DNA of 64,000 nt from Candidatus Methanohalarchaeum thermophilum (GTDB taxonomy: Archaea > Halobacteriota > Methanonatronarchaeia > Methanonatronarchaeales > Methanonatronarchaeaceae), in contig MSDW01000001.1 in assembly GCA_001914405.1 (NCBI GenBank), positions 682,001 through 746,000 on the forward strand. The letters run 5' to 3'. Positions within the stretch are counted from its first letter, which is position 1. The number at the start of each line of letters is the position of its first letter. The notes beneath the pieces were generated by a model. It was not told the origin of the DNA and did not search any database. It saw only the letters and a program-made list of their open reading frames with translations. Position numbers and translations under genes: made by a program. Below are positions 1-64,000 of this stretch, piece after piece.

Positions 1-1
1 T

Positions 2-448
2 TGTGGTGATGGAAAGGGATGGAAACAAGAAATAAGCTTAGGTGACAGCAACAACGAAAAATTTGTTGAGATACCTTTTGATTGGTTTAAGCAAAAACTC
101 AAACACAAACTAGAATATTATGGCATTGATTTCATGTTAGTGGATGAATTTTACACAAGCAAATGCAATGCATTAGCTAATACTGAGGTAAGGAAGAAAC
201 CAAGTTATAGAGGAAAAAGAACAGAAAGAGGCTTATACAAAACAAGTGATGGCACACTAATTAATGCAGATGTGAATGGTGCTTTGAACATAGCTAAAAA
301 GGGTATGTCCGAAACCAATTTAGAGTTGGGAGTAGGAAGTAGTGGTGGTGTGGACACGCCAAGGAGAATAAGGAAACCCTTCGGGTTAGGATACGGCTCA
401 AACATAAGTGAGAGCCTAATTCAAACTTCTCCTGAAACCCCTACCTAA
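2..448 (+). CDS. tnpB: TnpB (IS200/IS605 OrfB) C-terminal part, cut by the window edge
   Basis: The frame is open from the first bases and ends in TAA at 446-448, so this is the C-terminal ~148 residues of an RNA-guided TnpB nuclease or transposition accessory protein. Recognisable parts are the [10 protein letters not shown] block and the terminal [18 protein letters not shown] block, which carries the last catalytic Asp of the split RuvC domain (NADVNGA). The four-cysteine zinc finger usual between these blocks is absent; this matches the TnpB subgroup that has only the TSKC motif. The N-terminal part lies outside the window, so intactness cannot be judged. The coding end runs into the right-end sequence of the element. 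Confidence 0.85.
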
Positions 449-472
449 TCTTCGACCAGGTAGGGGTAGTTC
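300..472 (+). mobile_element. Right end of IS605-type element with possible omega-RNA segment
   Basis: The tnpB 3' end runs into a GC-richer stretch (340-430) that is repeated in decayed form near 23570-23670 and, more loosely, near 51500-51560. It ends in a strong hairpin with arms CCCCTACCT and AGGTAGGGG (438-466), followed by TAGTTCAC. The same terminal TAGTTCAC or GGTCAC is seen beside hairpins at 38056, 36440, 39961 and 46860. In TnpB elements the guide RNA comes from this region; assigning it here is inference from position. Confidence 0.6.
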
Positions 473-499
473 ACAAGAAAATAATCGATATAGATATTT

Positions 500-676
500 A
501 TGTTACAGTCGGAGGATTACCTATTATTGGGCATAGCACTAGTAGCAGCCCCAGTTATCTTATCGCTAGTGAATGGCATAATAAGCCTAAATTTATCTAA
601 ACATCCTAATGCATTTACAGCGAGTTTAGTTGGTATAGTTGGAGTAATTTTAGTCTTTTATTCTATTTTCAGGTAG
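500..676 (+). CDS. Small membrane protein, 58 aa
   Basis: An ATG frame of 58 codons encodes two hydrophobic segments (about residues 7-27 and 37-57) separated by a short polar loop. It ends at TAG, which overlaps the GTG start of the next frame by one base (TAGTG). It lies directly after the IS605-type right end. I do not recognise a family. The two-helix hydropathy and the tight coupling to the next gene are the only support; it could be a chance frame. Confidence 0.35.
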   Translation: MLQSEDYLLLGIALVAAPVILSLVNGIISLNLSKHPNAFTASLVGIVGVILVFYSIFR

Positions 677-1035
677 TGTATACTATGTCAACAAGTGACC
701 TCAAAAAATACGAAAAAAAGAAAAAAGAAATCAAAAACGAAGTTTTCAAGTATCTAAGAAAAAGAAAAGGACAGTGGATATCAGAAGAAAAAATAAAAAA
801 AGATCTGGACCTAGATTTTGATTTTGTTGATGTAGACGAAGCCTTAAGTGGAGAAGTTTGGTCTATAGGAAGTCGAATAGAATCCAAATCAGCTAAAGTA
901 CCCAAAGATGGATATTATGAAAGAATAGAATTTTTTAAATTCAAGCCTTTCTGGAAATCGATAAGAATCGTAGCATCTCTACTACTGCTATTTCTGCTGA
1001 TTGGTCTATTAATATTTCACATCTATATCAATTAA
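676..1035 (+). CDS. Hypothetical protein with C-terminal membrane anchor
   Basis: 119 aa from GTG, or 116 aa from the ATG at 685. Residues 5-35 are strongly charged and helical, the middle (35-85) is soluble and acidic, and residues 94-116 form one very hydrophobic helix near the C-terminus, so the bulk probably faces the cytoplasm. The N-terminal 60 residues resemble a small helix-turn-helix fold, but I cannot name a family. It overlaps the upstream small membrane protein by one base, so the two may be co-transcribed. Confidence 0.5.
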   Translation: MYTMSTSDLKKYEKKKKEIKNEVFKYLRKRKGQWISEEKIKKDLDLDFDFVDVDEALSGEVWSIGSRIESKSAKVPKDGYYERIEFFKFKPFWKSIRIVASLLLLFLLIGLLIFHIYIN

Positions 1036-1118
1036 TACTAAAATAAATTAAATAAAAAGATAATCACTGGAAAAGAGAAAAGCTTAAAATTAACTGAGGG
1101 GGATCAAGAATCCCAAGC

Positions 1119-1442
1119 TTGGATATAGGAGCAGGAAATAATCAATCAGAAGATAATGAAAAAATAAAGGTAATAAATGAAAAAAAATCTTACTTGAAGC
1201 TAAAGATACTTATAATAATATTATTAATTCCTCTATTAGTTTCGATAGCGTATCATCCAGCTAAATTCAAACAAAATCCTATTGAAAGCTATTTAAATTC
1301 AGGTATTGAAGTAACAGATTTTTTAATTCAATTTATTATTAAATTCTTGGGAAATCTTTTAAAACTAATTATAAACCTATTTAATAACTCACAAATAATA
1401 AGTCTTTCAAACACTGGGAATATTAAATACCTTTATCTTTAG
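1119..1442 (+). CDS. Hypothetical membrane protein
   Basis: A 107-aa frame from a TTG start, with an acidic N-terminal tail of about 28 residues and two hydrophobic segments (about 29-46 and 66-90). A GAGGGGG tract lies about 18 bases upstream of the TTG, farther than an ideal ribosome site. It ends in TAG, with TAA three codons later. No family recognised; AT-rich and weakly supported. Confidence 0.35.
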   Translation: MDIGAGNNQSEDNEKIKVINEKKSYLKLKILIIILLIPLLVSIAYHPAKFKQNPIESYLNSGIEVTDFLIQFIIKFLGNLLKLIINLFNNSQIISLSNTGNIKYLYL

Positions 1443-1483
1443 CATAAAAAATAATAAAAATTCTTATCCCATAAATATTTAAA

Positions 1484-1500
1484 TCAATTTATTTTTAAAA
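1484..1500 (+). promoter_or_regulatory. Possible TATA box upstream of AlbA_2 gene
   Basis: An AT-only stretch containing ATAAATATTTAAAT lies about 36-50 bases upstream of the ATG at 1536. This is a plausible distance for an archaeal box A with a short or absent leader. The surrounding DNA is very AT-rich, so chance matches are common. Confidence 0.25.
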
Positions 1501-1535
1501 CCCTTTTTTATTTAAATAAATTAATTTAATCTAAC

Positions 1536-2801
1536 ATGAGAGATGAATCAACAGATAAATTAGTCGAGCAATTTTTTATGTCGCCTCAAGAAGAAACTGA
1601 AACTTTTGATGCAAAAAGAAAAGGAATCTTGAAAAGCTCAAAATTAGCAAAAACAGCTTCAGCAATGGCTAATAAAAATGGTGGAACAATAGTAATTGGA
1701 ATTGGAGTTGACCATAATGGTTGTGAAATCATTAAAGGTTTTTCTAATAAACCAGAAGAAAAGAATAGAGCTAAAGAGATAATTAAAGATAACACAAGAC
1801 CAAGCATGGTGGATCTATTCAAAGTAAGGTTTTCTGAAGTAAGGGGAGTTCATTTATTAAGAATAGATATTTCTAAATCAGTTGATGAAATGGAAGAACC
1901 AGTGAAATATACAGGGGGTTCAAGCCCAAAAGCGTATATAAGAAATGATGATAGCTCTGATCCAATGACAAAAAGACAGATTAATAAATGGCATAAAAAA
2001 AGAAAGAGAAAGATTACGAACAGAAAGTTTTTTAAGTTTCTAAATAAGCTTAGAGAATTTGATAAGAATGGATATCCCAGTCCAGATCTTATTTCGAATC
2101 CTGACGATCAAAAAGACTATTAGTTTATTAAACATGATTTAAACAGCTTTCAAAATGTTTTCTTTAGGAATATACGTTTTAACTTAGACAATTATTTTTT
2201 TAAGACCTCTACTTTAAATTTTGATTTTGATAAATTTGAAAGGATAATAAAGGCTGCTTCTGATTTAATTTTTAGAAACCCAGAGGAAACAACTTTTTCT
2301 ATTGCTCAAAGTGGGGGAACTCGGTATGGCAAAGGCGTTGGAGAGTTCTTAAGTTGTCTCAGAGACCAAAAAAGTAGATATAAGGATTATCATTCTTCTT
2401 GGTCTAAACATGGTTCTGAATTAGGATTATTAACTGGTTACAAATTCTATGGAAGGTTTATGATCAAATTTTATAATTCTATTAATTTGAATGGCAAGCC
2501 TATAACAAGGCATAGTAATATTGGTTTGGTAACGGATGGAATACCTTATAACACTACTGAAATTGAGAATTTTTTAAATAGATTTGATGCAGCTTTTTAT
2601 CCAGGGAAAAAAATCAGTTTTAATGATATAGGAGACTTCACATATCCCAACAGAGAAAAAGAACCTGTTTATTGTGAAACAACTTTTCCTCATAAAAAAA
2701 TTGGATTTGGCAATAATGGAAATTTCGATATAATAGACCGTTTTAAAGAAAACTATTATTATAGTGATATAGATAATATAACAAGATATTTAACCTATTA
2801 A
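1536..2801 (+). pseudogene. AlbA_2 (Schlafen-like) protein with one in-frame UAG, truncated by an insertion element
   Basis: The first 195 codons encode an AlbA_2/Schlafen-like DNA- or nucleotide-binding domain; residues 16-60 include the E-T-F-DAKRKGI start and the ANKNGGTIVIGIGVD strand, as in the family. Codon 196 is TAG (2121-2123), but the same frame then stays open for another 225 codons to TAA at 2799-2801. The downstream part (FIKHDLNSFQNV onward) is of normal composition and clearly coding. The TAA sits at the left edge of a non-coding insertion element, and what looks like the rest of the protein resumes after it at 3205. Read-through of UAG and plain decay are both possible; the insertion favours decay. 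Confidence 0.6.
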
Positions 2802-2805
2802 CCAA

Positions 2806-3204
<399 letters not shown>

Positions 3205-3473
3205 GTTGAAAATCCGTTTTACGATGATAAAAAGATGCTTGAAAGGATTTTTAGAGGACCTCATAGGATTTTAAAAAAGTTCTATGCAAAGTTTCACCTA
3301 ACCCTAAACCAAACGAAAAAGGAGATTATTATCTGGATAATTTACGTATATTTGATACATCAGTATACGAAGGTCAGGCAATAACTGTTGATGCAAGAAT
3401 CAATTTTTACCCTAGTCAAGTTAATCAAAATTCTTTTATTTTTAAGATTTCTAGTTTCGTGAGGAAATTCTGA
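3205..3473 (+). pseudogene. Frameshifted C-terminal remnant, probably of the AlbA_2 protein
   Basis: Directly after the right end of the insertion element the frame VENPFYDDKKMLERIF is open, then the sensible reading jumps frame around 3285-3295 to continue as PNPKPNEKGDYYLDNLRIFD and on to a TGA at 3471-3473. Taken together the two frames look like one ~88-residue protein end with a single frameshift. Joining it to the gene broken at 2801 is inference from position. Confidence 0.5.
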
Positions 3474-3521
3474 AATATACGTGAAAAAACTACCGTTCAA
3501 ATCATTTCAGTTATATAAGCC

Positions 3522-3668
3522 TTATTTTTTCTTTAGGAATAATCCTCCAGATTCATAACTAAAATCAATATTGTCTCCCTTTTCCCAATCTAAACCTTCG
3601 ACCATGTCTTTGGGTAAAATAATTTGATAGGATCCATCCTTTTTTTGTTGTAGTTTTCTGGTTCCCAA
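3522..3668 (-). CDS. Small AbrB/MazE-like DNA-binding protein
   Basis: A 48-aa frame on the minus strand from a TTG start. Residues 10-40 (DGSYQIILPKDMVEGLDWEK then GDNIDFSYE) match the swapped-hairpin AbrB/SpoVT domain: Q-I-I-L-P-K, then L-x-W-x-x-G-D, then a hydrophobic strand. Such short proteins are often antitoxins or regulators; no toxin partner is evident. No ribosome site is visible and the other frames upstream are also partly open, so it may be the 3' end of a longer decayed gene. Confidence 0.5.
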   Translation of the reverse strand: MGTRKLQQKKDGSYQIILPKDMVEGLDWEKGDNIDFSYESGGLFLKKK

Positions 3669-3771
3669 TTCTTACACCATCAATTTCTATATAGGCTTTG
3701 ATATAAAAAAACTGGGTTAAACAGGGTATTATAGAGAAAAAGATGGTTATACTTTGAACGTTTTATCTCTA

Positions 3772-3843
<72 letters not shown>

Positions 3844-4103
3844 CTTATGAAAAATTTAGCATTATCAATTTTGTTTTATCTTGTTTTATATCTATTGGTT
3901 GGAGTCTTTTCACCCTAATGAATCCGGCTTATATGGTATTAGGGTTTTCTTGATATATTTAATTGAAATTTTGTATGTGTTTTGTTTCTTTGTTTGGTTA
4001 AATACTTTTTAAAAAATAGAATATAATTTGGTTTTAAGTTTTTAGTTTAGAATGGTGTGGAATTTTGTTTTTTCTGGATCTGTGGTTTTAGCCTGATTGT
4101 TGG

Positions 4104-5675
4104 TTATTTATCTTGGATTAGTCTGTTTATTGCAGAGATTAAGGCTTTTACTGATGCTTCTACTATATCTTCGCTTTCTGATCGTGCTTTAATTGCTTTT
4201 CCTTGTTCATCTTGTACTTCAACTGTTATTTCTGCGATGGCATCTGATCCTCCTGTTATTGCTTCTATTCTAAAGCTTGTTAGGCTAATGTTTGGGAAGT
4301 TATTCATTAGTGATTGTGTAGCGTTTATTGCGGCGTCTACTGGACCTACTCCTGTTTCGGAGGCCTTTTTTTCTTTTCCTTTGATATTAGCTCTAACTGA
4401 TGCTGTGGGTATCATATTGTTTCCTGTCATAACTGCTAGTTCTTTTAAATCAATTGTTTTTTCTTTGGCGGATCCCATAACGACTTCAGCTATCGTGTAC
4501 AGATCTACTTCGGTTATTTTTTTTCCTTTGTTTGCAAGTTCTTTTATTCTTTTAGTTATTTCTTTTAATTCTTCTTCAGATGGATCTAATCCTGAATCCT
4601 TTAGCATCTCTTTTACAGAGTGCTTGCCCATGTGTTTTCCAGCAACGAGTCGTCTTTTGTGTCCTACCATTTCTGGAGTCATTATACCCGGTTCAAATGT
4701 TTCGGAATTAGATATTACTCCGTGAGCATGTATACCAGATTCGTGGGAAAATGCGTTTTCTCCTACGATAGGGCTGTTTGGTAGTAGTTTTATCCCGGTT
4801 AGTCGTTCAACTAATTTAGATATTTCATAGAGTTTTTCTGTTTTAATATTTGTTTCGAGATTCAATAAGCTTTCTAAACTCATTACTGTTTCTTGTAGGC
4901 ATGCATTACCGGCTCTCTCTCCTATTCCATTGATTGTAACCTGAACTTGATCAGCTCCTGCTTCTATGGCGCTTATAGTATTTGCAACTGCTAAACCAAA
5001 GTCATTGTGGCAGTGAACATCAATAGTTATATCTAAATCCTTACGAATATCTGAAACTAGTTTTTTCATTCTTTCAGGGGTCATTACTCCAACCGTATCT
5101 GGAATATTAATTATATCGGCCCCTGCTTCTTCGGCTAATGAAAATAGGTTTTTAAGGAAACTTTTTTCAGTTCTCGTTGCATCCATTGCTGAAAAGAGAC
5201 AACTAACATCATGTTCCTTGATGTATTCTATTTTCTCTGAAACAATTTCCTTTACCTCTTCTTTATCCTTCTTTATGGTGTGCTTAAGTTGAATATCTGA
5301 TGTAGAAATAAATGTATGTATCAAATCTACATTAGAATCAATACATGCATCAATGTCATTCTTTTTTGTTCTGGCTAGACCACATACAGAAGCATCTAGA
5401 TCTAATTTAGCTATTTTTTCAACAGCAGATTTTTCAGCCTCAGAAGAAGAAGGAAACCCTGCTTCAATGTAGTTTACCCCAAGCTCATCAAGCTGTTCTG
5501 CTATTTTTATTTTTTGATCAACTGTAAGAGATATCCCAGGCGTCTGTTCACCATCTCGCAAGGTAGTGTCAAAGACCTTTATCTTTCTTTTATCTGTATT
5601 TTTATTTTCGTTGTAGAACACACTCACCCATGTTTTACACCTAGATTTATTTAGTCTGTGACCCCTAAATTTCAT
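4104..5675 (-). CDS. leuA: 2-isopropylmalate synthase / citramalate synthase family
   Basis: 523 aa. It condenses acetyl-CoA with a 2-oxo acid (2-oxoisovalerate for leucine, or pyruvate for isoleucine via citramalate). The N-terminal HMGL-like TIM barrel shows [13 protein letters not shown], the metal site [11 protein letters not shown] and the GERAGN motif; a linker (HESGIHAHG) leads to the C-terminal LeuA regulatory dimer domain (about 385-515). LeuA and CimA cannot be separated by eye. The first ~18 residues ([16 protein letters not shown]) are atypical; a GTG at 5619-5621 after GGGTGA may be the true start. It is divergent from the aIF2 gamma operon across 159 bp. Confidence 0.85.
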
Positions 5676-5834
5676 TCCCTCTTAATCTCTACAAAAAGTT
5701 TTAATGTCTCTTATGTTTATTTTAACTCGCAGAGTTAATTGGTTTTTTAGGATATCACTAGATTTATGGGAAAGCTTTTAGAAAGATTAAGTAAATGATA
5801 TTAGGAAAAAACTATTTATTTAAAGGGTGGCATT

Positions 5835-7061
5835 TTGAGGCAACCAGAAGTTAACATAGGATTAATCGGACATGTAGACCATGGGAAGACCACTTTGGTA
5901 GAGGCATTAAGTGGTGTTTGGACTGATAAGCATAGTGAAGAACTTAGAAGAGGTATTTCTATACGGTTAGGGTATGCAGATACAGTTTTTAGGAAATGTA
6001 AGGACTGTGATGAACCTGAAGCCTATACTGTGAAAGAGGAATGCGAGGCCTGTGATTCGGGAACTGAAGCTCTAAGAGCTGTTTCTTTTGTTGATGCACC
6101 TGGTCACGAGACATTAATGGCTACAATGTTATCTGGATCGGCGATAATGGATGGGGCTGTATTGGTTATAGCAGCCAATGAACCTTGTCCACAGCCTCAA
6201 ACTAGGGAACATTTGATGGCTTTAGATATAATTGGAGTGGACAATATAGTTGTAGTTCAAAATAAAATAGATTTGGTTTCTAGAGAGGAGTCGTTGGAAA
6301 ATTATGAGCAGATAAAGGATTTTGTTGAGGGAACCGTGGCTGAAGATGCTCCAATAATTCCTTGCTCGGCTCAGCAAAGAACAAACCTGGATGTGGTTAT
6401 ACAAGCTATTGAAGAAAATATTCCAACTCCTGAAAGAGATTCTGATAAGTCTCTTAGGATGCCTATAGCTCGGTCATTTGATGTAAACAAACCTGGTGCA
6501 GATCCTGATGAAATTAAGGGAGGTATCTTAGGTGGATCGATTACTCAAGGAGAGGTTTCTGAAGGTAAAGAGGTCGAGATTAAGCCGGGCAGAAAAAACG
6601 AATCAGGAGGGAAAACGACTTGGGATCCAATAAAGACTGATGTAACTAGTATATTCTCAGGTGGAGAGTACAGGGAAGAAGCTGGGCCTGGTGGCTTGGT
6701 CGGAATTGGTACTTTATTAGATCCGGCGATGACTAAAAGTGATAAGCTTGTTGGGCAGGTTTTAGGCCAACCTGGTGCACTTCCTAAGGTTTGGGATAAG
6801 TTTGTTATTGAGTTTGAGTTGCTGGATAGAGTTGTTGGAACTGAAGAGGAAGTTAATGTAGAAGGTATAAGTACTAATGAGCCATTGATGCTTAGTATAG
6901 GTACAGCAACTACAGTTGGAGTTGTAACTAGTGCAAGAGAGGGAGAGGCAGAAATAAAGTTAAAGAGACCGGTTTGTGCTGAAGAAGGATCAAGAATCGG
7001 TGTAAGTCGAAGAATTGGGACGAGATGGAGACTTATAGGTGTAGGTAAACTCAAAGGTTAG
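5835..7061 (+). CDS. eif2g: Translation initiation factor aIF2 subunit gamma
   Basis: 408 aa, starting at TTG after a GGGTGG ribosome site. It is the GTPase subunit that delivers Met-tRNAi to the small ribosomal subunit. G1 is [13 protein letters not shown] (8-20), G3 is DAPGH (87-91), G4 is NKID. A zinc knuckle with C55, C58, C70 and C73 is typical of archaeal and eukaryotic gamma. Domains II and III follow with normal length. It heads a tightly spaced operon (2 bases to the PIN gene). The stop is TAG followed one codon later by TGA. Confidence 0.97.
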
Positions 7062-7063
7062 AA

Positions 7064-7441
7064 ATGAAGATAATTGTTGATACAAACATGTTGATGGCTA
7101 TAGAACAATTTGACATTGATCTTGTTTCTGAACTAGATAGAGTGGTGGATACGAGTTACGAGGTAATAATCCCCCAAACAGTTATAAAGGAGTTAAAAAA
7201 CATATATAAGTCGAGTGAGGGAAGAGATTCAAGGGCTGCAAAAATAGCTCTAGAGTTTGCTAAAAGATTTAATGTAATTGAAACAAGTGAAAAAGGAGAT
7301 AAAGCTATAGAACACCTCGCTAATGAACTTAATTCTGTTGTTGCAACTAACGATAAAGAACTTATTAAGAATTTAAGCTCTAGAAGCATACCTATTATTC
7401 GTTTACGGCAAGGTAGTCATTTAGAAAAGTTTAAAAATTAG
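7064..7441 (+). CDS. PIN-domain ribonuclease, Fcf1/Utp24-like
   Basis: 125 aa. The PIN fold is visible as IIVDTNMLM with the first metal Asp at residue 6, a central conserved Glu region, and VVATNDKELIKNL carrying the C-terminal acidic residues. The family (COG1412) is related to the eukaryotic 18S rRNA-processing nuclease Fcf1, and in archaea it commonly follows aIF2 gamma as here. A role in ribosome biogenesis is inferred. The stop is TAG; the next TAG comes 8 codons later and a TGA 14 codons later. Confidence 0.85.
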   Translation: MKIIVDTNMLMAIEQFDIDLVSELDRVVDTSYEVIIPQTVIKELKNIYKSSEGRDSRAAKIALEFAKRFNVIETSEKGDKAIEHLANELNSVVATNDKELIKNLSSRSIPIIRLRQGSHLEKFKN

Positions 7442-7460
7442 ATTACTGGAGTGAGAAAAG

Positions 7461-8213
7461 TTGTATAGGAAATTAAAATTAATTGATACGGTTCGAGTTC
7501 CTCCAAAAAGGTTGGATGAAGATGTTGATAAAGTAGTAAAAGAAATGTTAGAAGAAAAGCTAGAGGGAAGGATAGACAGAGAACTTGGAATGTTTATAGC
7601 AGTAACAGATGTTAAAGAAGTCCAAGAGGGAAAGATAGTTCCGAGCGATGCAGGGGTTTACTACAATGCAGAATTTGAATGTATAAATTACAAACCACAG
7701 ATGCAGGAGATAATTGAAGGAGAAGTAGTTGAAGTAGTGGACTTTGGAGCATTTATTGGACTTGGACCTATGGACGCGCTGCTGCATGTTAGCCAAATAA
7801 CTGACGACTATGTTTCACATGATGAAAAAAATGCCAGACTGGTAGGAAAAGAATCTGATTTTTCTTTAACAGAAGGAGATTATGTTAAAGCGAGAGTTAT
7901 AGCTGTAAGCCTAAACGAACAAAATCCAAGGGATTCAAAAATAGGTCTAACGATGAGACAACCAGCATTACATAAAATAGACAAAGAAAAAGCAAAGGAA
8001 TCAAAAAAAGAAGTCGAAGTAAAGAAAGTAGAAGAAAGTGAAATAAAGGAAACAGAGAGCACTAATGAAGAAAAAACCGTAGAATGCAGAGTCTGTGGAG
8101 AAAAATTTAAGGCTATAACTAGTTCCCATCTAAAAAAACATGATTTAACTATGGACGAATACAAAGAAAAATATCCAGAAGCCCCTAAAAAACCAGGTGA
8201 GTCTGATGACTAA
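7461..8213 (+). CDS. rpo7: RNA polymerase subunit Rpo7 with C-terminal Ros/MucR-like zinc finger
   Basis: 250 aa from TTG. Residues 1-80 form the N-terminal RNP-like domain and 82-165 the S1 domain ([19 protein letters not shown]), the stalk subunit that pairs with Rpo4. The normal protein ends near residue 175. Here a charged linker (175-207) leads to a C2H2-type module with C209, C212, H223 and H227, followed by [11 protein letters not shown], the signature layout of Ros/MucR fingers. The extension has normal codon use and no internal start. spt4 overlaps its 3' end. Confidence 0.93.
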
Positions 8214-8394
8214 GTTAGCATGTAGAAACTGCCATAGAATCGTAGAAGAATCAGATACTTGTCCAGTTTGTCGCTCAACATCTCTAACAGAAGACTGGAC
8301 AGGTTATGTTGTTATCGTAGACCCAGGACGCTCAAAAATCGCCGAAAAACTAAATGTAGATAATCCTGGGAAATACGCATTAAAGGTGCGCTAA
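8206..8394 (+). CDS. spt4: Transcription elongation factor Spt4 (RpoE'')
   Basis: 62 aa from the ATG at 8206, which overlaps the rpo7 stop; a GTG at 8197 would add three residues. The zinc ribbon CRNCHRIV and CPVCRSTSL gives four Cys ligands, followed by the conserved [14 protein letters not shown] and an [15 protein letters not shown] tail. Spt4 pairs with Spt5 to keep RNA polymerase processive. The stop abuts the next start with no gap. Confidence 0.95.
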
Positions 8395-8928
8395 TTGACA
8401 TTGAAGTTACGGAAAAAAGATAGAAAAGAGCTAAAAAAACCATTTGGAAGATTAATTAATGACCTTAGCAAAATAGATGAAACACAGTTTTCAAGTTCAA
8501 ATAACAAATTAGTTTCTGTAGGAGATTATACAACATTTAAACTAATAAAAAGAGGTAAAATACCCTTTCTCTCTATAATCGATGGAAAGGTCGAAAGAAA
8601 AGAAAAACCTGAAATAGAAAGAGAAATAAAGAAAAGTTATGAAGAGGAGGTTAATGTAAAAAATCCTCCTGGTCATGTAACAGATGAACTCGTAAATGCT
8701 ATAGATAAATGTCTGGCCTCAGACAAAAATTCCCTTCTGATTGTGGAAGGAGAAGAGGATCTAGCCGTAGTTCCCGTAGTTAAGCTGGCACCGATTGGAT
8801 ACACGTTAATGTATGGCCAGCCTAATGAGGGAGTAGTAGTAGTCGATATAAATAAGGATTCAAAAAAAAGTATAAAAAAGATAATAAAAAAGATGGAGGG
8901 AAAGTTAAATGCAGATAAAAATAATTGA
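8395..8928 (+). CDS. GTP-dependent dephospho-CoA kinase (DUF359)
   Basis: 177 aa from TTG. It matches the archaeal DUF359 family, which performs the last step of coenzyme A synthesis using GTP. Evidence is the VSVGDYTTFKLI block, KNPPGHVTDELVNAI and the core VEGEEDLAVVPVVKLAP followed by MYGQPNEGVVVV. The gene starts at the base after the spt4 stop and its 3' end overlaps the S24e gene by 20 bases, which is the usual archaeal order. Confidence 0.9.
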   Translation: MTLKLRKKDRKELKKPFGRLINDLSKIDETQFSSSNNKLVSVGDYTTFKLIKRGKIPFLSIIDGKVERKEKPEIEREIKKSYEEEVNVKNPPGHVTDELVNAIDKCLASDKNSLLIVEGEEDLAVVPVVKLAPIGYTLMYGQPNEGVVVVDINKDSKKSIKKIIKKMEGKLNADKNN

Positions 8929-9196
8929 GACGAAAGAAAACCCAGTTCTAGATAGAAAGGAACTTAAAATCGATATAGACCATGTCAGTGAACCAACACC
9001 ATCAGTTGATGAAGTAAAGGCTAAACTAGCAGCCGAAGAAAGCTTAGATAAGGAATTAATTATAGTAGATGAAATAAACACTGAATTTGGTAGCAACAGA
9101 TCTAATGGATACATAAAGGTTTACGAAGATACAGATAGCTTGAAAAAAGTCGAAAACCAATATATGTTAGAAAGAAACTTGGAGGTAGAAGAATGA
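8909..9196 (+). CDS. rps24e: Small ribosomal subunit protein S24e (eS24)
   Basis: 95 aa, average for archaeal eS24. It starts with the typical [20 protein letters not shown] and contains the family strand-helix pattern with [15 protein letters not shown]. The C-terminal acidic tail ends 4 bases into the S27ae gene. It is part of the aIF2 gamma to S27ae operon, so translation and transcription factors are made together with this ribosomal pair. Confidence 0.93.
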
Positions 9197-9339
9197 AGAA
9201 ATCAGAAATATATGAGATAGAAGGAGACGAAGTTAAGAAAAATAGAAAAGAATGCCCACGATGTGGTAAAGGAGTCTTCTTAGCTGATCACGATGATAGA
9301 TTAGCATGTGGGAAATGTGGTTACACCGAATTTAAATAA
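9193..9339 (+). CDS. rps27ae: Small ribosomal subunit protein S27ae (eS31)
   Basis: 48 aa, short but the normal archaeal length. The start ATG overlaps the S24e stop (ATGA). The zinc ribbon is [27 protein letters not shown]: CxxC, 14 residues, CxxC, as in eS31. It is the last gene of the operon; a T-run follows within a few bases. Confidence 0.95.
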
Positions 9340-9343
9340 AGAC

Positions 9344-9351
9344 TTTTTTTT
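9344..9351 (+). terminator. Poly-T tract after S27ae
   Basis: Eight consecutive T residues begin four bases after the S27ae stop region, within the 30-bp gap before kae1. Archaeal termination commonly occurs at such U-runs without a hairpin. Whether kae1 is transcribed from its own promoter or by read-through cannot be decided. Confidence 0.45.
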
Positions 9352-9369
9352 AATTACAAAAAAACTATA

Positions 9370-10344
9370 ATGATAGCTCTAGGAATAGAATCGACAGCAT
9401 GGAACCTATCTATTGGAATTGTCGATGAAAAAAATATTCTAGCACATAAATCCGATCCCTATATCCCAGAAACGGGTGGAATACATCCTAGGGACGCTTC
9501 TCAACACCATTCTAAGAAAATAACTGAACTTATAGCCGAAACTATCAAAGAAGCAGGTATAGATAAGGACGAAATTGACCTGATAGGGTTTTCTAGAGGA
9601 CCGGGAATGGGGCCATGCCTAAGGGTAGCTGCTACTGCGAGTCGAGCACTTTCACTGTCACTAGAAATCCCTATTATAGGAGTAAACCATTGCATAGCTC
9701 ATATAGAGGTTGGAAGATGGGTTACAGAAGCTCAAAACCCAGTTATCGTCTATGTTAGTGGAGCAAACTCCCAGATTTTGGGTTATAAGTCAAATAGGTA
9801 TAGAGTCTTTGGCGAAACTCTTGATATAGGAGCCGGAAACGCCCTTGATAAATTCGGACGAAACATTGGCTTATCCCATCCTGGAGGCCCCAAAGTAGAA
9901 GAACTAGCAGAGAAAGGAAATGAACTAATAGATCTACCCTATGTAGTAAAAGGAATGGATTTTTCTTTTTCAGGTATAGTTACTTCTGCTACATCTAAAG
10001 CAGAACAAAAGAGAAAAGAAGACTTATGTTTCAGTATACAAGAAATAATCTTTTCAATGCTAACTGAGGTAACGGAAAGAGCTCTTGCACATTCAGACCT
10101 AAATGAAGTCTTGTTATGTGGTGGAGTAGGGAAAAATAAAAGAATTCAAGAAATGCTTCAATTAATGTCTGAAGACTTTGGCTCCGATTTTTATGTTCCA
10201 AATAACGAATTACTAGGAGATAATGGAGCGATGATTGCTCATACCGCTTTAAAAATGAATCTATCCGGTGAAAAAGACTCGGTAGATGTTGAAGTAAAGC
10301 GAAACTTCAGACCAGATGAAGTAGAGGTAAGTTGGCGGGATTAA
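9370..10344 (+). CDS. kae1: KEOPS subunit Kae1, tRNA threonylcarbamoyladenosine transferase
   Basis: 324 aa. It transfers threonylcarbamoyl from TC-AMP to A37 of ANN-decoding tRNAs within the KEOPS complex. It is an ASKHA ATPase: GIESTAWNLSIGIVD at the N-terminus, metal ligands H107 and H111 (NHCIAHIEVGR), SGANSQILGY, the GAGNALDKFGR phosphate segment, and the C-terminal LLGDNGAMIAHTA with the third metal ligand. bud32 follows after 4 bases as a separate gene; in several euryarchaea the two are fused. Confidence 0.97.
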   Translation: MIALGIESTAWNLSIGIVDEKNILAHKSDPYIPETGGIHPRDASQHHSKKITELIAETIKEAGIDKDEIDLIGFSRGPGMGPCLRVAATASRALSLSLEIPIIGVNHCIAHIEVGRWVTEAQNPVIVYVSGANSQILGYKSNRYRVFGETLDIGAGNALDKFGRNIGLSHPGGPKVEELAEKGNELIDLPYVVKGMDFSFSGIVTSATSKAEQKRKEDLCFSIQEIIFSMLTEVTERALAHSDLNEVLLCGGVGKNKRIQEMLQLMSEDFGSDFYVPNNELLGDNGAMIAHTALKMNLSGEKDSVDVEVKRNFRPDEVEVSWRD

Positions 10345-10348
10345 AGAG

Positions 10349-10936
10349 ATGAATTTAATAGAAAGAGGTGCTGAAGCCGAAATCTACCTTGAAGATGATG
10401 AAATAATCAAGAAAAGAACAAGAAAGAGATACCGGCATCCAGAAGTAGATCGATACATTCGTGAAAAAAGAACCAAAAAGGAAGCTCAAATCACCTCAGA
10501 GGTTAGGAAAGTAGGGGTACCAACTCCAATAATACTAGATATAAAGGATTTTATTATCAAATTTGAATACATAAGTGGAAATAAATTAAAGAATGTATTT
10601 CATAAACTAAAAGAAGAGGATTTTAAGAATATTGGAAAAAATATTGGTAAGATCCATACTAAAGAAGTAGTTCATGGCGATTTAACAACTAGTAATATTT
10701 TAATTTCAGATAAAGAGATTTATTTCATAGATTTTGGTCTATCAGCTCACGAAGTCCACGTAGAAAGCAGAGGAATAGACTTACATGTTTTATTTCAGAC
10801 CATTAGAAGTTCGCATCCAAGCTACGAAAACCGCATCAAGGATATTGTAAGTGGGTATCAAGAAGAATTTAAAGACTCTGAAAAGGTTTTAAATAGGGTA
10901 AAGGAAATAGAGAGGAGAGGAAGATATGTCGATTGA
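10349..10936 (+). CDS. bud32: KEOPS-associated kinase/ATPase Bud32
   Basis: 195 aa, a minimal RIO-like kinase fold that acts mainly as an ATPase in KEOPS. It shows the catalytic HGDLTTSN (H109-G110-D111) and the metal-binding DFG (128-130), followed by SAHEVHVESRGIDLHVL. The N-terminal RGAEAEIYL is the glycine-poor ATP loop typical of Bud32. It is stand-alone rather than fused to Kae1, and its 3' end overlaps the next gene by 11 bases. Confidence 0.95.
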   Translation: MNLIERGAEAEIYLEDDEIIKKRTRKRYRHPEVDRYIREKRTKKEAQITSEVRKVGVPTPIILDIKDFIIKFEYISGNKLKNVFHKLKEEDFKNIGKNIGKIHTKEVVHGDLTTSNILISDKEIYFIDFGLSAHEVHVESRGIDLHVLFQTIRSSHPSYENRIKDIVSGYQEEFKDSEKVLNRVKEIERRGRYVD

Positions 10937-11480
10937 AATAAAGTTTGCAACAGGAAATATAGAGAAATCAAAAGAAGTAAACTCCTATTTTGAGGAAATA
11001 AGGTTCGAAAGAATTGATGTCCCGTACCCAGAGGTTCAAGGTAGGCTGGAAGAGGTAGCAAGCTATGGAGTAGACTATGTATATGATGAAATAAAGGAGC
11101 CAGTAATAGTTGAGGACTCTGGCCTACTAATTAGTGGATTGAACGGGTTCCCAGGTCCATATTCTTCTTTTGTTTTTGAAACACTAGGTAACAGTGGAAT
11201 AATAAAGCTGCTAGAGGATAAAAAAACAAGAGAATCTATTTTTAAAACAGTTATAGGTTACAAGGATAATGAAAGAAAGAAAATATTTGAAGGTAAAATA
11301 GAAGGAGAAATAGCGGAAAAACCTAGAGGAGATAACGGTTTTGGCTACGACCCTATTTTTAAGCCTAAAAATAGTGAAAAAACATTTGGAGAAATGAAGA
11401 GAGAAAATAAGAACGAAATTTCTCATCGAAGGCGAGCTTTCTCTGAACTAAGTAGCTGGTTAAATTCAAAAGATATATAG
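10926..11480 (+). CDS. XTP/dITP pyrophosphatase (HAM1/RdgB family)
   Basis: 184 aa. It hydrolyses deaminated purine triphosphates to keep them out of DNA and RNA. Motifs are the N-terminal FATGNIEKSKEV, EDSGLLISGLNGFPGPYSS, GDNGFGYDPIF and the C-terminal KNEISHRRRAF, all standard for the family. It overlaps bud32, giving a kae1-bud32-XTPase unit. The stop is TAG immediately followed by TAA. Confidence 0.95.
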   Translation: MSIEIKFATGNIEKSKEVNSYFEEIRFERIDVPYPEVQGRLEEVASYGVDYVYDEIKEPVIVEDSGLLISGLNGFPGPYSSFVFETLGNSGIIKLLEDKKTRESIFKTVIGYKDNERKKIFEGKIEGEIAEKPRGDNGFGYDPIFKPKNSEKTFGEMKRENKNEISHRRRAFSELSSWLNSKDI

Positions 11481-11486
11481 TAAATT

Positions 11487-11497
11487 AAGCTTAAAAG
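11487..11497 (+). promoter_or_regulatory. Possible box A for the S15 operon
   Basis: GCTTAAAAGAT lies about 33 bases before the S15 ATG at 11530, in the only real gap (49 bp) between this operon and the XTPase gene. A GGTGAT ribosome site precedes the ATG. This is a weak sequence match, supported by position. Confidence 0.35.
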
Positions 11498-11529
11498 ATA
11501 TTACCTCATTTTTAAATTGGTGATTTAAT

Positions 11530-11949
11530 ATGGCGACTACGAATGAAGGAAGTAAACCTGAATGGGTTGATATGGAACCAGAAGAAATTGAAGACTTAGT
11601 GGTTGAACTTAAAGAAGAGGGTTACTCTTCAAGTGAGATAGGAATGAAGCTAAGAGATCAGTATGCAATACCAGATGTCAGAGAGATTACAGGCAAAAAG
11701 GTTTCTGAAATATTAGAAGAAAAAGACAAAGCACCAACGGTTCCCGAAGATCTGAGAAATCTAATAGAGAAGGCACAGGATCTCAGGGAACATATGAACA
11801 AAAATCCTAATGATACAAGCAGCAAGAGAGGATTACAGGTAACTGAATCCAAAATACGTAACCTCGCAGATTACTATAAGAGAGAAGGTAAATTGCCAGA
11901 AGACTGGAAATATAGGCCAGAAGAAGCCGAATTACTTTTATCAGAGTAA
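11530..11949 (+). CDS. rps15: Small ribosomal subunit protein S15 (uS15)
   Basis: 139 aa, the archaeal/eukaryotic long form with an N-terminal extension (residues 1-70: [20 protein letters not shown]) ahead of the core. The core RNA-binding helices are recognisable by [20 protein letters not shown] and LPEDWKYRP. It is unusually acidic for a ribosomal protein, as seen in salt-in archaea. It begins the S15-RecJ-Pcc1-SerRS-S3Ae operon. Confidence 0.95.
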
Positions 11950-11960
11950 GAGGAAAAGTC

Positions 11961-13277
11961 TTGAAACATAAACTTAAAGATAAAGCCAAAGAGATATCGG
12001 AGAAGTTACATAATTCAGATTTTATTAGATGTATCTCCCATAACGACGCTGATGGTATCACATCAGCAGGAATACTCTGTAACGCTTTACATAGGGAAGA
12101 GACTCCCTTTCATGTTACAATAGTTGGAAGGCCCAGTAGATCCATATGCGATAAAATAAATCAGGATGACTCTGAAACCGTAATATTTTTTGATATGGGA
12201 AGTGGCGATCCGGAGATAATCCAAGAGATAGATAAAGATGTTATCGTCGTTGATCACCACCCACCAAGTTACAAAGAAGGAATAGCAGACATTCACATGA
12301 ACCCATATCACTTTGATGTAAATGGAACATGGGAGGTAAGTGCAGCAGGTTTATCTTATCTCATAGCCAAGGAAATGAACGAAGAAAATATTGATCTATC
12401 TAAAATAGCTATAGCTGGAGCAGTAGGTGACAGACAACATCTACCTATGAAAGGAATTAATCTTGAAATACTAAGAGAAGCTCAAAGAAATAATATAATA
12501 GAAGTAAACAAAGGAATAAGCTATTCAGGCTCTATAAGAGAATCTCTAACCACATCCACGGATCCCTACGTACAGGAATATTCTAAAGATGAAACAAAAG
12601 TAAGTGAATTAATCGATGATCTTGGTATAAACGAAGATAGTAGCATATGGGAGATTGAAGAAGAAAAGAAAAATAAGCTGATCCAGATACTTACCTTAAA
12701 ATTGATAGAACAAGGAGCAGACTTGGATCGCGTAAAGTCAATAGTAGGCGATGTTTATAACCTAAATAATGGGTTAGTAGATACTATAGACGAATTAACT
12801 TCTTTAATAGATTCCTCAGCTAGAGAAGATAAATATGGGATAGCATTAGCTCTAACTTTTGGAAAGAAGAAATACCTTAAAAAAGCCCAGAAATATAAAA
12901 AAAATGTAAATAAAGAGTTACTAGGTATATTAGATAAGATTAACGAAATTGTAAAAGAAAGAGAATTTTTTAGGTTCGCTAAAATAGATAACCAAGACAT
13001 AAAGGGGTCTGTAGCTGGAATAGCCGTAGATTACTTATATTCTGACAAACCCTTTTTAGCTCTAACGGTAAATAAAAATGTAGCAGTTAGCGCCAGAGGA
13101 AATAAGACACTTCTCAAAAAGGGATTAGATTTATCTGAAGTGATGAGTTATGCTTCAAAGGAAGCAGGTGGTTCTGGAGGAGGTCACGATGTCGCTTCGG
13201 GAGCTAGAGTACCTAAAGAAAACTTATCAATTTTTCTAAACAGAGTAAATGAGAAATTGGAGGAACAATTACCTTGA
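11961..13277 (+). CDS. Archaeal RecJ-like DHH exonuclease (GAN/RecJ family)
   Basis: 438 aa from TTG. The DHH phosphoesterase domain shows CISHNDADGITSAGIL (25-39), FFDMGSGD and the VVDHH motif (DHH at 98-100). The DHHA1 domain near the end has GGSGGGHDVASGA. Archaeal relatives act as single-strand nucleases with the CMG-like replication machinery or in RNA decay; the exact substrate is not decidable here. Its position between S15 and Pcc1 is common in euryarchaea. It overlaps pcc1 by 4 bases. Confidence 0.9.
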   Translation: MKHKLKDKAKEISEKLHNSDFIRCISHNDADGITSAGILCNALHREETPFHVTIVGRPSRSICDKINQDDSETVIFFDMGSGDPEIIQEIDKDVIVVDHHPPSYKEGIADIHMNPYHFDVNGTWEVSAAGLSYLIAKEMNEENIDLSKIAIAGAVGDRQHLPMKGINLEILREAQRNNIIEVNKGISYSGSIRESLTTSTDPYVQEYSKDETKVSELIDDLGINEDSSIWEIEEEKKNKLIQILTLKLIEQGADLDRVKSIVGDVYNLNNGLVDTIDELTSLIDSSAREDKYGIALALTFGKKKYLKKAQKYKKNVNKELLGILDKINEIVKEREFFRFAKIDNQDIKGSVAGIAVDYLYSDKPFLALTVNKNVAVSARGNKTLLKKGLDLSEVMSYASKEAGGSGGGHDVASGARVPKENLSIFLNRVNEKLEEQLP

Positions 13278-13489
13278 TTAAGGGAAAAATAAAAATTAAC
13301 TCCAAAAACCCAGAGGAGATCTCTAAGTCAGTAGGCCCTGATAATCTATGTAATCTACATACTTGGGCAGAAGAAGATGCTGTAGTAACAGAATTTGAAT
13401 TCAACGAGCTAAATACGGCTATTTCAACTTTAGACGATCTCTTAGAGTCAACAAAATTAGCAAAAAAGGTGGTTTCCAAATGGAAGTAA
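13274..13489 (+). CDS. pcc1: KEOPS subunit Pcc1
   Basis: 71 aa from a TTG that overlaps the RecJ stop. The family pattern is short: an N-terminal strand (KGKIKINSKNPEEISKSVGP), DNL, then a second strand and the helix ISTLDDLLESTKLAKKVV, matching the ARSTxDDLL-type helix of Pcc1. Pcc1 dimerises and binds Kae1 in KEOPS. Kae1 and Bud32 lie 2.3 kb upstream. Identification rests on the STLDDLL helix and genomic order, so it is good but not certain. Confidence 0.75.
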   Translation: MIKGKIKINSKNPEEISKSVGPDNLCNLHTWAEEDAVVTEFEFNELNTAISTLDDLLESTKLAKKVVSKWK

Positions 13490-15045
13490 AGTTTGAATTA
13501 GACGGTTACATAGAATTAAGCGAGGAACCCGAAGAAAAAGTAAAAGAGGATATATTAGAGTTCATAAAAGAGAATAAAGATTTATTGGAAAAAGGAGCTC
13601 CAAAAGAAAAAGGATCGGAGATCTTAAGCTTAGAACTAAATGAAAACAGACTCAATCTTAGAATACATGGCGACAGATTTGTTAGGCCTCACGAGGGATT
13701 AATTAGGTACATAAATCCTCTATCAGATGAAATAGGGCCAAAACATCATATAGGAGTTAGAAGCATAGGATTTAATGACTATAAAATTAAGTTTAATAAA
13801 ATAGAGCAAAGTAAAGTTGATAAAATAAAAAATGAATTTAGTGAAATAAAAGAAATAAAAGAGATAAATAAAAAAGAAAAAGATAAACAACTAGAAGTAT
13901 CTTTAAATAAATTAAACGAAACAGAAATTAAGTCAGGAGTTATTGATAGATTATTTAAACTAATACTGGAGTACATGGAGGAAGATGAAGAGTTAGCAAC
14001 GAAAGTTTCTAAAATAAAACCCGGGAAGGTTCTCTCGGAGAGCAAAGAAAAGAAAGCCAAGTTAGACGAAGATCCAACTGAGGTAGCCAAAAGAAAAGGT
14101 TGGGTAAAGAAATTCCCAGGTAAGGGTCAATGGACATATCTACCGCCTTTCATGAAGTTATTCAAGGCTATTCAAAGAATCTCGGGCAATGAAATACCAG
14201 AAAAACTAGATTTCTCAGAAGCAATGTTTCCTAAACTAATTCCTCTTGAAGTAATGGAAAAGATGAAGTACTTAGAGGGATTACCCGAGGGAATGTACTA
14301 CACATGCAGTCCCGAGAGAAAACCAGATATCTATGAGTTATTTAAAAAGGAGTTGAAGATACAGAATTCTCCTCCAATAGATATCCTAAAGAAAGGACTG
14401 AACGATCCAGGATATGTTTTAGCTCCAGCACAATGTGAACCCTTCTACCAGCTTTTCACTCATGAGATGATGGACGAAGAAAACTTACCTATTAAATTAT
14501 TTGACTCCTCCGGTTTTACATATAGATGGGAAGGAGGAGGGTCAAAAGGACTAGACAGGGTTAATGAATTTCAACGTACAGAACTTGTATGGATAGGTAA
14601 GCCAAAACAGGTTGAAACGATTGCAGAAGAGATAGTAGAAGCTTACAAAAAGGTTTTAGATGACTACCTTAAAGTAGAATGGTACATAGAGGTAGGAGAC
14701 GACCCGTTCTACCTAGAAGGAAGGAAAGGTGAAATGAAAGATATAGAGTACCCCGACATCCCTAAATATGAAATTCGAGTAAATATGCCCAATGGAGAAA
14801 GTTTAAGCGTTGGAAGCGTTAATATACATGGGACCCATTTTGTAGAAGGCTTCTCTATAAGATCCCAATCCGAGAAACCATTATGGACGGGATGTGCAGG
14901 AATAGGGCTAAATAGATGGGTACTAGCTTTTCTTGCTTACAATGGGTTCGATCCAAAAGATTGGCCTAGGAAAATAAAAGAAAAAACTTTACCATTACCA
15001 GATGTCCCTTTTACATTGGAATGGCCAGAAAAACAAGAGGATTGA
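13480..15045 (+). CDS. serS: Seryl-tRNA synthetase, rare methanogen type
   Basis: 521 aa. This is the type 2 SerRS limited to certain methanogens, with a large unique N-terminal tRNA-binding domain (1-~165) and a zinc-containing class II catalytic core. Seen here: YLEGLPEGMYYTCSPERKPD, LAPAQCEPFYQLF, FDSSGFTYRWEGGGSKGLDR and the C-terminal WTGCAGIGLNRW. The Cys residues in YYTCSP and WTGCAG fit the known zinc ligands of the family. The start overlaps pcc1 by 10 bases. Its presence is one of the best clues to a methanogen host. Confidence 0.93.
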   Translation: MEVKFELDGYIELSEEPEEKVKEDILEFIKENKDLLEKGAPKEKGSEILSLELNENRLNLRIHGDRFVRPHEGLIRYINPLSDEIGPKHHIGVRSIGFNDYKIKFNKIEQSKVDKIKNEFSEIKEIKEINKKEKDKQLEVSLNKLNETEIKSGVIDRLFKLILEYMEEDEELATKVSKIKPGKVLSESKEKKAKLDEDPTEVAKRKGWVKKFPGKGQWTYLPPFMKLFKAIQRISGNEIPEKLDFSEAMFPKLIPLEVMEKMKYLEGLPEGMYYTCSPERKPDIYELFKKELKIQNSPPIDILKKGLNDPGYVLAPAQCEPFYQLFTHEMMDEENLPIKLFDSSGFTYRWEGGGSKGLDRVNEFQRTELVWIGKPKQVETIAEEIVEAYKKVLDDYLKVEWYIEVGDDPFYLEGRKGEMKDIEYPDIPKYEIRVNMPNGESLSVGSVNIHGTHFVEGFSIRSQSEKPLWTGCAGIGLNRWVLAFLAYNGFDPKDWPRKIKEKTLPLPDVPFTLEWPEKQED

Positions 15046-15049
15046 TATA

Positions 15050-15691
15050 ATGTCAAGAAGAACTGGAAGAACTTATGGTTGGGAAGCTAAGAAATGGTAC
15101 GAAGTGAAAGCACCAGAAATGTTTGGAGAAACTAAAATAGGAGAAACTCCATCCGATGACCCAGAAAAAGCGATAGGAAGAGTCTTTGAGACAACTGTAG
15201 GAGATTTAACCGGAGATTTCTCTAAAAACAACACCAAGGTCTACTTCAAGATCAAGGAGATATCAGCCGAAGCAGCAAACACGCAGTTTGTAGGTCACGA
15301 ATTGACAAGTGACTATGTCGATAGCTTAGTAAGACGTAAAACAGATAAAATAGATATAGTCGTAGATGTTCTAACTAAAGAAGGATTTAAGGTCAGAGTA
15401 AAACCAGTGCTATTCACGGTTAAACGAGGAAAATCATCTCAGATAAGAAGTCTAAGGAAAAAGGCAACAGAGATAATTAGAAATAAAGCAAAAGAAACGA
15501 AATTTGAAAAATTCGCAAAAGATCTAATATTAGGGAATATAGCATCAGAGATCTACCAAGCAACTAAAACCATATATCCACTAAGAAGAGTCGAAATCAG
15601 AAAAAGTGAGGTATTAAGTGAACCTAGTGAAGTTGAAGACATCCCAGAGGGATTTGAGGGAATACCAGAAGAACAGGAAAATGAAGAATAA
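15050..15691 (+). CDS. rps3ae: Small ribosomal subunit protein S3Ae (eS1)
   Basis: 213 aa from the ATG at 15050, preceded by GAGG; a longer frame from 15002 would overlap serS and adds residues foreign to the family. It begins MSRRTGRTYGWEAKKWYEVK. Family blocks are GRVFETTVGDLTGDF, KVYFKIKEI, GHELTSDYVDSLVRRKTDKI and the C-terminal IYPLRRVEIRKSEVL. The tail is strongly acidic. It closes the S15 operon. Confidence 0.95.
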   Translation: MSRRTGRTYGWEAKKWYEVKAPEMFGETKIGETPSDDPEKAIGRVFETTVGDLTGDFSKNNTKVYFKIKEISAEAANTQFVGHELTSDYVDSLVRRKTDKIDIVVDVLTKEGFKVRVKPVLFTVKRGKSSQIRSLRKKATEIIRNKAKETKFEKFAKDLILGNIASEIYQATKTIYPLRRVEIRKSEVLSEPSEVEDIPEGFEGIPEEQENEE

Positions 15692-15731
15692 AGAAAAAAA
15701 ATATTAATACCTTCGGCCAAATTAAGTCTTA

Positions 15732-16484
15732 ATGCATGAAATCACAGGGGTATTACTTACTACAGCTTTGGCAATAATCGCATATAGATTTAAGATACTC
15801 AGTCATAATGGAATATACCTAGCATTTGTAATTGGGATCATTATAAGCCTGACATCAGGAGTAGGTTGGCTTTTAATATTACTATCTTTTGTTCTAGCAG
15901 GTTTTTTGAGCACTAGGTTTGGGATAGAAGAAAAAAGAAGAAGAAAAGCATCAGAAGGAAATAACGGACAAAGAAACATAAAAAATGTATTTGCAAATGG
16001 ATTAGCCCCGTTAGCTATAGCTATACTATTTTGGATTCATCAAAATTTTTTTGCTGGCCAAGCAATAACAAGAACAGCTGTATCTACAGCTATTGGTCAG
16101 AATTTTTATTTCACAGCTTATGTAGGTGCAGTAGCTGCAGCAACCTCAGATACATTGGCGAGTGAATTAGGGTCACTAGATCGTGAAACTAGACTAATAA
16201 CCAATTTAAGAAAAAAAGTCAAGCCAGGAAGCGAGGGAGGAATATCTCTAATCGGAGAACTATCAACATTTATTGGAGGATTACTAATAGGATTAATTGC
16301 TTTCTTTTTATCAGGGCAAAAAAACATATTAATTATTGCTCCTCTAGCAGGAGTTTTAGGATCACATGTTGATAGTTTACTTGGGGCCACCTTAGAAACG
16401 AGGGGAGTACTCTCTAATGAAGAGGTTAATATTATATCAACATTATTTGGTTCAATCTCAGCTTTAATTATGGTGTTTGTATGA
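15732..16484 (+). CDS. DUF92 family integral membrane protein (COG1836)
   Basis: 250 aa with about six or seven hydrophobic helices. It matches the DUF92/TIGR00297 family: the conserved AAATSDTLASELG, followed by a basic loop and KPGSEGGISLIGELSTFIGG. Plant relatives are phytol/phytyl-phosphate kinases; archaeal function is not established, and a lipid-phosphate kinase role is only a family hint. It overlaps apgM by 4 bases (ATGA), so the two are translated together. Confidence 0.88.
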   Translation: MHEITGVLLTTALAIIAYRFKILSHNGIYLAFVIGIIISLTSGVGWLLILLSFVLAGFLSTRFGIEEKRRRKASEGNNGQRNIKNVFANGLAPLAIAILFWIHQNFFAGQAITRTAVSTAIGQNFYFTAYVGAVAAATSDTLASELGSLDRETRLITNLRKKVKPGSEGGISLIGELSTFIGGLLIGLIAFFLSGQKNILIIAPLAGVLGSHVDSLLGATLETRGVLSNEEVNIISTLFGSISALIMVFV

Positions 16485-17704
16485 AAGTTTTACTAACTGT
16501 ACTTGATGGAATATCAGATAGACCGATAAAGAAATTTGATGAAAAAACTCCACTAAAAAAATCCGATACCCCTAATCTAGATCATTTGGCAAGAAGTGGT
16601 GTAAATGGTATTCTAGATCCTATATCACCTGGAATAAGAGCTGGGTCGGATACTGCTCACTTATCTCTACTAGGATATGAACCAAGAGATATATACACTG
16701 GAAGAGGACCTCTTGAGGCATCTGGAGCGGGAATTAAAGTAAAAAAAGGGGATTTAGGATTACGATGTAACTTTGCTACTAAAGAGAATAACGAGGTAGT
16801 AGATAGAAGAGCAGGAAGAATAAGCAATACAAGCGAACTTGTAAAATCAATAAACGAAGAGATAAGTGAGATTGAAGGAGTTAAAGTGTTTTTTAAGGAA
16901 TCAACTGGTCATAGAGCGGGCCTGGTTCTAAGAGGAAAAAATCTTTCTAATAAAATAACCGATTCAGATCCCAAGAAACCACATAAAGAACCAAAAAAGA
17001 TTAAGCCATTAGAGAAGGAAGCCAAAAAAACTGCAACTATCTTAAATCAATTTATTTCCGAAACCGAAAAAATATTAAAAGATCATCCTCTTAACGAAAA
17101 ACGAGAAAAAAGGGGCGATTTACCGGCAAACACGGTTTTGCTCAGAGGTGCTGGTAAGGTACCAGAGATAGATAATATTAAAACTAAATACGGGATAAAA
17201 GGAGGTCTAATTACAGCTACAGGTCTTATAAAGGGAATAGGAAAGATATGTGGCCTAGACATTATAGAGGTACCAGATGCAAGCGGAAGCGTGGATTCAG
17301 ATATTGTCGCTAAAGCTGAAAAGACCTTAGAGGTTATTGACGACTATGATTTTATTCTTTTACATATAAAAGGAGGAGATGAAGCCTCTCACGATGGAGA
17401 TCCTGAGAAGAAGGTTAAATTTTTAGAAGAGAAAATTGATCCGGCTATGAAGAAGATAGTAAATAATTTAGATAACGAAAATGTTGTTAAGGCTGTAACT
17501 GCAGATCATACGACCTCTAGTGAATTAAAAGATCACACAGGAGATCCAGTACCCCTAACAATAAATTCCAGTAATGTGAGGAAAGATGAAGTAACCAAGT
17601 TTAGCGAGGAAACATATAAGGGAGGAATCAATAGAATAAAAGGAAGAAACTTGATGCCTATCCTTTTAGATTTAGCTAACAGGACTGAAAAATATGGAGC
17701 CTGA
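16481..17704 (+). CDS. apgM: 2,3-bisphosphoglycerate-independent phosphoglycerate mutase, archaeal
   Basis: 407 aa. It interconverts 3- and 2-phosphoglycerate in glycolysis and gluconeogenesis. It belongs to the alkaline phosphatase superfamily: VLDGISDRPIKKF with the first metal Asp, TPNLDHLARSGVNG, SPGIRAGSDTAHLSLLGYEP with the catalytic Ser, HIKGGDEASHDGDP and TADHTTSSELKDHTGDPVP. Length is typical. It sits between a DUF92 membrane protein and a bactofilin-like gene, overlapping both. Confidence 0.95.
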   Translation: MKVLLTVLDGISDRPIKKFDEKTPLKKSDTPNLDHLARSGVNGILDPISPGIRAGSDTAHLSLLGYEPRDIYTGRGPLEASGAGIKVKKGDLGLRCNFATKENNEVVDRRAGRISNTSELVKSINEEISEIEGVKVFFKESTGHRAGLVLRGKNLSNKITDSDPKKPHKEPKKIKPLEKEAKKTATILNQFISETEKILKDHPLNEKREKRGDLPANTVLLRGAGKVPEIDNIKTKYGIKGGLITATGLIKGIGKICGLDIIEVPDASGSVDSDIVAKAEKTLEVIDDYDFILLHIKGGDEASHDGDPEKKVKFLEEKIDPAMKKIVNNLDNENVVKAVTADHTTSSELKDHTGDPVPLTINSSNVRKDEVTKFSEETYKGGINRIKGRNLMPILLDLANRTEKYGA

Positions 17705-18605
17705 AGAATTATTTGAAGAAGAAAAACTAATAATTCCAGATCAAACTAAAATAGAACAAAAACTGATCGTAACAGACTCAGATGTGTATGTAGGAGGAAG
17801 ATCTAAGATAAATTATGGTATTAAATCCAATGGCTCTATAAGTGTAGGAGAGCGAGCTAAAGTTGATGGTAGGTTAGCTGCAGACGGGGATGTAAACATT
17901 GGTTTTTGGTCTGTTATAGGAGGGGACTTGGAGGCAGGAGAAGATGCCTACATAGGGGAAAGAAGTAAAATAGATGGTGAGCTAACCGTTGGAAACAATT
18001 TGGATATAGGTAATGATGTGGAGATAGAGGATGGATTTGAAGCAAATGGCTGGATAACTATAAGAGATCCTATACCGCTATTCGTTTATTTCATAATGAT
18101 ATTGTCTGACTTAGTTAGGAGAGGAGGAGTTGAAGAAGTAGATGAATTCTTTGAAGAGGTAGATGAAGAAAACGAAGTAAATTTAGATTCTTCTCTAGTT
18201 ATTCCGGAAAATACTATATTTGATTCTGAAATAAGCAGCCCTAATCATATAGAGATAGGTGAGAACTGTAGATTTGTAGGTAATTTAAGAGGTAATGAAG
18301 TAGATATAGGAGATGAAACAACTTTATTTGGCGGTATAAAAGCTAAAGAAGATATAAATATTGGAAAAAATACAGATATTCATGGTAATATAGAAACTAA
18401 GAAAAAAGTCCATATAGAAGAAGGAGCTAAAATATTAGGAGATATAAAAGCAGAAAAAGTGAAATTCCATAGAGAAAGCCACATAAATGGTAAAATAAAT
18501 GCAAAAGAAGTATCTATATTTCCTAAAGAAGATCTAGATGAAATAAAAGAAAACGAAATAAGCCATGAGTTAATTAGAGGTGAAAATAATGAAAAAGAAG
18601 ATTGA
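17694..18605 (+). CDS. Bactofilin-like polymer-forming beta-helix protein
   Basis: 303 aa with two blocks of short repeated strands of the type G-x-I-x-x-x-G-x-I-x-I-G (residues 25-115 and 170-280: IGENCRFVGNLRGNEVDIG, IGKNTDIHGNIE). These are typical of a right-handed beta-helix as in bactofilins and polymer-forming cytoskeletal proteins. A hydrophobic stretch (IPLFVYFIMILSDLV, about 125-140) splits the blocks and may attach it to the membrane. The function, perhaps cell shape or a scaffold, is not known in archaea. It overlaps apgM by 11 bases. Confidence 0.75.
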   Translation: MEPEELFEEEKLIIPDQTKIEQKLIVTDSDVYVGGRSKINYGIKSNGSISVGERAKVDGRLAADGDVNIGFWSVIGGDLEAGEDAYIGERSKIDGELTVGNNLDIGNDVEIEDGFEANGWITIRDPIPLFVYFIMILSDLVRRGGVEEVDEFFEEVDEENEVNLDSSLVIPENTIFDSEISSPNHIEIGENCRFVGNLRGNEVDIGDETTLFGGIKAKEDINIGKNTDIHGNIETKKKVHIEEGAKILGDIKAEKVKFHRESHINGKINAKEVSIFPKEDLDEIKENEISHELIRGENNEKED

Positions 18606-18957
18606 TTTAGATTACATAGAAGAAAACTTTCCTAAAATATATGAAGAGATAAAAGAATCAGAGGATCTTGAAATAGATGAAGTTGTTGGGAGAGAAAAAG
18701 AGCAACCTAAAAAACAAGATAACATAGAAAAAGAGAGAGAGAAATCTAAAAAAGAAACTAAGATGCCAACGGTTATAGATCACCTAAAAGGATGTAAAAA
18801 CGATGATGAAGCAATAGAGATAATTAATTTCTTCAAAAAACAAAAGGAGATACCAAATACTTACGCCGAGAACTTAATTGAAAAAATAGATAAAGAAGGA
18901 GTCCGCACTTTTGGAGAAAAAAGGGAAAAAGGTAAATTAGAAAAAGAGGGTCTCTAA
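18589..18957 (+). CDS. Hypothetical charged protein
   Basis: 122 aa from the ATG at 18589, preceded by AGAGGTG; a GTG at 18580 is too close to the ribosome site. Residues 25-60 are lysine- and glutamate-rich and probably unstructured or coiled. The C-terminal half (VIDHLKGCKNDDEAIEIINFF) looks like a small helical domain resembling DUF2095-type archaeal proteins, but I am not sure. It overlaps the bactofilin gene and precedes the YchF-like GTPase. Confidence 0.6.
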   Translation: MKKKIDLDYIEENFPKIYEEIKESEDLEIDEVVGREKEQPKKQDNIEKEREKSKKETKMPTVIDHLKGCKNDDEAIEIINFFKKQKEIPNTYAENLIEKIDKEGVRTFGEKREKGKLEKEGL

Positions 18958-18972
18958 AAAATCCAGGTCTTA

Positions 18973-20184
18973 ATGGAGGCAGGTAAAGTTACGTTAATTG
19001 GACTAGTAGGCAAACCAAATGCAGGTAAATCAACTTTCTTTAAGGCTTCAACTTCTTCAGATGTTGAAATAGCTAATTATCCATTTACAACTATTGGATC
19101 TAATAGAGGAGTAGCATTCATAAGAGATGAATGCCCTCACAAGGAACTTGACGTAAAATGCGATCCAAATAATTCTCGTTGCATAAATGGAACTAGATTC
19201 GTTCCGGTACAACTAATTGATGTAGCAGGATTGGTTCCAGGAGCATATAAAGGAAAGGGACTTGGAAACGAGTTTTTAGACCAACTAAGACAAGCAGATG
19301 CCCTAATACATGTGGTAGATGCATCTGGATCAACAGACCTAAAAGGAAACCCAGTCGAATCTGATGAACACGATCCAACAGAGGATATAGGTTTTCTAGA
19401 AAACGAAATAAAAATGTGGCTATACGGTATACTAAATGAAAAATGGGGCTCAATAGTTAAAAAGGTAGAAAATGAAAATAATAAACTTTTGGATGAGATA
19501 AGTAATAAATACACTGGAATTGGAATTAAAAAAAGATCTATAAAACTAAGTCTAAATAAAACACAACTAGATCAGGAAAAACCAAGTAAATGGAATAAAT
19601 CCGATATCGTAGAAGTGGCTGAAGAAATAAGAAAACAGAGTAAACCTATTTTGATTTCAGCTAACAAGGTAGATATATCCTCAGAAGAAAACATAAAAAA
19701 AATAACTAAAAAACATCAACCCACTGTTCCAACAGGAGCTAAGGCAGAATTAATACTTCAAAAAGCAGAAAAGAAAGGATACATCAACTACGTTCCAGGA
19801 GAATCTAGTTTTGAGATTATAGAACCATCAAAAATCACTGAAGAACAAAAGAAAGGCCTAGATTTTATTAAAGAAAATATATTAGACAAATATGACGGAA
19901 CAGGTGTCCAAAAATCACTAGAAAAAACCGTTAGAGATCTTTTGAATATGATAGTGGTTTACCCAGTGGAGGATGAAAGTGATTATACAAATAAACAGGG
20001 AGAAACATTACCTGATGCCTATTTATTAAAAAAAGGATCTACCCCAAAAGATCTAGCTAGAAAAATTCATTCCGAGATAGCAGACAAGTACCTATATGCC
20101 AAGGACGCTAAATCAGGAAGAAGAATCTCAGATGACACTGAACTAAAAAATGGGGATGTAATCAAAATAGTTTCCTCAGCATAA
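18973..20184 (+). CDS. YchF/OLA1-like GTPase with TGS domain
   Basis: 403 aa. An OBG-family P-loop NTPase: G1 [14 protein letters not shown]2/G3 [12 protein letters not shown] and DVAGLVPGA, and SANKVD as G4. A helical insert follows, then the C-terminal TGS domain (about 325-403, [15 protein letters not shown]...GDVIKIVSS). The [14 protein letters not shown] insert is typical of the archaeal/eukaryotic Ygr210-like branch. These proteins associate with ribosomes and stress responses; the precise role is unknown. Confidence 0.92.
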
Positions 20185-20496
20185 AAACATATCAAAATAG
20201 TTCTTCAATCAGAGATCAACTCAAAATTATATTAGTATTAGAAACTCTTATCCTGCACCTATAATGTATTATCTGGAATAAAACGGATTAAAGTTTCTTT
20301 TATCTAACATTAAATAAGTAACCTCTCTAAAAGAAACTGAAAACAGCATTAGCTATTATCTTATATTTTTTTTAAAAACTAGATCCTAATATATTTAAGT
20401 TTGGCGATAGGTGTATTGGGGTAATTTAGTTTAACTAAAGAAAATAATTAAATAACTCAAGAAATAATAAAAACCCAGGTTTTAGAGGAGATTAAG
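20185..20496. other. 312-bp intergenic region with L15e promoter
   Basis: AT-rich, with no frame of note. The only regulatory signal I can support is the box A near its 3' end, about 97 bases before the L15e ATG, implying a leader of roughly 70-80 nucleotides; the region just before the gene carries an AGAGGAG ribosome site. Confidence 0.5.
20388..20399 (+). promoter_or_regulatory. rpl15e: Box A (TATA) for L15e operon
   Basis: TAATATATTTAA followed by GTTTGG is a good archaeal TATA-like element. Transcription would start around 20424, leaving a leader of about 70 nucleotides. Confidence 0.5.
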
Positions 20497-21084
20497 ATGA
20501 AATCAATGTATTCGTTTATTCGGGATGCATGGAAGCAACCGAAGGAAGGTTACATGAAGGAGTTAACATGGAAGAGATTAGAAGAATGGAGAGATGAAAG
20601 AGTAGTTAAAAAGATAGAAAGACCTACTAGGCTTGATAAAGCGAGAAACCTTGGATATAAAGCTAAACAGGGTTTTACAGTAGCTAGAGCTAGAATAAGA
20701 AGAGGTGGAAGAAGAAAGCCTAGGTTCAAGAAAGGCAGAAAACCAAGTAAAATGGGAGTAAACAGGATAACTCCTGGTAAAAGCCTACAAAGGATAGCAG
20801 AGGAACGAACAAGTAGGAGATTCCCAAATCTCAGGACACTAGATTCCTACTGGGTCGGAGAAGACGGTAGAAACAAATGGTTCGAAATAATCCTTGTGGA
20901 TCCTCATCACGGTTCTATTAAGAATGACCCAGACATAAACTGGATATGTAAGGATAAACATAAAAAAAGAGCTTTCAGAGGACTAACTCCATCCGGAAAA
21001 GAAGGCAGAGGCCTTGATAACAGAGGTAAGGGAGCGGAAAAAGTAAGACCAAGCCTAGGAAGCAACGAGGGCAGAGGTAAGTGA
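20497..21084 (+). CDS. rpl15e: Large ribosomal subunit protein L15e (eL15)
   Basis: 195 aa, the usual length. The start [15 protein letters not shown] and the basic core [39 protein letters not shown] and [16 protein letters not shown] are diagnostic. The C-terminus is glycine/arginine rich. It overlaps the next gene by 4 bases (GTGA), an arrangement typical of archaeal L15e with its RNA-binding partner. Confidence 0.97.
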
Positions 21085-21515
21085 GCCGTGCACCAATACA
21101 TTATATTGACTTAAGAACTTTCTGTTACTCGACAGAGAGCTTTGAAAAAGTCAAGGCTGCATTTAATCAGGTAATTCCACAAGATCAGGAGATTAATATT
21201 GAAGAGATTGAAGGAAATTTTGGAAACGAGATCAAGATACTTAAACTGAGGGTAAAGAAAAGTAGGAAGATCAGAGACCTTACCAATGAGATTAAATCTA
21301 GAATAAATGAAGATGAACTAAAGAGGCTTAAAAGCGAATTACCGGTTCGCCTTGATGACAACTGCAGCCTATTCATCCGATTCAATAAGCAACGCGCATA
21401 TAAAGAGGATCTAGAGTTAACTGATTCGGGAAATGCAATCGTACTCAGATTTAAGATAGCCGCATATCCAGCTAAAAGAGAAAAAGCACTTGAGATAGCC
21501 AAAGAGATCTTCTAG
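21081..21515 (+). CDS. COG1325 RNA-binding protein, predicted exosome subunit
   Basis: 144 aa from GTG, overlapping the L15e stop. It matches the archaeal COG1325 family (start [15 protein letters not shown]; centre [19 protein letters not shown]; end [21 protein letters not shown]), predicted to bind RNA and long noted next to exosome or L15e genes. Function is inferred. The stop is TAG, then TAA 13 codons downstream. Confidence 0.85.
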
Positions 21516-21604
21516 GGTCTAAGATACACAAAAGTAATTTTTCAGAGACAATAAGATTCGAAGTGTAGGTAAAAATAAGTTAAGGAAAAATTTAGTGAAT
21601 AATA

Positions 21605-22279
21605 ATGTCTTTGGTCATAAATATAGGAGGATCAATTTTAGCCCCAGATCTTGATGAAAAAAGATTCAGGGAATTTGCTGACACTCTAATTGAAATATCA
21701 AAAAAAGAACAGGTGTTCGTAGTTACAGGAGGCGGAAGCGCAGCAAGGGATTACATAAAAGTAGCCAGGGATCTAGGAGCTAACGAGGCAGTTTGTGATA
21801 AAATAGGTATAGACGTTACACGGTTGAACGCTAGACTACTTATATCAGCATTAGATAATAAGGCATACTCAGAGCCACCGGAATCGTACAAAGATGCGGA
21901 GAATGCAATGGCATTAAACAAGATAGTCGTTATGGGGGGGATTGTCCCTGGGCAGTCAACCGATGCAGTAACAACTATTTTAGCTGAATACATTCAAGCG
22001 GACTTAATAATCTTTGCTACATCTGTAGATGGAGTATATACATCTGATCCATCTATAAATGAAGAAGCCGAAAAACTAGAAAATATATCTCCAAAGGAAT
22101 TAGTAGACATATCAATGAAAATAGAAAATAAAGCTGGAGCAAATGCTGTAGTTGATCCCTTAGCTTCCAAGATACTAGAAAGATCAAAGATACCTGCGAT
22201 TGTCTTGAACGGAAAGGATCCAGAAAAGATAAAAAAAGCAGCTTTAGAAAACGACCACAATGGGACTTTAATAAAGTAG
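21605..22279 (+). CDS. pyrH: UMP kinase, archaeal type
   Basis: 224 aa. It phosphorylates UMP to UDP in pyrimidine synthesis. Amino acid kinase fold: VINIGGSILAPDLDEK, VVTGGGSAARDYI, ATSVDGVYTSDP and the C-terminal LASKILERSKIPAIVLNG. The length matches the shorter archaeal enzymes. It lies 89 bp after COG1325 and may have its own promoter. The stop TAG is followed by another TAG and TAA within six codons. Confidence 0.95.
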   Translation: MSLVINIGGSILAPDLDEKRFREFADTLIEISKKEQVFVVTGGGSAARDYIKVARDLGANEAVCDKIGIDVTRLNARLLISALDNKAYSEPPESYKDAENAMALNKIVVMGGIVPGQSTDAVTTILAEYIQADLIIFATSVDGVYTSDPSINEEAEKLENISPKELVDISMKIENKAGANAVVDPLASKILERSKIPAIVLNGKDPEKIKKAALENDHNGTLIK

Positions 22280-22293
22280 ACTAAAGCCTAGAG

Positions 22294-22962
22294 TTAATTT
22301 TTGACACTTAAAATATCTTTTTCTATTAAAAATTTTACTTTACTCTCCACTATGGAACAAGGGGTTTCAATTTCTTCAGCTATTTTTGGAATGGTTCTAT
22401 TGCCTAGCTTAATTTGATTTAATATATCTGTAGCCAATCTATCTAGGTTAATGTTGTCTAAGTTACCTGAATCCATATCCGATAGTTGGTTGGCTGTTAA
22501 AAATTCACTACTAGATCTTTTCTTTTCATTAACTTCTTTTTCAATCTCTAGTTTATCAGGATCTTTTTTGATTTCAGCTTCTCTAACCCATCTAATATCT
22601 TTTTTGTTCAACTTGGTTTTATCGATTTTCTCTAAGATATCTCTACCTCTAAAAAGCCTAATATCATCTGGGATAAAGAGAGGATTAACATCAGATGTGG
22701 TTATAACCCATTTTTCTTCTCCCTTTTTCGCGTAATCTCTTATTTGCTCAAAAGCTGGCGTTAAGCTACCTTTATTTTTATGAAATGCCTTAATTTCAAT
22801 AACTACATCCCCATTTTCGTATGTGGCCTCAATATCGGGTCCTCTATTATTCTCTTCTATAGAAATTCTATGTACATTAAAACCTGATTCTCTCAGTAAC
22901 GAAACGACCTTCTTAGTTAATTTCTCCTCCTTATCTTTGACCTTATCATAATAATTAGACAT
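22294..22962 (-). CDS. PD-(D/E)XK-type endonuclease domain with C-terminal winged helix
   Basis: 222 aa. Residues 10-110 resemble a Mrr/PD-(D/E)XK nuclease: GPDIEATYENGDVVIEIKAF supplies the D...ExK triad, preceded by a helix with a conserved Glu. The C-terminal 60 residues (LATDILNQIKLGNRTIPKIA then EEIETPCSIVES) look like a winged helix. No methyltransferase or specificity subunit lies nearby, so it is unlikely to be a classic restriction enzyme; a repair or housekeeping nuclease is possible. It is convergent with pyrH, 14 bp apart. Confidence 0.6.
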   Translation of the reverse strand: MSNYYDKVKDKEEKLTKKVVSLLRESGFNVHRISIEENNRGPDIEATYENGDVVIEIKAFHKNKGSLTPAFEQIRDYAKKGEEKWVITTSDVNPLFIPDDIRLFRGRDILEKIDKTKLNKKDIRWVREAEIKKDPDKLEIEKEVNEKKRSSSEFLTANQLSDMDSGNLDNINLDRLATDILNQIKLGNRTIPKIAEEIETPCSIVESKVKFLIEKDILSVKN

Positions 22963-23181
22963 ACTGAAAGAATCTCTCCTTCCTCACTAAAAAAATTACC
23001 TAGCCTAATAGGGTAAACTGAGATCACTAACCTTATTATCTTAATAGTTGGGTAAGATCCCGTTCTTTAAGCCAAGATGTGATCAGTTTTGATAGGAGTT
23101 TTAGAAATTTGAGAAAGAAAAGACTTGTGTCCTCTTAGGAGCACCTAGTGAATACCGAAATCAGGTGATTTAACCTATTTG

Positions 23182-23705
23182 ATAAGAAGTCCTCTTTTTC
23201 ACGAGCGAAAAGCGAGTAAAGAGGGAGTAGATCGCTTGGTACTTTGTTCGTCTAATAATGAACAGGACTTGGATAGGTTCGATATGGAGTCGTTATTTGA
23301 GTCAGGAGGGTCCTTGGCATTGCTTAGAATTTTTAAACTTGATGTAAACCTAGCGGAGATAAAACAATGATCGGAGATATCAATTTCTTTTGATGTTTGA
23401 TAGTATTTAGAACCTTAAACGCCTTTGTAATGAATTTATTAGATTTCAAGCCGATGGTAGGATATCTAGTATTAGAGAGAAGCATTAGTGTGTTTTTTAG
23501 GATGTGAGTTGTGTTTTGGATATTTTTAAGATGAGATTGAGATAGATGAGGGGGGTTGAAGTGTTTGGTTTGTAGTAGGTGGTGCAGAGGGCTGTGTGGA
23601 CATGTTAAGAGAAAATAGTGAATGAACCCCTTCTGGGTATAGGGGTGTTTTAAGTGAGAGCTTAATTCAGGGTTCTATTGATGGATTTGGCTCTTTTGAG
23701 GTAAA
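23182..23705 (+). mobile_element. Decayed IS605-type remnant, copy C
   Basis: The left side has AAGAAGT and a hairpin with arms CCTCTTT and AAAGAGG (23191-23223). The right side (23570-23670) aligns by eye with 340-430 at the window start: GTAGTGGTGGTGTGGACA-like text, then AAGTGAGAGC.TAATTCA. No tnpB frame survives; a 63-codon frame inside is not credible as a protein. Together they read as an old TnpB element with most of its gene deleted. It fills most of the 750-bp gap 22963-23712. Confidence 0.5.
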
Positions 23706-23712
23706 TGTAGTC

Positions 23713-24735
23713 TTACTTTTTCCTTAGGCTTTCATAAGTTTCTTCGATTTCATCTAATAACCTATTTTTACCTACTTTTTCTTCGGCGTAATTTAAGAGA
23801 CCGCCTGCTCCAACTCCTTCTTTTACTAATCCATCTTCGTAGACTCTTAGCCCGTCAAAATCGGTATCTTTAAATGAAATAGAGCTATTAATTAGGTTGA
23901 TTCCAATCTCAGAAGTTAACTCTCTGAGGTTACTGGAGTTATCATCTAGGATCCATTTGGTTGTACTTATACAAACGCTGTCTAATGCGTCTTTTTCTTT
24001 GAGTAAAGCGGCAACTGCACCCATTTGGGTTCCTCCGGCTAAAACGACGTCACCCTTGAAACCAATAGTCAATCCGGTTAATGCAGCTAAAACGGGGTCT
24101 CCCATCATTTTTATTGCTTTTGTTGCCTCGTTTTTGAGTTCTCCTTCTTCTATATCAGAGTTCTTAAGGCCCTTTTGGACGACTTTTTCTTTTAGATCAA
24201 TTGGGTTTTGGGGTAAAGAACTACTGACCTTTGTATCATATCCTAAGGCCTTTAAAACTCCATATGCTGTTGTAGTTCCTCCTGCAATAGACTCACCTAG
24301 CATCAGGAAACCGTCGTCGGTAGAAAGTTCTCTCCCTATTAATTGTGCGTTTTTTAGTATTTCTTCAGTTTTTTCAACTGCAATAGGTTTTCTTATATCC
24401 TTTCCGGGGCTTCCTCCTAGATCTATTGTTGGTGCTTTGGCTTTGACATTAGATCCAGCGTCTAGAGCCAGAAATTGGGTTTCAATTAAATTCAGACTGG
24501 CTTTACTCAAGACTGCAGGTGTAGGTATTCCATCCGGAGTGATTGGAACGCCTTCAATGGATCTGCATTTATCGTAGTATAGGAACTCGGCATCCGCTGG
24601 AGGGGTTAGATCGGTTAGTTCTGGTTCTTCACCTGCAGCGGTTATTCCTTCAATTTTTCCAGTTTCAGTATTTCCAATTGTTAAGAGAAAAATAGGTTTT
24701 TTTCCTGATAGATCGTTAAAATCATGTTTACTCAT
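23713..24735 (-). CDS. cobT: Nicotinate-nucleotide:dimethylbenzimidazole phosphoribosyltransferase-like, archaeal CobT
   Basis: 340 aa from the ATG at 24735, which has GAAGAGG 8 bases upstream; an ATG at 24798 would add a foreign 21-residue N-terminus. The archaeal CobT family (TIGR00303) is recognised by FLLTIGNTETGKIEGITAAG, PTIDLGGSPGKDIR, GESIAGGTTTAYGVLKALG and VLAGGTQMGAVAALLK. It activates the lower-ligand base for cobamide assembly, which fits a methanogen that depends on corrinoids. The true base substrate in archaea is not settled. No other cobamide genes adjoin it. Confidence 0.88.
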   Translation of the reverse strand: MSKHDFNDLSGKKPIFLLTIGNTETGKIEGITAAGEEPELTDLTPPADAEFLYYDKCRSIEGVPITPDGIPTPAVLSKASLNLIETQFLALDAGSNVKAKAPTIDLGGSPGKDIRKPIAVEKTEEILKNAQLIGRELSTDDGFLMLGESIAGGTTTAYGVLKALGYDTKVSSSLPQNPIDLKEKVVQKGLKNSDIEEGELKNEATKAIKMMGDPVLAALTGLTIGFKGDVVLAGGTQMGAVAALLKEKDALDSVCISTTKWILDDNSSNLRELTSEIGINLINSSISFKDTDFDGLRVYEDGLVKEGVGAGGLLNYAEEKVGKNRLLDEIEETYESLRKK

Positions 24736-24916
24736 TTTTGAAACCTCTTCTTTTTTATAACCTATATTTATACTTAAAGACGATCCAATGTAAATCATAC
24801 GTTATATGTCTATGCCTTAATTAATTGGATCTACCAATAAAATATAATATCGATCCTACAATTTTAGTAAAAAAAGGAATTACCTGATCCCAAACCAAAT
24901 AGGAGTCTGGGGGTTA

Positions 24917-26809
24917 TTGGAAACGAAATCAGATCCATTGAAATCAATGAAATTAGCTTTAAAATGGCTAAATCCGGAGAACGAGGAAATAAAATTTAAT
25001 TTAATAGCAGTTATAGTTGGAGCAGTAGCTGGACTAGGTGCTGTTCTATTTAGGGTAGTTATATGGATTTTTCAAGAATATCTCTACGGAACAAATTTAG
25101 ATCCTGGAAATATAGACTTTAAACCATTTTCAGTAACTAATCTCTTTGATCTTTTATTTTTCTCAGGTGATCTCAGATTTATCATAATACCAGCATTAGG
25201 AGGACTAGCTGCAGGGGTTTTGATACACTATGGATCCGAAGAAATTGAAAGGTCTGGTATTCCTCGAGTATTAGAATCTATACTACTAAAGAACGGTGAC
25301 ATGAAACCAAAAACAGGTTTCTATAAATTAATTGCCTCCAGTATTTCAATAGCAAGTGGTCATTCAGTAGGCCGTGAGGGCCCTATAGTTCAAATAGGAA
25401 GCGTTACTGGTTCTTATTTTGGTAAATTCATGAAACCAGAATACAAGAGGACATTTGTGGCAGCTGGGGCAGCAGGAGGTATAGCTGGGACTTTTAATGC
25501 ACCTATAGCTGGAATAATTTTTGCAATTGAGGTTTTACTTGAAGAATATTACTTGAAGAACATAATAGGTATAGTGCTGGGTGCGGCAACCTCAACTGTT
25601 ATTGCTAGATCTATACTCCAGCTTTCTCCTGCGATAGGTATAAGATCTTTTCTAGTCCCAGTGAACTACGAATTGGTTAATCCATATCTAGAACTACCGC
25701 TCTATGTAGTACTTGGGGTTCTGGTAACCATTATGGGCGTAATATTAATAAAAACTCTTTATGGAATCAGAAAACTCTTTGATAGGTTAAATACTCCTAA
25801 GCTAATTAAACCAGCAATTGGAGGAATATTGTTAGGTATAACAGTTATAGTAATAGGTTCTCTTTCTAGAAACCCTGTTTTAGTTGTATCAGACTGGCTA
25901 TTTGGTGTTGGTTACAGTACTGTAAGGATGGGTATATTAGGAGATTTTTCATTTTTACTACTAGTTTCTCTGGGTTTGCTTAAAATTTTAACAGTTTCTT
26001 TTTCATTGGGAAGTGGAAATTCGGGAGGAATATTTTCACCAGCTCTTTATATAGGAGCTATGACGGGAGCGGCTTTTGGCACTTTTTCAAATCAATTTTT
26101 TACTCAGATCTCTCAACCAGGAGCTTACGCTTTAGTTGGAATGGGAGGATTATACGCTGCAGTGGCAAGCGCTCCTTTAACTGCGACATTAATAATTTTC
26201 GAATTAACAGGTCAATATACCATAATTCTTCCTCTTTTAATAGTGACCGTGTTAGGAAGCGAGGGAGTTCAAAAGATATTAAGGAAGGGCACTATTTATA
26301 CTCAGGATCTTAGAGATAAAGGTATAACAATACAAGAAAGACGTCATTTTGGAAATATAGAAGATTTAGTAGCTAGAGATGTTATGACTACTGATGTCGA
26401 TAGATTAAGAGATAATTCAGATTTAATTGATGCTCTAGAAGAGTTTGATGGATCAGAACATACAGGACTTCCTCTTGTAGACGAAGAAAATAAAGTAACA
26501 GGCATAATTACTTTACAAGATGTATATAAATATAGAGATCAAGTTTTTGAAGGAATAAGCACTCAGAAAGACTTAGAAAAGATAAAGAAGATAAATGTAA
26601 GAGAAGTAGGAACCTGTAATGTTGTTACTGCAACTCCAGAAGAACACCTTTTATCTATAATCCATAAAATAGAAAGCTACGATATTGGAAGAACGCCGGT
26701 CGTAGATGAAGACAACAAATTAATAGGTATTGTTTCAAGGAGCGATATACTGGATGCATATGATAGGATACCTCCTAGCCTAAAAATAGGTCGAGAAATC
26801 TCTAAATAA
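24917..26809 (+). CDS. ClC-type chloride channel/antiporter with C-terminal CBS pair
   Basis: 630 aa from TTG after GGGGG. Residues ~25-455 form the multi-helix ClC core with SGHSVGREGPIVQIG (the gating Glu is in GREGP), AAGGIAGTFNAPIAG and SLGSGNSGGIFSPALYIG. Residues ~475-625 carry two CBS domains (VARDVMTTDV...; VREVGTCNVVTATPEE...) that usually bind adenine nucleotides and gate the channel. The gating Glu suggests Cl-/H+ exchange. Chloride handling would suit a halophile. It stands alone. Confidence 0.93.
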   Translation: METKSDPLKSMKLALKWLNPENEEIKFNLIAVIVGAVAGLGAVLFRVVIWIFQEYLYGTNLDPGNIDFKPFSVTNLFDLLFFSGDLRFIIIPALGGLAAGVLIHYGSEEIERSGIPRVLESILLKNGDMKPKTGFYKLIASSISIASGHSVGREGPIVQIGSVTGSYFGKFMKPEYKRTFVAAGAAGGIAGTFNAPIAGIIFAIEVLLEEYYLKNIIGIVLGAATSTVIARSILQLSPAIGIRSFLVPVNYELVNPYLELPLYVVLGVLVTIMGVILIKTLYGIRKLFDRLNTPKLIKPAIGGILLGITVIVIGSLSRNPVLVVSDWLFGVGYSTVRMGILGDFSFLLLVSLGLLKILTVSFSLGSGNSGGIFSPALYIGAMTGAAFGTFSNQFFTQISQPGAYALVGMGGLYAAVASAPLTATLIIFELTGQYTIILPLLIVTVLGSEGVQKILRKGTIYTQDLRDKGITIQERRHFGNIEDLVARDVMTTDVDRLRDNSDLIDALEEFDGSEHTGLPLVDEENKVTGIITLQDVYKYRDQVFEGISTQKDLEKIKKINVREVGTCNVVTATPEEHLLSIIHKIESYDIGRTPVVDEDNKLIGIVSRSDILDAYDRIPPSLKIGREISK

Positions 26810-27579
26810 ATATATTGGGTAATCTATCTCATATTAACTTGCTCTAGAAATTTTAACTAATAATCGACAACTCTCTTTTCACATTGAAGGTATTAGGGTA
26901 TGGTTGAGGATTAATCAGGATCTTTATAGGGTTTTTTTTTGGCTTTTAGGGTTCGTGAAATCAGTTTTCAAGTCTATAAACTGAATTAGGAGGACTAAGA
27001 GACTAAGTAATAGACTTTTTCGCAGTGAATATGTGGTAGGGAACTGGATAATGGATTCGGTGGTCGAATCTATAACCAAGGCAAAATAGTGAAATACTTT
27101 GATAGAGAATAAAGTCTAAGTTTTGAGAGCCTAGAACATTGAGTAGAACGTGTACTCCTTAATTAAGACTTTTGATAGAAATAAACTAATTCTAGTTGAT
27201 TTTTTGTGAATAAATAAGATATACTCTCCCAATTCCTGATTTAGGTAAAAGTAGTTCGCTGAAATATGCTTAGAGAAGCCATGGAGAATGTTGTAGCATA
27301 TCAAAATTTTAGTTTCTATTTTACCATTGATGCTATACATTTGAGTTGGAGTCAAGTTAGTTCAACTGATGTTTCTATGAACTCTCAAATGAAATTTTTA
27401 GTTCTTTTTAATTTTTGTTTTTCTGTTTTGGTCATCATTACTTTTTAGGGTTTTTGTATCAAAAAATATAATCTGAGTGACTTGGTTGTTTGTTTTAGTA
27501 GATGGGTTAGATACTTCTTGTTCGAAGAAATTATATTAAAGAAGATAGTTTGTAGTTTTTAGTTCTGGAGGGATTTTCT
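26810..27579. other. 770-bp intergenic region, no gene supported
   Basis: AT-rich. It holds a T-run (26932-26940), a somewhat GC-richer stretch 27000-27110 that may be a worn trace of the insertion elements, and two 60-75 codon frames without protein-like sequence on opposite strands. The aRF1 ribosome site GGAGGG lies at its 3' end (27567-27572). Confidence 0.4.
26932..26940 (+). terminator. Poly-T tract downstream of the ClC gene
   Basis: Nine T residues about 125 bases after the ClC stop. It is the first long U-run in the transcript and so a plausible archaeal terminator. Confidence 0.4.
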
Positions 27580-28809
27580 CTGTCAGATAACAAAAAACGG
27601 AAACTAAAGAGAAAGCTTGAGGAACTCGAAGGATTACGGGGAGAGGGAACTGAGTTAATTACTCTCTATGTTCCTCCCGATCAGAATATGCGAGATGTAA
27701 TGGATCAGCTTAGAGATGAATACGGACAGGCTTCAAATATTAAGAGTAAGAGAACAAGGAAAAATGTGCAGTCGGCTTTAGATGTTTTAATGGGTAAGGT
27801 TAAGCATTTTGATTCTCCTCCTGAGAATGGAATGATAGCTATGGCGGGCATGGTTTCAACGAGAGGCGATAAATCGGATATGAAATCTCTTATAATAGAA
27901 CCTCCAGAAAAAATAAACTCGTATAGGTATCATTGTGATTCTAATTTCTTAATTGAGCCGTTAAAAGACTTGGTAGAAGAAAAAAAGAAGTTTGGTTTAA
28001 TAGTTTTAGATCGAAGAGAAGCGACAGTTGGAATTTTGAAGGGAAATAACATTGATCCTAAGAGACACCTAACTTCAGGGGTACCTGGGAAGACAAAGGC
28101 AGGAGGACAATCTCAAGCTAGGTTTGAGAGATTAAGAGATCAAGCAGCTCATGAGTTTTATAAAAGAATTGCAGAGGCAGCTAATTCTGTTTTTACTGCA
28201 GAAGACGAGCTTGTAGGTGTTTTAATAGGAGGGCCTTCTCCTACCAAGGAAGAATTTTTGAGTAAGGATCTTCTTCATCATGAACTTGAGATTATAGACA
28301 AGTTTGATGTATCTTATACCGACGAGTATGGGTTAAGAGAATTAGTAAACACAGCATCGACGACTCTTGAAGAATTAAGGTCTATGGAGGAGAGAAATAC
28401 TTCCAAGGAATTTTTGAACAAATTAGTACAGGAGGAGGGCTTAGTTTCTTATGGTGAGGAACAAGTAAGAAAAGCACTAAATATTGGTGCAGTAGATAAA
28501 TTATTATTATCAGAGAAGTTAAGGAAATTAAGAGTATCTATAGAGTGTAAGGAATGTGATTATAGTAAAGAGATTACGGTAGAAGAAACAGAATTTGCGG
28601 AAGTAGAGGAAGAGTATAATCAATGCCCAAAATGTGAAGGAGGTACTGAGATTGAGGCTCAAGATCTTGTGGATGACCTTTCGGAAAAGGCTGAACAAAT
28701 GGGGACTGAAGTAATTTTAGTTGGAACTGATTTCGAAGAAGGCGAACAGATTTACGATGCCTTTGGTGGTATAGCGGCGATACTTAGGTTTGAAGTAGGT
28801 AAATTGTAA
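27580..28809 (+). CDS. prf1: Peptide chain release factor aRF1, apparent CTG start
   Basis: 409 codons if started at CTG 27580. The family N-terminus (SDNKKRKLKRKLEELEGL, RGEGTELITLYVPPD) is fully encoded upstream of the first ATG (27688), yet no ATG, GTG or TTG occurs in frame between the stop at 27553 and 27688. The CTG has GGAGGG seven bases before it. Domains: N domain with NIKS at 51-60 (YGQASNIKSKRTRKNVQSAL), M domain with GGQSQ (the GGQ motif that triggers peptide release), and a C domain with a zinc-type CxxC pair (CKECDYS, CPKCEGG). All three stop codons would be read by aRF1. Confidence 0.95.
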   Translation: MSDNKKRKLKRKLEELEGLRGEGTELITLYVPPDQNMRDVMDQLRDEYGQASNIKSKRTRKNVQSALDVLMGKVKHFDSPPENGMIAMAGMVSTRGDKSDMKSLIIEPPEKINSYRYHCDSNFLIEPLKDLVEEKKKFGLIVLDRREATVGILKGNNIDPKRHLTSGVPGKTKAGGQSQARFERLRDQAAHEFYKRIAEAANSVFTAEDELVGVLIGGPSPTKEEFLSKDLLHHELEIIDKFDVSYTDEYGLRELVNTASTTLEELRSMEERNTSKEFLNKLVQEEGLVSYGEEQVRKALNIGAVDKLLLSEKLRKLRVSIECKECDYSKEITVEETEFAEVEEEYNQCPKCEGGTEIEAQDLVDDLSEKAEQMGTEVILVGTDFEEGEQIYDAFGGIAAILRFEVGKL

Positions 28810-28827
28810 AAAATCCAAAAACTAAAT

Positions 28828-30507
28828 ATGTTCTTGAAATTTAAAAAAGAGGTAACTGAAGTACTAGAGGATTCTTTAAATGAATTAGATCTGGATGTTG
28901 ATGATCTGGGTATAGAGGAACCTAGGGATATAGCTGATTTAGCTTCTACACTTCCTTTTTCTATTTCTTCTATTTTAGGAGAGGATCCTTCAGTTGTAGG
29001 CGAGAAAATAGTTGCTAAAATTGATTTAGGGGAACTCAAGTACATAAGTGATGTCAAGTTCAAAGAACCTGGTTATATTAATTTTTATGTCGATGAGGGC
29101 AAGCTCAGGCAAATGATCTTTGATATTTTAGAAGAACCAAAAAAGTTCATGGAATTAGAAGATAAAGATGAGAAAATAATTTTGGAGCATACCAGTGCAA
29201 ACCCTACAGGCCCTCTTCATATTGGTCACCTAAGAAATGCATTGATAGGGGATACATTAGCTAGGATACTTGAAAGAGCAGGTTATTCAGTTGAGACACA
29301 GTATTACCTGAACGATCTGGGCAGGCAGATGGCTTTACTGCTTCTAGGTGTAAGAAAATTTGGTTTGCAAAAAAGTGGAAAAGGAGATCACGAGATTGGT
29401 GAGTTATACAAGAGATCAAATAACTTTGTTGATGATAGTGATGAGGGAGATATTGAGTTAATTATGCAAAAGTTTGAGCAGGGTGACGAAGATGTACTTG
29501 ATGAGTTGGATAGCATAGTTAATTACTGTTTTGAAGGAATTCAGAAGACCTTAAGCAGATTAAATATAAAACATGACCAAGTTGTCAAGGAATCAAAGTT
29601 TGTAGAGGAAAATAGGCTAAGTGAAGTTATTGATAGTTTAGAACCTAATCTAGAAGAGTCTGATGGCTCTTTACAATTAAATTTTCAGGATATGGACAAG
29701 GAATTGGTTCTTAAACGAAGTGATGGAACCTCTGTTTATGCTCTTAGAGATTTGGCTTATCATAAATGGAAGAATAAGAGAGGGAGTATGCTGGACATTT
29801 TGGGAGCTGATCATAAATTATATTCAAAACAGTTGGTTAAGGCACTTGAGTTAATGGATATTGATTCTCCAGAGATAATTATATTTGAATTCGTTTCTCT
29901 TCCTGAAGGTGGAATGTCAAAGAGAAAAGGCCAGTTTATTTCAGCTGATGAATTAATAGATAAGGTCCAAAAAGCAGCATTCGATGAGGTTTCAGGTAAA
30001 AGACAAGAGAAAAACCAGGAATGGAAGGAAAAAATAGCAGATCTAGTGGCAAGAGGAGCTATTAGATATGACTTCATTAAAGTCGCACCAAAGAAACCAA
30101 TTAAATTTAACATAAAGAAGGCCGTTGACTTAAATGAGCAAGGAGCACCTTTTATTCAGTATTCATTTGCTAGAGCAACTAGTATACTAGATAATTCAGA
30201 TTTAGGTTCTATTAGTACTCAGGAGATTGATTCACTAGATAATGAAAGATCAAAGGAGCTATTGAAGTTAATTTCAAAGATGCCCAGTGAACTTAAAAAA
30301 GCAGCCGAAAAGAAAAGACCTCATTATTTCGCTGAATATGTTTTCGAGCTTGCTTCTAAGTTTAATGAATTTTATAGAGATGTACCAGTACTTCAGGCAG
30401 GAAATGCAAATGAAAAAAAAGCTAGGTTACTTCTAGTAAGGGCATTTAAATTAGTTATGGAAGAAGCCATAAATATATTAGGTTTTGAGGCTCCGGAGGA
30501 GATGTAA
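28828..30507 (+). CDS. argS: Arginyl-tRNA synthetase
   Basis: 559 aa, class I. The N-terminal Arg-tRNA domain (1-110) is followed by ANPTGPLHIGHLRNALIGD (HIGH at 131-134) and the KMSKS-like GGMSKRKGQF (about 370). The C-terminal DALR domain (450-559) includes QYSFARATSIL. It lies 18 bp after prf1 and directly abuts taw1, so the three are likely one transcript for translation functions. Confidence 0.97.
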   Translation: MFLKFKKEVTEVLEDSLNELDLDVDDLGIEEPRDIADLASTLPFSISSILGEDPSVVGEKIVAKIDLGELKYISDVKFKEPGYINFYVDEGKLRQMIFDILEEPKKFMELEDKDEKIILEHTSANPTGPLHIGHLRNALIGDTLARILERAGYSVETQYYLNDLGRQMALLLLGVRKFGLQKSGKGDHEIGELYKRSNNFVDDSDEGDIELIMQKFEQGDEDVLDELDSIVNYCFEGIQKTLSRLNIKHDQVVKESKFVEENRLSEVIDSLEPNLEESDGSLQLNFQDMDKELVLKRSDGTSVYALRDLAYHKWKNKRGSMLDILGADHKLYSKQLVKALELMDIDSPEIIIFEFVSLPEGGMSKRKGQFISADELIDKVQKAAFDEVSGKRQEKNQEWKEKIADLVARGAIRYDFIKVAPKKPIKFNIKKAVDLNEQGAPFIQYSFARATSILDNSDLGSISTQEIDSLDNERSKELLKLISKMPSELKKAAEKKRPHYFAEYVFELASKFNEFYRDVPVLQAGNANEKKARLLLVRAFKLVMEEAINILGFEAPEEM

Positions 30508-31452
30508 ATGATTTCGCAGGAACAAAGAAAATTACTTGAAAAACAGAAATATAAGATAGTAGGAACTCATTCTGCAGTAAAATTATGTCACTGGCTTAAA
30601 GAGGGAATGAAGGGAAATAAGGGCTGCTATAAAGAAAGATTCTATGGTATAGATAGCCATAGATGTCTTCAAATGACTCCATCTGTTACATCTTGTACTC
30701 AGCAATGCTTATTTTGTTGGAGGCCTCTAGAGACCTGGGAAGGTACTGAAATAACAGAGATATCAGAACCTGAAGACATACTAGAGAACTCGATTGAGGC
30801 TCAGAGAGAACTGCTCACAGGTTTCGGAGGATCCCTAGATATATACGACGAAGATCTGTGGGAAGAAGCTAAAAAACCTAAACATGTAGCTATATCATTG
30901 GCAGGAGAACCAACACTTTATCCAAAGCTCTCTGCTTACATAAAAAGATGCCATGAGAGAGATCTTACAACATTTTTAGTTACAAATGGAACAAATCCAC
31001 AGACGATCAAAGATCTAAATCCACTTCCCACTCAGCTTTATATCTCTCTTGACGCTCCAAATAAGGATATATACCAAAAACTTTGCCGACCCGAGATCGA
31101 GGAAGGATGGAAAAGGATAAATAGATCGCTAAAGCTTTTAAGCGAATTAAAAACTAGAACCGTAATTAGGATAACATTAGTTAATGGAATCAACGATAAA
31201 AACATCAACGGCTACGCTAAGCTTTTAAATAAAGCCGATCCAGATTTTATTGAAGTCAAATCCTTTATGCATGTAGGTAACTCCAGAGATAGATTAGAAC
31301 GGGAACAAATGGTAGAAAACGATGGGATAAAAGATTTTTCAAAACAAATTTCTGAGAAAACTATTTACGAGGTAGAAGACAATGTTGAAGAAAGTAGAGT
31401 TTCTCTACTAAAGAAACCAAGAGCAAATCCGAAATTAAGGGAATTAGGCTAA
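30508..31452 (+). CDS. taw1: Wybutosine synthase TYW1/Taw1, radical SAM
   Basis: 314 aa. It makes the tricyclic 4-demethylwyosine at G37 of tRNA-Phe. The radical SAM cluster motif CTQQCLFCWRP (CxxxCxxC) is clear; other family features are CYKERFYGIDSHRCLQMTP, SLAGEPTLYP and VTNGTNP. Archaeal enzymes lack the flavodoxin domain, as here. The start follows the argS stop with no gap. Confidence 0.95.
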   Translation: MISQEQRKLLEKQKYKIVGTHSAVKLCHWLKEGMKGNKGCYKERFYGIDSHRCLQMTPSVTSCTQQCLFCWRPLETWEGTEITEISEPEDILENSIEAQRELLTGFGGSLDIYDEDLWEEAKKPKHVAISLAGEPTLYPKLSAYIKRCHERDLTTFLVTNGTNPQTIKDLNPLPTQLYISLDAPNKDIYQKLCRPEIEEGWKRINRSLKLLSELKTRTVIRITLVNGINDKNINGYAKLLNKADPDFIEVKSFMHVGNSRDRLEREQMVENDGIKDFSKQISEKTIYEVEDNVEESRVSLLKKPRANPKLRELG

Positions 31453-31512
31453 AAAAAATAAAATCAAAAATTTTTTCTAAATTGTAGAGGAGATCTAATT
31501 AAGAGGAAATTA

Positions 31513-32052
31513 ATGAAAAAGCCAAAAATAGAACTGGACAAAAGGGACGGAAGTTTAAGGAACCTAAACCCTACGGCTTCAAAGATATTCGAAGATCCAA
31601 GTTCAATTAAAGGCTTCAGCGATATATTTTTAGGAGTTATATCACCAAAGATGCTTGTAGGTGAGAAAGTGAAAACTCCAATTTCAACAAAAAATGGAGA
31701 AATGCTAACGATATTAAACGCGTGGGAGGAAGAAGATAAGATAATCGTTGAGATACCTATTGATGAAAATAGTTGGCTCACCAATCTCATTTCTGAAGAA
31801 GATGAAATAGAAGTTGAATCACATCAATCTGCTCTAGAACAGGTAGTGGAAGCAGAAGATAGATTAAGAGAGAGCACGGAATTTGGAGCTAATGAAGAGC
31901 TACTACTTCACTTCAGTAAGGTAGAGGATTTTAATGAATTTAGTTCAGAAATCAGGGATAAGGATAACGTAGAGATAAAGAACACAGATTCGATGGAAGA
32001 CAAGATTATAGTTAAAGTAAATGTTATACCTCCAACCAGAGGATGGCTTTAA
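31513..32052 (+). CDS. Hypothetical protein, conserved-looking
   Basis: 179 aa from ATG with AAGAGGAAA upstream. No family recognised. The protein is acidic and mixed alpha/beta, with no membrane segment, cysteine motif or signal. It follows taw1 by 60 bp in the same direction. The ending VIPPTRGWL is sharply different from the acidic body and may be a conserved tail. Confidence 0.65.
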   Translation: MKKPKIELDKRDGSLRNLNPTASKIFEDPSSIKGFSDIFLGVISPKMLVGEKVKTPISTKNGEMLTILNAWEEEDKIIVEIPIDENSWLTNLISEEDEIEVESHQSALEQVVEAEDRLRESTEFGANEELLLHFSKVEDFNEFSSEIRDKDNVEIKNTDSMEDKIIVKVNVIPPTRGWL

Positions 32053-32211
32053 TTCAATTTTATCTCTCTTTTGAATTAACAGGATAGTAATCAATTTTTG
32101 AAAGTAACTTAGTTCTCTTATAATTGGCTTACTGGATTTTATTGGAATTAAAAACCTAGATTTATTGTATATTAAATTTTTTGGGTTTTTTCTGTATTTA
32201 CTTGTTGTTGG

Positions 32212-33993
32212 TTAAATTATCACGAAGAATGTTAGGTATGAAAGGATTAACATTAATAGACCGTGTTTTATTCCACTTAGTGTTGATTTAGTTAATTTTC
32301 CAGCTACTATTCCGGATAGAAATCCTACTAACATAGTTGAATGTACTATGGTATCTTTTATTTCATCAAATTGCTGTGGGCTAAAGTTGAATGCTCCTCT
32401 GTTGGTGTAGGTTGTTTCGCTTATTGGTATGTTTCCCATAAATTGGGTTTGCAGTATGAAAGCTATGAATAGGAATATAAGGAATGATATCCAGACTAAT
32501 ATTAGGTAGGGTAGGATCTGGGTTCTCTTTTTTTTCCTGAGTTTTTTTCTATTTGATGCACTGTTGGTTGTTATTTGAAGAACTTCAGAGACATCGTCAT
32601 GAGCTCTAACTCCTTCTAGTATTAGAACAATGTTTTTTAGTACTTCTGGGTTTCTTAGTTTATTTGAAAATCTCTTCATGAGTTCTCTGACATCAACATC
32701 CCAGTATATTCCTTTTTTCATTTTCTTGGCTGCTTCACCTACTATGCCTCTGAACTCTGATATTTCTAGGAGGGTTCCCTTTAATGTCATACCGGTTCTA
32801 TTTAAGCTGTTTATAAGTCTAATGAAATCTGGGAATTGTTTCTTTATTTTATTTTCTCTGTAGCTCTTTATTTCGTAAAAGAAAGAAAGAGGTGCTAACA
32901 GGATTAAAGCAAAAATAAGTGAATTTATCTCAATGTATTGAATAAACAGGCCTATTTTATTTGTAAAAAATATGTATATTAAGTAGACTACTGAAATTGG
33001 AGCAGTAATGTAAAGAGTTTTAGTAGGGTTAAATATTAAAAGATTTTTAATTCTAAAAACTCTTTCTTTGAATCTTTTCCATCTATTCCAGCGTGCATTA
33101 CTCTTATTTGAATTTGCTATTCCATAAGTTTCCTCTTCTTCTTCTATTGTTATCTTTTTAGATAGGTTTTGTTCAGGCGAGACTAATTCGATTATTATTA
33201 TAAAGAATAGTCCTCCTAGAGAGAGTAATGAAAAAATAATCAATTCCAGGTGTTTTGGTAGATTACCAAATGAGAGAGCTAGTATAGTTAGTCCTAATAT
33301 TATTAGAAGTGGTCCTACTACCATTATTACTATGTATGCTTCAGATAAGTATCCCAGAAACTCGATGTAGGACTCTTGTTCCTCAAAAGATTCATTTAAG
33401 TACTGTTCAGATTTTTCCTCTAAATAACTTGGGACATCTCCACCAGCTCTGACAACTAAAAGTAGATTTGAAAGAAAGTCTTTCATTTTTTCTGATGGAG
33501 TAATCATTATTGTTTCACGGATTGCTGAAATTACATCCTCCGAAAAATAATCCATTAGTGTAACAATATATTCGGCTTCTTTTGCTACTTCTCCGTAGCT
33601 TTCTTTGTTTTTAGCTAATCTACGGAAGATTTCGGGTAAATCCATATCTCCAACAGAAAGACCATACATGAATGTTACTGCGCTGTCAATCTCTAGGTTA
33701 ATAGCTATGCTTCGACTAATACACTTTAGGTTTGGGTAATAGTATATACTTATGAAAACAGCAAGAGAAATAATACCTGATACAATGATTCCTACTATTA
33801 TCATTAATTCATTTAAAGTTAATAAAACCAAAATTACTCCTACTAAGAGTACTAAAAAAGTGGAGATCACGCTTAGAAACAGGTAGGTTTTTGTGGAAAT
33901 TGGTATTCTACCGCTTCTAAGCTTTTTTTCGAGTTCTTCTGCATCAAAATAATTAACTAACTGATCTTCAATCGATTTCTTATTCATCTTCAA
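32212..33993 (-). CDS. Archaeal pilus/secretion membrane protein, TadC/GspF type
   Basis: 593 aa with two GspF-like cytoplasmic helical bundles (about 60-205 and 360-480), each followed by pairs of strong membrane helices (about 215-265 and 490-590), plus N-terminal membrane segments (35-85). This is the duplicated layout of the platform protein of archaeal type IV pili and related systems. Motifs such as [19 protein letters not shown] and [14 protein letters not shown] fit. It overlaps the ATPase gene by 14 bases. No pilins or prepilin peptidase lie in the window. Confidence 0.88.
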
Positions 33994-35557
33994 TACCAGT
34001 CTTTTTGATATTTAATCTGTCTAATAACTCTTTTTTATCTTTTTGGAATAATTTAATTGATTTTACAACATTATCATATTTTCTTACCTTGTTTTTGTTC
34101 ATTTTTTCTATGACTCTTTTTCTGACTTTGATCTCATCCTCCATTTCTCCATAGGAATAACCTAATTCACTTGATAGGTTTTTAAGAAGTATTGACCTAG
34201 AAACCCTATTGAACTCTTTTTTGTTGTTGTTCCAATTGAACAATAAGTTAGTTTGAATTTTACCTGATTCGTAGTTTCCTATCTCTTGTATCTCTGTTAT
34301 TCTTCTATGTCTTTCGCCTTCAGATACAGTCATAGACTGTACAGCTATTAAGTCAAGGGCGGGCAACATATTACGTGGTACATCAATTGGAGGATTCTCT
34401 AATCTTCTAATTGCTCTCTCAACACTAGAAGCATGTAGTGTAGAAAAAGATGTGTGGCCCGTGGACATAGCTTGGAACAATGTCACTGCCTCTCCTCCTC
34501 TGATTTCTCCGACAATTATGTACTCGGGTCGTTGTCTTAAAGCCGATCTAAGCAGATCGTACATGTCTATGTCCTCAGCTTCATCTCCAAATCCCTCTCT
34601 AGTTATCGAAGGAACCCAGTTTTTAAAAGGCAATCTTATCTCGTGAGTGTCTTCTATCGTAACAACTTTAGCTCCCCAAGGAACAAATAAGGTAATAGCA
34701 TTCAAAGAGGTAGTTTTACCTGTAGCAGTACCTCCTACAATCATTATATTCTTCTTGTTTTCAGACGCAAGCCAGAGATAAGCCAACATCTCTGACGAAA
34801 GAGTATCCCAAGCTACTAGGTCAGTTGGAGTAATAGGTTCTTCTGGAAACTTTCTTATTGTAAAAGTACTTCCCTTCAAAGTAACTTCTTTTCCCAGGCT
34901 TAGCTGGGCTCGGCTTCCATCAGGTAAAGTAGCTTCAGCAGTCGGCCGAGCAAAGCTTATCTGTCTGTTACTCCTTTGAGCTATATTCATAACAAGAGTT
35001 TCTAGTTCCTTAGGCCCAAACGAGATCTCAGTCTCCAGATCTCTATGTCTCTGATGGTAAACATATACCGGTAAGTTTGAGCCATTACACGAAATATCTT
35101 CGAGATAATTGTCCTGCATTAGTGGCTGAAGTCTCCCTAATCCAATAAAATCCCTATTAAGGTAATAAAATAATTTAACAAATTCAATATCTGATATCTC
35201 TTTATTTAATTTATTACAAACCGAGGTCGTTTTCTCATGAAGTATCTCCCTCTTTTCACCCTTGGACGCTTCTTTAAGTATTCTGTCTTTTACTTCACCT
35301 TTAACTGCTTGATAAGTCTCTATTTCTTCTTCATCCATTTCTGGTTCAAATACCTTATATTTATTAATACCTTCATCAGGGTCGTAATAGATAAAAGCCT
35401 CAGAGAATCCTTTTTTAAGCCAATACCTCTCTAGCTTATTTTCTTCCGATACATCTATTTTCTTGTCAGTTAAATTATAGTCAATTGCTAATTCGCTTAA
35501 ATTTTTTAAGCTAGGGAATTCCCCTTTCTCTTTCGAAAACAAATTAATTTTAACCAT
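33980..35557 (-). CDS. Archaeal pilus/secretion ATPase, TadA/GspE (FlaI-like) family
   Basis: 525 aa. A hexameric motor ATPase: Walker [11 protein letters not shown] (about 278-287), the Asp box [12 protein letters not shown], Walker [14 protein letters not shown], and the His box [12 protein letters not shown]. The N-terminal 150 residues are an acidic extension, and [16 protein letters not shown] marks the N2 domain. The C-terminal tail (430-525) is charged. It powers pilus or adhesin assembly with the downstream TadC-type protein; it could equally be an archaellum-like or DNA-uptake motor. Confidence 0.93.
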
Positions 35558-36600
35558 ATTTAATCAACTATTTAATAATATATTAGATATATGTAACCAA
35601 TCTATATAAATTGATTATCACACTTTACTTATTTAAGTATATAGAAGCAACTAACTAAAAGTTTTTTAATAAAATTTAATAAAATAATCAGATCTTTAGT
35701 GATTTTTCTATAAATAATACTAAACTCATGAATATTTAAGGAAAGCGTCTTAACCAAAAATAGAAACTAATTCTTTTGTCCTTCGTAGAATCTAAGAGAA
35801 TCTAATAGATACTCCAAGTTTCTTTAGGGCTAATTAACACGGCTAAAACCACAAAATTTAAATAACCTAGCTTAATCAATAACATCCAAAAATAGAACCA
35901 TCTCAGGATTTATGAAATATTCCTTCTTTCCTGAATCAATAAAGAACTCTTCTTAGTCTTCTTGACTGGTGAAAAGATAAGTTTATCCTTTTTAAGTTGA
36001 GAAGATTTCTTCCAAATTTCTGATTTTTGTAGGGGATAAATTAAACGTATCTTTAAATAATTCGAATAAATAAAATAAAGGTAACTGGCAGTTGGTTGGC
36101 TTTTGCCTGCCCTTTTTAAACAAAAAGCAGTCCCATTGTCTTTGAGAAAAATACCTAAGATAAAGGTAACCCCGAAACCTTTGGAGTATAGTCCTAGTGG
36201 CTGGTGCAGGAGCTACCGGGAAGGGAAGATAAGCGTAACCATCCTAAGAGTTAAGTTAATATAATATATGACATTTCTTTGTATCCTAGTCCAAGTCTTC
36301 TCCCAGGAGCAAGGAGTTCCAGGTGTTGATTTGGATTTCGTGAGAAAACCCTCTCTTCCCTTGGATGGAAAAAAGCAAGGTTCTCTTTGGATAAGGCTCA
36401 TATGGAAGCCCTTTCCTTACGAGCGTAATCGAGTAAGGTAGGGGTCACTTCACTTTAGTATAGAAAAAGTATTTTTATTCAAAAAAATTTAAGAAAAATC
36501 TAATTAATTAAGTAAGGTCAATAGGGTTTTTAGATCTGAATTTCAATCCAGTAATTTATTGTTTAGGAATAAATAGAGGAGGGTGTTGTGGAGGTTTCAA
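35558..36600. other. 1-kb intergenic region between divergent motor and ribK genes
   Basis: The left part (35560-36060) is AT-rich with TATA-like text on both strands, including the probable promoter of the motor operon within 35570-35600 on the minus strand. The right part contains element D (36085-36455). No credible protein frame is seen. Confidence 0.45.
36085..36455 (+). mobile_element. Non-coding IS605-like remnant, copy D
   Basis: It starts with GTAACTGGCAGTTGGTTGG, shared exactly with the inverted element at 39957-40410 (position ~40296-40314 on the other strand). It ends with a hairpin (arms CCTTAC and GTAAGG, 36413-36438) and TAGGGGTCACTTCAC, the family right end. The usual left hairpin is not evident. 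The interior is GC-rich relative to its neighbours and without a protein frame. Confidence 0.55.
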
Positions 36601-37011
36601 ATGTCTAAGACTAATAAAGGTTCTGAAAAATTGAATTTAACGGGAAAAGTTGTTGAGGGATGTGGGGAAGGTAGATATTATATCTCTCTAGAAGGTTATC
36701 AGAGCCAGTTTATAGATAAGCTTGGATTTAAACCATATGCTGGGACTTTAAATGTAAAAATAACAGATGAAAGCGTTAAGGCTTTAGATGAAATTAATGT
36801 TTCCTCTTATATAAGGATTAATGGCTTTGATCATAGTGGTAAATCTTTTTTTGGGGCTTATTGTGTTAAAGCTGAAGTAAATGGCTATGAAGGAGCCTTG
36901 ATATTTCCTGATAAATCTAGATATGGCAAAGATATTGTAGAAGTTATATCCCCCAAAAAGCTTAGAGGTAGTATAAATGAAGATGATGTTGAGATAAAGG
37001 TTAAATTATGA
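36601..37011 (+). CDS. ribK: CTP-dependent riboflavin kinase
   Basis: 136 aa from the ATG at 36601 with GGAGG six bases upstream; a GTG at 36583 is less likely. The archaeal RibK fold (PF01982) is shown by [55 protein letters not shown] and [16 protein letters not shown]. It makes FMN using CTP. The N-terminal winged helix found in some homologues is absent. It overlaps ribB by 4 bases. Confidence 0.95.
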
Positions 37012-37661
37012 GCCAATATATAGATGCGATACAGTCAATTAAGAAAAATAAACCGGTTCTGGTTTTTGATTATTCCGATAGGGAAGGAGAAACTGATATA
37101 GTCTATCCAGCTAGAAAGATTACGATGAAGGATATTAAAAGACTAAGAAAAGATGCTGGTGGGTTAATTTGTGTAGCAATTCCTTCTGATGCAGCTGAAA
37201 GAATGAATTTACTCTATGCCTCAGAGATATTAGAAAAAGCCGGCTATAATTTTAAAAATAAACTACCTTACGATGAAAGGTCTTCCTTCTCTATTTGGGT
37301 CAACCACAAGGATACTTATACTGGTATTACCGATAAAGATAGGTCTCTAACGGCTAGAAAGATATCCGAATCAATAAATAAATCCAAAAAAGATGATTTT
37401 AAATTTGAAGAAGAATTTAGGTCTCCAGGACATGTTCCAATACTTCGAGCAGCTAAAAACTTGGTTAAAGATAGAAAAGGTCAAACTGAATTATCTATAG
37501 CCTTAGCAAAAGAAGCAGATATCCAACCAGCAATGGTTTTATCCGAAATGCTCGGAGAAAACGGTGATGCTCTACCTAAAGAAAAAGCTAAAAAATACGC
37601 CTCTAAAAACAATATACCCTTTTTAGAAGGAAAAGAGATAGTAGAAAAATATAATAAATAA
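37008..37661 (+). CDS. ribB: 3,4-dihydroxy-2-butanone 4-phosphate synthase
   Basis: 217 aa. It converts ribulose 5-phosphate to the four-carbon riboflavin precursor. Motifs: [17 protein letters not shown] (the usual acidic DDxxREnE segment is here YSDREGETD), GGLICVAIP, a [12 protein letters not shown] metal/substrate loop and [19 protein letters not shown]. The archaeal ribK-ribB pair links riboflavin synthesis with FMN formation. Confidence 0.95.
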
Positions 37662-38068
37662 AATAACCCCCCTATCCTCTAATAAAATCTCTAAATAAAT
37701 ATAAGCCCTCAAATAAGCTAAGTTGCTTTGTCTCAGTTTAATTTAATCAACTGATTACCTAGAATAACTCATCCAACTATACTTATACCAATAGTATCCT
37801 ATTAATTGGTAAAACCTCTTTTCTTTAGAAGAGAGAATACACCTAACCCCTAAGTAGTTCCAATGCTTCTGAAGAGTAATAGGTTACTGGAGAATATGTA
37901 ATAAAATTTCTCTTCTAGCCTTTATAGCCAGGTAAGAGGATTTCGGTTACTGAAAATATTGTATAAAATTATAAAGTTGGAACCAGAATCCAAAAACCTC
38001 GATGTTATCTATTTGACTGAGAAGACACCTTCCTAAATCTTTTGATTAGGTAGGGGTAGTTCACAGCT
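37662..38068. other. 407-bp AT-rich intergenic region with solo IS605-type end
   Basis: No protein frame. The last 55 bases hold the hybrid end described separately (38016-38062). The rest shows only scattered AT-rich text. Confidence 0.4.
38016..38062 (+). mobile_element. Fused left-end/right-end hairpin of IS605-type element
   Basis: One hairpin combines left-end text (GACTGAGAAGACACCTTCCT) with right-end text (GATTAGGTAGGGGTAGTTCAC) across the loop AATCTTTT. Left-end copies elsewhere share GAGAAGACACCTTCCTAAAT (minus strand near 40380-40402); right-end copies share GTAGGGGTAGTTCAC (460-474). It resembles an abutted element junction or a recombination product. Confidence 0.5.
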
Positions 38069-38380
38069 ATGGAAGAACTACAAAAACTAAATAAAAGGAT
38101 ATCTAATGATAAGAGTTTTCGGAGCTGGATGCTTAGGAGATTAGAAGGTTACATTGAATATAGGGTCAGAGAAAGAGGGATAGAGGTAAGATATATTGGC
38201 CAAAAGTGTACGAATCAGCGATGTTCAAGGTGGGGGACAACGCTAAAACAAAATCAAAAAAACCAGTATTTTGAATGTCAAGACTGTGGCTACGAAGTTG
38301 ATAGTAATTATAATGCTGCAAAAAATATTGGTATGGAGGTTATTTTTAGTGGGCAAATGTCCCGGTCAAGGGATGGGTAA
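38069..38380 (+). pseudogene. tnpB: TnpB C-terminal fragment with zinc finger
   Basis: A 103-codon frame with the complete C-terminal signature of IS605-type OrfB: CTNQRCSRWGTTLKQNQKNQ, then CQDCGYEVDSNYNAAKNIGM. The finger pattern is CxxxxC...CxxC with one Cys changed (SRWG in place of the usual SxCG). The final catalytic Asp region reads DSNYNAAKN, in place of the usual A-D-x-N-A, so the RuvC Asp is lost. The N-terminal two-thirds are missing. It is a different lineage from the TnpB at the window start, which lacks the finger. Confidence 0.8.
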
Positions 38381-38699
38381 TGGTCAACTTGCCCTCTAAG
38401 CCAAGGAATGTTGTTTTGAAGCCGAATAGAAACAACTACTCCTACACAACTTAAATGGGCCTGAGGTGGAGTTCACTGATATGAATGCTACTGAGCTGCA
38501 AACTCATTTCCTTTAGGGGGATGGTAAGGCGCCATATTCTTTGGGGTGGGGGAAATATTTGGATAGGTGCAAACGTTATATGCATATATGCAGCGAGTTA
38601 TGATTACTATTGAAGAAGAATGATATGAGTGGGTGAGAAACTATTACTTTAATCTTTTAGCTGTGGTAAGAGAGAAAATTGAGGGGTTGAAGCAACAGT
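38381..38699. other. 319-bp stretch of decayed mobile DNA
   Basis: Between two TnpB pieces. Short open runs such as EWVRNYYFNLLAVVREKIEG (about 38629-38700, one frame) look like worn coding sequence, but no complete gene can be assembled. Confidence 0.35.
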
Positions 38700-39068
38700 A
38701 TGACGGTTAAAACTAAAACTGAAGCCACAATGGTTGCATATAAAGTACCTGTTTCTTCTAGAGTTACTAGGCGAAAAAGAACAGTCCTGGAGAGGATGAT
38801 CGATAGGTTTCCGAAGATGGTGCAGTGGATCCTAACAATCTACTGCAAAGAGTAAATGGATTTTAGTGAGGAATCTATTACTCATAGTCGAAAGTGGGTG
38901 AAAGAACTAGTTTAGTCAACTAAGAGCCGTGACACGTCATATAATTGTAAGGGAGCTGTTTATGGCTATCATAGTCATTTCTACGACACTGCCATCATGG
39001 AGAGCATACAGAAGTGGAGTAGCTTTAGTACATGGAAGGAGAAAAGAGAGAAAGAAGTAACTGATTAA
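38700..39068 (+). pseudogene. tnpB: TnpB N-terminal fragment with two in-frame stops
   Basis: Frame from ATG 38700: VAYKVPVSSRVTRRKRTVLE, then TAA (38853) and TAG (38913) interrupt an otherwise sensible frame that runs on through SYNCKGAVYGYHSHFYDTAI and WSSFSTWKEKREKEVTD to TAA at 39066. The layout (basic start, then spaced aromatic residues) resembles the N-terminal wedge/REC part of TnpB. The identification is by general pattern and position next to another TnpB fragment, so moderate only. Confidence 0.4.
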
Positions 39069-39331
39069 TATAAAACTTCTTGTCTAATCTAATCTAGAGT
39101 TCCTCTCAAGGGGTAAATAATTCTGATGTTGGTTTGAGTGCGTTGAAATAATGCTCAAAGCCCATAAAACTTTTTTAGGTGATAAGCCATTTCATAGCTC
39201 TCTATCCTTTAAAAACTAATGTGATTAACGTAGAGTTTACTTTACATCGTCTATAACATTGAAGTTAGTAATGTTTGACTTAGTTTTTTTAGTTAATTTA
39301 AAGAAGCTTTGTTTCATAAAAACTATGTTGA

Positions 39332-39934
39332 GTGTATGTTATGAGTGAGGATTTGCCAGACTGTGTTACTGAGAACCTTGGTGGTGATGAAGAGGTGGTC
39401 CATTTATTGGAGAAGAGGCTAAGGATGGAGGCTAAGCCTAAAAGAATCGCGATAACGGATAGAAGAATTCTCTATGTTGACCAAAAGCTAATGGGTAGGT
39501 ATGACTTAAAGTCGGTACCCTACCAGAAATTGGAGAAAGTTGAATTTGATTCTGGTCTTGTGGCCTCTGAGTTTAAAATAACTACTGAAAGCGGAGAGGA
39601 GGTAGAGTTAAGTTGGTTAGGTAAATCTAAATCTAAAGAAGCCATAGAAACTATCAAAAATGCTTTAAACAAGATAGCTGTTGAGCCAATTGGTATTGAT
39701 AAAAGGAAGAAACTTAAGTCTGAGAGATGGATCTTAAGGAAGCCTAAGGAATCTATTAGTAAGGTAGCTAGAAAAGAGGAAAGTGTGGGTTCTTCTAATC
39801 AAGGAACTTCTTCTTCTAATGAATCAAAAAGTACAGTTGATAGGTTGAAGGAGCTTAAAGAGTTGAGGGATGAAGGTATTATTAGTGAAGAGGAATATGA
39901 AGAAAAGAGACAGAAATTAGTTGATGAGTTATAG
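39332..39934 (+). CDS. PH-like domain protein with C-terminal SHOCT motif
   Basis: 200 aa from GTG, or 197 from the ATG at 39341. Residues 30-105 form a bacterial PH-like domain (KRIAITDRRILYVDQKLMGR, FKITTESGEEVELSWLG). A serine-rich linker (145-168) follows. Residues 172-200 (LKELKELRDEGIISEEEYEE) are a SHOCT module, a short oligomerisation helix. Such proteins are common in haloarchaea and unknown in function. The stop is TAG, with TAA one codon later. It lies alone between mobile-DNA remnants. Confidence 0.75.
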   Translation: MYVMSEDLPDCVTENLGGDEEVVHLLEKRLRMEAKPKRIAITDRRILYVDQKLMGRYDLKSVPYQKLEKVEFDSGLVASEFKITTESGEEVELSWLGKSKSKEAIETIKNALNKIAVEPIGIDKRKKLKSERWILRKPKESISKVARKEESVGSSNQGTSSSNESKSTVDRLKELKELRDEGIISEEEYEEKRQKLVDEL

Positions 39935-39956
39935 CTTTAAGTTATTTGGATTAGTG

Positions 39957-40410
39957 AAGTGACCCCTACCTAAATCAAGGGATTTTGGAGGGGGCTTCCC
40001 TGTGACCTTATCCTCGAAAGAGGAGTTTGTTTTCCACCGAACTTATCTCATACATTCGGTCAACAAGGGAACTATTGCTTTGAGGAAGAATTGGATTAGG
40101 ACACAAAGCCCATATATTAGCTACACAATGGCTCCTCTTATTCACTCTGGTTGCTCCACACCTACCACTACACCCTACTCCCGAAGTTTCGGGCTTACCC
40201 ATCTATCTACTACTTACCTAATACACCTATTCGATGTAGAGTCCGAGGCTTTAGCCATTACCTCAAGGCATGGGATTGCTTTTTGGTAAGGCAGACTCCC
40301 AACCAACTGCCAGTTACTCTTAATTAGTCTTAAAAACACTTAAAACATCTGTAGTTGATTCATCACACTACCTAAATTAAAAATTTAGGAAGGTGTCTTC
40401 TCAACTATTT
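39957..40410 (-). mobile_element. Complete non-coding IS605-like element, copy F
   Basis: About 455 bp in inverted orientation. The left end (near 40410) has GTTGAGAAGACACCTTCCTA and a hairpin with arms CCTAAAT and ATTTAGG (40371-40389). The right end (near 39960) has a hairpin with arms AAATC and GATTT inside CCCTACC and GGAGGG, followed by GGTCACTTCAC. The interior shares GTAACTGGCAGTTGGTTGG with copy D and has an internal perfect hairpin CCCGAAACTTCGGG (40177-40190). No protein frame is credible. It is the best-preserved member of the family in the window. Confidence 0.65.
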
Positions 40411-40479
40411 AGATAAATTATAATCTGACTTGATTTTAGGGATTTTGGTTGAGTAACGGTATTGATGGAATGATAGTTA

Positions 40480-41061
40480 TTGATCAAGAGATTAAAGACT
40501 TCTTTTGTTTTTCTATTGGTTATATCATCGGTTGGTTCAATATCCGGTTGCTTGGCCGAGAACGATGGGGGAAATAACTCTGTTCTTGATTCTGGCCTTG
40601 ATCGAGATACCAGTTCGAGTAATATAGTTTCAGTGATTGAGGTGGTAGATGGTGATACAATAAAAATTTATTATAACAATAACTCGATCGATACTGTTAG
40701 ATTAATAGGAGTTGACACGCCTGAGGTTTACTCTGAGAATGCTTCATCTGAATTTGAAGAAATAAATAATGCCAGTTATTTAAAAGAATGGGGGTGTAGA
40801 GCAAGTAATTACACTAAATCTCTCTTAGAGAATGAAGAGATTACTTTGGGATTTGATTACTTGTCAGATAGAAGAGGATAGGACGGTAGGTTATTAGTAT
40901 ATGTTAAATTGGAAAATGGGTCAGCCTTAAACGAACTACTTATTGAAAATGGTTACGCCAGAGTCTACGAAGAGGAAGAATTTACAAAAAAAGCTAATTA
41001 CTTAGGACTAGGACAGAAAGCCAAAGCAAATTCTATTGGTCTCTGGATTTCTTCCTATTGA
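40480..41061 (+). pseudogene. Lipoprotein staphylococcal-type nuclease with one in-frame UAG
   Basis: 194 codons from TTG to TGA, interrupted only by TAG at 40879-40881 (codon 134). It has a lipoprotein signal (KTSFVFLLVISSVGSISGC, lipobox ISGC) and the thermonuclease fold: VVDGDTIKI, DTVRLIGVDTPEV (catalytic Arg and Glu), then DRRG-UAG-DGRLLVYV, and NELLIENGYARVY to SIGLWISSY. The second catalytic Arg (R87 in the S. aureus enzyme) lies three residues after the UAG, so termination there would abolish activity. UAG corresponds to Lys84 of that enzyme, a surface position. A broken lamin-tail domain follows at 41108, so decay is a real alternative to UAG decoding. Confidence 0.75.
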
Positions 41062-41107
41062 ACAAATAAAATTAAAGACATGTTTTCTATTGTCGATTTA
41101 CAAATAA

Positions 41108-41406
41108 GATGTGCTAGGTAACGACTATGAAGATTTGAATGGTGGATGGATAGAGTAAAGAATTCAATGGATAGTATTATCTCTTTAAGTGGCTTTAAAC
41201 TATGTGGTAATTTGGATCACGGTTATCTGTTCTCGGATATGTAATTGGGGTTAACTGAGGTCATAAAAGTTTACTCTGGTCGTGGGGAAAGTAACTATAG
41301 TAGTCTTTTTTGGGGTTCAGAAACAGCTATTTGGGATAACAGAGGAGATACTGCTTATTTATACAAAGAAGGAGACCTATTAATCGATTTCTATAAATCG
41401 AATTAA
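41108..41406 (+). pseudogene. Lamin-tail domain remnant of the nuclease
   Basis: Reading NDYEDLNGGWIE in one frame, then after a shift near 41155 KNSMDSIISLSGFKLCGNLD, a TAA at 41240, and EVIKVYSGRGESNYSSLFWG with a closing WDNRGDTAYLYKEGD, gives the complete consensus of a lamin tail domain. In haloarchaea and methanogens these domains often follow a secreted thermonuclease on one polypeptide. Here it is separated by stops and frameshifts. Confidence 0.75.
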
Positions 41407-41454
41407 CTAGGGATAGATCCGTTTAAATTTAATTTGGTTCTAATTGTTTTTTGG

Positions 41455-41660
41455 AGATTATGGGTTTTTGTTTTTGGTTGATTAAAATTGGTTTTTTATG
41501 AAATAGGAAGAAATTATTGTTTTATTGGTTTTTACTCCTGTTTAGTTGTTTTTATTGGTTGTTTTGTATTATGTTTATGTATATGGATGGTTTTTTGTGA
41601 TTGGCTTTATTGTGGTTTTTTGTGATTGTTTGGTATTTTTTTGGGTTTTTTCTTGTTTTG
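41455..41660. other. Strongly GT-skewed tract
   Basis: About 200 bp in which the + strand is nearly all T and G with very few C. It is dominated by GGTTTTT and TTGTTTTT runs and lies downstream of the ppcA 3' end on the other strand. No gene is supported; the 94-codon frame here is low-complexity Phe/Gly/Leu and mirrors ppcA. Confidence 0.6.
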
Positions 41661-41720
41661 GGTGTGTGGTTTTTATTTCTTTTTTGAGTGGTTTCTTGGG
41701 TTTGTTCTAGGGATTTTATT

Positions 41721-43346
41721 TTATCCTAGGCTCCCTCTTAGTTTTCCCATTTTTTTGATACCGTTGTTTAACATTTCTTTTTCTGATTCTTCGCTGAGTA
41801 TAATTTTTTTGTCTTCTGCGACTTGTTTTACCACCGGTTTTATTGTTTCCATTAGTGTTAGATATCTTTCGTCTTTTTTGGTTTTGGGGCCTATTTCAAA
41901 GTCTATGTAGTTCATTAGTGTTTTTATGTCGTTATCAACTTCTTTTACCGCTGATTCTGGGAAGAATTCTCTGGCTAGTTTTAGGTTGACGAATCTTGCG
42001 GCGAATTTCATGTCATCTTTTATTGATGGATAGTAGTCTTCGAGAAGTCTTTCCACTACCTTTGTTCCTAGTGTTTTTTCCGCTTCTTTTAGTCCTCTAC
42101 CTGTTCCTATGAATTCTGGAGGTAGTCCAAGTGTGTATAATGATGCTGTGAATTTAATTGCTCTTGGTAGTTCTGGTAATTCTTTTAGCTGTAGGTCTCT
42201 TAATTCCTTTTTTAGTTTATCGTTGGTTGTGACTTCAGCTATGTCTGAAGGCATGGGTACATCCCTGGCGTAACCCATTGGGCCTTTTCTTGCTAATCTA
42301 TCTCTTTGGTTTGGCATTAGATCAGATATTTTTTTGACGTTTTCTATTATCTGGTAAAATGTTTTTAGGTAGTGTTTGGTGAAAACTCCGATCAGGTTTC
42401 TGATTTCTTCCATTTCTTTGTCATTGTAGTAGAGTGGATCTTGTTTTGGTAATCCTTCTCTCAGGTCCTTTATTAGTTGTTTTGTTTCTTTTTTTCCAAT
42501 GTCGTATCGGACTCCTGATTGTATTGTTACTGTTTTGGAGCCGGCGAATTCTTTTATGACATTTTCGGAGTTATCTGGCATTACATGTCCTCTGAATGGT
42601 AAGGCACCTGCTCCGTATATGGGTGCAACATTAACATCTTTTTTTTCTCCGAGTTTATAGCATTCTGATATTGCTGATTTGACGGATAGTGTTGCTGGCA
42701 TCATGCCGTAGGATAGAGCTGGATCTGATCTGCCTAGCATTACTCTCAGTCTATTTACATCTATGTCTAGTTCTTTCTTACATCCGTCAACGTATTTTTC
42801 TAGGATATCTCCAATGTTAAGTAGTTCTGGTACTTCTTCTATTAATGGTATTAGGTGTATGTGGAAGTCTTTTGGCATGTTGAATTCTTTTTTGGAAAGC
42901 TTGGATACATATTTAAATCTGCTTCTTACATCTATTAATTCGGATGCCTCTGCTGTCATTGGATGTATGACTTCGAAAACTGATAAGTTGTCTATGTACC
43001 TGGAGGCTTGGTAGTTTGCTTCCATGATGGACATTAGGGTCATTAGTTGTCTGAATACTGTTTCCTGTGTTGCACTTGGTATACGAGGAGTTATAAATAC
43101 ATCTTCACCCGGAGTTAGATCAGTTTCTTCTAATATTTCCATAACTATTTGGCTAACTTGGTGGTAGGGAGTCATTTTCCCTTCGTAATCTACCATGTAT
43201 TCTTCTGATCCCAATCCACTATCTTCTTCTTTTTTAAGGGAATCAAGCCCTTCTTCTGCTTCGTCTTGTATTGGAGTATATTTAGTAGCACTATCCGGGT
43301 GCTGGGTAACCATCGTTGTAGGTATTTTCATTCTGTTTCCTGGCAT
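41721..43346 (-). CDS. ppcA: Phosphoenolpyruvate carboxylase, archaeal type
   Basis: 541 aa, the length of the small archaeal PEPC rather than the ~900-aa bacterial form. It carboxylates PEP to oxaloacetate for aspartate and 2-oxoacid supply. Recognised by the N-terminal MKIPTTMVTQHPDSATKYT, DVFITPRIPSATQETVFRQL, MLGRSDPALSYGMMPATLSV and LPEFIG/GTGRGLKEAEKTL-type blocks. It is convergent with the decayed nuclease locus and divergent from ilvE. Confidence 0.93.
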   Translation of the reverse strand: MPGNRMKIPTTMVTQHPDSATKYTPIQDEAEEGLDSLKKEEDSGLGSEEYMVDYEGKMTPYHQVSQIVMEILEETDLTPGEDVFITPRIPSATQETVFRQLMTLMSIMEANYQASRYIDNLSVFEVIHPMTAEASELIDVRSRFKYVSKLSKKEFNMPKDFHIHLIPLIEEVPELLNIGDILEKYVDGCKKELDIDVNRLRVMLGRSDPALSYGMMPATLSVKSAISECYKLGEKKDVNVAPIYGAGALPFRGHVMPDNSENVIKEFAGSKTVTIQSGVRYDIGKKETKQLIKDLREGLPKQDPLYYNDKEMEEIRNLIGVFTKHYLKTFYQIIENVKKISDLMPNQRDRLARKGPMGYARDVPMPSDIAEVTTNDKLKKELRDLQLKELPELPRAIKFTASLYTLGLPPEFIGTGRGLKEAEKTLGTKVVERLLEDYYPSIKDDMKFAARFVNLKLAREFFPESAVKEVDNDIKTLMNYIDFEIGPKTKKDERYLTLMETIKPVVKQVAEDKKIILSEESEKEMLNNGIKKMGKLRGSLG

Positions 43347-43434
43347 TGAAAATGTGATAAAGCTACATAATTTTTATGCAATAAAAGAAAATCTATAATG
43401 TTTCATTTGGAATGGAGAAAGGAGTTATATTAAT

Positions 43435-44304
43435 ATGGTAGAAATATTCATTGATGATGAGTTTTACTCGGAGGAAGAAGCCAAGGTAAGCGTGTATGAC
43501 CACGGTCTACTGTATGGTGATGGAGTATTTGAGGGTATTAGGGCATATAACGGAGTTATATTTAAATTAGAGGACCATGTGGATAGGTTATTTGATTCAG
43601 CATTGGCAATTAATCTCGATGTTCCATATACAAAATCGGAGATAATAGATAAGATCATAGAGGTACTAAGAAGAAATGAACTAGAGGATGCCTACATTAG
43701 GCCTATTTTAACCCGTGGAAATGGAAATTTGGGCTTAGATCCAAATAAATGTGGAGAAACGAAGCTGATAATAATCGTCCAGGAGTGGGAGCCTATGTAC
43801 GGTGATCTATATTCTGAGGGACTGGATGCGGTTACCGTAGGCACCAGAAGAAATTCTATAGATGCTTTACCTCCAAATATCAAGTCTCTAAACTACCTAA
43901 ACAATATATTGGCAAAAATAGAAGCCAATGCAAAAGGTGCAGATGAAGCTATATTTTTGGATAATGAAGGAAAGGTTTCTGAAGGTTCAGGAGACAATAT
44001 ATTTGTGGTTAAGGATGAGAAGGTAAAAACTCCTCCGACACTTAATAACTTAAAGGGCATAACTAGGTCCACGGTTTTTGAGATAGCGGAAGACTTAAAT
44101 ATCGATATTGAAACCACGAATTTGGGGTTGTTTGATCTATATACGGCTGACGAAGTTTTTGTATCTGGAACAGCGGCAGAAATAGCGCCTATAACCCAAA
44201 TAGATGGAAGAACTATTGGGAATGGGGATCCAGGCCAAATGACCAAGAAATTAATGGATAAATTTAAAGAACTTACAGGAGAGAAAGGTAAGCCAATACA
44301 TTAA
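43435..44304 (+). CDS. ilvE: Branched-chain amino acid aminotransferase
   Basis: 289 aa, PLP fold type IV. It transfers amino groups to the 2-oxo acids of Val, Leu and Ile. Seen: [36 protein letters not shown], the PLP lysine in [35 protein letters not shown] and [12 protein letters not shown]. Length is standard. The site-2 protease gene follows after 9 bp. With leuA earlier in the window it covers part of branched-chain synthesis. Confidence 0.96.
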
Positions 44305-44313
44305 GGGATAAAA

Positions 44314-45543
44314 ATGGATTTAATTTTCTATGGTCTCTTATTTTTATTAGCTTGGACTATAATTAACCTGTTAGATAAAATAGGAGTTCTGAAAAAGTTT
44401 GGTTTAGAGGTAGATGGAGTCTTTTTCTTAGCTTGGAAGACTAATCACGGTAAAAAACTCATTGAAAAGATAACCAATAAATTTAGAAAGTTCCTAGAAA
44501 AGATGGGAGTACTTAATGTATTTATATCCACTCTTTCAATAATCGTAGTTACCATATTTTTAGGTTACCAACTATTCATAATGTTCACTAGACCTGACTT
44601 GGTGTCACAGGCCACTTTGGGCGAAGCCGTTCTATTACCTGGCTTAGCTTTACCAATCTTCTATGGAGCAATAGCTCTAGGTGTCGCTATAATATTCCAC
44701 GAATTCTCCCATGGAATTTTTGCTAGATTAAACGACATAAAAATTACTTCAATAGGAGCAGGCATATTCGCTATAATACCACTAGCTTTTGTTGAACCAG
44801 ACGAGGAAGACATTGAAAAGAGTTCTAGATCCTCCAAGATCCAGATGTTTTCTGCGGGTCCTTCAATTAATATCTATATTTGCTTAATATCAGTTTTTCT
44901 AACATTTATAATGATTTCAGCTTTCTTTAGTCCAGCAACTACGGGTGTAGGTATAACCCAGGTTGTCCCAGATTCATCAGCGAGTGATATCGGATTAAAA
45001 CCAGGTTTAGTTATAGAAGAAATAAACAACCAAGATATAGAGAACTTAGAAGACTTTAACAAAGCTATGGAGAAACAGGATCCAGGTGAAACTATAAACA
45101 TAAAAACAGACCAAGGAGAATTTACAGCTACTTTAGGGGAAAAAGAAGGAGAAGCTTTTTTGGGAATAGCGCCAGTTGAGATCACGAGTTTCTACAATTC
45201 ATATAAGAACCCTCTAGCTTATCTAGTACCTCAATTAGGAACTGGATTGGATATGTTTAAGCTAGATTTCTTCGAATCACAGGTAAACCCTAATATTGTA
45301 CTACCACTAATCCAGACAACGTTCTGGGTATCACTTCTTAACTTCTGGATAGGCATACTAAACATGATGCCGATTTACCCACTGGACGGAGGAAGAGTCT
45401 TTAGAGAACTAATACAAGGATTAATGGAAAGAATCTCATTCATTGATAACAAAGAAAAATTCACTAAAATAGTGACAACCATAATAAGCGTAGTTTTTCT
45501 AGTGATATACCTGTTACCTGTTGCTTACCTAATAATCAAGTAA
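44314..45543 (+). CDS. Site-2 membrane metalloprotease (M50) with PDZ domain
   Basis: 409 aa. Hydrophobic segments lie at about 1-17, 65-90, 108-135, 185-208, 338-360 and 385-408. The zinc site HEFSHGIFARL (HExxH, about residue 130) lies in a membrane helix; NMMPIYPLDGGRVF (about 350) gives the third ligand Asp. A PDZ domain (about 210-290: ITQVVPDSSASDIGLKPG) sits between them. It cleaves membrane proteins inside the bilayer; the substrate is unknown. It is probably co-transcribed with ilvE. Confidence 0.93.
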   Translation: MDLIFYGLLFLLAWTIINLLDKIGVLKKFGLEVDGVFFLAWKTNHGKKLIEKITNKFRKFLEKMGVLNVFISTLSIIVVTIFLGYQLFIMFTRPDLVSQATLGEAVLLPGLALPIFYGAIALGVAIIFHEFSHGIFARLNDIKITSIGAGIFAIIPLAFVEPDEEDIEKSSRSSKIQMFSAGPSINIYICLISVFLTFIMISAFFSPATTGVGITQVVPDSSASDIGLKPGLVIEEINNQDIENLEDFNKAMEKQDPGETINIKTDQGEFTATLGEKEGEAFLGIAPVEITSFYNSYKNPLAYLVPQLGTGLDMFKLDFFESQVNPNIVLPLIQTTFWVSLLNFWIGILNMMPIYPLDGGRVFRELIQGLMERISFIDNKEKFTKIVTTIISVVFLVIYLLPVAYLIIK

Positions 45544-46035
45544 ATAAAAACAAAAACATCAATAAAACCTCTATTTTCTATCTTTTATCGTATTGATCAA
45601 AAACCCTTCTTTCCTTCCCTCAAATCTCTGATTTTAGATAAAGAAAATAAATCAAAATAAAACTTAAATCCCTCAAAGAAGAAAAATAAAGAATAATTAA
45701 AATTTAAATAAGTTTTTATATATCATCATATAACAAAAGACAAATCTATTAACTTAGATAAACTAAAATAGCATTAAATTAATTTCAAATAGGTTTTTTG
45801 GATAAAATAACGTCGAAATCGTTTTTGATACAAGGACATAGAGGAGTTGTTTTGAAGCAGCTTGGAGTAAACTTGGAGGGCTGAGACAAAAACCCGATAA
45901 AAAAACAAGAACTCATTGGTTAAGAGAGACTTCATCGAATAGACCCTATCTATTCCTAGACAAATGCGATTAAGGTATAGATCACTTCACATTGAACATA
46001 TATAAAAAAGGGAAAAATAAAATTACCGATTTTCA
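45544..46035. other. 492-bp intergenic region with worn element end
   Basis: AT-rich up to 45830, then a stretch (45840-45990) ending in GGTATAGATCACTTCAC, which resembles the right end TAGGGGTCACTTCAC at 36439-36452. This is probably a very degraded insertion element. No protein frame is supported. Confidence 0.35.
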
Positions 46036-46405
46036 CCAGAAAGTCCACTTGCTTTAGCGTTGGGATGAATGGCAAGTTATTAATAAAAGCAAGAATTGAA
46101 TTATATTCAGAGTTTTGGGTAGGCTCCGAGTTCTTGAAGCCGGTTGGGGGCGGTAGGACTGGGCGGAATGAATTCCGTCTTGGTGCTAAAGCCTCTATTT
46201 GGAAATCAGGGAGCACTGCTGGCGGTGCTCTGGACTCCGGACCGTTGAATACTGTTCTCTGTATATCAAGACGGTTTTTAGGTATTGGAGAACCTGCAAA
46301 AAGACCCGTCTGTGGCGGGATGGTTTCATCGGTAACTCGAAACCCGGATGATACGGGTGAATGGATGGAACCCCACGAATTTATTCGTGGGAGGACGTCA
46401 GACTT
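46036..46405 (+). mobile_element. Non-coding GC-rich element, copy G
   Basis: About 370 bp, clearly homologous along its length to the inverted copy at 56524-56925. Shared blocks include GCTTTAGCG near the start, AATCAGGGA, ACCTGCAAAAA.ACCC and GTGAATGGATGGAACCCCAC. It contains several perfect hairpins (GGGCGGAATGAATTCCGTC; CACTGCTGGCGGTGCT) and ends in the hairpin CCCACGAATTTATTCGTGGG (46372-46391) then AGGACGTCAG. It is far richer in G+C than its flanks; a 122-codon frame across it is not protein-like. A structured RNA is plausible. Confidence 0.6.
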
Positions 46406-46478
46406 AAATAATGGCAAAAAGAGTAATCTATAAATCCTTTTTTCTATTAACTTTGTGAGAGGTTGAAATAGCAGTAAG

Positions 46479-46870
46479 CACCCTTCCTTTAAGGGAGAGA
46501 TACACAGTTTTGTCTATGTCCATCATGAAGTTGGTCCTGATTATACATTGCAAACGTATCCCATTTGCGGGGATCAAAACCCTAAATACAATAATGGACA
46601 TAGATTCAAATGTAGTTGTGGAAACCAAGACCACAGGAGCAGAAACACATCTCATAACATTGTTTTAAAATCAATGGAAGAATTGCTAGAAAACGAAAAT
46701 GAAGATGAAAGTGAAGAAGAGAATGTGATGTTTCTCCAGAATTTTCTAGGTTTTGATGAGGTGGGAGGATGGTATCGAGTCTTGTGAACAAATCGGCTTA
46801 GGACATTGCTAAAATATCGGGGTCATACTCAGGAACCCTCGCAGTTCAACTTTGTGGGTAGTTCACTTAT
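46479..46870 (+). mobile_element. IS605-type remnant with zinc-finger TnpB tail
   Basis: It starts with a small hairpin CCCTTCCTTTAAGGG (46480-46494) and closes with GGGTAGTTCAC (46856-46866), like other right ends of the family. Inside, only the last part of tnpB survives. It sits directly after element G. Confidence 0.45.
46520..46787 (+). pseudogene. tnpB: TnpB C-terminal zinc-finger fragment
   Basis: The frame reads VGPDYTLQTYPICGDQNPKY, NNGHRFKCSCGNQDHRSRNT, then SHNIVLKSMEELLENENEDE and ends in TGA. It matches the OrfB zinc finger (CxxC with the first Cys replaced by Tyr, then CxC) and the following DHRSRNTSHNI, a degraded form of the QDHADRNAAxNI segment; the catalytic Asp is changed. 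Nothing upstream of it looks like the rest of the gene. Confidence 0.7.
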
Positions 46871-47051
46871 GTTTTTCAGCTAGTCTGTGATAACCTAAAG
46901 GAAACAGATAAATAAAAGTAGATGAGAGAAAAAATTACTCTGGCTCTTAGTAATCTATGTATCTATATTTAGTTTCGATTTCAGATTAACTTCATTTGTT
47001 TAACGAATTGGTTAAAAATGATATTAATAGTTCTTGTTGGGAGAGAAAAAA

Positions 47052-48593
47052 ATGCATTGGGCTGACGAAAAAGCTGAAAACGCTTTGCGAGATAAAGGAA
47101 GGGAGAATGTTGTAGCAAGTGGTATTTCTCCTTCGGGACCAATCCATTATGGTAATTTTAGGGAAATACTTACAGCTGACCTATTAAACAAGGCGATAAA
47201 TGATCAAGATGGCGATAGTAAACTTATTTGGGTGCTTGATGACTATGACCCATTAAGAAAGGTTTATCCTTTTCTTGATTCTGACTACGAAAAACATGTG
47301 GGTAAACCTTTGAGCAAGATACCGGATCCAGAAGGATGTCATGAATCGTATGCAGAGCATTATACATCACAATTTGTAGATGCATTATCTGATCTAGGGA
47401 TAGAACCAGCTATCCATAAGGCAAGTAAGATGTATAAAAAAGGAGAATACACTGAGGAGATAGTAAAGGCTTTAAAAAATAGAAGTAAAATCAAGAAGAT
47501 CATTGAGGAGGTCACGAATAGAACGATATCTGAAAACTGGTTACCGATTAAACCTATCTGCCAGGACTGTAAAAATGTTTCAACGACTGAAGCTAAGGAC
47601 TATGAAGGAAAAAAAGTTTACTACGAATGTGAATGCGGTTATAATGGAGAGGCTGACATCAGGAATGGAGAAGCAAAATTACCTTGGAGAGTTGACTGGC
47701 CGGCTAGATGGAAGATACTTGGTGTTACCGTAGAACCATTTGGGAAAGACCATGCTGCAGATGGAGGATCCTATGATACGGGAAAAAGGATAGCAAAAGA
47801 GATATATGATTACGAACCTCCTTATCCGGTTGTTTACGAGCAGATAGCGTTAAAGGGAGAAGGAGAAATGTCTAGTTCTGAAGGCATAACTTTAACTCCG
47901 GCCAAGATGCTGGAGTTTTTTCCATCCGAGATCATCCGGTATATAATCGTTAGAAAAAAACCAAACAGACACATAGAACTTGATACTGGATACGGTATGT
48001 TGCACTTGATGGATGATTTCAAGGAAGTGGAGGATGCTTACTACGAGGAAGGGGAGAAAGAGAAGTCAAGAATCTATGAGCTTTCCCTACCTGAAAAGAA
48101 TCCAAGAGATAGTAAGCCTCCACAGCCACCGTTTAAGCATCTGGTTAATGCGACACAACTTGTAGACAACTTAGATTCAATTAAATCTATCTTAAAGAGA
48201 ACTGGACATTGGGATGACGAATACGAAGATACTTGGTTAAATAATAGGATAAAATTAATTAGAAATTGGCTTGATTGGTTTGCACCAGAGGATATGAAAT
48301 TTGAGGTAAAAGAAAATTTGCCAGATAAAGTTGAAAAACTAAGTAAGAAACAAAAGAAGTTTTTAGGGAAATTAGCAGATTTACTAGAAGAAAACGACTA
48401 CAACGATGAACAATTAAATAATAAAATATTTAATACTTTTCAAGATATGGATATGGAAGCAAGAGAAGCGTTTGAATCTATATATTTAGCTCTACTAGGC
48501 AGGGACTCAGGTCCCAGAGCAGCGTGGTTTATTTTGTCTCTGGATACTGGTTTCGTTATAAATAGATTCAGAGAAGCTTCTAAAGTTAATTAA
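47052..48593 (+). CDS. lysS: Lysyl-tRNA synthetase, class I
   Basis: 513 aa from the ATG at 47052, preceded by GGGAGAG; a TTG at 47034 is inside that ribosome site. The class I type is found in most euryarchaea. HIGH-like SPSGPIHYGNFREI and KMSKS-like GEMSSSEGITLTPAKML are present. A zinc ribbon CQDC...CECGYNG (about 175-205) interrupts the catalytic domain. The helical anticodon-binding part follows. Note that in Pyl-using methanogens a class I LysRS has been discussed in connection with tRNA-Pyl. A radical SAM gene starts one base after the stop. Confidence 0.95.
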   Translation: MHWADEKAENALRDKGRENVVASGISPSGPIHYGNFREILTADLLNKAINDQDGDSKLIWVLDDYDPLRKVYPFLDSDYEKHVGKPLSKIPDPEGCHESYAEHYTSQFVDALSDLGIEPAIHKASKMYKKGEYTEEIVKALKNRSKIKKIIEEVTNRTISENWLPIKPICQDCKNVSTTEAKDYEGKKVYYECECGYNGEADIRNGEAKLPWRVDWPARWKILGVTVEPFGKDHAADGGSYDTGKRIAKEIYDYEPPYPVVYEQIALKGEGEMSSSEGITLTPAKMLEFFPSEIIRYIIVRKKPNRHIELDTGYGMLHLMDDFKEVEDAYYEEGEKEKSRIYELSLPEKNPRDSKPPQPPFKHLVNATQLVDNLDSIKSILKRTGHWDDEYEDTWLNNRIKLIRNWLDWFAPEDMKFEVKENLPDKVEKLSKKQKKFLGKLADLLEENDYNDEQLNNKIFNTFQDMDMEAREAFESIYLALLGRDSGPRAAWFILSLDTGFVINRFREASKVN

Positions 48594-48594
48594 A

Positions 48595-49653
48595 ATGAGT
48601 GAAAATAAGATCTTAATTGGAGAACTACCAACTGGATGCAGATTGTGTGAGAAAGGAGCGAAAGCCGTTTTGTTTTTAACAGGCCAATGTGACAATCAAT
48701 GTAGTTATTGCCCTGTTTCGGTTGAGAGAAAAAACAAAGATATTACATACATTAACGAGAAGGAGGTCAGTTCTAGAGAAGACTTATTACATGAGCTTAA
48801 ATCGATGAATGCTCTTGGAACGGGAATTACGGGTGGCGAACCTCTGCTATGTTACGAGAGACTGATTCGTTACCTTAAGATCATAAAAGAGGAACTTGGG
48901 GGTGATCACCATGTTCATTTATACACTACAAAGCCCATTGATGTCGAGAAACAAAATAGGTTAAAGATGTATGGTCTTGATGAAATCAGGTATCACTTTC
49001 CAGGGCTGAATTATTCGAGCAAACTCCATAAGTCGTTGGAGCTTTCAAGTAGAAAATTTGATACTGGAATAGAACTTCCTTCTATACCTAATTACGAGGA
49101 GGAGATAATAGATTTAATTGAAAAGATAAATGAGCCTATAGATTTTCTGAATCTAGATGAATTAGAGTTCTCTGAATCTAACTTCGAAAAACTCAAAGAA
49201 AGAGGATTTAGAGGTGAAAGTAGATTAAATAATAGTATAAAAGGTAGTAAAAGAACAGCAAAAAAGGTTTTTAAAGAACTTAAACCAGAATTTGAGTTTA
49301 CATTACATTTCTGTTCTTCTTCTTTCAAGGATTCAGTTCAACTCAAAAATAGGTACAGGAGAAAATCTAAAAACATAAAAAATGAATATGAAGAGATAAC
49401 TGAGGATGGGACTCTGCTAAAAGCAGTACTATCAGGAACATCTTCTAAGGAAATCTATAATAAATTAAAAAAGAATTTTGGTGTGCCTGAAAAGTTAATC
49501 GAAATAAATAAAGAAACGAATAACGTTGAAACTGCTTGGTATGTAGCGGAAGAGCTTTCTGAGGAATTAAATTCGCTGGATATAGAAGCAAATTTAATAG
49601 AGTTTTATCCTACTGAAGACAGATTTGTGGTTCAAAAAATACCTTTAACCTAA
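48595..49653 (+). CDS. Radical SAM protein, COG2108 family
   Basis: 352 aa. The motif is TGQCDNQCSYCPVSVERKNK (CxxxCxxC, about 31-38), after an N-terminal GCRLCEKGAKAV that adds two Cys. GTGITGGEPLLCYERL is the SAM-binding GGE segment. The family is a distant relative of pyruvate-formate lyase activases with no assigned function. The C-terminal third (270-352) looks like a small DUF-type alpha/beta domain. It follows lysS by one base, so a link to translation or tRNA modification is possible but unproven. Confidence 0.85.
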   Translation: MSENKILIGELPTGCRLCEKGAKAVLFLTGQCDNQCSYCPVSVERKNKDITYINEKEVSSREDLLHELKSMNALGTGITGGEPLLCYERLIRYLKIIKEELGGDHHVHLYTTKPIDVEKQNRLKMYGLDEIRYHFPGLNYSSKLHKSLELSSRKFDTGIELPSIPNYEEEIIDLIEKINEPIDFLNLDELEFSESNFEKLKERGFRGESRLNNSIKGSKRTAKKVFKELKPEFEFTLHFCSSSFKDSVQLKNRYRRKSKNIKNEYEEITEDGTLLKAVLSGTSSKEIYNKLKKNFGVPEKLIEINKETNNVETAWYVAEELSEELNSLDIEANLIEFYPTEDRFVVQKIPLT

Positions 49654-49707
49654 CTAAGCTTTTTGGTGACTAAGGACTAAAGTTAATTTTTGAATTGGGG
49701 TGTTAAC

Positions 49708-49920
49708 CTGGTTAAAGTAAAAATAAATCAAACAGAATGTATAACTTGTGGCGTATGTGAAGATGTTTGCCCTGAGGTCTTTAAGGTTGAGGAAACATCT
49801 AAAATAGTTGAAGAGTATAGAGTAGGAGGAGAAGATAGTGAGGGGGATGTTCCATCAGATATAGATTGCGTACAAAATGCGGCAACTCAATGCCCCGTTT
49901 CTGTGATTATGGTCGATTAA
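49708..49920 (+). CDS. Ferredoxin, possible CTG start
   Basis: About 70 aa. Residues CITCGVCEDVCPEVF give CxxCxxxxCP and the later CVQNAATQCPVSVI gives the remaining ligand, typical of a single-cluster [4Fe-4S] or [3Fe-4S] ferredoxin, with an acidic insertion (EYRVGGEDSEGDVPSD). A start at CTG 49708 (LVKVKINQTE, as in typical MVKVKI starts) fits the ribosome site GGGGTG five bases upstream. A TTG at 49690 would extend it by six residues. Confidence 0.85.
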   Translation: MVKVKINQTECITCGVCEDVCPEVFKVEETSKIVEEYRVGGEDSEGDVPSDIDCVQNAATQCPVSVIMVD

Positions 49921-51140
49921 AGAGTACGGTAATTAATAGATCTAAGCAGATTATTAACAGATTTTATATAGCTTCCTTCTCTTAGGCTGTTTATTTCACT
50001 ATTTCTTTCTTTTTCTTCTATTATTTGTTTAAAGCTTTCTTTAATTCTTTTTTCAATTTCTTCGAGCGGTGAAGCCATTCTATATCTATTTAAATTAGAG
50101 ATCCATTCAATATAAGAAGCTATTACACCGCCAGAGTTAGATAAAATATCTGGAACGACGGGAATCTCTCTTTCAATTAGTATTTTCTCGGCTTCATTAG
50201 TAGTAGGTCCGTTAGCAGCTTCTATAATAGCTTTACATCTCGTATTTTCGGCTATTTCTTTGTTAACAGCATTTTCCAAGGCTGCAGGTATTAATACATC
50301 CACGTCAAGTTTTAACAGTTCTTTATTACTTATTTCGGTTCCTTCTAAGTGATTAGTTACCTTACCAGTTTTTGTCTTGGTCTTTTCTACATCTTTAGTT
50401 TTTAGTCCTCTTTCTTTGTAGATTCCCCCGCTTGAGTCACTTACGGCTACGACATTTGATCCTAACTTATTGATCTCATTTGCAGCAACTACTCCTACCT
50501 CTCCAAACCCTTGGATAGCTACATCCACATCATCTATGTTTTTATCTAAGATTCTGTCTACAAATACTTTGAAGGCAACAGATACACCAAATCCAGTGGC
50601 TCTATCTCTTCCCTTTATTCCTCCAATCGAAATTGGTTTTCCAGTAGCCACCTCTGGTACATTGCGGCCAACTAATTTTGAATATTCATCTACGAGAACT
50701 CCCATAGTTTCCGGATTAGTATTTACATCAGGAGCTAATATATCGGTTTTTGGCCCTATTAAGTCTCTAATTCCTCTAGTATACTTCCTTGTAGCTTTCT
50801 CTATCTTTTTTCTCTCTAAGTCATTAGGATCTAAGTTGATACCGCCTTTGGCTCCTCCAAAAGGAAGATCAACTAGAGATGTCTTCCAGGTCGTCAACTT
50901 GGCCAACTGTTTTACTTCCTCTTTATTGACTTGAGGATGGTATCTAACTCCTCCCTTATATGGTCCGAGAAGATCATTGTGCTGGCATCGATATCCAGTA
51001 AAAACTTTGATTCCATCCTTTGTCTCCAAAGGGATCTCGGTTTCAATAATTCTATTAAAGCTATTTAAAGAACTGATATGCGTTTCATCTGTATCTAATA
51101 TCCTAAATACGGTATTTAAGTTTTTTTCTATAATATCCAT
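49917..51140 (-). CDS. gdhA: Glutamate dehydrogenase
   Basis: 407 aa. It interconverts glutamate and 2-oxoglutarate plus ammonia. Motifs: GPYKGGVRYHPQVN, KTSLVDLPFGGAKGGI with the catalytic Lys, PDVNTNPETMGVLVDEY, the Rossmann start VAIQGFGEVG and EAANGPTTNEAE. Cofactor preference cannot be told. It is convergent with the ferredoxin gene, sharing the last 4 bases. Confidence 0.96.
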   Translation of the reverse strand: MDIIEKNLNTVFRILDTDETHISSLNSFNRIIETEIPLETKDGIKVFTGYRCQHNDLLGPYKGGVRYHPQVNKEEVKQLAKLTTWKTSLVDLPFGGAKGGINLDPNDLERKKIEKATRKYTRGIRDLIGPKTDILAPDVNTNPETMGVLVDEYSKLVGRNVPEVATGKPISIGGIKGRDRATGFGVSVAFKVFVDRILDKNIDDVDVAIQGFGEVGVVAANEINKLGSNVVAVSDSSGGIYKERGLKTKDVEKTKTKTGKVTNHLEGTEISNKELLKLDVDVLIPAALENAVNKEIAENTRCKAIIEAANGPTTNEAEKILIEREIPVVPDILSNSGGVIASYIEWISNLNRYRMASPLEEIEKRIKESFKQIIEEKERNSEINSLREGSYIKSVNNLLRSINYRTL

Positions 51141-51793
51141 ATTATCAAACTCTCAATTGGCTCTATATCCTACGGGCTTTGTAAGATTGTTGTAAGATCT
51201 TTTTCTTTTTCTTTTTCTGTGAAGCATAGACGAATTTCATTTTTTTAGTTGTTAATTTTTTAGTTGTTATATGATTTGGTTTTTTGGCTCTTATTTTCTC
51301 ATTGTTCTGGTTTTTCTTTTTTTTGAAGGATCTGAAAGAGCTTAGAAATCTTTTTATGTTTTTAATTTTCTTAGCTTTTTAGTTTTTGTCTGTGGTGAAG
51401 GGAGTTGTTTTTAGTTATGGGGTGAGGTCTGACGGGGTGATCAGCTACTAAAAATTTCGGTGGCTTTTTTAAATCACTTTATATCGTTATACACCTTAAT
51501 CTTAAACTGGGAAGGCTTGAGTGAGTGTAAGCTCCTTCTCCTTAAGGAACCAGAAACGGATGTTTCATAATTTACATAGGATATAATTTTCAATACAAAA
51601 ATAAACCTTCGATTTTGCACTATCTAACACAAATCTGAGATTCAAGTAAATGAATTTTTCTCTTGTTAAGCAATTAATTGCCTATGAGCCATATAATTAT
51701 CTAAAACGATTTGAAAAAACCTTTTAAACAATTGTATTAATTTAACAAACTATATAAATTAATTAAAATAAGTATTTGATTTCTCTTTAAATC
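51141..51793. other. 653-bp intergenic region with a worn element trace
   Basis: T-rich with strong strand skew from 51190 to 51400. Around 51500-51560, GGCTTGAGTGAGTGTAAGCT followed by CCTTCTCC resembles the right-end part of the TnpB element at 390-435 (GCTCAAACATAAGTGAGAGC...CTTCTCC). No protein frame is supported. Confidence 0.35.
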
Positions 51794-53155
51794 TTATTTT
51801 TCTCTTAAGTTACCTAGGGTGGATGTAATGAGTTCTGGGAGTGCTGGATGGATGTGTAATCCACTGTAGATAGAGTTTACTTTTCCATTATTTGACATTA
51901 CATTTATTACTTCTTGTATTAACATAGGTGCATAAGGGCCGAAGATATGGAAACCAAGTATCTTTCCGTTTTCTTTGTCTACAATAGCTTTTGCAAACCC
52001 TTCTCTTTCGTCCATGGCTTCTCCTTTGGCAACATCCATATATTTGGACTTGCCTACGAGTACTTCATCTGGTGCGTTTTCTTCCTTAATACCTACAGAA
52101 CCAATCTTTGGATATGAATAAACTGCATGTGGGGCACTTGAGTAATCTATGCTTATCTTGTCTTTGTGGAAAGCATTTCTTGCAGCTATTCTTGCTTCTC
52201 TATTTGCTGTATGCTTGAACATTTCTTTTCCTATAGCGTCACCAATAGCCCAGATTCCCTCTACTGAGGTCTGCATTTTTTTATCTACTTTAATGTAATT
52301 ACGATCATCAGTTTCAATCTCTGTGTTTTCGATTTCTAATAGATCAGCGTTGGATTTCCTTCCGGTTGCTAATAAGATCTCTTCTCCAATAAATTCCTTT
52401 TTCTCGTCTCCTTTTTCCCCGTAAACCTTTTTTTCATTATCTTCTTCTTTTTCTTCTATTTCAACGACTTCAGTGCCCAATGAAACCTCCATCTCTTTGC
52501 TATACTGTTCTGTTAGTGCTTTAGAAATATCTCTGTCTTCTCTAGGGATTAAATAATTATTTCTCTGTATAATTTTGACTGCAGTTCCTATGGCATTAAG
52601 GAAATGTCCATATTCAGCTGCAATGTAACCTCCTCCCACTATTACAACGCTTTTTGGTTTCTCGTTTAGTTGAAGGATTGTTTCGTTTGTAAGGTAATCT
52701 ATCTCTCTGATTCCCTCTATTGGTGGAATAGAAGGCCTACCTCCCGTAGCCAGAAAAATTTTTTCGCCGTAAATATCCTTGTTTCCAATCGAGATCTTGT
52801 GGTTGCTTTTAAATGTAGCCTTTTTTTCGTAAAAATCTAGTTTATTGATATCTTGAATTCCTTGATACATTTCTTTTCTACTATCCTTTATGGAAGTTCT
52901 TATTCTTTCCATAATTGATTTAAATTCTATGTTATCTATTTTAGCATTAATTCCTAATTTTTTAGATTCTTGTATCTTTTTAATCAAGTCTGCAGGATAT
53001 ATTAGCATCTTAGAGGGAATACATCCTACATTCAGGCAGGTTCCTCCTAGATAGTTTTTTTCAATAAGTGCCGTTTTTTTGCCATGGTTCAAGGATGCTT
53101 CAACAATTGATGTTCCAGAACCTCCACCTATTACTATTGTATCGTATTCTTTCAT
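51794..53155 (-). CDS. Pyridine nucleotide-disulfide oxidoreductase (Lpd/mercuric reductase-like)
   Basis: 453 aa from the ATG at 53155 (KEYDTIVIGGGSG), preceded by AGGGAAA; a start at 53182 adds nine residues. It has the FAD motif GGGSGTSIVEA, the redox-active disulfide GGTCLNVGCIPSKML (Cys-x4-Cys), the NAD motif VVIVGGGYIAAEYG, ATGRKSNADLLEIE, GIWAIGD and the C-terminal dimerisation HIHPALPELI with the catalytic His-Glu pair. No lipoyl dehydrogenase complex genes lie nearby, so the substrate may be a small thiol such as a mycothione- or bis-glutamylcystine-like disulfide. Confidence 0.9.
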   Translation of the reverse strand: MKEYDTIVIGGGSGTSIVEASLNHGKKTALIEKNYLGGTCLNVGCIPSKMLIYPADLIKKIQESKKLGINAKIDNIEFKSIMERIRTSIKDSRKEMYQGIQDINKLDFYEKKATFKSNHKISIGNKDIYGEKIFLATGGRPSIPPIEGIREIDYLTNETILQLNEKPKSVVIVGGGYIAAEYGHFLNAIGTAVKIIQRNNYLIPREDRDISKALTEQYSKEMEVSLGTEVVEIEEKEEDNEKKVYGEKGDEKKEFIGEEILLATGRKSNADLLEIENTEIETDDRNYIKVDKKMQTSVEGIWAIGDAIGKEMFKHTANREARIAARNAFHKDKISIDYSSAPHAVYSYPKIGSVGIKEENAPDEVLVGKSKYMDVAKGEAMDEREGFAKAIVDKENGKILGFHIFGPYAPMLIQEVINVMSNNGKVNSIYSGLHIHPALPELITSTLGNLREK

Positions 53156-53380
53156 TTTCCCTAGAACCAAATATAAATTCAAAAATAGGGTTACTTATTA
53201 TTTTTTCAAAGATCCCAGGTAAATACTTATTTAAGCAATATAAAGCCAAATAACTCCAGCTACAAAAGTATAAAAATGTAATAACAAAATTACACGTCTT
53301 TAGGAGGAAAAAATTGATTGAATTAATAATAAACTGGATTTTTAGAATAAATGTAGTTAAGTACCCTGGGGATAGGGAAC

Positions 53381-53390
53381 TATATTTATA
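53381..53390 (+). promoter_or_regulatory. Box A for OYE-thyX, probably leaderless
   Basis: TATATTTATA ends 27 bases before the ATG at 53418. With archaeal TATA-to-start spacing of about 25, the transcript would begin at or near the start codon. No ribosome site precedes the ATG, which agrees with a leaderless message. Confidence 0.55.
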
Positions 53391-53417
53391 AATGAAACTT
53401 AATTTATTTTTCAAATA

Positions 53418-54392
53418 ATGAATCTTTTTTCCGCTCTCGAAATAAAAAAGTACAACTTAAGAAATAGGGTAGTTATTCCTCCGATGGCTAGGAGTTTGGC
53501 TAAGCCAGATGGAGAAGTAACGGATGAATTACTCTCACATTACGAAGAAATTTCAAGATATCCTGGGCTAACCATTGTCGAACATTCCTATGTCTCCGAA
53601 AGAGGTAGATATAGCCAAAACCAACTAGGAGTAAATTCAGATAACTTAATTCCTAGTCTAAAGAAGTTATCGGAAAAAATAAAAGAGAATGGGTCAATAT
53701 CTGCACTGCAGATAAATCATTCTGGTCCAAGAGCTGATAGAAAAGTTCTTGGAAACAAACCTCTAGCTCCATCTGAAGAAGGAACAAAAAAAGAAGTCGA
53801 AGCGTTGAATAAAGAAAAAATGAACTTAATTAAAGAAAAATTCGGAGAAGCTGCAGAAAGAGCTGTAAAAGCAGGTTTTGACGCTATTGAAGTACATGGA
53901 GCACATGGTTTCCTATTAAATTCATTTACCTCTCCTTTAACTAATAAAAGAGATGACGAATACGGTGGCTCTCTTAAAAATCGATCGAAGTTCCCTCTAG
54001 AAGTAGTTAAGGAGGTAAAGGACAGAATAGGAGACAAATTATTGTTATATAGAATAGGAGCAACAGACCACGACACTAACGGATTAAAGATAAGCGAAGC
54101 CAAGAAACTATCAAAAAAATTGGAGAACAAAGGAGTAGACATAATAGACGTTTCAGGAGGTCTATGCGGTTCAAGGCCCAAAGAATTACAGGAAAAAGAA
54201 GGATACTTTGTCCCGGAGGCCAAAGAAATTAAAAATGCCGTGAACGCACCAGTCATAGGTGTAGGAGGCATTAAAGATCCAAAAAAAGCAAACAAATTTA
54301 TTAAAAAACAAAAAGTAGACCTAGTAGCAGTTGGAAGAGCAAACCTAAAAGACCCTAAATGGATTAAAAGAGCACGAAAAGAGCTGATATAA
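53418..54392 (+). CDS. NADH:flavin oxidoreductase (old yellow enzyme family)
   Basis: 324 aa TIM barrel binding FMN. Motifs: NRVVIPPMARSLAKPDGEVT, ALQINHSGPRADRK, AGFDAIEVHGAHGFLLNSFT, SPLTNKRDDEYGGSLKNRSK and PVIGVGGIKDPKKANKFI with VAVGRANLKDP. The catalytic Tyr cannot be assigned by eye. It lacks the C-terminal iron-sulfur/NADH module of longer relatives. Its stop overlaps the thyX start by one base (TAATG). Confidence 0.93.
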   Translation: MNLFSALEIKKYNLRNRVVIPPMARSLAKPDGEVTDELLSHYEEISRYPGLTIVEHSYVSERGRYSQNQLGVNSDNLIPSLKKLSEKIKENGSISALQINHSGPRADRKVLGNKPLAPSEEGTKKEVEALNKEKMNLIKEKFGEAAERAVKAGFDAIEVHGAHGFLLNSFTSPLTNKRDDEYGGSLKNRSKFPLEVVKEVKDRIGDKLLLYRIGATDHDTNGLKISEAKKLSKKLENKGVDIIDVSGGLCGSRPKELQEKEGYFVPEAKEIKNAVNAPVIGVGGIKDPKKANKFIKKQKVDLVAVGRANLKDPKWIKRARKELI

Positions 54393-55279
54393 TGGAAGTA
54401 ACAATATTAGATTACCCTGTAAACGGAGAAGAAACACTAGCCAAATGCGGTATGGCAACAACTACTTCTTCACCACCCACAGAATACGATATTGAACAAA
54501 AAGAGATCGAGAAATTTATAGAAACAGGGAGGTCCATGGAACTGTCCTCTGTATTTGATTTCCCCCAGATAATCTACCAAGTTAAAGATGTCTCAAGATC
54601 ATTCACCCACCAACATGTCCGCCACAGAATGGCGGCACACATGCAACAAAGCATGAGGTACGTAGAAATAGATCCATCTCTAGAAAAAGAACCCTTCTTT
54701 GTGATTCCACCATCCATAATCGAAAAAGGAAAACAAAGCGTCCTAGGATACATCAAATCCCAAATAAACAGTGCTAAACAATATAAGTCACTAATTAACA
54801 AAGAATTACCCTCCGAGGATGCTAGATTCTCACTTCCAATAGGTACAAAAACATTTTTATCAACAGCTATGAATGTAGAATCTCTACTACATTACTTTAA
54901 TGTCAGATCATGCTATGATTCACAATGGGAGATAAGAACAAATTCATATGCATTAATAGCCGGATGTAAACTAATTTACCCAAACATATTCAATAAATGT
55001 GGCCCTCACTGCATACGAGGAAAATGCAAAGGAAGAGGAAACGGTAAATGCAGAGAAAAGGCAATAAATCTGCTTAAAGATATAGAAAAAAGAGTAAATA
55101 AAAAAAGAAATAAATTTAATAGATTAAAACCAGGCGAAAAAATCAAATTCGACTTAACCGACCTCCTTGGATACCAAGCAGACCCAGAACTAGAAAAAGA
55201 AATCGCACACGAACTCGATATAGAAAAAATAAACTTAGATAGAAAAGTAAACCTAGAAATAAAAAAACCAGAAAACTAA
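54392..55279 (+). CDS. thyX: Flavin-dependent thymidylate synthase ThyX
   Basis: 295 aa. It makes dTMP from dUMP with FAD and methylenetetrahydro(methano)pterin. The ThyX signature RHRMAAHMQQSMRY (RHRx7S) is at about residues 74-84. ESLLHYFNVRSCYDSQWEIR is the second conserved region. A C-terminal stretch (205-220, CGPHCIRGKCKGRGNGKC) is cysteine-rich and could bind metal, as in some archaeal ThyX. The tail is rich in Lys and Glu. It is tightly coupled to the old yellow enzyme gene. Confidence 0.95.
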   Translation: MEVTILDYPVNGEETLAKCGMATTTSSPPTEYDIEQKEIEKFIETGRSMELSSVFDFPQIIYQVKDVSRSFTHQHVRHRMAAHMQQSMRYVEIDPSLEKEPFFVIPPSIIEKGKQSVLGYIKSQINSAKQYKSLINKELPSEDARFSLPIGTKTFLSTAMNVESLLHYFNVRSCYDSQWEIRTNSYALIAGCKLIYPNIFNKCGPHCIRGKCKGRGNGKCREKAINLLKDIEKRVNKKRNKFNRLKPGEKIKFDLTDLLGYQADPELEKEIAHELDIEKINLDRKVNLEIKKPEN

Positions 55280-55548
55280 TCCCTTAAACCTAACCCAATC
55301 AACAAAACAATAGATACCCTACACCAACCTCAACCAACCCATCCAACAATTTTAAAAAAACAAGCCAAAAACACCTACAGACCCCCTCTCCAAACAATGT
55401 ACCTAACTAATTGTAGAGCCATTGAATTCAAAAAAAAGCTAGCCGATCAATGAAAAAAAAAAATAAGTTCTTATTAGAGAAAAAAGGAAACAAGGATTTA
55501 GGCCACAAAATAATCCTAACTTTAAAAAAGAAGGGATAATTAATTAAA
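55280..55548. other. AC-skewed intergenic stretch
   Basis: From 55285 to 55400 the + strand is almost only A, C and a little T (AACCTAACCCAATCAAC-like text), the mirror image of the GT tracts at 41455 and 56985. The remainder is A-rich. No gene is seen. Confidence 0.5.
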
Positions 55549-56154
55549 ATGGGGTTATTCAGTAGGAGTTTTTTTCTTTTGGATGTAAGATGGCTTGGTA
55601 ACTCCTGTTTGGAAGTTATTGAAGAACCTGGGAGAGAAATTTTGATTGATCCCTGTTATGAAGTTGAACCTAAGGTTAACCCTGATTTAGTTTTAGTAAC
55701 ACACGAACACGATGACCATTTTAATAAAAAACAATTTGAGAGCTTAAATGGTGAAAAGAAGTTATTTGCTCTAAGGGAAACCCTCGAGAAATTTGAAGTA
55801 GATGGAACTGCAGTAAGTGAAAACGATGCGATAAATGATATTAGGGTAATGTTCAGTGATTGCTATAATGCTGAAAAGAGTGTGAGTTATTTCATCAATG
55901 AATTACTTCATCCTAGAGATTCAGCTAAGTTTCCTAGACCCAAAAAGGAAGTTAAATTAGCCTTCCCAGCATGCTTTCCTGATCTCTATAGTACCTATAC
56001 AGATGAACTAAAAGAAGTTAATCCCAATCTAGTTATCCCTTTCTATTATGACCTAGAAGAAGTTCTCGAAGAAGCAAAAGAATTATCTAATAAACTAAAA
56101 CAAGAGAATCTAAATAGTAAAGTAATTGACTTGGGAGATAAAGTAGAACTCTAA
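55549..56154 (+). CDS. Metallo-beta-lactamase fold hydrolase, UlaG-like
   Basis: 201 aa. The metal motif THEHDDHF (HxHxDH) lies about 55 residues in, after the typical DVRWLGNSCLEV and ILIDPCYEV strands. The rest of the family pattern is unusually short: the second His region is not obvious. The true start may be the TTG at 55579 (LDVRWLGNSC) with AGGAG 10 bases before it; the residues before it (GLFSRSFFL) do not belong to the family. Substrate unknown; related proteins act on lactones or phosphodiesters. Confidence 0.75.
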   Translation: MGLFSRSFFLLDVRWLGNSCLEVIEEPGREILIDPCYEVEPKVNPDLVLVTHEHDDHFNKKQFESLNGEKKLFALRETLEKFEVDGTAVSENDAINDIRVMFSDCYNAEKSVSYFINELLHPRDSAKFPRPKKEVKLAFPACFPDLYSTYTDELKEVNPNLVIPFYYDLEEVLEEAKELSNKLKQENLNSKVIDLGDKVEL

Positions 56155-56523
56155 GATCCGCTAGAAAAAAACAAAGAGGAAACAAAATTCTTTCCATAAA
56201 TTTTATTTCATTTATTTCTCTTGGATTAGATAAATTCCCTAGGCCCCAGATTAAATAAGTTTATAAAATAGCTTGAAGCCATTTATGACGAGGAACTTAA
56301 ATAAGGCAATGTTTTAAGAGCTTGCTTAGAGTAAGCAGAGAGAATATAAATAAATAAATAAGTAAGTAGGTAAGTTAGTGTATAGCAGTTTTTGTTGCCT
56401 AAACTAGTTTTTTCTGGAATTGTATGGTCTTCTAGTGAGTTGGGTGAGTGGATTATTGGATTGGTTAGTAATAGTTAAGTTATTTTTTGAGAGATTAGAG
56501 TTAGATCAGGGAACTTAATGTGT

Positions 56524-56925
56524 TCAAGAGGTTGACTGACTTTCTTCTTTGAATAAGTTTGTGGGGTTCTATCTATTCATCCGTATCATTCGGTTTTCTG
56601 GGTATCGATGGAAAATATTTCTATCATAGACGGGGTTTTTGCAGGTCTCGGATTCTTAAAACTGATTTGACTTCCACTGGAGTTGGATTTACAGGGTATG
56701 GATTTAATGGCTTGGGGTTCAAAAAAAGAGTACTGCTATTAGGTGTTCCCTGATTTCTGGATAGATGCTTTGATGCTGAGGGCGGGGGGTTCGTTCCGTT
56801 TTGTCCTGTTGCCCTTAGATTGGCCTTGAGGACTTGGAGCTTACCCGAAACTCTTAGTATACATCTATCATTTCTCCTGCTAATAGTTCGTTATTCATAT
56901 CACCGCTAAAGCAGATGGTTTCTGG
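56524..56925 (-). mobile_element. Non-coding GC-rich element, copy H (inverted)
   Basis: The reverse complement aligns by eye with 46036-46405 over its whole length: CAGAAACCATCTGCTTTAGC at the start, AATCAGGGAACACC, ACCTGCAAAAACCCCGTC, and GATGAATAGATAGAACCCCA at the end. Two copies of a GC-rich, frame-less sequence in opposite orientation 10 kb apart are best explained as mobile non-coding elements with a conserved RNA or DNA structure. The end hairpin seen in copy G is decayed here. Confidence 0.6.
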
Positions 56926-56984
56926 TGGGTTTTGTAAGTGGGTTGATGTTATTTACTGGATTTAGTTAGCTTTTTTCTTATAAT

Positions 56985-57160
56985 TTGATTTGGTTTTTCT
57001 GTTTGTGTTTTTGTTTTTGGTGGATTTGTTTGGTGGCTGTTTTGGGTTTTTGGATTTTTTATTTGGTTGTTTTTTTGGTTTTTGTGGTTGTCTTTTTGTT
57101 TTTGGTTGGTTTGGGTATTTGTTTTGGATGTGTTTTGTTTTGTCTATTTTTTGGTCAATG
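56985..57160. other. GT-skewed tract upstream of CBS gene
   Basis: About 175 bp with nearly only T and G on the + strand (GGTTTTT and TTTGGTTG repeats). It resembles 41455-41660 in composition but not in exact sequence. Confidence 0.6.
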
Positions 57161-57243
57161 AGATATTTGTTCTTAATTTTTGATTAGGTGGGGAGTTTAC
57201 ATTTTATTAGATATGTGGTATTATGTTTAGATGGTGAGATGAT

Positions 57244-57627
57244 ATGAGGCCGAAGGATGTATCTGTAGAGGAGGCTATGATTGAGAAAGAGAATTTGATT
57301 ACTGCTAAGCCGGGGGATAAAGTTGCGGCGGTTATTTTGAGAATGATTAGAGAAGGTGTTGGTGGTGTACCTATAGTTAGGGATGGTGAATGTGTGGGTA
57401 TTGTGACTATGAATGATATAATGTTGGCTGATTTCTATGGTGCTGGTGAGTTGCCTATTAGGGATATTATGACTTCTGATCTTGTAACTGCTTCTCGTGA
57501 TCAATCTGTTGCAGATATTATTGATTTAATGTTGGAGAATAAGATAGAGAGGATCCCGGTTATAGAGGATAATAATTTGGTTGGATTGGTTGTGAGGAAT
57601 GGAATACTTAGGGTTTTGAATAGGTAA
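57244..57627 (+). CDS. Two-CBS-domain protein
   Basis: 127 aa made of a single Bateman pair: [40 protein letters not shown], then [20 protein letters not shown] and [20 protein letters not shown]. Such stand-alone modules sense AMP, ATP or SAM. There is no effector domain. GGTGAG precedes the ATG. It is convergent with the RNase Z gene 6 bp away. Confidence 0.9.
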
Positions 57628-57632
57628 TTTTA

Positions 57633-58367
57633 TTAGATTTCTATTGTTTCAAGGTCGTTTGGAGCGAGTATATCTATAGATTTATATTTTTTATTTAATT
57701 CGTCGGAGTCAAGTTGGGAGTTTGTGTGCACGAGAGCTATTTTATCTACATTTGATTTTAGACCTGTTTTGATAGCTTCTTTAGGCGTGGAATGTCCTTT
57801 TTCTTTTGCCTTTTTTCTTTCACTGTCTTTAAATGTTGCTTCATGGATTAATAGTTGAGAATTTTTTGCTAAATCTATTAGTTCTTCTGAATAAGATGTA
57901 TCACCTGAGAAAGTTACTTTGTTTTTTCTATAAGCTAGAGTAGGTTTGCTATGTTTTACCTTAGTGTACCTAAATCCTTCTATTTCTCCTCTTACTCTTT
58001 GTTCTTCTTTTTCTCTGTTATCTAAAGATGTGTAGTTTAACTTTAGGTCTTCTTCCAGACCAAATAATGAGGTCACTTTTTTTATTTTTTCTATTGTATC
58101 TGTGGGCCCGAAAATGCTGACTTCTTTTTTGTTTCCTAGTAATTTGATTACTTGAAGTAAGCTTGGTAACCCATATAAGTGGTCTAGGTGTTCATGTGTG
58201 AGAAATATTTTTTCTATATCCAATGGGTCTTTTTCCATTTTTATTAGTTTTTGAGCGACATCTCCTCCGCAGTCTAGAAGCGTCCCGTGGTTCTCTAAAT
58301 AGATTGATGTTCCACTTCTATCTTTGCTAGGAACAGCCCAACTGGTTCCTAAGAAATGTATTTTCAT
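57633..58367 (-). CDS. RNase Z-like metallo-beta-lactamase
   Basis: 244 aa. It shows MKIHFLGTSWAVPSKDRSGT, LLDCGGDVAQKL, the metal motif THEHLDHLYGLPSLLQ, FSGDTSYSEEL, IHEATF and the late GHSTPKEA and LVHTNSQ. This is the pattern of tRNA 3' processing endonuclease Z and relatives, but somewhat shorter than the usual ~300 aa and without a clear exosite arm, so another nuclease of the family is possible. The start overlaps the stop of the prolidase-like gene (ATGA). Confidence 0.8.
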   Translation of the reverse strand: MKIHFLGTSWAVPSKDRSGTSIYLENHGTLLDCGGDVAQKLIKMEKDPLDIEKIFLTHEHLDHLYGLPSLLQVIKLLGNKKEVSIFGPTDTIEKIKKVTSLFGLEEDLKLNYTSLDNREKEEQRVRGEIEGFRYTKVKHSKPTLAYRKNKVTFSGDTSYSEELIDLAKNSQLLIHEATFKDSERKKAKEKGHSTPKEAIKTGLKSNVDKIALVHTNSQLDSDELNKKYKSIDILAPNDLETIEI

Positions 58368-59497
58368 AGGTAGAGGTCCTTCTCTATTGAGGTTAGGTTT
58401 CTTATTCCGTTTTCTTTTATTAAAACTAGGTCTTCTAGTCTAACTCCTCCAATATCATTTAGGTATAAGCCGGGTTCAACTGTTACAACCTGTCCGGGCC
58501 TTAATTTGTCACCGTTTTCTGATAGGTATGGGTGTTCGTGTACATCTAATCCAACTCCATGGCCGGTTGAGTGGATGAATCCTTCTTTATCTCCTTTTCT
58601 CAGGGTACCGTATCCTTTTTTCTCGAAGTGGCTGCAAACTAAGTTATGTATTTCTTCGCCAGTTACACCAGCTTTTAAGTTATTTAATGCTTTTTCTTGT
58701 GCTTCTAATACTGTTTTATGTAATTTATTTACTTCTTCGTTTTTGGTTATGCAATAGCTTCTTGTTAGATCTCCATAGTATCTTTCTTGTTTTAGTCTAG
58801 GGAAAATGTCGATTACGATTGGTCCTGCACTTAGAACTCCGGTTCCAGAGGAATGAGGGTCTGCACTCTCTTTTCCGGAGGAGACAATTATATCGTAGGC
58901 TTCACAGTTTCTCTTAAGTAATTCAGTTTCAATTTCGTATCTTATGTCTTCTGAGGTCACGGGTTCTCCATTTAAGTAGAGTTCTCCATTTACTACCTCT
59001 GTTTTCTCTAATTTGTTTCTAGCTGCTTTCATTCCTGCTTCAGCTGATTTTTGAGCTTTTTGTATTTTTTCTATTTCTTGTTTCGATTTTATAGTTCTTA
59101 TCTCTGATAAGTCGATTGTTTTTAATTCGGTTTCGTTGGAGAGATATTCGGCTGTAGATAAATTAAAGTCATTTGGAACTCCAATGGATTCTGTCGAGCT
59201 ATCTTTTATTATCTCTTTAATTGCTTTTAGGTTTCTTTTTTCCTCACCGGGATCTATGTATTCAGCTAGTGATTTTACCTGTACTCTACTTTCTTTTTTT
59301 GCTCTCTCGAATTCCATTTCTGGGACCACTATAAATGGTTCACCTTCCTGGTTTAAGAAAAATATAAATGGATCATTTCTTAAGAAGCTACTAAAGTAGT
59401 ACAATGTGGAATTGATGTAAGATCCATCATACATGAGAAAGGCGTCACAGTTTTTTTCTCTTAACGTGTTTTTAAGTTTTTTTATCCTTTTTTTCAT
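58364..59497 (-). CDS. M24 aminopeptidase, Xaa-Pro type
   Basis: 377 aa. The N-terminal creatinase-like domain (1-135) is followed by the pita-bread M24 catalytic domain with HSSGTGVLSAGPIVIDIFPR, YYGDLTRSYC, HSTGHGVGLDVHEHPYLSEN and TVEPGLYLNDIGGVRLED, which together supply the five metal ligands (D, D, H, E, E). It would release N-terminal residues before proline. It overlaps the RNase Z gene and lies 25 bp from argJ. Confidence 0.92.
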   Translation of the reverse strand: MKKRIKKLKNTLREKNCDAFLMYDGSYINSTLYYFSSFLRNDPFIFFLNQEGEPFIVVPEMEFERAKKESRVQVKSLAEYIDPGEEKRNLKAIKEIIKDSSTESIGVPNDFNLSTAEYLSNETELKTIDLSEIRTIKSKQEIEKIQKAQKSAEAGMKAARNKLEKTEVVNGELYLNGEPVTSEDIRYEIETELLKRNCEAYDIIVSSGKESADPHSSGTGVLSAGPIVIDIFPRLKQERYYGDLTRSYCITKNEEVNKLHKTVLEAQEKALNNLKAGVTGEEIHNLVCSHFEKKGYGTLRKGDKEGFIHSTGHGVGLDVHEHPYLSENGDKLRPGQVVTVEPGLYLNDIGGVRLEDLVLIKENGIRNLTSIEKDLYL

Positions 59498-59522
59498 GGT
59501 TATCTCCTAATTAATTTAGTTT

Positions 59523-60674
59523 TTATATATATCCTGCATTCATTTCAACATATTTGGGAGTTAAATCGCAGCCCCATCCTTCGAGGCTATGGTTACCTGC
59601 TTTTAAGTTGATTTTGGCTTTAATATCTTCTTTATCAAATTTTTCCTTTATATCTTCTTGGTCTGCGATTATGTTTCCATTTTCGATTACTTTGAGTTCA
59701 TCTAGGTACATCTCAATCTCGTCTTCTTTAAATGTGGCTTTTGATCGTCCTAACGCAGCTATTATTCTACCTAAGTTAGGGCTGCTTCCATAAATGGCAG
59801 ATTTAACTAAAGGCGAGCTTAGGATCTTTTTTATTGCATCTCTAGCTTCTTCTCTATTTTTAGATTTCGTTATTTTTAATGTTATTGATTTAGAGGATCC
59901 TTCTCCATCTTCAGCGATCATCTTTGCTAGTTCTCTACATACATAAGTTAAATTTTCTTGAAATTCATCTTCAAGGCCTTCATGGGTTTTGTTGGATTTT
60001 CCAGTAGAAACTAATAAAGCAGAATCGTTTGTACTTGTTTCTCCATCTACGACCACTAAATTGAAGGTTTCTCTAACTGATTTCTTGAGAAATTCATCGA
60101 GTTCTTGACCACCCAGTTCTAGATCCGTGTATATTAATGCGAGCATCGTTCCCATGTTTGGTTCGATCATTCCTGAGCCCTTGGCAATAGCTCCAATCCT
60201 GTAGCCGCTTCCTTCTACAGCTATTTCTTTACAGAATGTATCAGTTGTTTTTATCGCTTCAGCAGCCTTTTTGCTTCCTTTTCTATCTGTAGTTAAACTG
60301 GATTTAGTTTCCTTAAAACCCTCTTGGATCCATTCCCTGTCAATGTATGTTCCTATTGCACCAGTAGAGCAAATTGCCGTATTTCCATTGGCTAATGAAC
60401 TCATCCACTCTACATCTTTTTCTCCTTTTTCTCCAGTAAAAGCGTTTGCACACCCACTATTTAATATGATGTTATCGATCTCATCTACATTTTTTAACAA
60501 ACTTGAGGTAAATCGTACTGGAGCAGCTTTAACTTTATTTTTAGTAAAAACACCAGTTATTTTTCCTTTCCCTTCTATAAAAGCTAGTCCCTTTCCTTTT
60601 TTAGTTATACCTGATGCCTTTACTCCTTGGACTTCAGTTAATCCGCCATCTAGTTCCTTGATTTTAATCACCAA
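59523..60674 (-). CDS. argJ: Glutamate N-acetyltransferase ArgJ
   Basis: 383 aa from GTG-type start. It moves acetyl groups from acetylornithine to glutamate in cyclic arginine synthesis. The autoprocessing site is EPNMGTMLALIYTD, cleaved before Thr of GTMLA; other blocks are NSGCANAFTGEKG, SNDSALLVSTGKSN (STNDS) and the C-terminal SPNLGRIIAALGRS. Upstream overlap of 11 bases with a CBS protein and linkage to argC show an arginine operon on the minus strand. Confidence 0.95.
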   Translation of the reverse strand: MVIKIKELDGGLTEVQGVKASGITKKGKGLAFIEGKGKITGVFTKNKVKAAPVRFTSSLLKNVDEIDNIILNSGCANAFTGEKGEKDVEWMSSLANGNTAICSTGAIGTYIDREWIQEGFKETKSSLTTDRKGSKKAAEAIKTTDTFCKEIAVEGSGYRIGAIAKGSGMIEPNMGTMLALIYTDLELGGQELDEFLKKSVRETFNLVVVDGETSTNDSALLVSTGKSNKTHEGLEDEFQENLTYVCRELAKMIAEDGEGSSKSITLKITKSKNREEARDAIKKILSSPLVKSAIYGSSPNLGRIIAALGRSKATFKEDEIEMYLDELKVIENGNIIADQEDIKEKFDKEDIKAKINLKAGNHSLEGWGCDLTPKYVEMNAGYI

Positions 60675-61131
60675 CCATAGAAGATATTATATCTTCTCTA
60701 GCAACAATTCCTATTAATTCATCATCTTTAACTACTGGAACTCTATTGACCTCGTGCTTAGACATAAGCTCAGCTGCTTCTTGGATTTCATCTTCTGGAT
60801 CCACATGATAGAGATTTTCAGTCATAATGTCCTCTATCTTTTCGGTGCCAGTTTCCTTCAAAAGTTTTTTGTATTCTCTGATCTCTAGTAGTTCTCTAAT
60901 AGGTATCTCTATTAATTCAAATGGCGTTGGAAGCCAGAGCTCGTGAGAAAAATCTTTTTCTCTAAAAGCCTTTATTATATCAGCTTCACTAACTATTCCT
61001 ACTACCGAGCCATCGTCTAAGACTGGTGCACCACTAATATTGTTTTTTCTCAGTTTCTTTGCCGCTTCTCTAATGCTTTCATCCTTTCTTAAGGTAATAA
61101 CATCTTTATTCATAATTTCCTTTATCTTCAT
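60664..61131 (-). CDS. CBS-pair protein inside the arginine operon
   Basis: 155 aa, with two CBS domains (KEIMNKDVITLRKDESIREA, GAPVLDDGSVVGIVSEADII; IEDIMTENLYHVDPEDEIQE, RVPVVKDDELIGIVAREDII) separated by a 40-residue insert (FREKDFSHELWLPTPFELIE). It is 12 bp after argC and overlaps argJ. It might sense adenylates or another ligand and tune arginine enzymes, but this is only suggested by position. Confidence 0.9.
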   Translation of the reverse strand: MKIKEIMNKDVITLRKDESIREAAKKLRKNNISGAPVLDDGSVVGIVSEADIIKAFREKDFSHELWLPTPFELIEIPIRELLEIREYKKLLKETGTEKIEDIMTENLYHVDPEDEIQEAAELMSKHEVNRVPVVKDDELIGIVAREDIISSMVGD

Positions 61132-61143
61132 ATAAATCGCCTC

Positions 61144-62142
61144 TTAGGGTGATAGTCCTGCGTAATCTAACCCCAGTTTTTCATCCAAGTTATTCATAAT
61201 ATTAGCATTTTGAATAGCTTGACCCGCTGCTCCCTTCACCAGATTATCTATTGCGGAAACTACAACCAATCTTCCCTCTTTTATTTCGAATCCACCAATG
61301 TCTACGAAATTAGAGCCTCTCACAGAACTTAACTTAGGTACATCCTTTTTAACTCTAACGAAGTAATCATCGTCGTAGTAATCTTTAAATAACTTAAACA
61401 CTTCATCTTCATCTAAACTAACATCAAATAAATGTGATGTCGTTAAAATACCTCTGGTTGAAGGAATGATATGTGGAGTGAAATATACATCTCTATTATT
61501 TCCTCCAACTACCATTTTCATTTCAGAAAGATGCCTATGGCTAGTGACATTATAAGGAGAAACCTCCTCCTGTACATTTGGAAAGTGGGTGCTTTCAGTC
61601 GGCTTTGCACCAGCTCCTGATATCCCAGTCTTAGAATCAAATAAGATCCTATTAACTCCATCTTCTTCTAGCAATGGAAGAACGGATAAGCATGCACCAG
61701 TAGGAAAACAACCGGGATTAGCAACAAAGCTACTTACAGCTATCTTTTCTCTATTCAACTCTGTCAGCCCATATATGCATTCTCGTCCAGGATCGCTATG
61801 TTGAGCTCCGTAAACTTCCTCAAATTCTCTAGTAGGGATCCTATAATCAGCACTCAGGTCTACTACAGTAGAACAGTTTTCGACCAAGTAAGGCACATAT
61901 TCCATTGCCTTCGTATGAGGAACCGCAGTAAAAACCAAATCCCCTTCTAATTGTTCTTTACTCGGTGAAACGAAACTCTGATCTGTTAATCTCTCTAAAC
62001 TAGGAAGAATATCTCCAATTCTCTCTCCAGAATAACTCCTAGAAGTAGCAAACTTTAATTCAAACTCAGGGTGATTCAGTATAATCCTCAGAAGCTCAGA
62101 ACCAGTATAACCAGAACCACCAACTACTCCTGCCTCAATCAA
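61144..62142 (-). CDS. argC: N-acetyl-gamma-glutamyl-phosphate reductase
   Basis: 332 aa. Seen: the NADP motif GVVGGSGYTGSELLRIILNHP, FTAVPHTKAMEYVP, DLSADYRIP, the catalytic Cys in VANPGCFPTGA, SKTGISGAGAKPTESTHFPN and the late DNLVKGAAGQAIQNANIM. The pattern is complete and the length normal. It is the first gene of the minus-strand run argC-CBS-argJ-prolidase-RNase Z. Confidence 0.96.
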   Translation of the reverse strand: MIEAGVVGGSGYTGSELLRIILNHPEFELKFATSRSYSGERIGDILPSLERLTDQSFVSPSKEQLEGDLVFTAVPHTKAMEYVPYLVENCSTVVDLSADYRIPTREFEEVYGAQHSDPGRECIYGLTELNREKIAVSSFVANPGCFPTGACLSVLPLLEEDGVNRILFDSKTGISGAGAKPTESTHFPNVQEEVSPYNVTSHRHLSEMKMVVGGNNRDVYFTPHIIPSTRGILTTSHLFDVSLDEDEVFKLFKDYYDDDYFVRVKKDVPKLSSVRGSNFVDIGGFEIKEGRLVVVSAIDNLVKGAAGQAIQNANIMNNLDEKLGLDYAGLSP

Positions 62143-62207
62143 TTCTTAAACACCTTTTTAATTTAGTTATACTGCTAATTAACTAAACTTTTCCACTAAA
62201 CAAAAGA

Positions 62208-62846
62208 TCAAATAAATGACTGAATTTTAGCAAAAAGACCTGAAAAAAAGTATTCAATACCAATAGCAGCCAAAAAAATAGCCATTACCCTAGCAACAAT
62301 ATCAGACCCGCTTTTTCCTAAAACCCTAATCAAGTAATTTGAATACCTCTGAGTCACCCTAACTATAGCATAAGTAACAACTATACTAACCAAAACCATA
62401 ACCTTAAGCAAAATAGATTCAGCAGATGAATAAAGAACAATAGAAGCAGTTATAGCTCCCGGACCCGTATACAGAGGAAGAGCAATAGGAAACGCAGCCA
62501 AAGAATCAACATTCCTATTCTCAACACCCTTCTCAACATAAGACTCTCTCCTATTACCACCCATCAAAATATCAATAGAAATAGCAAACAAAAGAATACC
62601 ACCAGCAATCTTAAGACCCTCTATCGTCACCTTAAAAAAATCAAGGATAAAACCACCAGTCAAAGTAATCAACAACAAAATAACCAAAGCAAGAACAGTA
62701 CTCCTCCTAGATACCTTCTCCCTCTCACTACTACTAAAAGGCTCAGTTAAAGCTATAAACATCGGCAAATTACCAAGCGGATCAACAATAACAAAAATCG
62801 TAGTAAATGAAGTCAACAAATAACTCAAATAATCCAAGACAAACAC
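62208..62846 (-). CDS. MarC/YhgN family membrane protein
   Basis: 212 aa with six hydrophobic helices (about 10-30, 47-68, 73-93, 118-140, 144-162, 185-208). The MarC family signature is visible in VIVDPLGNLPMFIALTEPFS and ALPLYTGPGAITASIVL. Proteins of this family have no proven substrate. It is alone, 65 bp upstream of argC on the same strand. Confidence 0.9.
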   Translation of the reverse strand: MFVLDYLSYLLTSFTTIFVIVDPLGNLPMFIALTEPFSSSEREKVSRRSTVLALVILLLITLTGGFILDFFKVTIEGLKIAGGILLFAISIDILMGGNRRESYVEKGVENRNVDSLAAFPIALPLYTGPGAITASIVLYSSAESILLKVMVLVSIVVTYAIVRVTQRYSNYLIRVLGKSGSDIVARVMAIFLAAIGIEYFFSGLFAKIQSFI

Positions 62847-62925
62847 CCTAAATACCTAAACAAAATAAAAACTAAACTAAGAAAAGATATAAACTTAAAA
62901 CCAAATAAATCTTATTTAAAAAACA

Positions 62926-63172
62926 ATGAACACAAAAAAAACAAATAACCATAATAGCAATAATAACCATACTATCAATAACAACCAATAACCTAATAAC
63001 AACACCAACCAAACCAAAAACCAAACAAAATCACATAACTACAACCACAACTACAACTTCAAAAACCCTATCAGGTTGACAACCCAACGGAACCGACCTA
63101 GACCACCCACCAATAAACTGGTCAACAAAAAGAACAGATAAAATATCATACAAAGGAAACTACTCAGTCAAC
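62926..63172 (+). pseudogene. Remnant of a threonine-rich exported protein
   Basis: ATG at 62926 followed by a poly-A run. One base too many in that run separates the start from a frame that reads QITIIAIITILSITTNNL, a signal-peptide-like segment, then a Thr/Lys-rich stretch and, after a TGA at the expected Trp of SGWQPNG, TDLDHPPINWSTKRTDKISY. It ends where element I begins. The start, the TGA and the insertion together show a decayed secreted or surface protein. The + strand is A/C-rich here. Confidence 0.4.
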
Positions 63173-63662
63173 TACCCCTCCCCAATCAGGGACTTAGGAA
63201 GGGGGTTGAAAGAGTCCTAAGCAGAGGTAGGAGATTAGCCTAATGCGATGCCCCCTCAAAGGGCCAAAGACCAAGACCATTTGGTTGGAGTCTGAGTTGG
63301 AGTCAGAGTAGGAGGCCGAGGGTGAGGGCAAGGTGAGCTATGTTCGGGGCTGAGTGTCTGACAAATACACCCTGGGGGGAGCTCCCAAGCCATTAGGCTT
63401 TGGAAATCTAGGCGGATGAAACACGCCGATGTCGCCTAACCCAATTGGCGTGCAACATCGCCTTGGATCCTCTAATGCCTGCTCCAACATTGGCGATGGG
63501 AACTCTGACCCGCGTCTACGCGGAGATAGCTTATAAAGCCAACAAAGAGGAGGTTTAAACCCTGTGGGAGAAGTTGTTCTCCCCTCCCACATCTTACTCT
63601 AACTTAACATATGTTGATTTATTCCTCTACCAAAATCAGAGATTTTGGAGAGAGGTCTTCTC
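63172..63662 (-). mobile_element. Non-coding IS605-like element, copy I (inverted)
   Basis: About 490 bp. The left end (near 63660) reads GGTTGAGAAGACCTCTCTCC with a hairpin AAAATC/GATTTT (63632-63650). The right end (near 63175) is a hairpin CCTTCCTAAGTCC...GGGGAGGGG followed by TAGTTGAC. The interior is the most GC-rich part of the window, with perfect stems such as CCGCGTCTACGCGG (63511-63524), GGGAGAAGTTGTTCTCCC (63565-63582) and a long pairing between 63420-63434 and 63446-63463. No real protein frame. Confidence 0.6.
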
Positions 63663-63751
63663 AACCACTAAGATAAAAACAACCCAAAATAACCAAACAA
63701 AAAAAGGAAAAACTTATCTATAACACGAAAAATAAAAAACTAATCCACATA

Positions 63752-63841
<90 letters not shown>

Positions 63842-64000
63842 TCATTTATTAGGTTCATGTTTTCCACTGATTCTATTGATCTTTTATTATCTAATAGATA
63901 CTTTCAACGGGTTTTTAAGTTAAACGGATACTTTCACTGACCCCTCTCCTACACTTATAAGGTAGATAATAAGACAAAAACATAGACACAATGACCGGTT
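63842..64000. other. Window end, nothing recognised
   Basis: About 160 bp of AT-rich sequence with no gene or clear repeat. A run TACTTTCA-CGG occurs twice (63900-63912 and 63929-63940) as a short local duplication. Confidence 0.3.

Follow-up and report, generated by a model that had tools for sequence, protein, structure and literature searches.

Does the nuclease gene found in a 64,000-nucleotide stretch of Candidatus Methanohalarchaeum thermophilum DNA (hereafter the window) give a functional enzyme by decoding of its single in-frame UAG as pyrrolysine (Pyl), or has the gene recently been broken? The original prediction, made from the sequence alone, left both options standing. In our view the second is clearly favoured, with a probability of roughly 0.75: the nuclease is probably a recently inactivated copy in which UAG is a nonsense lesion, the paralogue being intact. 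This preference arises because UAG is used as a stop in this genome, because a conserved Tyr beside the TAG has been lost, and because the lesions further downstream are not UAG codons; decoding is the less supported of the two options. The features concerned are as follows (window positions).

39953–40420, no strand assigned: repeat of about 470 bp, dispersed in the genome and conserved at its ends, directly upstream of the nuclease
40480–41061, + strand: lipoprotein-type staphylococcal nuclease (SNase) frame, EcnA-like, 193 codons with one internal TAG, a TTG start and a TGA end
40879–40881, + strand: in-frame TAG, at a variable column that holds Y, R, K, G, S, T, Q, V or M in homologues
40882–40884, + strand: GAC (Asp), in place of the near-invariant Tyr85-equivalent (Tyr in 34 and Phe in 2 of 36 homologues)
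40888–40890, + strand: AGG, the catalytic Arg87-equivalent, aligned to KYGR of Staphylococcus aureus nuclease and Arg in 36/36 homologues
41062–41406, + strand: decayed lamin-tail domain, with frameshifts near 41086 and 41157 and TAA codons at 41105 and 41242

The nuclease frame begins with an N-terminal lipoprotein-type signal containing a lipobox-like SISGC, its TTG start being preceded by TAG-TTA, and it runs to the TGA at 41059–41061 with the TAG as its sole internal stop, so that the earlier description of a frame otherwise open to the SNase C-terminus is borne out. In profile searches the read-through protein matches PF00565 (SNase) with 65.9 bits (E 5.3e-18), which passes the cut-off of 21 provided that the TAG is read through; the part upstream of the TAG scores 19.9 bits, and the 59 codons behind it score 40.1 bits (E 5.3e-10). 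Since PF00565 matches both across and behind the TAG, these 59 codons are homologous sequence and not a chance opening, and their family-like character, as previously noted, is real. The acidic, Thr, Glu and Arg residues of active SNases are present in the motifs DGDT, VRLxGVDTPE and GR, and the catalytic Arg indeed lies just behind the UAG, three codons after it. The best NCBIfam match is NF047969 (EcnA), at 125.4 bits, below the curated equivalog cut-off of 180. No RNA structure was found 3' of the TAG, where the predicted fold is weaker than that of shuffled sequences (z +1.5). This result is neutral, because archaeal UAG decoding requires no special mRNA element and is thought to hinge on release-factor competition (PMC8211752); for the same reason, decoding is not to be dismissed on the codon context.

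The refutation of decoding suggested earlier, a lack of pyl genes, does not apply: PylS, a tRNA-Pyl with CUA anticodon and PylBCD are all encoded in the genome. There are two pylS genes, both above the curated cut-off, one of which adjoins the tRNA-Pyl gene; a pylB-like gene adjoins each pylS, and the copy in region L025 is confirmed as PylB. PylB and PylS score above the curated cut-offs, and PylC and PylD fall slightly under theirs but are clear best matches. The suggested search for UAG in methylamine methyltransferase genes was positive: four genes (one MtbB, one MttB, two MtmB) contain a single TAG apiece, flanked by family sequence on both sides. The two pyl regions, L025 (C1 1–20000) and L042 (C1 1545001–1565000), both include a pylS, a pylB-like gene and an mtmB with a TAG; pylC, pylD, mtbB and mttB were seen in L025 alone. 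The presence of two pylS, two pylB and two mtmB genes agrees with the published description of strain HMET1, both PylRS/tRNA-Pyl pairs of which suppressed UAG in a reporter in Haloferax volcanii (PMC9071458).

Usage of UAG as a stop was surveyed in stretches amounting to 855 kb (about 40% of the genome), in which 610 genes were called by codon usage, so that the figures are approximate. Among the gene ends 406 are TAA, 135 TGA and 69 TAG (11%), and four or five of the TAG ends are those of the methyltransferases. The next TAA or TGA follows a TAG at a median of 12 codons, a TAA at 11 and a TGA at 9; as the distance after TAG equals that after the other stops, genes ending in TAG carry no safety stop. 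TAG is thus neither depleted at gene ends nor followed closely by a second stop. One housekeeping gene, that of NAD kinase, ends in TAG with a separate DHH-family gene directly behind it in the same frame. Outside the methyltransferases, frames interrupted by a single stop number 15 for TAA, 7 for TGA and about 5 for TAG in the same 855 kb, which is no excess of TAG. On account of the 11% TAG ends, the lack of a nearby second stop and the lack of surplus TAG-interrupted genes, UAG works here as an ordinary stop, the methylamine methyltransferase sites being the exception.

The site itself was compared between the window copy and the 36 SNase homologues. None of them has a TAG at this column, including those of G022, a relative that encodes the Pyl machinery, and the window copy alone has Asp at the Tyr85-equivalent, where active SNases have Tyr or Phe before GR. 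The original prediction had read the letters UAG-D-G-R correctly, but the replacement of Tyr/Phe by Asp had gone unremarked. Tyr85 of S. aureus nuclease contacts a substrate phosphate, and its loss weighs against decoding, since Pyl at the UAG would restore no neighbouring Tyr. At the other columns conserved in at least 85% of the sequences, the window copy departs only once, by a conservative Val to Ile change. The same-genome paralogue in L018 reads TAT TAC where the window copy reads TAG GAC, so that, judging from this alignment, one tandem TT to GG change could have produced both odd codons. Both SNase copies of the pylS-bearing G022, the nearest sequences from another genome, read TAC TAT. 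The TAGs present in SNases of G063 and G009 were considered as parallels and rejected, being located at other codons in genomes that both lack pylS. A true orthologue of the window nuclease was not found in the same family or class; a scan of named genomes for SNase returned distant Bacillota SNases only, and a scan of viral contigs returned none. The comparison with close relatives proposed earlier, which looked for a sense codon and an intact lamin-tail gene, is therefore answered in part, by the intact paralogue and by the Tyr codons of the closest relatives, but not by a true orthologue.

The paralogue (L018 922–2385) is 487 aa long, is free of stops and combines CARDB, SNase and lamin-tail domains. 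Frameshift-tolerant alignment to it was used to map the lesions of the lamin-tail remnant, which is separated from the SNase by the TGA at 41059 together with its own frameshifts and TAAs. The frameshifts reported previously are there, two in number, but that account was incomplete, as a TGA and two TAA codons add to them, giving five lesions none of which is a UAG. Measured against an intact homologue, the former gene carries a number of lesions that are not confined to UAG and so has the marks of a pseudogene, and Pyl could not rescue its lamin-tail part, because TGA, TAA and frameshifts lie outside its reach. The lesions are unevenly spread, one in the nuclease half versus five behind it (P about 0.035; 0.077 when the TGA is not counted). 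Differences from the paralogue at second codon positions amount to 17/84 before the TAG, 16/56 after it and 34/82 in the lamin-tail, so that the latter appears to have been free of constraint for longer, and the coding pattern of differences among codon positions persists behind the TAG. In a relative-rate test the window copy did not significantly exceed the paralogue; dN/dS was left out, dS being saturated.

As the simplest history we propose an ancestral lipoprotein nuclease of the cell surface, of the staphylococcal-nuclease/EcnA kind, that carried a lamin-tail domain at its C-terminus. Stops and frameshifts would have removed the lamin-tail first, so that the nuclease alone remained, similar to the SNase-only lipoproteins of G022 (191 and 194 aa), and a later TT to GG change (TATTAC to TAGGAC, taking the paralogue as reference) would have created the UAG and turned the Tyr85-equivalent into Asp. 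The breakage is likely to be recent, because the nuclease half has kept its other motifs. The main product is expected to be a 133-residue fragment without Arg87, given that UAG is an ordinary stop outside the methyltransferase sites, and a small share of read-through protein, carrying Pyl and then Asp, may arise when Pyl is available, as the cell makes Pyl-tRNA(CUA). Against inactivation, the near-intact SNase columns, the coding pattern and the smaller number of lesions are consistent with past or continuing function of the nuclease half.

The alternative that survives best, although unlikely, is that UAG is routinely read as Pyl, giving a functional nuclease with Pyl at the Lys84-equivalent and a substrate pocket altered by Asp in place of Tyr85. 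The complete pyl set with its tRNA-Pyl(CUA), the four TAG-containing methyltransferase genes and the reporter suppression by both HMET1 pairs (PMC9071458) all speak for it, as do the intact frame, catalytic residues and coding pattern past the TAG and the many residues tolerated at this site. However, no homologue shares the TAG, even in the Pyl-encoding relative, the adjoining Tyr is gone, read-through of UAG outside the methyltransferases leaves no sign genome-wide, and the former gene is broken towards its 3' end by TAA, TGA and frameshifts. A restricted form, in which a secreted nuclease lipoprotein with Pyl beside the active-site Arg is made only when Pyl-tRNA is abundant, outside methylamine metabolism, seems to us improbable. 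Quite improbable, too, is an assembly or sequencing error at one place in a functional nuclease-only gene, which would explain why both odd codons trace to two adjacent bases (GG versus TT in the paralogue) in an otherwise clean SNase frame; yet the change is a substitution whereas indels are the commoner type of error, the surrounding frames of the window are long and clean, and independent lesions lie just downstream in the same gene. Finally, archaea with a genome-wide Pyl code have been described and the machinery is encoded here, but that UAG is a sense codon throughout this genome, the nuclease being one of many genes read through, is hardly credible, because TAG regularly ends genes (11%), housekeeping ones included, with no signature in the tails.

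The dispersed repeat upstream of the nuclease has 27 matches of at least 300 bp in the 855 kb sampled, and copies also adjoin the paralogue, one of them downstream of it (L018 2512–2980); the repeat is possibly a non-autonomous transposable element. At window positions 38069–38380 (+ strand), a 103-aa fragment with the Cas12f1/TnpB-like zinc-finger domain PF07282 is what probably remains of a TnpB gene.

The window contains a second gene with an in-frame TAG, an AlbA_2/Schlafen-domain frame (1536–2801, + strand) that ends in the TAG at 2121–2123 but is open for 225 codons past it (chance about 1e-9). Its continuation has no ATG, GTG or TTG before 2460 and no lesion was seen in it; it resembles the C-terminal part of a TIR-like protein of another archaeon, L111 (27%, E 1.5e-4), the homology beginning ahead of that first start codon. 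It could be argued that this gene has a stronger claim to read-through than the nuclease.

Were the nuclease UAG decoded, Pyl would occur in an enzyme unrelated to methylamine metabolism, and this in the sole organism for which two mutually orthogonal PylRS/tRNA-Pyl pairs have been reported. For the recently inactivated copy that we favour, the lesson is one of caution: in Pyl-decoding genomes, an in-frame UAG followed by a family-like continuation is insufficient evidence of decoding, and such calls need the conservation of the codon in homologues, the neighbouring residues and the stop usage to be taken into account.

Compared with known systems, the window nuclease has in common with EcnA (NF047969, the calcium-activated extracellular nuclease of methanogens) and with PF00565 proteins a signal-like N-terminus and the DGDT, VRLxGVDTPE and GRLL motifs, and differs from the EcnA/SNase family by its in-frame UAG and by Asp for Tyr85. 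With the paralogue it shares about 51% identity over the SNase domain and the order SNase to lamin-tail, whereas the paralogue has additional N-terminal CARDB repeats, no stops, and Tyr-Tyr at the site. MtmB, MtbB and MttB of the same genome resemble the nuclease in having a single in-frame TAG with homologous flanks. In contrast, their TAG is the established Pyl site of each family and no other lesion is seen in them, whereas the TAG of the nuclease occurs in one copy only, at a variable position, beside a conserved residue that has been lost.
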